Part shown: positions 1 to 36,986 of the stretch, piece after piece | Layout of the letters: each line of letters opens with the position of its first letter | Numbering within the stretch: position 1 is the stretch's first letter | Source of the DNA: Bacteroidota bacterium | Lineage (GTDB): Bacteria; Bacteroidota; Rhodothermia; Rhodothermales; UBA10348 | Assembly (NCBI GenBank): GCA_029262855.1 | Contig: JAJCYP010000060.1 | Coordinates: forward strand, 1 to 36,986 | Reading direction: 5' to 3' | Length of the DNA stretch: 36,986 nucleotides | Notes under the pieces: model-generated | Databases searched by the model: none | Told to the model about the DNA's origin: nothing | The model's input: only the letters and a program-made list of their open reading frames with translations | Made by a program: the position numbers and the translations under genes

Positions 1-333
1 GTCCGTCGCGGCGACCACCAAAATGGCGCCGTCCATCTGGGCCGCACCCGTGACCATGTTCTTCACATAGTCGGCGTGACCCGGACAGTCCACGTGGGCA
101 TAGTGACGGGCATCCGTCTCATACTCCACGTGAGCCGTCGCGATCGTGATTCCACGCTCGCGCTCCTCAGGAGCGTTATCGATTGAATCGAAGCTGCGCA
201 GCTCGTTGCCTTCAACTCGCTTGGCAAGCACTGTCGTGATTGCAGCCGTGAGGGTGGTCTTGCCGTGGTCAACATGACCAATCGTGCCCACGTTCACGTG
301 CGGCTTGTTACGCTGAAATGTCTCCTTCGCCAT
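1..333 (-). CDS. tuf: Elongation factor Tu, N-terminal part (runs off the window)
   Basis: Translating the minus strand from the ATG at 331-333 gives [20 protein letters not shown] followed by VDHGKTT, the G1 P-loop of EF-Tu. The switch/G2 region ([15 protein letters not shown]) and the G3 motif DCPGHADY follow. Exactly 111 codons are present before the edge, so the gene is cut by the window and not broken. EF-Tu is the cytosolic GTPase that delivers aminoacyl-tRNA to the ribosome. It is the last gene of the str operon and starts 39 nt after the fusA stop, so it is probably co-transcribed with rpsL, rpsG and fusA. Confidence 0.97.
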
Positions 334-372
334 GACTCAGTGTCTGGGTGGTTTCCTAAAAATGGTGCCTTG

Positions 373-2469
373 TCAGGCGGTGACGCCCTTGGCCGTGTTG
401 ATGATCTCTTCAGCAACGGTCTGGGGAACGCCTTCGTAGTGATCGAACTGCATGCTGTAGATCGCCCGTCCCTGGGTAATCGACCGCATGTCGGTCGAGT
501 AGCCGAACATGCTCGACAGCGGCACGAAGGCCTTGATGACCTGCGCATCCTGGCGCTGGGTCATGCTGTCGATCCTGCCACGGCGGCTGCTCAAGTCACC
601 GATCACATCGCCCATGTACTCCTCGGGAGTCACGACCTCAACGGCCATGATGGGCTCCATGATCTGCGGCTTGGATTTGCGGGCTGCCTCACGGAATGCC
701 ATCCGACCGGCGATCTCGAACGCCATCTGGTCGGAGTCAACCGCGTGAAACTTCCCATCGTAGAGGCGGGCACGGACACCTTCCACGGTGTAACCGGCGA
801 GCGGTCCTTGATCCATGGCGGCCTTGATGCCTTTCTCTACGGGAGTGATGAATTCACGGGGGATGGATCCACCCTTGATCTCATCGATGAACTCGAGACC
901 AACAAAGCCCTCCTCGGCTGGACCGATCTCGATCCAGACCTCGGCGAACTGACCACGACCACCCGTCTGCTTCTTGTGCTGGTAGCGCAGATCCACCGCC
1001 TGCGTGAGTGCCTCGCGGTAAGCCACCTGCGGCTTGCCAACATTGGCTTCCACCTTGAACTCGCGCTTGAGGCGGTCCACGATGATCTCAAGATGCAACT
1101 CGCCCATTCCGGCGATGATGGTCTGACCGGTCTCGTGGTCGACCGCAACCTTGAAGGTCGGATCCTCCTCGGCCAGTTTCTGCAGTCCAACGCCCAACTT
1201 GTCGTTGTCGGCCTTGGTCTTGGGCTCGATGGCAATCCGGATAACAGGCTCCGGGAATTCCATCTGTTCCAGGACGATCAGATTGTTCGGGTCGCACAGG
1301 GTGTCACCCGTGTAGACTTCCTTCAGGCCTACCGCAGCCGCAATGTCGCCGGCATATACCGTTTCGACGTCTTCGCGACTGTTGGCGTGCATGAAGAGGA
1401 TGCGACCGATGCGCTCCTTCTTACCCGTCGACGTGTTGATGACGGCCGTGCCCTTGTTCAGCGTTCCCGAGTAGACCCGGATGAACGTGATCTTCCCGAC
1501 ATAGGGGTCGGTGGCAATCTTGAAGGCGATGGCGCTGAACGGTTCGCTTGGATCCGCCTCGCGCGTCTGCACTTCTTCGGTCTTTGGTACAACACCCCTG
1601 ATAGCGGGGACGTCCAGCGGGCTGGGCAGGTAATCGATGACTCCATCAAGAAGGCGCTGCACGCCCTTGTTCTTGAAAGCCGAGCCGCAGAATACCGGCG
1701 TGATCTCCATGTTCAACGTGGCCTCACGGACGACAGCCTTCAGCTCCTCGGGGAAAATCTCTTCACCCTCCAGGTACTTCATCAGCAGATCGTCGTGCTT
1801 TTCGGCAACGGCTTCCAGAAGATTGATGCGCCAGTGCCTGGCGTCTTTTTTGAGATCATCTGGAATCTCGAATTCTTCCCAGGTCACACCCTTGGAGGAG
1901 TCATCCCAAACGATAGCCTTGTTGGTGATCAGGTCGATCACCCCTCGGAACATCGCTCCTTCGCCGATCGGCACCTGTACCGGGACCGGATTGGCCTTCA
2001 GGCGCTCGCGCATCTGAGTGATGGCGGCCTCGAAGTCGGCTCCGGTGCGATCCATCTTGTTCACGAACGCGATGCGCGGAACGTGATACTTGTTGGCCTG
2101 CCGCCAGACGGTCTCGGACTGCGGCTCGACACCGCCCACGGCGCAAAACAGTGCGACGGCACCGTCGAGCACGCGGAGCGAACGCTCTACCTCAATGGTA
2201 AAGTCGACATGGCCCGGCGTGTCGATAATGTTGATGCGGTAATCGTTCCAGAACGCCTGGGTGGCGGCAGAGGTAATCGTGATACCACGTTCCTTCTCCT
2301 GCTCCATCCAGTCCATGGTGGCACCACCTTCGTGTACCTCACCCATGCGATGAAGCCGTCCCGTATAAAACAGGATGCGCTCCGTCGTCGTGGTCTTGCC
2401 GGCATCGATGTGGGCCATGATGCCGATGTTGCGCGTACGCTCCAGGGCTAAACCGTTATTCGATGACAT
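373..2469 (-). CDS. fusA: Elongation factor G
   Basis: The 698-residue product has the usual length of EF-G. It opens with the G1 P-loop AHIDAGKTT near residue 20, then [11 protein letters not shown] (switch I) and DTPGHVDF (G3), with NKMDRTGA as G4. The C-terminal part contains the domain IV/V signature region ending in a [16 protein letters not shown] block. EF-G is the cytosolic translocase GTPase of the ribosome and also helps recycle ribosomes with RRF. It lies 47 nt after rpsG and 39 nt before tuf in the conserved S12-S7-EF-G-EF-Tu order. The long plus-strand open frame over it is a GC-driven shadow. Confidence 0.98.
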
Positions 2470-2516
2470 CTATACTACCTGTCGTTATCAGTTAAGGGAT
2501 TCAGGGGAAGTCCCTC

Positions 2517-2984
2517 TTAGAACCGGAAGTGGCTGAAGGCCTTGTTCGCCTCTGCCATCCGGTGCGTGTCGTCTTTTTTCTTCATCGCGCCGCCTTCACC
2601 CTTGGCCGCTGCCATGAGTTCTGCCGCCAGGCGATTGGCCATGCTCTTGTCGTTGCGCGCCTTGGCATACTGAAGTATCCAGCGGAAGGCAAGCGCGGTG
2701 CGGCGATCGGGGCGAACCTCGATCGGCACCTGGTAGGTGGCACCACCAACGCGGCGGCTACGAACCTCCACAAGCGGGGCAACATTGTTGATGGCCTTAC
2801 GGAACACTTCTACACCAGGCTCGCTGGTCCGGTCTTCAATCAGATTGAAGGCCTGGTAGATGAGACGGCGGGCAACACTCTTCTTGCCACTGTCCATCAC
2901 GGCATTGACAAACCGGGAAACCAGGATGTCACCGTGAACCGGGTCGGCAATTGGTGTCCGGCGTTCAGCTCTTTTTTTACGCAT
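2517..2984 (-). CDS. rpsG: 30S ribosomal protein S7
   Basis: The 155-residue protein begins MRKKRAERR and contains the S7 hallmarks: the DPVHGDILVSRFVNAVM helix block, the VEVRSRRVGGATYQVPIEV beta-hairpin, and the ending AEANKAFSHFRF. It nucleates assembly of the 30S head by binding the 3' domain of 16S rRNA. The length matches the bacterial family (about 155-156). It sits between rpsL (59 nt upstream) and fusA (47 nt downstream). In other bacteria S7 is the autogenous repressor of this operon; whether that holds here cannot be read from the sequence. Confidence 0.98.
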   Translation of the reverse strand: MRKKRAERRTPIADPVHGDILVSRFVNAVMDSGKKSVARRLIYQAFNLIEDRTSEPGVEVFRKAINNVAPLVEVRSRRVGGATYQVPIEVRPDRRTALAFRWILQYAKARNDKSMANRLAAELMAAAKGEGGAMKKKDDTHRMAEANKAFSHFRF

Positions 2985-3043
2985 GGTCTACTGTCGTTCG
3001 CTCTTGCCCCGAGGGCCTTCAAGCAACTGAATGACTGACTGGA

Positions 3044-3412
3044 TTACGGGCGCTTGGCCCCGTACTTGGACCGGGACTGACGACGATCGGCGACGCCAGA
3101 TGTATCGAGTGCACCACGCACGATGTGATACTTCACACCGGGAAGGTCTTTCACTCTCCCACCGCGCACCAGCACGATCGAGTGCTCCTGGAGGTTGTGA
3201 CCCTCACCAGGGATGTACGCGATTACTTCGATGCCGTTGGTCAACCGCACCTTCGCCACCTTTCGGAGGGCCGAGTTCGGCTTCTTCGGCGTTGTGGTGT
3301 AAACGCGTGTGCAAACGCCGCGACGCTGTGGGCACGAGGCCAGGGCGGGTGACTTGGTGTTTTTGACCTTGTCGGTGCGCCCTTTGCGAACGAGCTGCTG
3401 GATTGTTGGCAC
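3044..3412 (-). CDS. rpsL: 30S ribosomal protein S12
   Basis: The 122-residue protein starts at a GTG codon (3410-3412), [12 protein letters not shown]. It carries the decoding-centre loop [12 protein letters not shown] and the [11 protein letters not shown] segment around the second conserved loop, and ends [10 protein letters not shown]. The lysines in the KKPNS loop are the wild-type, streptomycin-sensitive form. An AAGAAAG stretch 5 nt upstream is the only ribosome-binding-like sequence. It is the first gene of the str operon and lies 270 nt downstream of ftsH on the same strand. The operon promoter should lie in that gap, but I could not place it convincingly. Confidence 0.98.
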
Positions 3413-3571
3413 GTATACTTTCTTGTCTATCCGGCCCGGTTGGACCGTCTTTGATTCTGTTTCGCGACTGCGGGCCGCGATATGCTTCAGCCTTTGAATA
3501 TAGGTTGCCTGTTGACGCTTACTCGGGAGCGTCCGTGAAGAAACCTCTAGACCACCCTCCCCCAGGGTCTG

Positions 3572-3593
3572 AAAACGCCGTTTGGGGCGTTTC
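3572..3593 (-). terminator. Possible rho-independent terminator between ftsH and the str operon
   Basis: Read on the minus strand, AAACGCC-CCAAAC-GGCGTTTTC forms a 7-bp stem with a 6-nt loop followed by a short T run. It lies about 90 nt beyond the ftsH stop and about 160 nt before rpsL. It could separate the two transcription units, although the T tract is short and the stem has only five G/C-type pairs at most. Confidence 0.45.
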
Positions 3594-3682
3594 TCGATTC
3601 TGACGCCTTCGTTAATGTGATCTAACGATCTAGATCAGACGATCGACTTAGGGTTAAAACCAGTCCATCGACGGACGCCGTA

Positions 3683-5824
3683 CTAGGAGGCCTCTGGCAC
3701 ATCCACCGAGGGCGGCTTCTCTCCTTCGGGTGCCTCGTCCACGGAATCTGTGGCATCGACCGGCTCTGCAGAGCCCTCGGCCCCGGCCTTGGCGGGGGCA
3801 CCATCACCCACCGGTTCGTTCATGATGTTCTGGCCCAGCCCGTTGGAATGGAAGTGGTCCAGCTGCACATAATCGCCGTGCGGACGATCCCCCAGAATCT
3901 CCACCAACTCACGTGGGCCCAGAATTTCCTTCTTCAGGAGCGCCTCAGCCATCACGTCCAACAACTCCCGCTTCTCTTCCAGCAGCACCCGGGCTCGACT
4001 CCGGACGTCCTCGATGATCAGACGGACTTCCTGGTCGATGGCCTCGGCTGTGGCCTCCGAGTACGGCTTGTTGAACATCGGGGTATCACCGGCATCCCGC
4101 GTCATGTTGAACGACACGTACCCGATGCGCTCACTCATTCCGTAGTCCACCACCATGGCGTAGGCCATTTTCGTGATGCGTTCGAGATCGTTCTGCGCCC
4201 CGGTCGAGATCGCACCGAAGACAATCTCCTCGGCCACGCGGCCTCCCATGGCCATGGTCATCCTGTCGAGGAGAGCTTCCCGGGTATAGAGATACCGCTC
4301 CTCCGGCAAATACTGGGCGTATCCCAGGGCCGCAAGCCCACGGGGGACAATGGACACCTTTACCACGGGATCTGTGTACTCCAGGTACCAGCCTGCGATG
4401 GCGTGACCTGCCTCGTGGAAGGCGACAATCTTGCGTTCTTCCGGAGAGATGATCTTGTTCTTCTTCTCCAGACCGGCAATGACCCGGTCGTTGGCCTTTT
4501 CGAAGTCAGCCATCTCAATGGCCTCCTTCCCGAGCCGTGCCGCAAGGAGGGCCGCCTCGTTACACACGTTGGCGATTTCCGCACCGGCAAAGCCAGGGGT
4601 CTGGGACGCCAGCACCTCGACATTCACATCATCGCCGAGAATGAGTTCGCGGGTGTGCACCTTGAAGATCTCTGCGCGTTCACGCCGATCCGGCTTGTCG
4701 ATCAGTATCTGACGATCAAATCGGCCCGGACGAAGCAGTGCCGAGTCGAGTACGTCCGGGCGGTTCGTGGCCGCCATGATGATCACGCCCTTATCGGTAT
4801 TGAAGCCGTCCATCTCCACAAGGATCTGGTTGAGCGTGTTCTCACGCTCGTCGTTGGCGCCCATCATCATGCCCTTGCCGCGCGTACGTCCAACCGCGTC
4901 AATCTCATCGATGAAAATGATGCACGGCGCCTTCTCCTTGGCCTGCTTGAAGAGGTCACGGACACGGGCCGCGCCGACGCCGACAAACATCTCCACAAAG
5001 TCGGAGCCCGACAGCGAGAAGAAGGGCGTCCCGGCCTCGCCGGCGACGGCCTTGGCGAGCAGAGTCTTCCCCGTTCCCGGAGGTCCAACCAACAGGACAC
5101 CCTTGGGCAGCTTTCCCCCAAGCTTGGTGAACTTCTTGGGCGTCTTCAGGAATTCGACCACCTCGGCCACTTCCTCCTTGGCCTCTTCCAACCCGGCGAC
5201 ATCACGAAAGGTGAGTTTTTGATCCGCCATCGCATCGAACAGGACAGCCTTGTTCTTGCCGATGTTCAGAACCTGCGATCCCGGATTCATCCGGCGAAGC
5301 AGGAACACCCAGAGACCTATGATGATGGCCAGGGGGAAAAGCCAGGTCAACAGGCCGCCGAACCAGTTCTCCTGCTTGTCTGCGTCGAAGCCCACGACCT
5401 GCCCATTGCCGGCTCTGGCTTCGTCATTGTGAGCCATCAGGTAGCTGATCAACTCGTGGTCGATCGGCTTGGTGGAGGTGAACGTGTTGGTGGCCTCGTC
5501 ACCCGTGGATCCGAAAAGGTCCTGGCGCGGCGGGCCAAGCCTCACCTTGCCAGCCGAAACGGCCTCTGGCGTGTAGGTGCCGTCCACCCGCGTGTCGTTG
5601 ACGACGACCACCTTCTCCACATACCCCTCCTCGATGTACTCCAGGAAGGTGGAATACTCGACTTCGTTGGGCGTCTGTGCACCGACGAACAGGAAGATGT
5701 GGACCATGATGGCCATAAAAATGGCCAAGTAGATCCACAGGGCCAAACGAGGACGTCCACCGGCACCGGGAGTGCTCGGCTTCGATCCCTGGTCTGTATT
5801 ATTCTTCTGGTCCTTCTGGGCCAT
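3683..5824 (-). CDS. ftsH: ATP-dependent zinc metalloprotease FtsH
   Basis: This 713-residue membrane-anchored AAA protease degrades misfolded membrane proteins and regulatory substrates. It has a first membrane segment at residues ~27-49, a periplasmic domain, and a second membrane segment at ~155-177. The AAA module has Walker A GPPGTGKT at 247-254, Walker B IIFIDEID at 302-309 and the RPGRFDRQI arginine-finger block near 365. The zinc site HEAGH is at 470-474. The C-terminal ~60 residues after the protease domain are acidic and Pro/Ala-rich, an extension seen in many family members. The ATG at 5822-5824 is preceded by AGGA. It is transcribed towards the str operon and divergently from the hydrolase at 5958. 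Confidence 0.97.
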
Positions 5825-5957
5825 ATTCCTAATCTGAAGGGCGCTTTTGGTACGATTCGGCGAAGCCTGAACCGTACCCGACGGCCCAGTGATGGTTCCT
5901 ACGGACGGCGCGCCTCACGGATGCGCCGCTCGACCTCTTGACCGCTAGTTTCGTCGT

Positions 5958-7817
5958 ATGAAACGATTCTGTCCAGGCTTTTCCGCGCCACTGATCATCG
6001 TCGCCGTGATGGCCGGATGCGCCCACGTGCCGGCGGTCGTGCCATCGGACAGCGACGTGGTCCTCGCCCATCACGCCCTGACCGAAGAGAATCCCGGCGA
6101 GCCCGGCCAGTACGGAATACGAACGCTGTACTACGGCTCAGGCACGGATCGCCGGCGGGCAGTGTACCGGGACTCGGTCGCCATCCGCACCGACAGCGTC
6201 GACGCATCGAAGCTCGTGGATCTTGGCGACTCCGCGAAAGAGCGGAACCGGTACTGGGGATTTACGCCCGAGGCCTTTCCGATAAATGGTCGGGTTTGGT
6301 ACCCCGAGGGCGAGGGGCCATTCCCCCTCGTTCTGGTGGTGCACGGCAATCACAACATGAAGGATTTTTCCGATCCGGGCTACGACTACCTCGGAGAGCT
6401 GCTGGCTTCCCGCGGCTACATCCTGGCCTCTGTGGACATGAACTTCATCAACGGAGGCATTCGGGGCGAGAACGACGGTCGCGGCTGGATGCTGCTGAAG
6501 CACCTTCAGGCCTGGCGTGCCTTCAATGCCGATGGGGAGGGTCCATTTCGTGGTATGGTGGATATGGACCGAATCGCCCTCATGGGCCACTCCCGTGGCG
6601 GTGAAGCGGTGGCGCTTGCTGCCGCATTCAACCGCCTTGACCGCTATCCAGACGACGGGTCCCTGGAGTTCGATTTCGGTTTCAACATTCGAGCCGTGGT
6701 GGCCATTGCTCCCGTGGATGGACAGTATCTACCCACCGGTCGCCCCGCGCCGCTAAAGGACGTCAACTATCTGGTTTTCCACGGCTCACACGATGGGGAT
6801 GTGACCAGCTTTCACGGACTCCGGCAGTACCAGCGACTCACCTTTTCGGAAGACACCGATTTCTTCAAGTCGGCCGTCTATATGTATCGAGCCAACCACG
6901 GGCAATGGAACACCGTCTGGAACAACAAGGACCGTGGACCCCGCAGCGGGCGCTCCCTGCGGCTCGACGCGCTCGTGACTCCAGACGAGCAACGGCAGTT
7001 CGCGCAGGTTTACGTGTCTGCCTTTCTGGATGCCACCCTTCGGGACAACGATCGATACCTGTCCCTCTTCCGAGATCACCGGGTGGCAGGTGACTGGCTT
7101 CCCGGAACGATGTACGTGACCCGGTACCATCACAGCTCCTTTCAGGCGCTCGCTACTTATGAGGAAGACATTGATCTCGAGAGTGGATCCACACAAGGCG
7201 TAGAAATAGCAGCCGATTCCCTGACGAAATGGAAGGAGGCGCCACTTGTCCTCCGATCCCGAAACCGGACGAGCACCTCAAACTCCCAGCAAAACCAGGC
7301 GGCCTCGTTGGCGTGGAAACGGGACTCCACCGACGTGATTCCCTCGTACCGCCTGGCGCTTCCACCTGGCCTCTCGACCTCCTGGAGCCTTGGGCCAGCC
7401 TCGACCCTGGACATTCTGGCTTCGGCCGAAGAAGGCGTCGACTCGCTGGCTGTGCCGGGCGCCGCCGTTGACCTGTCGATTCGAATCACGGATGCTCAAG
7501 GCACAGCCGCCTCCGTTCCGCTCAGCCGCTACGGTCCCATCCGTAAACCGCTGGACATCCGGGTGCTGCGCCGGAACCTGGACGAGTCACGTTTCGGTGA
7601 AACCTCGGAGTTGGTCCTGCAGAGCTTTGCCATTCCTCTGGCGGACTTTACAGCGGTGACGCCGGACCTGGATCTATCCGCACTTGCCGAGGTAGCGCTC
7701 GTGTTCGACCTGACGCCGTCGGGGACGTTGATTGTGGACGACATCGGATTCGCCTCTCCCCCGGCCGGTTTTCTGCGCCATCGCGTGAAGGCGCAGTCGG
7801 AGTCCAATCAGCTGTAG
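5958..7817 (+). CDS. Alpha/beta-hydrolase lipoprotein, function unknown
   Basis: A 619-residue exported protein. The N-terminus is a lipoprotein signal ending at Cys21 (VMAGC), so it is probably anchored in the envelope. Residues ~110-330 form an alpha/beta-hydrolase core: VLVVHGNHN (oxyanion region, ~125-133), the nucleophile elbow GHSRGG with Ser212, an acid candidate in GSHDGD (~279-281) and a histidine candidate in RANHGQWN (His314). The family includes chlorophyllase- and PET-hydrolase-like esterases, but no substrate can be assigned. The C-terminal ~200 residues look like a beta-rich accessory domain. A TAGTTTCG box lies 4 nt before the ATG, one base off the Bacteroidota -7 consensus. 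The stop codon abuts the convergent gene at 7818. Confidence 0.8.
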   Translation: MKRFCPGFSAPLIIVAVMAGCAHVPAVVPSDSDVVLAHHALTEENPGEPGQYGIRTLYYGSGTDRRRAVYRDSVAIRTDSVDASKLVDLGDSAKERNRYWGFTPEAFPINGRVWYPEGEGPFPLVLVVHGNHNMKDFSDPGYDYLGELLASRGYILASVDMNFINGGIRGENDGRGWMLLKHLQAWRAFNADGEGPFRGMVDMDRIALMGHSRGGEAVALAAAFNRLDRYPDDGSLEFDFGFNIRAVVAIAPVDGQYLPTGRPAPLKDVNYLVFHGSHDGDVTSFHGLRQYQRLTFSEDTDFFKSAVYMYRANHGQWNTVWNNKDRGPRSGRSLRLDALVTPDEQRQFAQVYVSAFLDATLRDNDRYLSLFRDHRVAGDWLPGTMYVTRYHHSSFQALATYEEDIDLESGSTQGVEIAADSLTKWKEAPLVLRSRNRTSTSNSQQNQAASLAWKRDSTDVIPSYRLALPPGLSTSWSLGPASTLDILASAEEGVDSLAVPGAAVDLSIRITDAQGTAASVPLSRYGPIRKPLDIRVLRRNLDESRFGETSELVLQSFAIPLADFTAVTPDLDLSALAEVALVFDLTPSGTLIVDDIGFASPPAGFLRHRVKAQSESNQL

Positions 7818-8678
7818 CTATCGCCAGCGGAGGCCGAGCGTGTGCGTGCTGCTGCCGCTCTCCGTGTACGATGCGAACTCCAGCGTGATGGCGTCGCCGG
7901 AAAAGGAGGCGCCCCAGGTCGGCCGGGTCTCCCCCGAGACCGGGTTCTGGCCGTAGCCGGCCAACAGGCGGAACGTGCGACCGGTGACCGGCCAATAGCC
8001 AAGCTCCAGGCCGCCGCCCGCACTTGTTCGCCCTTCCGTGAGATGCATGCGGCCGGCGAGAACCATATCGAGCGGTCCGACTTCGATTGAATTGCTGGCC
8101 GCCTGGAACAGCACAACGGGTGAGTTCGGGAGTCCGATGGAGATGACATCCGCGCTCTGGTCCGCCGGCGCCTGGGCGCTCGTACCAGTCCCAAGGCCCA
8201 ATACGGAGGCGGCCAGCCGGAACTCAGCCAACTCGCGGGCCACTCCTGCATTCAGATATACGGCACGATCCCGATTCGTGAAGATGGTCCGTTCGACCAA
8301 CGCAATCCCAACTCCGAAAGCAAAGCCAAAGAGGCTTCGCGAGCCCGACACGGAAAGCCCCAGATCGCTTGTGACGAGATCCGGATCCTCATTCCGCGAC
8401 TCGTGCCGGAGTCCAAACACGAAGCCGGCGCCTTCGAATGCGGCCCAGGCCGCAGTCGCATCATTGCCGTTCCAACGCCATCCAACATCGGCACCGCTGC
8501 TGGCGCCCGAGAGAGCGGGGTTCGCCAGGGTAGCCCCGGGCGTTGGCCGCTGTAGGACAGAAGCCCCGGCCAAAGCAGTCGCGCGCGTCGTCGGCGAACT
8601 CAGATCGCCTGGAAGCTGGGCGTAAGCCGTGGAAGGCAGGAACAGACTCAGGACCAACAGAACGGGGACGCTTCTCAC
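7818..8678 (-). CDS. PorV/PorQ-like outer-membrane beta-barrel protein
   Basis: A 286-residue protein starting at GTG (8676-8678), with a Sec signal peptide ending near AYAQ. The mature N-terminus contains a RATALAGASV...ATLANPALSG segment, the pattern found in PorV/PorQ/FadL-type barrels. The rest alternates short hydrophobic strands and ends in HTLGLRWR, a plausible last barrel strand. In T9SS organisms such proteins shuttle or tether cargo at the outer membrane. This one is shorter than typical PorV (about 380 residues), so it may be a relative and not PorV itself. It begins 12 nt after the PorW-like gene and is surely co-transcribed with it. Confidence 0.6.
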   Translation of the reverse strand: MRSVPVLLVLSLFLPSTAYAQLPGDLSSPTTRATALAGASVLQRPTPGATLANPALSGASSGADVGWRWNGNDATAAWAAFEGAGFVFGLRHESRNEDPDLVTSDLGLSVSGSRSLFGFAFGVGIALVERTIFTNRDRAVYLNAGVARELAEFRLAASVLGLGTGTSAQAPADQSADVISIGLPNSPVVLFQAASNSIEVGPLDMVLAGRMHLTEGRTSAGGGLELGYWPVTGRTFRLLAGYGQNPVSGETRPTWGASFSGDAITLEFASYTESGSSTHTLGLRWR

Positions 8679-8690
8679 CGGGATCGCGGG

Positions 8691-11600
8691 TTAATTCTGG
8701 GGCCCGATAATATGAAGGATCCAGGCATCTTGCGGGAGCCTGGCCCCCAGACGGCGCGCGAGGTCGCGGGCGGCCACATCACTGTCCAACCTGCCGATGG
8801 CGACCACGATGCCGGAACTACGCCGCCAGGTGCCCACCCATATCTCGGGCTTGCCGAACTGTCCGAGTTGGATCACCAGATTGTCCCGCACTTCCCGAGC
8901 CGTCTCGAGGTCCCTGACCTCCGACAGGACAATCGTCCATCCGGACCAGCGCGTAGCGGGCCGCTCCTCTTCCTCTTCGGCCATCTGGAGATTCTCAGCG
9001 GGCATCGCGTCTGCCGACCGGACAATGGGCATGTCCGCGACGCTGACCATCTCCACGTCCCGAGCTCCAGGCATGCCGATAGGCCGGTTGGGCACACTCA
9101 CCGAATCGGGTTGCGCCGGGTTGTCCACCACCGTCTCACTGAGCCGAGGGACACCCTTGACGGGCACACCAGATCCGGTCGAGTCTGCGCCCGCGATGGC
9201 CAACGAGTCGGCGCCCGCGGTGGCAAACGAGTCCGGAGCCATTGCGGCCAGCGATTCGGCCATGGCCAGCGAGTCAGCGACCAGCACCGCCAGGGAATCG
9301 CGCTCCGCAGCTTCAAGGGCGACCCGTATCGAATCAAATACGGCCTGTTTCTCGGCCGCCATGTCGTCGATGGCCTTCAGTAACTGACCGGCGGCGGTGG
9401 CGTACCGGGTACCGTTGAATCGCCCCGTCAGCGACTCCATGAGTCGCCGCAGCGTCACCTCATTCCACGGTCGCTCGGGCTCGGTCAACGCCTCAGGCTC
9501 GACGAAGGCGATCTCCGGACCTGTCACCTGAATGGTCGAGTCCGCCGGCGCCAACTGAGAGGTCGAGTCCGCTCCGGCCAGTTCAGCGTCGGCCGCTGCC
9601 AGTTCTGCTGCCACGGCGGCTATCGAGGCCGAGGCCACGGCCAGCGAATCCACGGCCAGCGAATCCACGGCCAGCGAGGCCACCGCCAGCGAGGCCACGG
9701 CCGCCGAATCCACCACCACCGAGTCCGATTCCGACGCCGGCACATCGGTGGTGTCCGCCATGGCACGAATGCCAGGCGGAAGCGCCGCCATCGAATCTGC
9801 GGGTGCAGCATCGGTGGTCAAGGTGGAGTCTGCCGCTGCCGGCGTCAGCTCATCCATGTCAACTTCGGCCGAGGATGGGACTCCGGCAAGCGAGTCGGGA
9901 CTCAGTCCATCGACCCACGTAGAATCTGCGGTCGCCGTCGTCGAATCCACCGCGGTGGCCGTTGTCGTATCCGGCCAGGCGACGAGGCCGGCACGGACCA
10001 GAAGCGAATCGGCCACGCCAATCGGCAGCGGCGCGTCCGCGCTCAGGGAATCGGGATCGACCCAGTCCAGATATACGGACCCGGCCGCGAAGATAGCCTT
10101 GGGGAGAATAGACGTCGTTGGAAAGAGACCCGCGGTCTCCAGCATTCCATTCAGCGCCTCGGCATGCTGATCCTGCTCCCAGACATCGAAGAAGCGGGCG
10201 TAGTAGGCCTCGGCCTGAGCCAGAGAGTCCGGCCCCAGATCCTGATCCTCCTCGACCCCAAGCAGCGCACGAATCCGGCTGGCGAATTCGGTGTCCGGGT
10301 AGTCGATGAGAATACGCTGATAGATCCCGTTTGCCGCAGAGGAATCGCCCAGGGCGCGCTGGATCTCGGCGAGCGCAAAGAGTGCCCTTCGGGCCACGGG
10401 TTCATCGGGTGTGTCCTCAAGAACCATCCTGTACCAGACGGCGGCGGAGTCAGGACGCTCAATCCCGAGGAAAAGCGTGTTGCCCACATCATACCGCGCC
10501 AGCGCCCGATTGGCCTTCATGTCGGCCTGGGACGTAGAATCGCGAGGTACTGCGGACAGGTCCACCTCCGGGAGCTGATCCTCAAGGAGTTCGACCTCCT
10601 CTTCCTCGCCCGCCAGATCACCGGCTTGCACCCCGGCACCCAGCACGGCCTCCATCCGACGCCAGTTCGGAACCCTGGCCCGTTCTCCCCACCGAATGGT
10701 GAACGAGAGCTGTCCCTCCTGGCGCATCACCGGGTCATCGTGGAAGAGGAAGCCTGCTTCCTGCCCGTTCGCGTTACCCGATGGGATGACTTTTCCGGCA
10801 GGCAGACCCCGATTGGCGCCCTGACTGCTGGCGGTTTGCTGGAAGGCGCGCGCGATCTGTCTTTCCTCCTGAAGCCGTTGCCTCTCGGCCATCTCTTCGG
10901 CGCGCAGGCGCCGCAACTCCAGGACCTTCACGGCAAAGGTCGAGTCGTCCATCGTCCCGAGCACGAGCAATGAATCCATCCGATGGACTTCCCGATATGC
11001 CGTCGCAAAGGCACCGAAGGCCTCCTTGAGTTCCTGGGAGTTGCGGATGGCCTCGGGCGACAGCCTCAACGGATCAACGGCGGCTCCCGAGAGGGACGAT
11101 CCCGAACGAAGCGCCGAGGCGGCGGTATCGAAATGGGCTGCGGCAAGGACGAAGTCCTCGTCCAGGTCGCGGTAGAGCTGTGCCAGACTGTAGTGGATCC
11201 GGCCACGCAGCCCGCCTATTTCCTGGGCAAAAACCTCATCATACAGGAGTTCGTCGTAGACGTTGTAGGCATCATCTGCCCTGCCCATCGCCCGCAGTAT
11301 ATCCCCACGCAGGAGCGCCAGTTCGCCCCGGTAGGCAAAGTGTTTATCGTCGCGCTCCATCTTGCGGAGCCGGCCGAGTGCATCATCCGGATCAAGCCGC
11401 GAGCCTTCGACACGAATCGCACTGTACTGGGCCGCGTAATCAAGCTCGTAGTCCGGGCGATACCCACGTACCCGCCGATACGAGGCCACGGCTTCCTCAT
11501 ACTGACCAAGCGTCTCGTAGACCTGCCCCAGAAGGAAACTCGCGCGAGCCGCGATCTCCTTGTCACGCACCACGTCGAGCCCCTCGCTCAGGTCTACGGC

Positions 11601-12200
11601 AGCGCCTGCCCAGTCTCCCTGTTTGACCCGGAGCTCTCCAAGGGCCAGTCGAAGGGAGGCCACCCACTCTCGGCTTTCTACCGCACCCGCGAGGGCTTCG
11701 GTAATGGTCAGTTCGGCCCGCTCGAAATCACCACTGGCAACGTGGGTTCTGGCCAGCCAAAACCATCCTTCCTCCGCCAACCCGGTCCCCAGATCGATGA
11801 CCTCGCGGAATTTCTGCTGGGCTCCGACATAATTGTTCTGGAAGAAGTAGGACTTTCCGATAACCAGCAGTGCGTCGTCTACCCACTTGGACTCGGGATG
11901 GTCGCGAAGGACGTCGGCGCTCTTGAGCACGGCATCCTCGAAGTCCCGCCCCCCTCCCGCCGGTCCAGACCTGATAAAGACCCCTATGTACTCGGTCCGG
12001 TCTACCGAATCATTCCGGCGCTCCTGACTCTTGACACCCGCCCTGTACGAACGGCGCGCGTTGTAGAAGGTGTTGTAGAGCGCGGTGAAATTGTCATACC
12101 GCTTCCCCACAAACGAGGAAGACTTGCAGCCCGCCAGAAAGACGGGCGCAACCAGCAGGAAGAATAGGACGGCGCAGAAACCGAGAGCACGCGATCGCAT
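8691..12200 (-). CDS. PorW/SprE-like TPR lipoprotein with Asp/Ser/Ala repeats and a C-terminal SPOR-like domain
   Basis: A 1169-residue lipoprotein; I take the ATG at 12198-12200 (a TTG two codons upstream is also in frame). The signal peptide ends at a lipobox LAGC, followed by SSSFVGKRYDNFTALYNTFY. This RxYxNxTAxYNxxYN pattern is characteristic of the T9SS/gliding lipoprotein PorW/SprE. Residues ~60-700 are tetratricopeptide-like helices (for example QVYETLGQYEEAVASYRRV). Residues ~770-1060 are low-complexity Ala/Asp/Ser/Leu. The last ~85 residues (WTIVLSEVRDLETAREVRDN onward) look like a SPOR peptidoglycan-binding domain. The neighbour at 7818 is PorV-like and pyk lies 60 nt upstream. The assignment to T9SS is an inference from the N-terminus and context. 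Confidence 0.65.
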   Translation of the reverse strand: MRSRALGFCAVLFFLLVAPVFLAGCKSSSFVGKRYDNFTALYNTFYNARRSYRAGVKSQERRNDSVDRTEYIGVFIRSGPAGGGRDFEDAVLKSADVLRDHPESKWVDDALLVIGKSYFFQNNYVGAQQKFREVIDLGTGLAEEGWFWLARTHVASGDFERAELTITEALAGAVESREWVASLRLALGELRVKQGDWAGAAVDLSEGLDVVRDKEIAARASFLLGQVYETLGQYEEAVASYRRVRGYRPDYELDYAAQYSAIRVEGSRLDPDDALGRLRKMERDDKHFAYRGELALLRGDILRAMGRADDAYNVYDELLYDEVFAQEIGGLRGRIHYSLAQLYRDLDEDFVLAAAHFDTAASALRSGSSLSGAAVDPLRLSPEAIRNSQELKEAFGAFATAYREVHRMDSLLVLGTMDDSTFAVKVLELRRLRAEEMAERQRLQEERQIARAFQQTASSQGANRGLPAGKVIPSGNANGQEAGFLFHDDPVMRQEGQLSFTIRWGERARVPNWRRMEAVLGAGVQAGDLAGEEEEVELLEDQLPEVDLSAVPRDSTSQADMKANRALARYDVGNTLFLGIERPDSAAVWYRMVLEDTPDEPVARRALFALAEIQRALGDSSAANGIYQRILIDYPDTEFASRIRALLGVEEDQDLGPDSLAQAEAYYARFFDVWEQDQHAEALNGMLETAGLFPTTSILPKAIFAAGSVYLDWVDPDSLSADAPLPIGVADSLLVRAGLVAWPDTTTATAVDSTTATADSTWVDGLSPDSLAGVPSSAEVDMDELTPAAADSTLTTDAAPADSMAALPPGIRAMADTTDVPASESDSVVVDSAAVASLAVASLAVDSLAVDSLAVASASIAAVAAELAAADAELAGADSTSQLAPADSTIQVTGPEIAFVEPEALTEPERPWNEVTLRRLMESLTGRFNGTRYATAAGQLLKAIDDMAAEKQAVFDSIRVALEAAERDSLAVLVADSLAMAESLAAMAPDSFATAGADSLAIAGADSTGSGVPVKGVPRLSETVVDNPAQPDSVSVPNRPIGMPGARDVEMVSVADMPIVRSADAMPAENLQMAEEEEERPATRWSGWTIVLSEVRDLETAREVRDNLVIQLGQFGKPEIWVGTWRRSSGIVVAIGRLDSDVAARDLARRLGARLPQDAWILHIIGPQN
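9634..9708 (-). repeat. 15-bp tandem repeat (five units) inside the PorW-like gene
   Basis: Five consecutive units of the form GCCACGGCCAGCGAA, with few substitutions, encode a five-residue repeat (S/A)LAV(D/A) on the minus strand. The unit keeps the reading frame, so copy-number change would lengthen or shorten the linker without breaking the protein. Looser versions of the same motif continue on both sides. Confidence 0.85.
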
Positions 12201-12259
12201 GAGCAATAGTCTGTTCAGATCGTAGCGTTTCTCTCTATGGGTCTTGCTGGTCAGTTGGT

Positions 12260-13675
12260 TTAGACGCGGGTTACGTGGACCATGTTCGTCCGTCCACGCG
12301 CCGGGAGCGGCATTCCGGCGGTCATTACCACCAAATCACCGGAACGAGCCAGGTTGTTCTCACGAAGAACCTGGTGTACCAGCTGAATGCCCCCATCAGT
12401 ATCGGACTGAAAAGGGATCGCAAAACCCTTTGTTCCCCAACTTAATCCCAGTTGGCCGACAACCCGCTCGTCATCGGTAAACGCATACACCGGCACCCTC
12501 GGTCGGTGTCTGGCAATGCTCCGAGCTGTCGTGCCGGATGCGGTCAGGCACACGATGGCAACGGCTCCGACCTGGCGCGCCAGGTCGAATGCAGTTTTCG
12601 ACACCGCCTCTGTCACATCGTGATGCGGTGTGAGGTCAGGTTGTCCTTCTCCATCGTCCCAGAAGTGGGTCTCCGCTTCGCGGATGATCCGAACCATGGT
12701 TTCGACCACGTGCACGGGATCGCGCCCGACCGCTGTCTCTCCCGACAACATCACGGCATCGGTTCCGTCAAGCACAGCGTTGGCGACGTCGGAGACTTCG
12801 GCGCGAGTCGGCCTCGGGTTCGTGATCATGCTCTCCAGCATCTGGGTGGCCGTGATAACGGGCTTGGCCACCTGACGACACTTGCGGATAATCCGCTTCT
12901 GAATCCCTGGCAACTGGGAGAGGCGCATCTCGATACCCAAGTCGCCGCGTGCGACCATCAGGCCGTCTGCCTTGGAGAGAATCTGATCGACCCGGGTCAC
13001 GGCCTCCGGCTTCTCGATCTTGGCGATGATGGAAACGCGCTGCCCGGACTCTCGAACCCTCCAGATGAGATCGGACACGTCCGATTCGTCCCGCACAAAG
13101 GAAAGCGCGATGATGTCTACGCCTTCGGAAAGGCCAAACGTCAGGTCTTCCAGATCCTTCTCTGTCAGCGCGGGAGTGGAGGTCTTGATGTTGGGAAGGT
13201 TGACGCCTTTCCGGGACCGCAACGGGCCTCCGACCACCACCACAGTATGTACATCGCGCCCCTCGATGCTGGTAATTTCGAGCTCCAGGCTGCCGTCGTC
13301 CAGCAGGATGTTCGCGCCCGGCTTCACGTCCTCAGCCAGCGTCGGGTAGCTGATATACACCCGCTCAGCCGTCGACTCGGCCATGGCCTCCGCGGTCAGG
13401 ACAAGCGGCTTGCCAACCTCGAGCGTGACGCAGTCGTCCTTCATCTTGCCCACTCGAATCTTGGGACCCTGAAGGTCCTGAAGAATCGGGATGATGCGCC
13501 CGGCCTCCGCGGCAGCCTGGCGGACGCGTTGCATCACCTCGCGATGATGGGCATGGGTGCCATGGGAGAAGTTCAGCCTCGCGACATCCATCCCGGCCTC
13601 GACAAGACCTCGTATGGTGTCGAGGTCGGATGAGGCGGGTCCCAGGGTGCAGACAATCTTGGTCCGGCGTTCCAT
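12260..13675 (-). CDS. pyk: Pyruvate kinase
   Basis: A 471-residue cytosolic glycolytic enzyme that converts phosphoenolpyruvate and ADP to pyruvate and ATP. It starts MERRTKIVCTLGPAS and has the substrate/metal-site blocks MDVARLNFSHG and SIIAKIEKPEAV, the MVARGDLGIEM motif and the TATQMLESM segment. The C-terminal effector-binding domain follows (SGTTARSIARHRP onwards). Length and domain order are typical of type I pyruvate kinases. The gene lies between add and the PorW-like gene on the same strand. It has its own promoter-like sequence at 13701-13731, about 26 nt before the ATG. Confidence 0.97.
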   Translation of the reverse strand: MERRTKIVCTLGPASSDLDTIRGLVEAGMDVARLNFSHGTHAHHREVMQRVRQAAAEAGRIIPILQDLQGPKIRVGKMKDDCVTLEVGKPLVLTAEAMAESTAERVYISYPTLAEDVKPGANILLDDGSLELEITSIEGRDVHTVVVVGGPLRSRKGVNLPNIKTSTPALTEKDLEDLTFGLSEGVDIIALSFVRDESDVSDLIWRVRESGQRVSIIAKIEKPEAVTRVDQILSKADGLMVARGDLGIEMRLSQLPGIQKRIIRKCRQVAKPVITATQMLESMITNPRPTRAEVSDVANAVLDGTDAVMLSGETAVGRDPVHVVETMVRIIREAETHFWDDGEGQPDLTPHHDVTEAVSKTAFDLARQVGAVAIVCLTASGTTARSIARHRPRVPVYAFTDDERVVGQLGLSWGTKGFAIPFQSDTDGGIQLVHQVLRENNLARSGDLVVMTAGMPLPARGRTNMVHVTRV

Positions 13676-13700
13676 GCGATGCGGTTGTGGCTTGGGGATT

Positions 13701-13731
13701 GCAAGCTACGGGGAAGTCCCAGCGAGACAAA
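13701..13731 (-). promoter_or_regulatory. Bacteroidota-type promoter for pyk
   Basis: On the minus strand TTTG (13728-13731) is followed after 19 nt by TAGCTTGC (13701-13708). This fits the Bacteroidota primary-sigma consensus TTTG-N19-21-TAnnTTTG in the -33 box, the spacer and six of eight -7 positions. Transcription would start about 20 nt before the pyk ATG. Confidence 0.55.
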
Positions 13732-13814
13732 GACTGAATCGCCCCGGACGGCAGGCTTAACGCAGTCAGCACACTTGGGCGCATGGGGGCCGACGGCCGG
13801 GACGGGCGCTGAGG

Positions 13815-14849
13815 CTAGACCTTGCGAAGTGTGGTCTCTCGTCCAAGAGATGCCTCGACAATGCTGTCGAAATCGCTCAGCCACTGACTCCGGTCCGCCT
13901 CACTGATCAGGGCGACCTCAAATCCCGCACGGGCAACCCGGGCGAGTCTGGCGTGGTCGAATCCGCACTCCACCGACAGCATCGCGTATTCATCCATGAG
14001 GGTGTTGCCAAACGAGATGGGATCATCCGTGCTCAGCGTGCATCGTACGCCGGAATCCATCAGTGCCTTCAGCGGATGGGATGACCAGTCGTCCACGACA
14101 CCGAGTTTGACGTTTGAGATGGGACAGACGTCCAGGGTCACGCCCTCCGAAGCCAGGAGAGCCAGGACTTCGGGGTCCTCCACGGCCCGGACTCCGTGCT
14201 CGATGCGACGGACTCCCAACTCCTGGACCATCCGTCTGACGAAGTCGGGGCCACAAAATTCGCCGGCATGTGCCTTGGTCACCTTCCCCGCATCGCGCGC
14301 CCGGGCCCACAATTCCGCTGCCCAGGGTCCCAGCGGCGCAGTCTCTGTCCCGTGAAGGTCCAGTCCATCCAACTCATCCCAGGTTAGGGAATCGTCTATC
14401 CATGACATGTTGCCCTCGCGATAGCCATCATGGTGGATTCCCATGAACACGCGTACGTGCAGCCCGCGCGGAGCAGCTTCGCGAATCGCTCGTGCGACGG
14501 CGCGCGCATCCAGTCCGTGGGCGTCCATCATCCCGGAGGCAAAACTCACCTCGACGTAGTGCACATTCTGACGGTAGACCAGGCCCTCGAAAATATGCCG
14601 AGCGGCCTCGCGGTATCGTTTCGGACTGGTGTACCACTGGCCGGCCATGGCCAGCAATTCCTGTTCGAATTGGGCGAAGGAATCGAATCTGTGGTCGACA
14701 GCCCACGAAGCCGGAGGCTCCGCGTAGGAATCCGGAGCGACTTTCTGCAGCAACTCAAACGGCAACGCTCCCTCAATGTGTAGGTGCGTTTCCGTCTTCG
14801 GGAGATTCCGGATGAACCGCTCGGTATCAGGTTCGGGCGTGAAGTGCAT
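13815..14849 (-). CDS. Adenosine deaminase family protein (adenosine, adenine or aminodeoxyfutalosine deaminase)
   Basis: A 344-residue metal-dependent deaminase. It begins with PKTETHLHIEGAL, whose His22 and His24 are the N-terminal zinc ligands. HAGEFCG supplies the third His and the catalytic Glu, and STDDPISFG supplies the Asp pair. The length suits the family if the ATG at 14847-14849 is used; a longer reading adds 22 residues that resemble nothing. The HIEG form of the first motif is commoner in adenine/aminodeoxyfutalosine deaminases, while the DDPISFGNTLMDEY block is closer to adenosine deaminases, so I leave the substrate open. The promoter at 14854-14886 places the RNA start almost on the ATG. 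Confidence 0.85.
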   Translation of the reverse strand: MHFTPEPDTERFIRNLPKTETHLHIEGALPFELLQKVAPDSYAEPPASWAVDHRFDSFAQFEQELLAMAGQWYTSPKRYREAARHIFEGLVYRQNVHYVEVSFASGMMDAHGLDARAVARAIREAAPRGLHVRVFMGIHHDGYREGNMSWIDDSLTWDELDGLDLHGTETAPLGPWAAELWARARDAGKVTKAHAGEFCGPDFVRRMVQELGVRRIEHGVRAVEDPEVLALLASEGVTLDVCPISNVKLGVVDDWSSHPLKALMDSGVRCTLSTDDPISFGNTLMDEYAMLSVECGFDHARLARVARAGFEVALISEADRSQWLSDFDSIVEASLGRETTLRKV

Positions 14850-14853
14850 GTCG

Positions 14854-14886
14854 CAAAGGTAGGCAGGATGACCTCCGATGGACAAT
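14854..14886 (-). promoter_or_regulatory. Bacteroidota-type promoter giving a leaderless or near-leaderless deaminase mRNA
   Basis: The minus strand reads ATTG (14883-14886), 21 nt, then TACCTTTG (14854-14861), a perfect match to the TAnnTTTG -7 box. Only CGAC separates it from the ATG at 14849. With the usual start site 4-7 nt after the -7 box, transcription begins at or within a few bases of the start codon. This also supports the chosen start. Confidence 0.6.
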
Positions 14887-14960
14887 CGGCGGCGGTGCCT
14901 CGCACCGCCTTTCATGCGCGAGTGCTACCTTGTCCTCTTTAGCTCCAAGCCGCACCACAG

Positions 14961-17306
14961 ATGAGACGGATCCCTGTCCTTCTTCTGACCCTCCTGGTCG
15001 CCTCCCCCGCCATCGCCCGCCAGGCCGTCACCGAAGCCGATTATGCGCGCGCCGAGCGGATGCTTCGGCAACACACCTCGCCGAAGGTGTACGGCAATTC
15101 CATCAGCGCCAATTGGATGGAAGAGGGCACGTTCTGGTACCGGGTCACGACGGCCGCCGGCCAGCGATTCGTACTCGTGGACCCCGGCGCCCGGCGGAAC
15201 AAGAAACGCGCTGCATTTGATCACGCCCGCGTGGCGGCGGCGCTCTCGGCAGTGACAGGTGGCGAGGTGGAAGCCGCGAATCTGCCCTTCAACTCGTTCG
15301 AGTACGGCCCCGACAGACGGAGCATCAGCTTTTCGGTCCAGGGCAAGTCTTACTCCTGCAACCTCCGCAGCTACCGGTGCGAAACTACCGCGGATGCCGA
15401 AGCGGAAGAGGCTCCGGAGACGAGCCGCTTCGGACGATTCCGCCCGACTGAGATCCCATCGCCCGATGGCACCATGGAAGCGTTTGTCCGGGATCACGAT
15501 CTATGGGTCCGGGACCTCGAAACAGGGACCGAGCGCCAGATGACCTTTGACGGCGAGGAGGACTACGGCTACGCCACCAACAATGCGGGCTGGACGCGCA
15601 GTCCGAGCCCGGTTCTGCTGTGGTCTCCGGACTCCAAAAAGATTGCCACCTTCAAACATGACGGGCGTCACGTGTCGATGATGTACCTGACCTCCACCAA
15701 GCAGGGCGCTCCCGATCTCGAAGCCTGGCGCTACCCCTTCCCCGGAGACAGTCTCATTTTCCGCATTGAGCGCGTAGTGATCCACGTGGATGACGCACGA
15801 TTGGTTCGGCTGCAGATGCCTGCCGACCAGCACCGCTCGACCATCACAGATCACATTGTGGACGGCGGACAATGGGCCGACATCGAGTGGAGCAACCGCT
15901 CCGACCGGCTTTTCTTTGTATCCAGTAGCCGTGACCACAAGGTGGCTACGCTTCGGGAGGCGAACCCGGAGACCGGCGCCGTGCGTGACATCTTCGAAGA
16001 GGTCGAGGACACCTTCTATGAGAGCGGCTACAACCAGATCAACTGGACCGTCTTCGCCGAATCCGAGGAGTTTGTCTGGTATTCGCAGGAGGATGACTGG
16101 GGCCACCTGTACCTGCGGGACCTCCAGACTGGCGCGCTGAAGAATCGCATAACAGAGGGAGACTGGAGAGTGCTTGCCGTCCGCCACTGGGACCCCTTGG
16201 CCCGCACCGCTTTTTTCACAGGTGGAAGCCGCGAGCCCGGAGATCCCTATTTTCAGTATCTCTACCGCGTTGATTTTGATGGATCAGACCTGCGCCTCCT
16301 GACGCCGGACAGCCTGAACCACTCGGTCAGTTTCTCGCCCGACCACCGATACTTCATCGACACCGCCTCGTCTCCCACCACGCCGCAGACCATCACCCTC
16401 CGGAGCAGTGAAAACGGCGAGGCCATTGTGGAGTTGGAGCAGGCTGATATCTCCGAACTTCTGGCCAGCGGATGGAAGCCCCCTAATCCCTTCGTTGTCA
16501 AGGCCCGTGATGGCGAGACGGATCTGTATGGCCTGATGTACACGCCGACCAATCTCGATCCGAATCGCAATTATCCAGTCCTCAATTACCTCTACCCAGG
16601 CCCGCAGTCAGGGTCCGTCGGGAGCCGGAATTTCAATCCATCGCGTAGTGACAAGCAGGCCGTTTCCGAGTTGGGCTTTGTCGTGGTCGAGCTGGATGCG
16701 ATGGGCTCTCCGATGCGCTCCAAGTCGTTCCACGAGGCCTACTACGGCAACATGGGTGACAACGGTCTGCCGGACCAGATTACCGGGATCCAGCAGCTCG
16801 GAGCGCTCCACCGGTACATGGATCTGGCCCGGGTTGGCATCTGGGGCCACTCCGGCGGCGGATTCGCCTCAACGGCCGGCATCCTTCGCTATCCCGACTT
16901 CTACAAGGTGGCCGTTTCCGGCGCCGGAAACCACGACAATGCCACCTATGAGGATGACTGGGGCGAGAAGTGGCAGGGACTGCTCGAGCGGAACCCCGAT
17001 GGCACGACCACCTACGACAACCAGGCCAATCACCTGCTGGCGGACAACCTCAAGGGGAAGCTGCTCATCGCGCACGGATCCATGGACAGCAACGTCCCGC
17101 CGAACAACACGATGCTTCTTGCCGAGGCGCTGATGAATGCCGGAAAGGATTTCGACATGCTCATCTTTCCCAACAGCCGGCACGGATTCCGTCAGGGCGA
17201 ATACTGGATGCGTCGCCGGTGGGACTACTTCGTGAAACACCTGATTGGTGCCGAGCCACCCAAGGAGTTCAAATTTGGGCAGCAGCGCGACCAACCCAGC
17301 ATGTAG
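14961..17306 (+). CDS. Dipeptidyl-peptidase IV-type S9 serine peptidase, secreted
   Basis: A 781-residue protein with a Sec signal peptide (MRRIPVLLLTLLVASPAIA). Residues ~80-500 form the DPP-IV-type beta-propeller (blocks such as SPDGTMEAFVRDHDLWVRDL and LLWSPDSKKIATFKHD). Residues ~510-781 are the alpha/beta-hydrolase peptidase domain, with Ser631 in GHSGGG, Asp709 in AHGSMDSNVPP and His741 in NSRHGF. Family members release dipeptides, often Xaa-Pro, from peptides in the periplasm or outside the cell. The nucleophile elbow GHSGG differs from the classical GWSYGG. It is divergent from the deaminase gene, with 111 nt between the two starts, and rsgA follows after 1 nt. Confidence 0.9.
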   Translation: MRRIPVLLLTLLVASPAIARQAVTEADYARAERMLRQHTSPKVYGNSISANWMEEGTFWYRVTTAAGQRFVLVDPGARRNKKRAAFDHARVAAALSAVTGGEVEAANLPFNSFEYGPDRRSISFSVQGKSYSCNLRSYRCETTADAEAEEAPETSRFGRFRPTEIPSPDGTMEAFVRDHDLWVRDLETGTERQMTFDGEEDYGYATNNAGWTRSPSPVLLWSPDSKKIATFKHDGRHVSMMYLTSTKQGAPDLEAWRYPFPGDSLIFRIERVVIHVDDARLVRLQMPADQHRSTITDHIVDGGQWADIEWSNRSDRLFFVSSSRDHKVATLREANPETGAVRDIFEEVEDTFYESGYNQINWTVFAESEEFVWYSQEDDWGHLYLRDLQTGALKNRITEGDWRVLAVRHWDPLARTAFFTGGSREPGDPYFQYLYRVDFDGSDLRLLTPDSLNHSVSFSPDHRYFIDTASSPTTPQTITLRSSENGEAIVELEQADISELLASGWKPPNPFVVKARDGETDLYGLMYTPTNLDPNRNYPVLNYLYPGPQSGSVGSRNFNPSRSDKQAVSELGFVVVELDAMGSPMRSKSFHEAYYGNMGDNGLPDQITGIQQLGALHRYMDLARVGIWGHSGGGFASTAGILRYPDFYKVAVSGAGNHDNATYEDDWGEKWQGLLERNPDGTTTYDNQANHLLADNLKGKLLIAHGSMDSNVPPNNTMLLAEALMNAGKDFDMLIFPNSRHGFRQGEYWMRRRWDYFVKHLIGAEPPKEFKFGQQRDQPSM

Positions 17307-17307
17307 G

Positions 17308-18369
17308 GTGTTCGCCTCGACGGACAGAGATCATCTTTCTGATTTTGGCCTTTCGGCCGACGTCCGAGCGATGGTCCCAGACGGCCTGGAGCCGGCCCGA
17401 GTCACCGCAGTCAACCGGACGAATTGCGAAATCGAGACTGAGTCGGGCCCGGCCATCGCCGAACTGACGGGCCGGCTGCGATTCGAGGCCGAGTCCAGCA
17501 TGGAGTTTCCGTCGGTAGGCGATTGGGTCTCCGTGAATCAAATGGACAATTTCGCCCTGATCACCGAGGTCCTCGAGCGGTCGAGCGTGCTCCGGCGTCG
17601 TCGCCCGGGAACAGACAGCGACTTCCAACTTCTTGCGGCCAATGTGGACGTGGCTCTGATACTGCAGGGATGCGACCTACCGGTGAACGTGCGCCGCCTG
17701 GAGCGATTCGCCGCCATGGCGACGGACGGCAACGTTCGGCCACAGGTTGTCTTTTCGAAGGCAGACCTTCTGGATGTACCTGCGCGTGACGCTGCTGTAA
17801 TTGCCACCGCCCACCTCGGGACTCCTCTCTTTGTCAGTTCCCTGCAGGAGAATGGCACGGCACACTTGATGGAGGGGCTTGAGTCCAGCAAGACCTACGT
17901 CCTGCTGGGCCCTTCCGGGGCCGGCAAGACGACCCTGCTGAACCGTCTCCTCGGAGCCGAGGAATACGCCACCGGGGCGGTCCGGAGCGGCGATTCCAAG
18001 GGGCGCCATACCACGACGCGGCGACACCTCGTGGTTCTACCGGGCGGTGCGCTGCTGATAGACACACCCGGCGTTCGCGAGCTCGGGATGACCGATATGT
18101 CCGGAGGAATTGAGAACGTCTTCGAGTCGATCTCCGCCCTCGCCGAACAGTGCCGATTTCGTGACTGCTCGCACGAGGGCGAGGCCGGCTGTGCCGTGCA
18201 GGAAGCCGTTGATGAAGGTCGAATCGAGGCGAAGCTTCTCGACGCCTTCCACAAGCTTGAACGCGAAGCCGCCCACTTTGAGCGCTCGGTGGCCGAGCGG
18301 CGTCAGAAGGACAAAGCCACCGGCAAGCTCTACAAATCGATCATCCAGGGCAAGAAGGACCGCCGCTAG
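17308..18369 (+). CDS. rsgA: Small ribosomal subunit biogenesis GTPase RsgA
   Basis: A 353-residue circularly permuted GTPase that checks late 30S maturation. An N-terminal OB-fold (~20-80) precedes the G4 region VVFSKADLLD. G1 is GPSGAGKTT at 201-209 and G3 is DTPGVRELGM. The C-terminal zinc knuckle has Cys282, Cys287, His289 and Cys295. I chose the GTG at 17308 because the first residues (DHLSDFGLSADV) align with the normal RsgA N-terminus; an ATG at 17245 would overlap the peptidase gene and one at 17371 would lose this part. It starts 1 nt after the peptidase stop, so the two are probably translationally coupled. Confidence 0.93.
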   Translation: MFASTDRDHLSDFGLSADVRAMVPDGLEPARVTAVNRTNCEIETESGPAIAELTGRLRFEAESSMEFPSVGDWVSVNQMDNFALITEVLERSSVLRRRRPGTDSDFQLLAANVDVALILQGCDLPVNVRRLERFAAMATDGNVRPQVVFSKADLLDVPARDAAVIATAHLGTPLFVSSLQENGTAHLMEGLESSKTYVLLGPSGAGKTTLLNRLLGAEEYATGAVRSGDSKGRHTTTRRHLVVLPGGALLIDTPGVRELGMTDMSGGIENVFESISALAEQCRFRDCSHEGEAGCAVQEAVDEGRIEAKLLDAFHKLEREAAHFERSVAERRQKDKATGKLYKSIIQGKKDRR

Positions 18370-18391
18370 ATTGGGGACACCGCCGGCCAAC

Positions 18392-18445
18392 GGATGCCGC
18401 ATCCAGCAGGACCCACGACCGTGCCCGTCCGCGTGCGCGGCATCC
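18392..18445. repeat. 9-bp inverted repeat before the TauE/SafE gene
   Basis: GGATGCCGC (18392-18400) is perfectly complementary to GCGGCATCC (18437-18445), with 36 nt between. It ends 10 nt before the permease start codon. It could be an RNA hairpin or an operator; there is no T run after it, so it is not a normal terminator. Confidence 0.35.
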
Positions 18446-18455
18446 CATTGATTCC

Positions 18456-19244
18456 ATGGAGTACCTGATCGTCGCGGTCGCGGCCGCCTTCGCCTCTGGC
18501 TTGACCTTGTATTCCGGTTTCGGATTGGGGACCATCCTCCTCCCCGTGTTCGCGCTCTTCGTCCCCATCGAGTTGGCCGTCGGCGCGACGGCAGTTGTCC
18601 ATGCCCTGAACAACGTGCTCAAGGTTAGCCTGCTGGGGAGGCTGGCCGACTGGAGTGTGGTGTGGCGATTCGGGGTCCCGGCCGTTCTGGCAGCGTTTCT
18701 GGGTGCCTGGCTCCTGTCTGTGGTGACTGCCCTGCCGGGGGGCTGGGAGTGGACGATTGGCCCGCTCTCGGGCGAGATCACTCCGATCGGTCTCGTGATC
18801 GGCCTGCTCATGCTCGGATTTGCTGTTCTCGAACTGAGCCCCCGTTTCGGGCAATTGCACGTTCCCGCCCGCTACCTGCCCATCGGCGGCGTTCTATCCG
18901 GCTTCTTCGGGGGTCTCTCGGGTCACCAGGGAGCGTTGCGGTCCGCATTCCTTGCGGCGACCAAGATCACAGCGAAGGCATTCGTCGGCACCAATGCGGT
19001 CATCGGCCTGGCCGTCGACGCGGTACGGATCGTGGTGTACGGAGCGTTGGTATTCCGGGGGCGGCTCGGGGAACTTGCTGCCGCGTCCGAGGGCGGGCTC
19101 GTTGTCGTAGGGACCCTGGCCGCCTTCGCAGGCGTGGTCATCGGCAAGCGATTCCTCACCAGAGTGACCATGGATGGAGTCCGGCGGCTTACCGGTGTGA
19201 TGCTACTGGTGATTGCCGTGCTCCTGATTGCTGGGTTGGTATAA
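18456..19244 (+). CDS. TauE/SafE family membrane permease
   Basis: A 262-residue polytopic inner-membrane protein with about eight hydrophobic segments. The N-terminus (AAFASGLTLYSGFGLGTILLPVF) and the second-half motif GVLSGFFGGLSGHQGALRSAFL are the paired Gly-rich helices of the TauE/SafE (sulfite/organosulfonate exporter) family. The family moves sulfite, sulfoacetate or other small anions; the substrate here cannot be told. It lies 86 nt after rsgA and 38 nt before the serine hydrolase, so read-through is likely but a functional link is not evident. Confidence 0.85.
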   Translation: MEYLIVAVAAAFASGLTLYSGFGLGTILLPVFALFVPIELAVGATAVVHALNNVLKVSLLGRLADWSVVWRFGVPAVLAAFLGAWLLSVVTALPGGWEWTIGPLSGEITPIGLVIGLLMLGFAVLELSPRFGQLHVPARYLPIGGVLSGFFGGLSGHQGALRSAFLAATKITAKAFVGTNAVIGLAVDAVRIVVYGALVFRGRLGELAAASEGGLVVVGTLAAFAGVVIGKRFLTRVTMDGVRRLTGVMLLVIAVLLIAGLV

Positions 19245-19282
19245 CTACCTACTTTGGGCGACCTATACATCACCCGGCGACC

Positions 19283-20836
19283 ATGAGACGGATTCTCTGC
19301 ACCTCCCTCCTTTTATGCACGCTCCCTCTGGCAGCCCAAAGCCAGCGTTTGCCGGCCGACTTCGGCGACTTCGTGCAGCGTGTGCTGGCGGAGTTTGACA
19401 TCCCGGGCGCGGGCATTGCTGTAGTGTCGGATGGCGAGATCCTGATGGCAGACGGATTCGGCGTGCTGGATCTGGAATCTGGCACGCAGGCCGATGCCCA
19501 CAGTCTCTTTGGCATTGCTTCCAATTCCAAGGCCTTTACCGCCACAGCCCTGGGGCTTCTGGTGGAGCAAGGTCTCCTGGAGTGGGACCGTCCGGTCGTA
19601 GACTACCTGCCCTGGTTTCGACTGTCGGATCCTTACGTGACGGCGGAGTTGACCATCCGGGACCTGCTCGTACATCGCAGTGGATTGGCCCCCTACGCCG
19701 GCGACCTTCTGTGGTGGCCACCCACCGAACTGTCGCGGAGAACCATCGCCGAGCGACTGAAGGACATTCCGCTCGCGACCAGTTTCCGGAGTGCCTACGC
19801 GTACGACAACGTGCTGTATCTCGTCGCCGGAGAGGTCATCGAGAGCCTTTCCGGGATGACGTGGGAGGAGTTCGTCCGCACTCAGATCATGGACATTGTG
19901 GACATGCCGGACTCCAACGTCCTGCACTCTGCCGCTGGCGAGGGTGTCAACGTGGCTAAACCGCATGCACGCGTCGACGGAGTCGTACGCAGAATCGCCC
20001 CCTTTGCCAGCGACAACACAAACCCGGCTGGAGGCGTCAATTCGAGTGCTGCGGATATGGCCCGCTGGATGATCACACACCTCAATCAGGGGACCACTCC
20101 CGATGAAGTCCGACTGTTCGGGGAAGCCACGGCCCGGGAGTTGCGGAGTCCCGTCACGCCGATTCCAGTAGGGGACCCGCATCCGCTGGTGGCTCCGCAG
20201 GCGGCCAACTTCGCAGGGTACGCATTGGGCTTCCACGCACAGGACTATCGGGGTGAGTTCATGCTGACGCACGGCGGCGTTCTGCCCGGATATTTTTCGC
20301 GCCTCGCCATGATTCCGGGGCGCAACCTGGGTGTGGTCGTCATGCTGAATGGCGAGTCAGGGCGCGCACATCGCGCGATTGTCTATCACGTGCTGGACCA
20401 TCTCATGGAAGTCGACCCGGCCTACGATTGGCTCGGCGCGTATGCCCAACTCGAAGCGGCCTCCCGCGCCCGGTCAGGCACGGATCCGTTCGCATGGCCT
20501 GATCCACCCTCCTCCCCGATTCCGGCGCGTGACGGGACGGCGTATGCAGGAGACTACCAGGACGCCTGGTACGGCCACGTCTATGTGGAGCAGCGCGAGG
20601 AGCGCCTACGAATGCGGTTCGAGCACTCTCCTTCCCTGGAGGGGGATCTCGTGCACTGGGACGGTGACACGTTCATCGCCCGATGGGATGACCGCGAATT
20701 ACGGGCGGATGCCTATGTGACGTTCGTGGTGAGTCCCGATGGCCGGTCGCACAGGATTGAGATGACGTGGGTGTCTGACGCCACGGACGTGAGCTTTGAC
20801 TATCACGATCTGGATTTGCGCCGGGTCGGGAAGTGA
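19283..20836 (+). CDS. Class C beta-lactamase-like serine hydrolase with C-terminal accessory domain, secreted
   Basis: A 517-residue protein with a signal peptide ending near LPLAAQS. The open frame extends far upstream, but the ATG at 19283 gives the export signal and leaves a normal gap after the permease gene. The beta-lactamase/esterase core has Ser80 and Lys83 (SNSK), Tyr174 and Asn176 (YDN), and HGG at 330-332 in place of KTG, as in esterase- and D-aminopeptidase-like members. The C-terminal ~110 residues (YAGDYQDAWYGHVYV onwards) resemble the DUF3471-type beta domain often fused to this family. It is most likely a periplasmic esterase or peptidase, not an antibiotic-resistance enzyme. 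Its 3' end overlaps the convergent membrane gene by about 34 nt. Confidence 0.85.
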   Translation: MRRILCTSLLLCTLPLAAQSQRLPADFGDFVQRVLAEFDIPGAGIAVVSDGEILMADGFGVLDLESGTQADAHSLFGIASNSKAFTATALGLLVEQGLLEWDRPVVDYLPWFRLSDPYVTAELTIRDLLVHRSGLAPYAGDLLWWPPTELSRRTIAERLKDIPLATSFRSAYAYDNVLYLVAGEVIESLSGMTWEEFVRTQIMDIVDMPDSNVLHSAAGEGVNVAKPHARVDGVVRRIAPFASDNTNPAGGVNSSAADMARWMITHLNQGTTPDEVRLFGEATARELRSPVTPIPVGDPHPLVAPQAANFAGYALGFHAQDYRGEFMLTHGGVLPGYFSRLAMIPGRNLGVVVMLNGESGRAHRAIVYHVLDHLMEVDPAYDWLGAYAQLEAASRARSGTDPFAWPDPPSSPIPARDGTAYAGDYQDAWYGHVYVEQREERLRMRFEHSPSLEGDLVHWDGDTFIARWDDRELRADAYVTFVVSPDGRSHRIEMTWVSDATDVSFDYHDLDLRRVGK

Positions 20837-21486
20837 TCTGGTGGCCTAATTGGGCCGGTCTCGGCCCTTCCGGGCACCTGGCAGATGACGCCACCCATCG
20901 CCAACAGGACGACCGCGCCAGCCACTGGCGCCAGACTTCCACCTACAACGAACCACCAGGTCCACGGACCGCACAGCTCCCCAGGCCACAGGCCCGTGGT
21001 CGGGAGCAGCGTGAGCAGTAGAACCATCGCTCCGGCGTATAGAACGGGCCAGCCCCTGATGTGCTCGGCGCCCCACGCATCTCCGATGGCAGCGACCATT
21101 GATGGAGTCACGATGCCCAACAGCACCAGATGCAGGTAGGGGACGCGGAGGCCTGTCGCGAACCCCCAGGCAGCCATGTCGGGAATTGCCAGAGCGCTCA
21201 GACCGATCGCCTGAAGAACCACCAAGGCAAGCGGCAGGCGCCACGTGCGAGGTGCCTGCCGGCCAACCGCTGAGACGATTAGAAGCAGTCCAGCCGCGAC
21301 CAGCAGGGCTCCCGAACTACCTACCACTCGGACCATCGGCGGAATCTTATCGGGATGAACGCCCAGCAAGAACGTCGTGGGAGTGCCGATCACCAGAAGC
21401 TTCCACGCCGTTCGAATTCGCGCGGGCTGAGGGGAATCGCCGCCGAGACCGCCCCACTGGCGCAGCAGAAGCCCAAGGACGGCCAT
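20803..21486 (-). CDS. Polytopic membrane protein, C-terminal half (separate frame)
   Basis: This 227-residue frame starts at an ATG (21484-21486) that overlaps the stop of the upstream frame as TGATG. It contains about six hydrophobic helices, including PYLHLVLLGIVTPSMVAA, which resembles the HSHLMYFAWATPVLM helix of the upstream half. It is best seen as the second half of one ancestral protein. Either a one-base frameshift near 21505 split a single gene, or two coupled subunits are made. I do not recognise the family with certainty; histidine-bearing helices of this kind occur in haem-copper-oxidase-like and NnrS-like proteins. The last 34 nt overlap the end of the serine-hydrolase gene on the other strand. 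Confidence 0.6.
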   Translation of the reverse strand: MAVLGLLLRQWGGLGGDSPQPARIRTAWKLLVIGTPTTFLLGVHPDKIPPMVRVVGSSGALLVAAGLLLIVSAVGRQAPRTWRLPLALVVLQAIGLSALAIPDMAAWGFATGLRVPYLHLVLLGIVTPSMVAAIGDAWGAEHIRGWPVLYAGAMVLLLTLLPTTGLWPGELCGPWTWWFVVGGSLAPVAGAVVLLAMGGVICQVPGRAETGPIRPPDHFPTRRKSRS

Positions 21487-22076
21487 CAGAAGCCACCCCA
21501 GCGCAAATACACCATGAATAGATGAAGCGCCAGTTGGGACCAGACCGGGTCGGCAGGCTCGATGGCCATCGAGGCGCCGAGTGCCCAGGCGCCCAGAGAG
21601 GAGACCGCCAGGAACACCAGTGCCGCGTCGAAGAACGGCCTGGCCACGTGAGACGACATGCCTTGCCGCAGATATCGGTAGTTCCACGCGAACGCATACC
21701 ATACCAGCAAGCTGGACGTGGATACAGCGATGGACAGCGGGTATCTGGAGCCCCCAATCAGTGCGAAGGCGTACCCATCCCTCACAAATGGGAAATACGA
21801 CAGGAGACCCAGGGCGAGAGCAATCCCGATCAGTCTTTGGGATCGGCGAATCACGGATTCCGCCGCATCCGGGCAGCCGCGGACAATCAGAAACATCAAG
21901 ACCGGCGTCGCCCACGCGAAGTACATCAGGTGCGAGTGCGCGTGTCGAATGTTGGGCAGCAAGAGGCGGGTCTCCCAGCCCAGGTGCATAATGCCCCTGA
22001 AGTAGAAGCCCGTCAGGCCAGCCAGCGCAAACGCTGACAGGGCGAACGTCCAGATGCGTTTCTCGAACGAAGTCAT
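21486..22076 (-). CDS. Polytopic membrane protein, N-terminal half (frame-split)
   Basis: A 196-residue membrane protein beginning MTSFEKRIWTFALSAFALAG at the ATG 22074-22076 (a TTG seven codons upstream is possible). It has five or six hydrophobic helices and the histidine cluster RHAHSHLMYFAWATP near residues 45-60. The end, LALHLFMV then YLRWGGF and stop, breaks off in the middle of a hydrophobic helix. In the next frame the helix continues as VFALGWLLMAVLGLLL, joined to the downstream gene. This suggests a frameshift, natural or from sequencing, or alternatively TGATG-coupled translation of two polypeptides. Function unknown. Confidence 0.65.
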   Translation of the reverse strand: MTSFEKRIWTFALSAFALAGLTGFYFRGIMHLGWETRLLLPNIRHAHSHLMYFAWATPVLMFLIVRGCPDAAESVIRRSQRLIGIALALGLLSYFPFVRDGYAFALIGGSRYPLSIAVSTSSLLVWYAFAWNYRYLRQGMSSHVARPFFDAALVFLAVSSLGAWALGASMAIEPADPVWSQLALHLFMVYLRWGGF

Positions 22077-22179
22077 CCGGTTGGAACCCTCTCTCAATTG
22101 TTCGTCCGCAGGGGAGGCCCGCTAACGCGGCCCTCGTCACAAACCCCCTTCGGGCTTCCAAATCCCCCAAACCTAACAA

Positions 22180-22216
22180 ATCCTGACAGGGCCTCTGGCC
22201 CCATCAGGATTTTTTG
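22180..22216. terminator. Strong hairpin terminator
   Basis: ATCCTGA-CA-GGGCC pairs with GGCCC-CA-TCAGGAT around a TCT loop, with a CA/CA internal mismatch, and runs into six T residues on the plus strand. On the minus strand the hairpin is preceded by an A-run and followed by a short TTTG. Because the 16-bp tRNA-end copy directly abuts it, it may be the original terminator of tRNA-Arg (minus strand) before an element inserted. Confidence 0.7.
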
Positions 22217-22229
22217 CGTGCCCGGGAGG
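22214..22229. repeat. 16-bp copy of the tRNA-Arg 3' end (possible attL)
   Basis: TTGCGTGCCCGGGAGG here is identical to 22960-22975, which covers the acceptor and T-stem 3' end of tRNA-Arg plus three flanking bases. Identity stops at once on both sides. A partial copy of a tRNA 3' end facing the tRNA in the same orientation is the classic footprint of tyrosine-integrase insertion. Confidence 0.6.
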
Positions 22230-22773
22230 GGGAGGGCGCTGGTTCGAGCCCGAGGTTCAGTCTTTCCTCGAGCGCTTGGACCTGTTTGTGACCCGCTACT
22301 CGCATATCGTCGATGTAACTGGAGCGAGAGCCTGCGAGCCAGGCGCCGGAGCTAGGTAGGTAGGGCTCGTCGACCCAAGCCTGATTCACCACAGCCCCAT
22401 CCTTGAGGAAGGCTTCAAGGTCTCCAGTGAGGTAGTTGCCCTCGAGGTTGAAATAGCCTGGCCCAGCCTAGAGACTCTCGGCCAACGGAGCGAGCCCTGG
22501 CGGGGCAAAGCCTCCAGCCGGCTGTTGTGCGAGTTCGACGACTCAGGGGGCAACATCCCAGTATTTGCGTACCCGCGGCTGGGGTGGCACTGGTTCCAAG
22601 GCGGGGCCAGGCCGTTTTCACCCACCCTGCATGATCGTGATCCGACGTGCCTCAGCGCCTCCCTGGAATGCACACACATTCCCCGCGGCGTCAGAGGGCG
22701 CGACTTGAAAGCAGGCTCCATTTTCTACCTGGGGCGCCTGTTTGAGCGTCTCCGAGTGGAATCAGGGGAAAGA

Positions 22774-22814
22774 TTTCCACTTCCGAGTCGCGTAAAGCGT
22801 CCCGAAAGTGGAAA
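22774..22814. repeat. Imperfect inverted repeat with GTGGAAA ends
   Basis: TTTCCACTTCCG (22774-22785) and CGAAAGTGGAAA (22803-22814) are complementary at 11 of 12 positions, 17 nt apart. It could be an operator, a hairpin or a worn transposon end. Nothing nearby decides between these. Confidence 0.4.
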
Positions 22815-22924
22815 ACAAGGGCCCCATTCCGCGAACTACTGCCGGAGTCCTGAGCCTCCGCTCCGTTCAGTCGCAGCGCGAGTCGGCACAAACTCCCATC
22901 GAGAGTTCAAACCTTCCCGGACAC

Positions 22925-22955
22925 AAAAAAAGCCCGACCCCTGATGGGATCGGAC
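22925..22955 (-). terminator. Rho-independent terminator of tRNA-Arg
   Basis: On the minus strand GTCCGATCCC pairs fully (two G-U) with GGGGTCGGGC around an ATCA loop and is followed by seven T residues. It begins 8 nt past the tRNA 3' end, so it is the functional terminator of the present-day tRNA gene. Confidence 0.88.
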
Positions 22956-22959
22956 CTTG

Positions 22960-22975
22960 TTGCGTGCCCGGGAGG
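22960..22975. repeat. 16-bp repeat at the tRNA-Arg 3' end (possible attR)
   Basis: Second copy of TTGCGTGCCCGGGAGG, 746 bp from the first (22214-22229), inside the intact tRNA gene. Confidence 0.6.
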
Positions 22976-23036
22976 ATTCGAACCCCCGACCTCCTGGTCC
23001 GTAGCCAGGCGCTCTATCCAGCTGAGCCACGGGCAC
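22963..23036 (-). tRNA. tRNA-Arg (anticodon ACG)
   Basis: The minus strand folds as a complete 74-nt cloverleaf: acceptor GTGCCCG with CGGGCAC, D arm around GCTCAGCTGGATAGAGC, anticodon stem CCTGG/CCAGG with loop CTACGGA (anticodon ACG), and T arm GGGGGTTCGAATCCTCC. The discriminator is G and CCA is not encoded (CAA follows). ACG is the A34 tRNA-Arg normally edited to inosine to read CGN codons. A -7-like box lies about 35 nt upstream and a strong terminator follows. Confidence 0.96.
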
Positions 23037-23070
23037 GTGATGACCTTTGCGCGACTTTCGTCACAGAACG

Positions 23071-23101
23071 CCAATATACGTTGGCTGTTCGGCATCGAAA
23101 A
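23071..23101 (-). promoter_or_regulatory. Putative promoter of tRNA-Arg
   Basis: On the minus strand TTTT (23098-23101), 19 nt and TATATTGG (23071-23078) approximate the Bacteroidota TTTG-N19-TAnnTTTG form. The tRNA begins about 34 nt further on, leaving a short leader. Confidence 0.45.
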
Positions 23102-23169
23102 ATGAAGGTTCGCCGGAGCCGGAGATCTTTTTTGTGGTCCTCCCCATCCGGCGGAGATAGCAGGGGAAG

Positions 23170-23196
23170 TGAATTGGGTGCGTCGCCTCCAATTCA
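23170..23196. repeat. 8-bp perfect inverted repeat between tRNA-Arg and the subtilase gene
   Basis: TGAATTGG (23170-23177) and CCAATTCA (23189-23196) are perfect complements around an 11-nt loop. It lies about 135 nt upstream of the subtilase start in an otherwise gene-free spacer. It could act as an operator or a leader hairpin. Confidence 0.4.
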
Positions 23197-23331
23197 ATGG
23201 CATCCGGGAGTTGAGAACCGGTCGGGAATGCGACGATTGTGATGAATGGAAGAAGGGCTTTAGTCTCGCCATGGACCGCCGATACCCTCGCTATGAGTTG
23301 TATCCCCCGTCGCTCCAAGACACCCGCCGCA

Positions 23332-26103
23332 ATGATCTCAACCAAGACTGGCCTCGGGCTCGTTTTCGCTTTCTTTCTTTTCGCCGGCTGCTCTGACAGT
23401 CTTCTGGATGCCCCGGGCGAGTATGACAGAACCTCGAGCGAAAGCCCCGCCATGGAAGGAAAACTGCGTCATCCGCAGCTGGCCGGGCAAGGCGGTTCTT
23501 CCATCGCGAGCAAACTGGGCGACGACTCGAATGTATTCGTGGCCTTCACGGAGTATGAAGCCGATGGCGTGACTCGCCGGGTTCTGGACGCGTACGGCGT
23601 CACGCGGAGGATCCTTCAGGAGTACGGCGTGACGCGACGCGTTCTCGATAGCTATGGCGTCACCCGCCGCGTTCTCGAAGAGTATGGCGTCACCCGCCGC
23701 GTCCTGGAGAGCTACGGCGTTACGCGGAGAGTTCTGGAGTCTTACGGCATCACGGGTGAGATTCTGGACCAGTATCAGTACACGATCACCGATGCGCTCC
23801 TTGCAGAGTTCGGCCTTTCGATCGAAAAACTGGAGGCCCAGGGCGTCACGCGTCGCGTCCTCGAGGAGTATGGAGTCACCCGCCGGGTGTTGAGTCAGTA
23901 CGCCATCACCGATCAGCAGTGGGACGAAGCTGTCGCTGCATTCGAGCGCAGTCTGCGGCTCAAGGTCCGGATAGACGGGGCCGTTCCGGGCGTCTTCCTG
24001 TCCCTGGGCAGCCTGCCCCTTTTGACCTTCCTGGAGGAGGTGGCTGACGACATCGACATCTCCTTTGTGGAAATCGACGTTACGCTTTCTGGACCACCGG
24101 TCGGCACCATCCTTCGGACGGACGCCGGCAACGAATTGTTGCCCTGGGGCGTCAACCACATCGGCGCGCCGGGGACGGCTACGGAGGGGCTTGGGAACGT
24201 CCATGTCTACGTGCTGGACTCTGGAGTCCGTGCGAGTGCGGACCTGAACGTGGTCGAGCGGAAAGACTTCACGATGCTGTTCGCCAACCGGGACCAGACG
24301 ACCTGGGATGACACCAAGATTCTTGAGATGCCGTACTTCGATCCCGGATCGGCCGGCAATCCGGAGGATGAGACCGGACACGGGACGCATATCGCGGGCA
24401 GCATCGGGGCCATGGCCAACGGTCGCGGCGTGATTGGTACCGCTCCCGGCGTAGCAATTCACAGTCTGAAGGTCCTGACCGCGCAGGGTCAGACAGATAT
24501 AACCACGGTTCTTTCGGCGCTCGACTATGTCCTCGTTCAGAAGCTGCACGACCCGGCCAGGCCGATGGTGGTGAATCTGAGCCTGGGTATGGACATTGAG
24601 TCGACTACTTACAACGTGTTGGACGAGGGCATTCGCCGGGCGACCGAGCACGGCATTCACGTGGTGGTTTCGGCAGGAAACGCGGCGTCCGACTCGCGCA
24701 CCTTCTCGCCGGCGCATGTCTCGGAGGCCATAACGGTCGGCGCCTACGGGCCGATGGGTGACTATGCCTCGTTCTCCAACTTTGGCGCGAGCGTGGATCT
24801 GCTTGCACCGGGCGACCTGATTGCGTCGCTGTCGAACGATCCGGCCGACGAAGCAGCGAACCTGGCGGTGATCGAGAGTGGCACCTCCATGGCCACAGCC
24901 CATGCGACCGGGGCGGTGGCGCTTCTCTTGGCCCAGAATCCGCAAGCGCTGCCAAGCAACGCCCGGAGGTATCTGATGTCGACAGCGGCACCGACCGTAC
25001 GATCCACTCCTGAGGGCACCGCGAATCGTGCCCTGAGCGTCGGACACAGCATCCTCCAGAATGCCTCGCTGCCGCCGTTCCTGCAGTTTGCGGTCGCCGC
25101 ACGTGGGACCGTTGAGGTGTCACGGGGGGCGGTCACCGCGCCGGCTGGTGCAAGCGTAAACGCGAGTGTCTACGCCGGTACGAGCCACATCGGCTTGAGC
25201 ACGGGCACGGTCGAGGGCTTCGCCTACTACGTGGTCGAGGATGCGTCCAGAACTTCGTACACCCCGGTATTCAACCCGTCCGGACTGGAAGCCAGTCGCC
25301 AAATTACGCCGGTAGAGATTCCCCATTTCGATATCGCTCAGCTCAGTGCACGCGCACAGAGCGCCGGTTCTGGTGTGGAGTATCGGGAAACCGACGGCGA
25401 CCTCGTGTTGTCGGAGGATGTCTTCCTGGGAACGGCCGAGACCCCAGTGGTGTGGCATGTTCACGGCCGACTGACCAATGCGTCCGGCGCGACGGTTTCA
25501 GGTTACGGCACCTTCCTGGTGCACGGGAATGTTCGACTGAATCACTCGCTCGCCACAGACTCCAACTCCGCTGTCGCACTCATTTCTGACGGGGAGGTCT
25601 GGGTGGCCAAAGGGACAACCATCAGCGGACACCTTTTTTCGACGGCAGGCGCATTCGTCGAAGGCGACATGCGAGGCAGCGTGATCAGCCAATCGAATGC
25701 GGAAGTGTGGGGAGGAACGCTGGCGTACGCACCCATCCCGTGCGTGCTCACCGAGGCGTTCTGGCCGACGGGTCTCTGCAGCGCCGAGGGACTGGAGATG
25801 GCCCCGGAATACGGCGGTACCGACGTGCTCGTGAGTGATGCGCCAGCGACTGCGCTTTCGGATTCGATCGTCCTTGAAACATGGGCCAAGTCGAACAAGA
25901 GCCAGAACGAGATCCAACTCCAGTGGAAGGGAGTGACGACCGATCGGGTCGATATCTACCGAGATGGCGTGCTGGTGATTACCAGGAATCACACCGGAAC
26001 GTGGAACGACGCTACTGGGAATATCGGATCGTGGACCTACGTGCACCGTGTTTGCGAGGCTGGCACGCTCGTGTGCTCCCCCGAGGTAACAACCAGCTTC
26101 TAG
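23332..26103 (+). CDS. Subtilisin-like (S8) serine protease lipoprotein with decapeptide repeats in its pro-region
   Basis: From the ATG at 23332 the 923-residue product has a lipoprotein signal ending at Cys20 (LFAGC); the ATG at 23293 would add 13 residues. Residues 78-199 are about twelve ten-residue repeats of the form YGVTRRVLEE. An inhibitor-I9-like segment (~205-255) follows. The catalytic domain has Asp296 (YVLDSGV), His350 (GHGTHIAG) and Ser519 (SGTSMATAHATG), all intact. After ~600 come beta-rich regions, one resembling polymer-forming shell repeats (WVAKGTTISGHLFSTAGAFV), and a final Fn3-like module (~830-923). There is no T9SS sorting domain. It is presumably a cell-surface protease; the role of the repeats is unknown. 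The convergent neighbour is a T9SS cargo protein. Confidence 0.88.
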   Translation: MISTKTGLGLVFAFFLFAGCSDSLLDAPGEYDRTSSESPAMEGKLRHPQLAGQGGSSIASKLGDDSNVFVAFTEYEADGVTRRVLDAYGVTRRILQEYGVTRRVLDSYGVTRRVLEEYGVTRRVLESYGVTRRVLESYGITGEILDQYQYTITDALLAEFGLSIEKLEAQGVTRRVLEEYGVTRRVLSQYAITDQQWDEAVAAFERSLRLKVRIDGAVPGVFLSLGSLPLLTFLEEVADDIDISFVEIDVTLSGPPVGTILRTDAGNELLPWGVNHIGAPGTATEGLGNVHVYVLDSGVRASADLNVVERKDFTMLFANRDQTTWDDTKILEMPYFDPGSAGNPEDETGHGTHIAGSIGAMANGRGVIGTAPGVAIHSLKVLTAQGQTDITTVLSALDYVLVQKLHDPARPMVVNLSLGMDIESTTYNVLDEGIRRATEHGIHVVVSAGNAASDSRTFSPAHVSEAITVGAYGPMGDYASFSNFGASVDLLAPGDLIASLSNDPADEAANLAVIESGTSMATAHATGAVALLLAQNPQALPSNARRYLMSTAAPTVRSTPEGTANRALSVGHSILQNASLPPFLQFAVAARGTVEVSRGAVTAPAGASVNASVYAGTSHIGLSTGTVEGFAYYVVEDASRTSYTPVFNPSGLEASRQITPVEIPHFDIAQLSARAQSAGSGVEYRETDGDLVLSEDVFLGTAETPVVWHVHGRLTNASGATVSGYGTFLVHGNVRLNHSLATDSNSAVALISDGEVWVAKGTTISGHLFSTAGAFVEGDMRGSVISQSNAEVWGGTLAYAPIPCVLTEAFWPTGLCSAEGLEMAPEYGGTDVLVSDAPATALSDSIVLETWAKSNKSQNEIQLQWKGVTTDRVDIYRDGVLVITRNHTGTWNDATGNIGSWTYVHRVCEAGTLVCSPEVTTSF
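23563..23928 (+). repeat. 30-bp protein-level tandem repeat (about 12 units) encoding YGVTRRVLEE
   Basis: Units in order: eleven of ten residues and one of twelve, beginning DGVTRRVLDA and ending YAITDQQWDE. The central six are nearly identical, while the seventh to ninth (YGITGEILDQ, then YQYTITDALLAE and FGLSIEKLEA) are divergent. DNA units differ mainly at silent third positions (for example CGCCGC versus CGGAGG for the two arginines), so the protein sequence is what has been kept. Confidence 0.9.
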
Positions 26104-26170
26104 ATCGCTCTCGGACTCGACCTGGCGAGCGTAGGACCCAACACATCGTGATCTCGATGTAGCACGAGCC

Positions 26171-27385
26171 CTACCGAACCACCATCAGGACCCGCGATCC
26201 CCTCTCCGTCGCCGATCGCCAGCGGACCATGTAGAGTCCTGGTGGATGAGATGAAAGATCCAACTCGCCGTCACCGGTTTCACTGCGTGCCACAAGAATG
26301 CGGCGACCCAGCATGTCGGACACGACCAACTCAATCCTGGCTCCAATGTCGGACGTCAGTCGGAAGAGCCCAGTGCTCGGGTTCGGGTACAGGCTCCAAC
26401 CATCGCGATCGGGAATTTCCGCTGTCGCGAGGCCGGTGCTCACATCGAAGTAAACGGTTGCCTCTCCAGAGAATCCACCGTGCGAGACACGTCCGCGCGC
26501 CACGATCTCGCCCGTGATTCGAAGGTCAGCATTGTTGCCGGCCAGATCTACGCTCTGGGCGAGATCCAGATTGAAAATCACGAGCGAGCTGTCACCACTG
26601 GCCCCGGCCAGACCCGCCAGGTCGGACGAGGTCGATGTTTCAAACGATTGGACGCCTGCCGGCACTTGTCCTCCGAGTGCACCAGACCCGGAGATCTGGA
26701 TGGTACCCGACACGCCCAGCTCATTTGAGGTCTGGGTAAACAGCCCCGCGAAACCCGGCACCACCGACGGTCCGGACTCCAGCAGGGTGAGCCGAAGACC
26801 GGACGGCGCCACTCCGACATGTACAGTGAGGACGGTTACCCCAAGATCGCCATAGTCGAAGGCGAGCGCGGCCGACTCCCGGTTGACCAGTTCCAGTCCA
26901 ACCACCGACACCGAATCGAACGGCGTAGAACCCGGCCAAAGCACAGCCCGGAGGTGACCCGAAACACTGAATTGCGTTGCGTCCGAGGCACTTCCCAGAT
27001 CCGTGGTGAGGTCTGCCGCAAAATCGACGCCGGAGGCGACCGTGTCGATTTCGAACATGCCGGACGGAATAACGCGAAGGCGATAGACGAGCGAATCCCG
27101 CCCTACGAAAGTGGCGTCCGGATCATAGAACAGCGCCCCCGTGGAGTCCCAGTGGACGACACCGTGCCGAGGCGGGATCACAATGTCCACGGAAACTGAG
27201 TCCAGGCCATCGCGCTCATCATTCGCCAGGAGATCGATGGCGGTGGACCGGCCAGCCACCACATCCACCCTATCGCCCACTGCGACCTGCCCGGCGGCGG
27301 TCGGCGGGGACACCAACGACGTAATCGCCATTGCAATAACGGCTATTAAATGGTGGCGTGGGGGTGATGCGTAGTTGCTGATCAT
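26171..27385 (-). CDS. Secreted protein with Ig-like N-domain and T9SS type A sorting domain
   Basis: A 404-residue protein with a signal peptide (hydrophobic LIAVIAMAITSLVS, cleavage near AAGQ). Residues ~35-105 resemble a cadherin/Ig-like repeat (STAIDLLANDERDG and HWDSTGALFYDPDATFVGRD). The central part is beta-rich and unassigned. The last 75 residues, from WSLYPNPSTG at 330 through VSDMLGRRI and LSSHPPGLYMVRW to RVLMVVR, are a textbook T9SS C-terminal sorting domain. Such proteins cross the outer membrane by T9SS and are released or anchored at the surface. This is the strongest evidence that the organism has T9SS. It converges on the subtilase gene with 67 nt between. Confidence 0.88.
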   Translation of the reverse strand: MISNYASPPRHHLIAVIAMAITSLVSPPTAAGQVAVGDRVDVVAGRSTAIDLLANDERDGLDSVSVDIVIPPRHGVVHWDSTGALFYDPDATFVGRDSLVYRLRVIPSGMFEIDTVASGVDFAADLTTDLGSASDATQFSVSGHLRAVLWPGSTPFDSVSVVGLELVNRESAALAFDYGDLGVTVLTVHVGVAPSGLRLTLLESGPSVVPGFAGLFTQTSNELGVSGTIQISGSGALGGQVPAGVQSFETSTSSDLAGLAGASGDSSLVIFNLDLAQSVDLAGNNADLRITGEIVARGRVSHGGFSGEATVYFDVSTGLATAEIPDRDGWSLYPNPSTGLFRLTSDIGARIELVVSDMLGRRILVARSETGDGELDLSSHPPGLYMVRWRSATERGSRVLMVVR

Positions 27386-27475
27386 GTCGGGTCAATCTCG
27401 CAATAGCGCGCACGTTCCCCCACGCCGCCACCTCGCAGGCAGCACCCGGAGTGAATCACAGGCGGCCCCCACCGG

Positions 27476-27483
27476 TACCTTGC
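27476..27483 (+). promoter_or_regulatory. Possible -7 box just before the DAO-family gene
   Basis: TACCTTGC sits 3 nt before the ATG at 27487, in the same placement as the -7 box of the deaminase gene at 14854. No -33 TTG is found 19-21 nt upstream, so support is weak. Confidence 0.25.
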
Positions 27484-27486
27484 GGA

Positions 27487-28548
27487 ATGGAGCACCCTAC
27501 GGTTATTGTCGGAGCCGGGATGGCGGGCGTCTGCGCTGCCCTGGCCATCTCGAAGCACGCCCCGGTCCTGCTGGCCGATATCCCCTCGCCGGAAGCCGCC
27601 TCCATGGCCGCAGTGGCGGGGCTGGCAAACCCCATCATCCCCCGGAGAGCCAATCTGGTCTGGCGCTGCTGCGAAGCCCTCAAGGCCCTCGAAAAGCTGT
27701 CACTCGAGCTGGAGGTGCCTCCTCTCCACCACGGGCTCCTGCGGCCCGCCACGTCCTGGGACGCCATGGAGGGCTACCGAGCCCGGGCGGCCTCACACCC
27801 GGAAATTGCGCGCTGGCATGGTCCGGAAGCGAGTGCCGAGGCCTGGCCCTGGATCGAAACCCCGTTCGGCACCCTCGAGGTGCTTGAGGGAGGCGCCTTC
27901 GATCTGCAGGCTTTCGTTCGCGCGGGGATCGGCCGCCTCGAGTCACGTGGCGCCTCGATTCGCGCGGACTGGTTGCTGACAGGATGGCGGGAGTCCTTGG
28001 ATGCGGTTGAGGCGGTTTTCCAGGGACCAGACGGCCCACACACCTTTCCCTGCAGCCGGCTCATTCTGGCCGCGGGAGCCGGCTTCCGAAACTTCCCCGA
28101 ACTCGCCCGCCTCCGCCTGCATCCTCTCAAAGGTCAGCTCCTGGTTGTCGAAGTGGACCATCCTCCAGACGGCGTTCGCCCGGTCTCGGGGGGAGGGTAC
28201 ATGGTCCCGATGGGCAACCGCATGGTCATTGGGAGTTCCTATGAGCACCAGTTCCACGGCGCCGGTCCGCGCGCCGAAGTCACGGACGAACTCCTGTCGC
28301 GGGCGACGAAATCGATGCCTTGGCTTGAAGCCGCGCGCGTCGTGGACGAGCGTGCGGGCATTCGCGTCACGGTTCCCGGCACCCGCCTTCCGATGGTCGG
28401 CCCCTTGCCCGGTCACCGCAGCACCTGGATCCTCAGCGGCCTTGCATCCAGGGGCCTCCTGATGGCTCCCTACCTCGCGGCCAATCTCTCAGATTGGATA
28501 GCCGACCCGAACGCCATCCCGAAGGAGCTTCACGTCACGCTTGGCTAG
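27487..28548 (+). CDS. DAO-family FAD-dependent oxidoreductase
   Basis: A 353-residue flavoprotein. The ATG at 27487 puts the dinucleotide-binding motif VGAGMAG (Gly9, Gly11, Gly14) at its proper place near the N-terminus; a longer reading adds 12 unrelated residues. The middle has the DAO beta-sheet blocks (LRLHPLKGQLLVVEV, YMVPMGNRMVIGSSYE). The end has GIRVTVPGTRLPMVGPLPG and LSGLASRGLLMAPYLA, the C-terminal FAD-contact block shared by glycine/D-amino-acid oxidases and the MnmC oxidase domain. No signal peptide, so it is cytosolic. The substrate is not determined. The aldolase gene follows after about 200 nt with its own -7 box. Confidence 0.85.
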   Translation: MEHPTVIVGAGMAGVCAALAISKHAPVLLADIPSPEAASMAAVAGLANPIIPRRANLVWRCCEALKALEKLSLELEVPPLHHGLLRPATSWDAMEGYRARAASHPEIARWHGPEASAEAWPWIETPFGTLEVLEGGAFDLQAFVRAGIGRLESRGASIRADWLLTGWRESLDAVEAVFQGPDGPHTFPCSRLILAAGAGFRNFPELARLRLHPLKGQLLVVEVDHPPDGVRPVSGGGYMVPMGNRMVIGSSYEHQFHGAGPRAEVTDELLSRATKSMPWLEAARVVDERAGIRVTVPGTRLPMVGPLPGHRSTWILSGLASRGLLMAPYLAANLSDWIADPNAIPKELHVTLG

Positions 28549-28687
28549 CCGTTGCCTGGCCGCGATAACGCGATCGGGCGGAGGGTGGCGTTGCCCGGGT
28601 GCGGCAATTCTGGCGAGAACGCTGTGAAGAAAGCGGTTCCATGCCCTGTTGGCCCCTCCCATGGGTGTACAGGGCACCCACCGCACG

Positions 28688-28695
28688 TATTTTTG
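28688..28695 (+). promoter_or_regulatory. -7 box (TATTTTTG) of the fbaB promoter
   Basis: TATTTTTG matches the Bacteroidota TAnnTTTG box exactly and lies 55 nt before the aldolase ATG, in the 202-nt gap after the DAO-family gene. A good -33 TTTG at 19-21 nt is not visible. Confidence 0.45.
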
Positions 28696-28750
28696 CTTCA
28701 CGGGCTCCCGCCCGCCGCAAATCCCATCGACCAATCTCTCGAGGCGCGCC

Positions 28751-29830
28751 ATGGCCGCTGCAGCCACGTCCCGAATTGCTGATATCCTGGGTGACCAGGC
28801 CAGCTATCTGCTGGATCACAAGTCCACGACCATCTCAAAGGATGACCTGCACCTTCCGGGTGGAGACTTCGTCGACCGCATTTTTGCGCACACAGATCGC
28901 AACATCCAGACGATGCGTTCTCTGCAGACCCTCTACGGCACCGGGCGCCTGGGCGGCACCGGCTATCTGTCGATCCTGCCGGTCGACCAGGGCATCGAGC
29001 ATTCGGCGGGCGCTTCGTTCGCCAAGAACCCGATCTACTTCGATCCGGCAAACATCGTCGAGCTTGCCATCGAGGGCGGTTGCAACGCCGTAGCCTCGAC
29101 GTACGGCGTCCTCGGATCCGTGGCGCGGAAATACGCGCACAAGATTCCGTTCATCATGAAGTTCAACCACAATGAGCTTCTGACCTACCCCAACAAGTTC
29201 GACCAGGTGATGTACGCCCGGATGGAGGAAGCCTGGAACATGGGCTGCGTCGGGGTTGGAGCGACCATCTACTTCGGATCCGATCAAGCCACGCGCCAGC
29301 TGCAGGAAGTCACCGAGGCATTCGCCATCGCGCACGAGATGGGCATGGCAACGATCCTGTGGTGCTACGTGCGGAACTCAGGCTTCAAGGTGGACGGTGT
29401 CAACCACGAGTCCTCGGCCGACCTCACCGGTCAGGCGGACCACCTGGGCGCTACCATCGAGGCGGACATCGTCAAGCAGAAGCAGCCAACCCAGAACTAC
29501 GGATACCGTGCGCTGAACAGCGGCGATTCCAGCTACGGCAAGCTCGACGAGCGGATCTACACCGAGCTCTCCAGCGATCATCCGATCGACCTCACCCGCT
29601 ACCAGGTGGCCAATGCCTACATGGGCAGGGTCGGGACGATCAACTCCGGCGGCGCCTCCGGGAGCAACGACCTCCAGCAGGCTGTTGCCACGGCCGTCAT
29701 CAACAAGCGGGCCGGAGGCATGGGCCTCATTTCGGGTCGCAAGGCCTTCCAGCGTCCGATGAAGGAAGGTGTCGGCATTCTGAACTCCATTCAGGATGTG
29801 TACCTGGACGAGGGCGTGACGATCGCGTAG
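28751..29830 (+). CDS. fbaB: Class I fructose-bisphosphate aldolase (DhnA/FbaB type)
   Basis: A 359-residue cytosolic enzyme that cleaves fructose-1,6-bisphosphate to dihydroxyacetone phosphate and glyceraldehyde-3-phosphate (reversible). It follows the E. coli FbaB pattern closely: [20 protein letters not shown], the [11 protein letters not shown] block, [28 protein letters not shown] and ADIVKQKQP, with the Schiff-base Lys242. The C-terminal [20 protein letters not shown] phosphate-binding loop is present. The ATG at 28751 is preferred because the product then starts as in FbaB; an upstream ATG at 28649 would add 34 non-homologous residues and lie before the -7 box. Together with pyk it serves glycolysis/gluconeogenesis. 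Confidence 0.96.
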
Positions 29831-29914
29831 CGACGGGCACAGTCGAGCCTTCGAAACTCCCCGCGCTCCCGGCGTATACTGGCGCCCTGATTGCCTCAAC
29901 TCCAGACAGACCTC

Positions 29915-31777
29915 ATGTCAGAAGACGCGCCCAACGAGCCGGTGGTGGATCCCGCCGAACCCTTGACCACAGACGACCAGGAGTCGGCATCCGAGAACGG
30001 GGAATCCCAAACCGTCCAAATGAGCGTGCCGTCCCCCGCGGCGCCCAGTCTGCTGGAACAGTACACCGCCCACTACCCCGACTGGGCACGCGATTTCGCG
30101 CGGCGGTACCTGACCAAGACCATCAACCAGTTCATCCTCTACGGCAACGTGCGGGACCTGGTACCCACGGGCGACGATGAGACCCCCTACTCGTCGCTCA
30201 GGGACTTCATGGTGGAGGACCTCTTCGCCTCCCGCGACATCGTCATTTTCTACGATCGGTCCAGCGGCATCCACTTTGCGGACAAGGCTTCCCAGAAAGA
30301 CTTCAACCGGGCACTGAGCGGGTACGACACCATTTTCGGGACCGACTTCGCCAAGAAGCTCCCCAAGGATCCGGTGCGCGTGCTGGCCGTGCTCCAGAAC
30401 TACTTCCGGATCCGTCTGGCAGAAGGCAAACGTGTCGCCTGCGTTCTGGACTATGCCGAGACGCTGGTCCCCATGGCCGAGGCCTCCCAGTACTCGGGCG
30501 AGGACAGAAACGCGCTGGTGTTTCTGCAGAAGTGGTCTCACGACCCACTGTTCCTGGAGAGCGACTTCACGCTGATCCTTGTGGCGGAGAATCTGACGGA
30601 ATTGAACCAGCAGATCGTCCAGAGTCCCTACACATCGGAGATCAAACTCCCGATGCCGGACGAGGCTGCCAGGAAGAAGTACGTCGATTGGTTCCTCAAG
30701 GGAGAGGAAGAGGAATACCGAAAGTGTTCCGAGGTGCCGCCCTCCGGACTGGCGGGGAATACCGCGGGCCTGGGATACATCCAGATGCGGACCATCCTCG
30801 CGGACGTCCTCGAGAACAGGACCGAACTCACCTACGAGACGCTGTCCGAACTCAAGAAGGAGTTCATCGAGGCCGAAGCCCACGGCATGCTGGAATTCGT
30901 GGAAACGGACTGGAATCTGGACATGGTGGCCGGCCATAAGGAGGCCAAGGAACATCTGCGCCAGGCTGCCCGCGCCTTGAAGGCCGGCCAATCTGACGTC
31001 CTGCCCATGGGATACCTGGTTTCGGGACCGGTCGGAACCGGCAAGACCTTCAGCATCACCTGCTTTGCCGGCGAGATCGGCATCCCGATGGTGAAGCTCA
31101 AGAACTTCCGCTCACAGTGGCAAGGCCAGACGGAGGCGAATCTGGAGCGGATCCTCGGGCTGCTCGAAGCGATGACGCCGGTAGCGGTGATGATCGACGA
31201 GGCCGATGCCGCCCTCGGAAACCGCGATGCGTCCGGTGATTCTGGGGTATCGAAGCGGGTCTTCGGCCAGATTGCCCAGTTCATGAGCAACCCGAAGCAC
31301 CGCGGGCGCATCATCTTCTTCCTCGTCACCGCCAGACCGGACTTCATGCCGGTCGACCTCAAGCGTCAGGGGCGGGCCGAGGAGCACATCGCCCTCTTCT
31401 ATCCCTCGGACCGGGAGGAAAGAGAGGAACTCCTGGAGGTGATGCTTCGGCGCACGGGATTGGATCTGCCCATGGAGAACATGCCGGAGACCCTGCTCAA
31501 TGGGGATCGCGCCTTCAGCGGGGCTGACATGGAGGCGCTGCTGACGCGGGCCAAGTTCAGGGCCGCCGCGGCCGAGCCGCCGCAGGAGGTGGACACGCAG
31601 ATCATCCAGGAGGTCGTGGACGACTTCATGCCGCCCACCTACCCGCTGCAGGTCGAGTTGCAGACGCTCGCCGCGGTGATGGAGTGCACGTCACGCGCGC
31701 TTCTGCCAGAAAAGTACCGCGCCATGGACCGCGAGACCATTGTTCGCCGCGTCGAGGAGTTGAAGCGACTGGTGTAG
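29915..31777 (+). CDS. Tandem AAA protein: degenerate N-terminal AAA domain plus active C-terminal AAA ATPase
   Basis: A 620-residue soluble protein (ATG 29915). After an acidic, disordered ~45 residues, the region ~60-280 looks like an AAA fold without a P-loop: LTKTINQFILYGNVRDLVP where Walker A is expected, a Walker-B-like ACVLDYAE (Asp179, Glu182) and TLILVAENLTELNQQI as a sensor-1-like strand. The C-terminal AAA module is complete: GPVGTGKT at 371-378, VMIDEADA with Asp428/Glu429, a sensor strand FFLVTARPDF and an RQGRAEEHI arginine block. The layout (inactive first ring, active second ring) recalls NSF/p97-like machines, but I know no named bacterial homologue. It follows fbaB after 84 nt. 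Function unknown; an unfoldase or remodelling role is only inferred. Confidence 0.75.
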   Translation: MSEDAPNEPVVDPAEPLTTDDQESASENGESQTVQMSVPSPAAPSLLEQYTAHYPDWARDFARRYLTKTINQFILYGNVRDLVPTGDDETPYSSLRDFMVEDLFASRDIVIFYDRSSGIHFADKASQKDFNRALSGYDTIFGTDFAKKLPKDPVRVLAVLQNYFRIRLAEGKRVACVLDYAETLVPMAEASQYSGEDRNALVFLQKWSHDPLFLESDFTLILVAENLTELNQQIVQSPYTSEIKLPMPDEAARKKYVDWFLKGEEEEYRKCSEVPPSGLAGNTAGLGYIQMRTILADVLENRTELTYETLSELKKEFIEAEAHGMLEFVETDWNLDMVAGHKEAKEHLRQAARALKAGQSDVLPMGYLVSGPVGTGKTFSITCFAGEIGIPMVKLKNFRSQWQGQTEANLERILGLLEAMTPVAVMIDEADAALGNRDASGDSGVSKRVFGQIAQFMSNPKHRGRIIFFLVTARPDFMPVDLKRQGRAEEHIALFYPSDREEREELLEVMLRRTGLDLPMENMPETLLNGDRAFSGADMEALLTRAKFRAAAAEPPQEVDTQIIQEVVDDFMPPTYPLQVELQTLAAVMECTSRALLPEKYRAMDRETIVRRVEELKRLV

Positions 31778-31788
31778 CCGGGCGCGGA

Positions 31789-31992
31789 CTACTTCTGCTT
31801 CCGGGCGACCTTGGCCTCGGCGCTCAGCAGGCGATTGTACTTGTCGTAGCTGATGAGGACGGCGTAGGGTTCGTTGTTTTTCTGGATCAGAATTCCGCGA
31901 TCAATCTTTTTCGCGTGTTCGACCAGGTCAGACGTGTTCGAGCGGAGTTCTGTAATCGTCGCAACAGCTTCGATTCCACGGGTGCTATACAT
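31789..31992 (-). CDS. Phd/YefM-like antitoxin, without an adjacent toxin
   Basis: A 67-residue protein from the ATG at 31990-31992. The N-terminus ATITELRSNTSDLVEHAKK matches the DNA-binding/dimerisation half of Phd/YefM antitoxins, and GILIQKNNEPYAVLISYDKY is the usual second block. The open frame continues upstream, but those residues (to 32256) lack family features and cross AT-rich intergenic DNA. No toxin ORF follows: the stop lies 11 nt from the end of the convergent AAA gene, and the upstream neighbour is divergent. Local base composition is clearly AT-richer than the flanks, which suggests acquisition. It could repress its own promoter or be a solitary regulator. Confidence 0.65.
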   Translation of the reverse strand: MYSTRGIEAVATITELRSNTSDLVEHAKKIDRGILIQKNNEPYAVLISYDKYNRLLSAEAKVARKQK

Positions 31993-32172
31993 GCTTTTCG
32001 TCGGCTGCCCGATCAAGGGAGCCAAATGGTGAAGTGAATGAGTATACCATTCCGTGACGAAGACGTGTAGCAAATAGGCGCAATAGTTCTTTGGTATGTG
32101 GATGGATGGCAGCGCAGAGATCCACTTTTGCTTTTCGCTTATCATGCCTCGGAACTCAAAACAACGTGATTC

Positions 32173-32451
32173 ATGCGCCTCTGCCGCGTGATTGGTACCA
32201 CCGTGTCGACTCGAAAGGATTCCTCTTTTCGGGCCAGCAAACTCTTGGTGGTACAACCGATCGACCTTGATGGGACACTGCTTCCGGAGCGCGACATGCT
32301 TGCACTGGACCCCGGGTTCAGCGCAGGGAGAGGAGACGTGGTCCTGACGGCCCGCGAGGGATCCGCGGCCCGCCAGGTGACCGGTGAAGATCCGCTCCCG
32401 GCCAACGTTGTGATCATCGGCGTAGTGGATGACTGGGAGGTCCGCGTTTAA
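32173..32451 (+). CDS. EutN/CcmL family microcompartment vertex protein (orphan)
   Basis: A 92-residue protein, the normal size of the family. It begins MRLCRVIGTTVSTRKDSSF and has the LLVVQPIDLDG strand, the GRGDVVLTAREGSAAR loop and a final VVIIGVVDDWEV, all characteristic of pentameric BMC vertex proteins that cap the corners of bacterial microcompartments. No BMC shell hexamer (Pfam BMC) or signature enzyme is in the window, so it may be an orphan with another job or belong to a distant locus. It sits between the antitoxin (divergent, 180 nt) and the amidohydrolase cluster. I see no signal peptide. Confidence 0.8.
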   Translation: MRLCRVIGTTVSTRKDSSFRASKLLVVQPIDLDGTLLPERDMLALDPGFSAGRGDVVLTAREGSAARQVTGEDPLPANVVIIGVVDDWEVRV

Positions 32452-32467
32452 AAGCCCGAAGTATGCC

Positions 32468-32499
32468 CTTGCCGAGTGCGCCGCGCCTGACTAGATTTT
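32468..32499 (+). promoter_or_regulatory. Bacteroidota-type promoter of the amidohydrolase cluster
   Basis: CTTG (32468-32471), 20 nt and TAGATTTT (32492-32499) fit TTTG-N19-21-TAnnTTTG with one mismatch in each box. It lies 57 nt before the first amidohydrolase ATG and would drive all three genes. Confidence 0.5.
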
Positions 32500-32556
32500 C
32501 ATGCTTCGTCGGCGCCTGCTGACGAGCCCGGCCGACCCCCACAACTCCCTGAGGCA

Positions 32557-34311
32557 ATGAGGCTTTCTACTACGCTGCGCGCAGCCATCGTATGCGCCCT
32601 GCTTATCGGCGGCACCCAGAGCTCAACGGCTCAAATTGCCCCACCATCCCGAACGGTTGCCATCACCGGCGCCACGGTAATTCCGGCTCCCGGCCAGACC
32701 ATTCCCGGCGCGACTGTGGTGATCCGCGATGGACTCATCACCGGCGTCGGTGTCGGGATCCCCATCCCCTACGACGCCCGGATCGTCGAGGCCGATTCCA
32801 TGTATGTCTATGCGGGCTTCATCGACCCGCTCTCCTACGTCGGCCAGGAGGCCCCCAGAGCTAATCAGGGCGGCGGATTTGGTGGAGGAGGAGGAGGAGG
32901 CAACCAGGAGCCCGTGGCCGACCGGGGCAATCCTCCCTTTGACCGGGCCGGGCTCGAGCCGTACCTGGACGTCCGGGACAAACTGGATCCGGAGCACGCC
33001 TCAGTCGAAGCGATGCGCAACGCCGGATTCACGGCTGCCCACGCGGTGCCGCGCGGGAGAATGCTCCCCGGCAGCGGCGCGGTCGTCGTACTCCACGGCA
33101 GCACGGCCGACGAGATGATTCTGGCGGCCGATGTCTCCATGTTTGCCCAATTCCAGGGTGCGCGGGGTGTCTATCCGGGTACGCCGATGGCCATGATGGC
33201 GAAGATGCGTCAACTGTATACAGAGGCGCAGCGCCGCCACGGCCTGGATGCGCAGTATGAGGACGACGCCAACGGAATGAGTCGCCCCCCCTATGACCCG
33301 GTCCACAGCGCTTTCTTCCCGGTCATCGAAGGCGACACACCGGTGTTCTTCTTTGTGGACGACGCCCTCGAGACCCACAGGGCCCTGACGCTCCGTGAGG
33401 ACCTCGGATTTCGCATGGTCCTGGCCGGTGTGCCGCAAGGCTACGACATGGCCCAGAAGCTGGCCCGAAGCGGGGTGCCCATCGCCGTGACCACTGACTT
33501 CCCCAAGCAGCCCGGCTGGATGGCCTCTCTCAAGCGGGATTCGCTCCAGATTATCATGGACAACTACGATCCGGAGGTCCGTACCGCCACCTGGCGCGAC
33601 ACCGAGGCCGAAGTGCGTTCCCTGGAAGCCCGGCAGGCCCTCGCCCGTGAGGACTTCATTCAGAACGCCGCTAGGCTGGATGAAGCAGGCGTCCGCTTCG
33701 CATTTACCTCGGTGGAGACGCGACCGGCCGACATCCACAAGAACATCGGCGAGATGCTCGCGGCCGGCCTTGACACGACGGTCGCCCTGGCCGCGCTGAC
33801 CTCCCACGCCGCTGACCTGATTGGCATGTCGCGGGCGATGGGCTCCATCGAGCGCGGAAAGCTCGGAAACGTGGTGATCACCTCCGGTCCCCTCTTCGCG
33901 GAGGGCTCGGCCATCAAACACGTCGTCATCGAAGGCACGGTCTATGACATTGAGGCCGGGAAGGGTGAAGGGCGCGGCGGAGCCGATGGGTCTGGCGACG
34001 GTGCAGGTCTGGCCGGCAGTTGGACGCTGGTAGCCGAGACGCCCGACGGGGATATCGGAGGCACGCTCGAAGTCTCCCGATCCGGCGACACCTATCGCGG
34101 ATGGCTGACCTACGACGGCGTAGATCAGTCCATTCCTATTGAGGAAATCAAGGTGGACGGACGAGACGTCTCGTTCAGCTTCACGTCGCCGGACGGCTTT
34201 GTCATGGTGTCGATGACGCGGAATCGAAACGAAATGTCTGGCACTGCACTCGTGGACGGCGCCAACGCGGTGTCGGTAACCATGGAACGCGGCAACCCGA
34301 AGGGAAATTGA
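32557..34311 (+). CDS. Secreted amidohydrolase-like protein lacking the N-terminal metal motif, with C-terminal beta domain
   Basis: A 584-residue protein with a signal peptide ending near SSTAQ. It has the amidohydrolase N-terminal beta-sandwich (ITGATVIPAPGQ, VIRDGLITGVG). The expected metal motif HxH after the G-x-ID step is replaced by DPLS (Pro91, Ser93), so it probably cannot bind the usual binuclear metal. A Gly-rich loop (GGGFGGGGGGG, ~108-118) interrupts the fold. The late blocks LTSHAADLIGMSRAMGSIE and GKLGNVVI match the conserved C-terminal part of imidazolonepropionase-like amidohydrolases. Residues ~485-584 form a small beta-barrel-like accessory domain (WTLVAETPDGDIGGTLEV). It is first in a three-gene run; the next ATG is 2 nt after its stop. 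Confidence 0.75.
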   Translation: MRLSTTLRAAIVCALLIGGTQSSTAQIAPPSRTVAITGATVIPAPGQTIPGATVVIRDGLITGVGVGIPIPYDARIVEADSMYVYAGFIDPLSYVGQEAPRANQGGGFGGGGGGGNQEPVADRGNPPFDRAGLEPYLDVRDKLDPEHASVEAMRNAGFTAAHAVPRGRMLPGSGAVVVLHGSTADEMILAADVSMFAQFQGARGVYPGTPMAMMAKMRQLYTEAQRRHGLDAQYEDDANGMSRPPYDPVHSAFFPVIEGDTPVFFFVDDALETHRALTLREDLGFRMVLAGVPQGYDMAQKLARSGVPIAVTTDFPKQPGWMASLKRDSLQIIMDNYDPEVRTATWRDTEAEVRSLEARQALAREDFIQNAARLDEAGVRFAFTSVETRPADIHKNIGEMLAAGLDTTVALAALTSHAADLIGMSRAMGSIERGKLGNVVITSGPLFAEGSAIKHVVIEGTVYDIEAGKGEGRGGADGSGDGAGLAGSWTLVAETPDGDIGGTLEVSRSGDTYRGWLTYDGVDQSIPIEEIKVDGRDVSFSFTSPDGFVMVSMTRNRNEMSGTALVDGANAVSVTMERGNPKGN

Positions 34312-34313
34312 AG

Positions 34314-35648
34314 ATGAAAACGAAACATATAGCCGCCCTCTTCGCGGCATTGCTGTTCACCGGGTCCGCCGGCGCACAGGATGTCCTGATCAAGGGCGGA
34401 ACCGTTCTGACGATCACGGGCGGCAGCCTGGATGCCACCGATGTACTGGTCCGAAACGGCCGCATCGCCCGAATCGGTGCCGGCCTTCAGGCTCCTGACG
34501 GGGTCGATGTGGTGGATGCCACCGGCAAGTTTGTGCTGCCGGGTATCATCGACGCCCACTCGCATATCGCGTTGAGCTCGGTGAATGAGGGTACCTCGCC
34601 GGTCACGGCCGAGGTCTCCATGGAAGATGTCGTCGATCCCTACGACGTGTCCATCTACCGCGCACTGGCCGGTGGCGTGACCTCGGCCCACCTGATGCAC
34701 GGCTCGGCAAATGTGATTGGTGGTCAGAACGAGACCATCAAGCTGCGCTACGGTGCGAAGGACCCGGACGCGCTTCGATTCCAGGGAGCCCCCCGAACCA
34801 TCAAGTTTGCCCTGGGCGAAAACCCCACGCGGTCACACGGACTCCGCGGCTCCAACGTCAGTGGAAGGCCAGCCCTCCGCCCTGCCAGTCGAATGGGCGT
34901 CGAAGCAGTACTCCGGGAGACCTTTGAGGCCGGCAAGCGCTACATGGAGGCGCAGGATGCCTACACCGCCGCCAGCCGAAACAACCCCAGAGCGGTCGGT
35001 CCCGCCTACAATGGCCAGTTGGAAGTGATGGCCGACATTCTGCGCGGCGAGATTCTGGTCCATTGCCACAGCTACCGGGCCGACGAGATTCTCATGCTCA
35101 TGCGTGTCCTGAAGGACTACGGCGTCGAGAACATCACCTTCCAGCACGCCAACGAGGCCTTCAAGGTCGCGCCGGAGCTGGCCGAATTCGGGGCACGGGC
35201 CTCGGTGTTTTCCGATTGGTGGTCCTACAAGTTCGAGGTCTACTACTCGACCGCCTACAACGCCGCCATCCTGACGCGCAACGGCGTGACCACATCGGTC
35301 AACTCGGATTCCGGGGAGCTCATTCGTCACCTGTACCACGAGGCCGCCAAGGCCCAGCGCTATGGGGGGCTGACGGACGAGGAATCGCTCAAGCTCATCA
35401 CGATCAACCCGGCCATTCAGTTGGGCATCAGTGACAGGGTGGGATCGATCGAGGTCGGCAAGGACGGCGACCTGGTCATCTTCGATGCCCATCCCCTGTC
35501 CGTGTATGCCACCCCGCTCATGACCTTCGTGGATGGCGTCAAGTACTTCGACCGCGAGGCCGATCCGGACGACATGCGCCTGGAGATCGACGTCACCACC
35601 GACCCGAGTGATGAGTTTGCCGGCCAAGAGGCCAGCATTCACAACTAG
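34314..35648 (+). CDS. Secreted amidohydrolase (imidazolonepropionase-like), metal site intact
   Basis: A 444-residue protein, signal peptide cleaved near AGAQ (residue ~22). Metal and catalytic residues are in place: DAHSH (His82, His84), a His pair in VHCHSYR (His250, His252), QHANE (His278) and NSDSGE (Asp332). ITINPAIQLGISDRVGSIEV and GKDGDLVIFD close the C-terminal sandwich. Family members hydrolyse cyclic amides or dipeptides in the periplasm; no substrate can be read from the sequence. The ATG at 34314 follows the previous stop by 2 nt (an in-frame TTG at 34308 overlaps it). The third gene follows after 12 nt, so the three form one operon. Confidence 0.88.
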   Translation: MKTKHIAALFAALLFTGSAGAQDVLIKGGTVLTITGGSLDATDVLVRNGRIARIGAGLQAPDGVDVVDATGKFVLPGIIDAHSHIALSSVNEGTSPVTAEVSMEDVVDPYDVSIYRALAGGVTSAHLMHGSANVIGGQNETIKLRYGAKDPDALRFQGAPRTIKFALGENPTRSHGLRGSNVSGRPALRPASRMGVEAVLRETFEAGKRYMEAQDAYTAASRNNPRAVGPAYNGQLEVMADILRGEILVHCHSYRADEILMLMRVLKDYGVENITFQHANEAFKVAPELAEFGARASVFSDWWSYKFEVYYSTAYNAAILTRNGVTTSVNSDSGELIRHLYHEAAKAQRYGGLTDEESLKLITINPAIQLGISDRVGSIEVGKDGDLVIFDAHPLSVYATPLMTFVDGVKYFDREADPDDMRLEIDVTTDPSDEFAGQEASIHN

Positions 35649-35660
35649 CAGGAGCCAACC

Positions 35661-36986
35661 ATGCAGATACTATTCGGAATAATGCTCGTGGCGCTCCTTC
35701 AGGTGCAGCCTCAGGAAGTGCCCAAGGCCAAGCAAGGCACATACGCGATCACGAACGCGCGCATCGAGACGGTGACCAACGGGGTCATCGAGAACGGTAC
35801 GATTGTCATACAGGCCGACCGGATCATAGCCGTCGGGGCCGATGTGACCATCCCCCAGGGCGCCGAGATCATCGACGCCGCAGGGCGCTCGGTCTACCCG
35901 GGCATGATCGACGGGGGCACGACCCTCGGCCTGACCGAGATCGGATCGGTTCAGGAGACCAACGACAGCCGCGAGCTCGGCGACATAACCCCGCAGATGG
36001 AGTCGCTCACCGCGATCAATCCCAACGCGGTGGCCATCCCTGTGACGCGTGTGAGCGGAGTGACCACCGTCGTCGCCGAGCCCAGCGGTGGGACACTGCC
36101 CGGAGCCGCATCGGTCATCAACCTCGTTGGCTACACGCCCGAGCAAATGAGCACCGGCACCAGGCTGCAGGTTCTGAGCTGGCCGTCGTCAGGCCGGCGG
36201 GGACGCTTCGACCAGCGTCCTCAGGCTGACCTGGACAAGGCGGCCAAGGAATCGATGGACAAGCTTAACAGGGTGTTCGATGACGCCGAGCTTTATTCCC
36301 GCATTCAAGAGGCGTGGGCGGCTGGAAACGGTGATCGAGCCCCGGAATTTGCTCCAGAACTGGCGGCGCTCGTGCCCGTCGTGCGGGGCGAAATGAAACT
36401 GCTGGTCTCTGTCAACCGCGCGAAAGACATCGAGAACGCAGTAGACTGGCTGAAGGAGCGGGGCTACCAGGCTGTTCTCACCGGGGTCTCGGAAGGATGG
36501 CGCGTGGCTGATAAGATTGCCGAGTCTGGTATTCCCGTGATCGTAGGTCCGGTCTTTTCCACGCCAACTCGCCCAGGCGACCGGTACGACCGCGGCTACG
36601 CGAATGCAGGCCTGCTGCACGCCGCAGGCGTGACCGTTGCCATCCGGTCGGGCGAGTCGGAGAACGTCCGGAATCTCCCCTTCAGTGCCGGCTTTGCTGC
36701 CACCTACGGGATGGGGCGCGAGGAGGCGCTCAAGGCCGTCACCATCAACGCGGCCGCAGCGCTCGGAATCGACGGTGACTACGGGTCTCTCGAGGTAGGC
36801 AAGAAAGCCAACTTCCTGGTGACGAACGGGGATCCGTTCGAGCCCGCCACCGAGATCTCCGAGGTGTTCATCGACGGCTTCCGGGTGCCCATCGACAGCC
36901 GCCACCTGCAGCTGTACAAGGAATTCCTGAACCGGGACTCTGGGCGGTTGCAGCCGGTTGAGATCGTGCCTCCGGTGCGGAACTAG
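35661..36986 (+). CDS. Secreted amidohydrolase-like protein lacking the HxH metal motif
   Basis: A 441-residue protein with a short hydrophobic N-terminus (MQILFGIMLVALLQ). It has the amidohydrolase sandwich start (ITNARIETVTNGVIENGTIV) and the end KAVTINAAAALGIDGDYGSLEVGKKANFLV. At the PGMIDGGTTLG step the HxH pair is Gly85 and Thr87, so the first metal site is missing. The later His/Asp ligands are also not evident. AGGAG lies 7 nt before the ATG. It is the last complete gene; its stop codon is the last three bases of the window. It may be a non-catalytic partner of the intact middle enzyme. Confidence 0.78.
   Translation: MQILFGIMLVALLQVQPQEVPKAKQGTYAITNARIETVTNGVIENGTIVIQADRIIAVGADVTIPQGAEIIDAAGRSVYPGMIDGGTTLGLTEIGSVQETNDSRELGDITPQMESLTAINPNAVAIPVTRVSGVTTVVAEPSGGTLPGAASVINLVGYTPEQMSTGTRLQVLSWPSSGRRGRFDQRPQADLDKAAKESMDKLNRVFDDAELYSRIQEAWAAGNGDRAPEFAPELAALVPVVRGEMKLLVSVNRAKDIENAVDWLKERGYQAVLTGVSEGWRVADKIAESGIPVIVGPVFSTPTRPGDRYDRGYANAGLLHAAGVTVAIRSGESENVRNLPFSAGFAATYGMGREEALKAVTINAAAALGIDGDYGSLEVGKKANFLVTNGDPFEPATEISEVFIDGFRVPIDSRHLQLYKEFLNRDSGRLQPVEIVPPVRN

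Follow-up and report, generated by a model that had tools for sequence, protein, structure and literature searches.

Decapeptide repeats inside the I9-like pro-domain of a putative S8 lipoprotein protease and their hexapeptide counterparts in Rhodothermales

Subtilase pro-domains normally hold their enzyme in an inactive state and are commonly viewed as fast-evolving folding helpers. I9 domains normally possess just one helix, the first of the I9 fold, in the connection from strand 1 to strand 2. The Pfam I9 family (PF05922) is the described system closest in layout to the pro-region analysed here; both are located between a signal and an S8 domain, alignments give both the predicted order strand-helix-strand-strand-helix-strand, and both share the pro-domain end ..DPDIxWxEPD. 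Relatives from the same class match Pfam I9, in one case with a score above the cut-off. The two differ in that 2 to about 12 decapeptides or 2 to 7 hexapeptides take the place of this first helix in the present proteins.

Two further S8 systems offer partial parallels. Vpr of Bacillus is a polymerising extracellular S8 protease, and its pro-region matches our single-motif profile, but its fibrils are built from the mature part, with residues 158–802 visible and two assembly domains, and not from the pro-domain (PMC10657474). Plasmodium SUB1-ProM is a stand-alone pro-domain-like protein, as is one relative in our set (L075) with an array-type domain and no S8 domain in 8.6 kb; however, SUB1-ProM comes from another phylum, tandem units are unmentioned in its abstract, and the inhibitor role of L075 is putative (PMC6993865).

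Outside the subtilases, DotG/IcmE of the Legionella Dot/Icm system shares the ten-residue period and its register (G-[FY]-[TS]-x-x-x-L compared to G-[VI]-T-R-R-[VI]-L), and a phmmer search matched the DotG/IcmE PDB chain 9ngw_A (E=2.2e-8, residues 549–646). One DotG report terms these penta-peptide repeats and leaves them unmodelled (PMC7511231). DotG is in contrast a secretion core component with no I9/S8 context and with other residues at the variable positions, and membership in its family was rejected on a score of 13.2 bits to NF033900 against an NCBIfam cut-off of 750; we treat the likeness as a resemblance in common helical period, not as kinship. A match to the Decapeptide repeat region PF25296 (18.1 bits, residues 161–228, gathering cut-off 45) was judged to be chance: 22 of 60 relatives gave similar matches, as did 6 of 14 control genomes, and every one of them scored below the cut-off. 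The first-pass annotation had named no described family for the repeat, and the array indeed exceeds the cut-off of no Pfam or NCBIfam model. Full-text searches of open-licence PMC papers gave no published description of the array among the hits listed, judged by their titles and the opening of their abstracts, which is weak evidence of absence.

The window, that is the whole stretch of 36,986 nucleotides that was analysed, carries the gene under study on its forward strand with the following features:

23332..26103, + strand: putative S8 lipoprotein gene, from the translation and the open reading frame list, with an ATG before the signal sequence
23332..23391, + strand: predicted signal sequence with the lipobox LFAGC at its end (Cys codon 23389–23391), from sequence reading alone
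23392..23529, + strand: linker with the motif KLRHPQL, from reading of the sequence
23530..23562, + strand: predicted strand 1 of the I9-like domain, NVFVAFTEYEA, from alignment with array and two-unit relatives
23563..23742, + strand: six RR decapeptide units, from the translation, RR being invariant across five genes
23743..23838, + strand: three degenerate units YGITGEILDQ, YQYTITDALLAE and FGLSIEKLEA, from the translation and alignment
23839..23898, + strand: two RR units QGVTRRVLEE and YGVTRRVLSQ, RR again invariant across five genes
23899..23928, + strand: final degenerate unit YAITDQQWDE, from the translation
23929..24078, + strand: predicted remainder of the I9-like domain, covering strand 2, strand 3, helix 2 and the last strand and ending FVEID, from hhalign with two-unit, hexapeptide and single-motif relatives
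24199..25002, + strand: Peptidase S8 catalytic domain (PF00082, 138.7 bits, residues 321–588)
25003..26103, + strand: C-terminal region with no Pfam match

The ATG start at 23332 was chosen on the basis of the signal sequence, and the frame stays open to an upstream GTG at 23239. Crude patterns for the lipobox and for the linker (K-x-R-[HNFYQ]) were found in 69 and 60, respectively, of 83 uncut relatives. The catalytic domain is well over the PF00082 gathering cut-off of 21.8 bits, and the motifs VLDSG, GHGTHIAG, SAGN and SGTSMA, which align with four relatives at Asp, His, Asn and Ser, are all present in this predicted protease.

The twelve-odd decapeptides reported by the first-pass annotation at 23563–23928 were found at exactly this position, where the translation gives 122 residues in the order six RR units, three degenerate units, two RR units and one degenerate unit (8 RR units among about 12). 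The first six units share the core T-R-R-[VI]-L and run from DGVTRRVLDA to YGVTRRVLES, and among the degenerate units YGITGEILDQ is a partial unit, YQYTITDALLAE has 12 residues and FGLSIEKLEA has 10. The decapeptide period is far above chance, with 59 lag-10 identities in the array, whereas 10,000 shuffles averaged 9.35 and never exceeded 21, and Tandem Repeats Finder returned 30-, 60- and 90-base periods across 23564–23754. The silent changes described earlier between units were borne out by pairwise comparison of the 8 RR units (mean pS 0.66, mean pN 0.20).

The array had initially been placed between the lipobox and the I9-like part of the protein; our alignments place it instead inside the I9-like part, as a predicted expansion between strands 1 and 2. 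Relatives with two units align across the whole pro-domain in the order strand VNLVLGL, YEADG, two units, charged strand IRIKV, second strand, helix and DPDIAWVEPD. Since the units of these relatives fall between strand 1 and strand 2, the longer array would occupy the place of the first I9 helix. This location was supported by hhalign, where the array matched two-unit pro-domains at 99.0%, two-unit pro-domains matched hexapeptide (99.4%) and single-motif (99.2%) pro-domains, hexapeptide matched single-motif pro-domains at 99.5%, and the array matched single-motif pro-domains directly at 94.2%; the matched parts mostly run from the last units to the pro-domain end, and the two-unit alignment serves to locate strand 1. 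The array is linked to single-motif pro-domains by this chain of 94–99.5%, and one of the latter (L147) is weakly I9-like (E=0.056), so that kinship to I9 is indirect. The Pfam I9 model (cut-off 21.2 bits) had no match in the window protein, in 8 scanned S8 relatives (E<=1) or in 6 of 10 proteins of a further relative set; L171 scored above the cut-off (21.5 bits), and weaker matches under the cut-off were given by L196, L136 and L147. In PDB searches the single-motif profile found the Vpr pro-region 8jmw (E=0.0043) and the proteinase K precursor 8rse (E=0.64), and the hexapeptide profile found 8rse (E=0.072). Matches of the two-unit alignment profile to the PDB were judged to be chance.

The array is present in relatives of the window gene, and the loss in all close homologues that the first-pass annotation had named as refuting evidence did not occur. 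The source genome possesses a second array gene (L064) and a genome of the same genus carries array genes on six contigs (L065–L070), where L067 and L068 are near-identical and both run past contig ends; no array was found in G001, a third genome of that genus. Five arrays (window, L064, L065, L066 and L069) align over 183 columns with one single-residue gap, RR is invariant at all 8 window RR units across these five genes, and the degenerate trio has equal place and length in four of them, L065 being one residue shorter. Two-unit genes occur in another family of the order (both L073 genes, the second L074 gene, L132, which is also listed as L091, and L131).

A catalytic-domain search matched 43 of 238 class genomes, and 88 of the 89 listed matches were examined (G026:C64 was left out); in five of them the start of the reading frame is truncated. 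Tandem units were found in 71 of these 88 S8 proteins, a single motif in 7 and neither in 9, with one lacking its pro-region. These counts follow from automatic classes (hexapeptide 52, decapeptide 13, dodecapeptide 3, single 8, none 12) after three proteins were reassigned by eye, L131 as having two decapeptides, L180 two spaced copies and L192 three hexapeptides, L198 being set aside for its missing pro-region; the position between the strands was checked by eye except in L130, L141, L167, L176, L178, L186, L194 and L197, where it is given by pattern alone. The premise that I9 pro-domains, but no such repeats, occur in S8 proteases fails in Rhodothermales, where hexapeptide arrays are common at the same spot, among them RILERY x7 (L138), EVVDRY x6 (L187), KIVDRY x6 (L140, L141, L167, L176) and KVLDRY x5 (L172, L173, L177, L178). 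Extra motif copies were found in two other places, just ahead of strand 1 (L074, L147, L149, L156, L161, L164, L168 and L174) and in the stretch from the catalytic Asp to the catalytic His (L074, L128, L149 and L195). The free-standing form L075 (5255–6229) combines a lipobox and degenerate units with an I9-like end; a tblastn search using the window protein as query found no catalytic domain in the surrounding 8.6 kb.

The decapeptide form is rare. An array profile matched 8 of 244 class genomes, including a TPR-like frame in G156 and another kind of repeat protein in G087, which on reading were regarded as chance or unrelated, and a decapeptide consensus query matched 2 of 395 genomes of a phylum sample. 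Within the order the hexapeptide query matched 31 of 113 genomes; in a phylum sample of 385 genomes it matched 13, all of them Rhodothermales. No relative of the array protein was found in viral contigs and a 49-residue array query had no match among plasmid and phage records; 341 plasmid records hold ordinary S8 proteins that matched the whole protein, in no case over more than 80% of its length.

Comparison of profiles from 202 hexapeptide and 80 decapeptide units gave a single fitting register among ten (9.76, next best −2.23), which sets decapeptide positions 6–10 and 1 on hexapeptide positions 1–6. The patterns used to collect units fix some hydrophobic positions and so favour this test, and the decapeptide Asp/Glu and Tyr, which the patterns do not fix, also align in the best register. 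On this single-register fit the decapeptide is a predicted hexapeptide core RVLExY with a GVTR spacer, and the profiles show a common origin for the two unit types at the level of sequence. In a catalytic-domain tree covering 62 of the 88 proteins, all 13 decapeptide rows fell in one clade (100/98). Two-unit genes were scattered within it and the long-array gene L072 paired with a two-unit L073 gene (100/99), which indicates that long arrays either originated twice or were shortened. Of six rows bearing the no-motif label, three (L143, L171, L196) fell outside all others. Three labels in the tree are wrong: L148, given as having no motif, has KFLSRY x3; L128 (526 aa), given as having two hexapeptides, has its tandem copies in the catalytic part; and L198 is without a pro-region. 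One order thereby offers a natural series that runs from zero or one motif to 2 to 7 hexapeptides and 2 to about 12 decapeptides, in which repeat growth from one helix, unit likeness without DNA homogenisation and the benefit of the repeat to an inhibitor domain can be asked about.

Unit identity is held within a gene and differs between genes, and the DNA bears few or no signs of recent copying. For 53 hexapeptide genes the mean unit identity was 0.885 within and 0.539 between genes, and shuffling of units among genes (1000 rounds) gave a maximum within-gene value of 0.597. All units were identical in 29 of these genes, of which 20 have at least three units, and non-identical in 24, the arrays of L129 and L134 having 53% identity within the gene. 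Arg at hexapeptide position 5 was the only position constant across genes (0.99 within and between). Synonymous codon identity was 0.346 between decapeptide units compared to 0.358 expected from the gene's own usage, and slightly above expectation between hexapeptide units (0.517 compared to 0.461), in a set of 24 hexapeptide and 10 decapeptide arrays with at least four units, in which L064 was counted twice (also as L128).

The array was the best conserved part of the protein in four relative sets, which were picked after their arrays had been inspected. Conservation of array and catalytic domain was 1.00 and 0.74 in four genomes of one genus (KIVDRY x6), 1.00 and 0.68 in four genomes of another (KVLDRY x5), 1.00 and 0.63 in two genomes of a third, and 0.70 and 0.60 in five decapeptide genes of two genomes, so that in all four sets examined a pro-domain repeat is conserved above the catalytic domain. 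Residues that agree despite drifted DNA, together with this excess conservation, show purifying selection on the copies; every copy seems to matter, and recent copying cannot explain the saturated cases. In the pairs L135/L162 and L139/L183, same-position codons were no more alike than other-position codons, which suggests that arrays may be rebuilt occasionally and that part of the within-gene identity would then be mutational. Given these mixed codon results, either the units co-change under selection or the arrays are periodically rebuilt and each copy is then strongly held.

Our best explanation, with a probability of about 0.5, is that a first-helix segment has been multiplied in tandem, its copies packing on each other as a rod borne by a lipid-anchored inhibitor domain; anatomy and selection are demonstrated above, whereas the shape and function of this rod are inferred. 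In the simple form a single R-[IV]-L-[DE]-R-Y motif separates strand 1 from strand 2. Most of these proteases would have multiplied it as contiguous hexapeptides, and in the clade of the window gene the unit would be a decapeptide whose spacer is G-[VI]-T-R and whose copy number ranges from 2 to about 12; the copies are kept by purifying selection. Each copy would form a short helix packing on its neighbour, and the resulting rod or solenoid, projecting from the lipid-anchored inhibitor domain, would hold the pro-protease off the membrane and may allow association between neighbouring molecules. Packing of like on like would account for copies that agree within a gene and differ between genes, and the motif copies outside the array, ahead of strand 1 or within the catalytic part, would fit a self-packing motif. 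The surface spacer or binding arm suggested by the first-pass annotation is possible and lies close to this rod.

Two structure models had mean pLDDT values of 38 and 54, with blocks of 61–85 confined to residues 61–140 of the second. Both of these low-confidence models have about one helix per unit, which agrees with the earlier suggestion that each unit forms a short helix, and Foldseek with the models gave no match at E<=0.001. The low pLDDT values, the Foldseek result and the failure of Pfam I9 to match the window protein were counted against the rod, as were the genes with non-identical hexapeptide units (24/53) and the possible rebuilding of arrays. A continuous hexapeptide helix would also be hydrophobic on all sides, which would be unfavourable for a lone exposed helix.

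A tentative alternative, which we hold to be clearly less probable than the rod, is that each unit binds an outside ligand such as a surface polysaccharide, LPS or a partner protein, where additional copies raise avidity and the units need no packing on each other. Near-identical copies with a constant Arg and gene-specific variation elsewhere would suit gene-specific ligands, as would the existence of the protease-free L075, but no ligand or partner gene was found, the neighbouring genes in the window look unrelated, and the copies in the catalytic part or before strand 1 suit self-packing equally or better. It is improbable that the arrays are short-lived by-products of slippage or unequal recombination in a tolerant helix, with extra copies of little use. 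The variation of unit number between clades, the neighbouring positions of two-unit L073 and long L072 in the tree and the same-position codons that are not always most alike would be expected of such a process; however, between units the synonymous sites are saturated or nearly so while residues agree, and KIVDRY x6 and KVLDRY x5 are each unchanged in four genomes whose catalytic domains are 74% and 68% identical.

Cleavage of the array was given little weight in either of two forms. The proposal of the first-pass annotation that the protease cuts its own string of dibasic sites, extended here to cutting by another protease to release or time the enzyme, is disfavoured and very unlikely: an adjacent Arg pair is present in each of the 8 RR units and invariant across five genes, but the related hexapeptide units mostly lack such a pair, their position 4, which precedes the constant Arg, being D/E in 84% and R in 9%, although some carry RR or KR (for example in L165 and L192), and in decapeptides of G013 and G033 the first Arg is often Q, K, T, N or P. 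The catalytic domain is moreover closest to proteinase-K, aqualysin and savinase types and has no acid where T-F-S-P of the query aligns with savinase S-Y-P, although acids occur nearby, which makes any specificity read from this alignment tentative. Fungal pheromone precursors are cut into identical signal peptides, and a self-processing precursor of this kind, in which the pro-domain would be cut into identical gene-specific signal peptides of six or ten residues by a processing protease on the same chain, would match the within-gene identity, the differences between paralogues and the near-saturated silent sites. The location of the units within a folded pro-domain argues against their release, and we consider this the least probable of the readings.

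Copies of the motif [IL]L[DE]R[YF] were found within the catalytic part of S8 proteins from related genomes of the class, where they occupy a protease-domain insertion between the catalytic Asp and His, and at two of the four loci (L128 and L195) these copies are arranged in tandem. The genes carrying them are as follows.

L128, 1973-3550, minus strand
L195, 376-aa frame
L074, 6011-7483, minus strand
L149, 1039 onward, plus strand

A second short motif, K-x-R-[HNFYQ], lies downstream of the lipobox in 60 of the 83 relatives with an intact head of the reading frame, as counted with a crude pattern, and is perhaps involved in sorting or first cleavage. The window protein has it after its lipobox.

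23461-23481, KLRHPQL

Degenerate decapeptide units were also identified in a lipoprotein with an I9-like end at the related locus L075, and a tblastn search of 8.6 kb with the window protein showed no subtilase domain downstream of it. This product is possibly a stand-alone protease inhibitor.

L075, 5255-6229, minus strand, lipoprotein

Relatives diverge widely in their C-terminal parts, as in L069 and L070, where long repeated domains were read by eye, and in L144, which carries a ricin-type lectin domain. Adjacent S8 lipoprotein genes are frequent among these relatives, in runs of two or three (L073, L074, L128, L147, L152, L159).

L144, 991-2814, plus strand, gene with the lectin domain

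In the same class, L087 encodes a different repeat protein, seemingly unrelated, whose units resemble DGAVTGSTLAN when inspected by eye. The frame of a TPR protein in the window holds two more tandem arrays with periods of 24 and 15/30 bases.

L087, 979-2268, plus strand, repeat protein
Window, 8691-12206, minus strand, TPR protein
Window, 9180-9233 and 9630-9722, tandem arrays within the TPR protein frame
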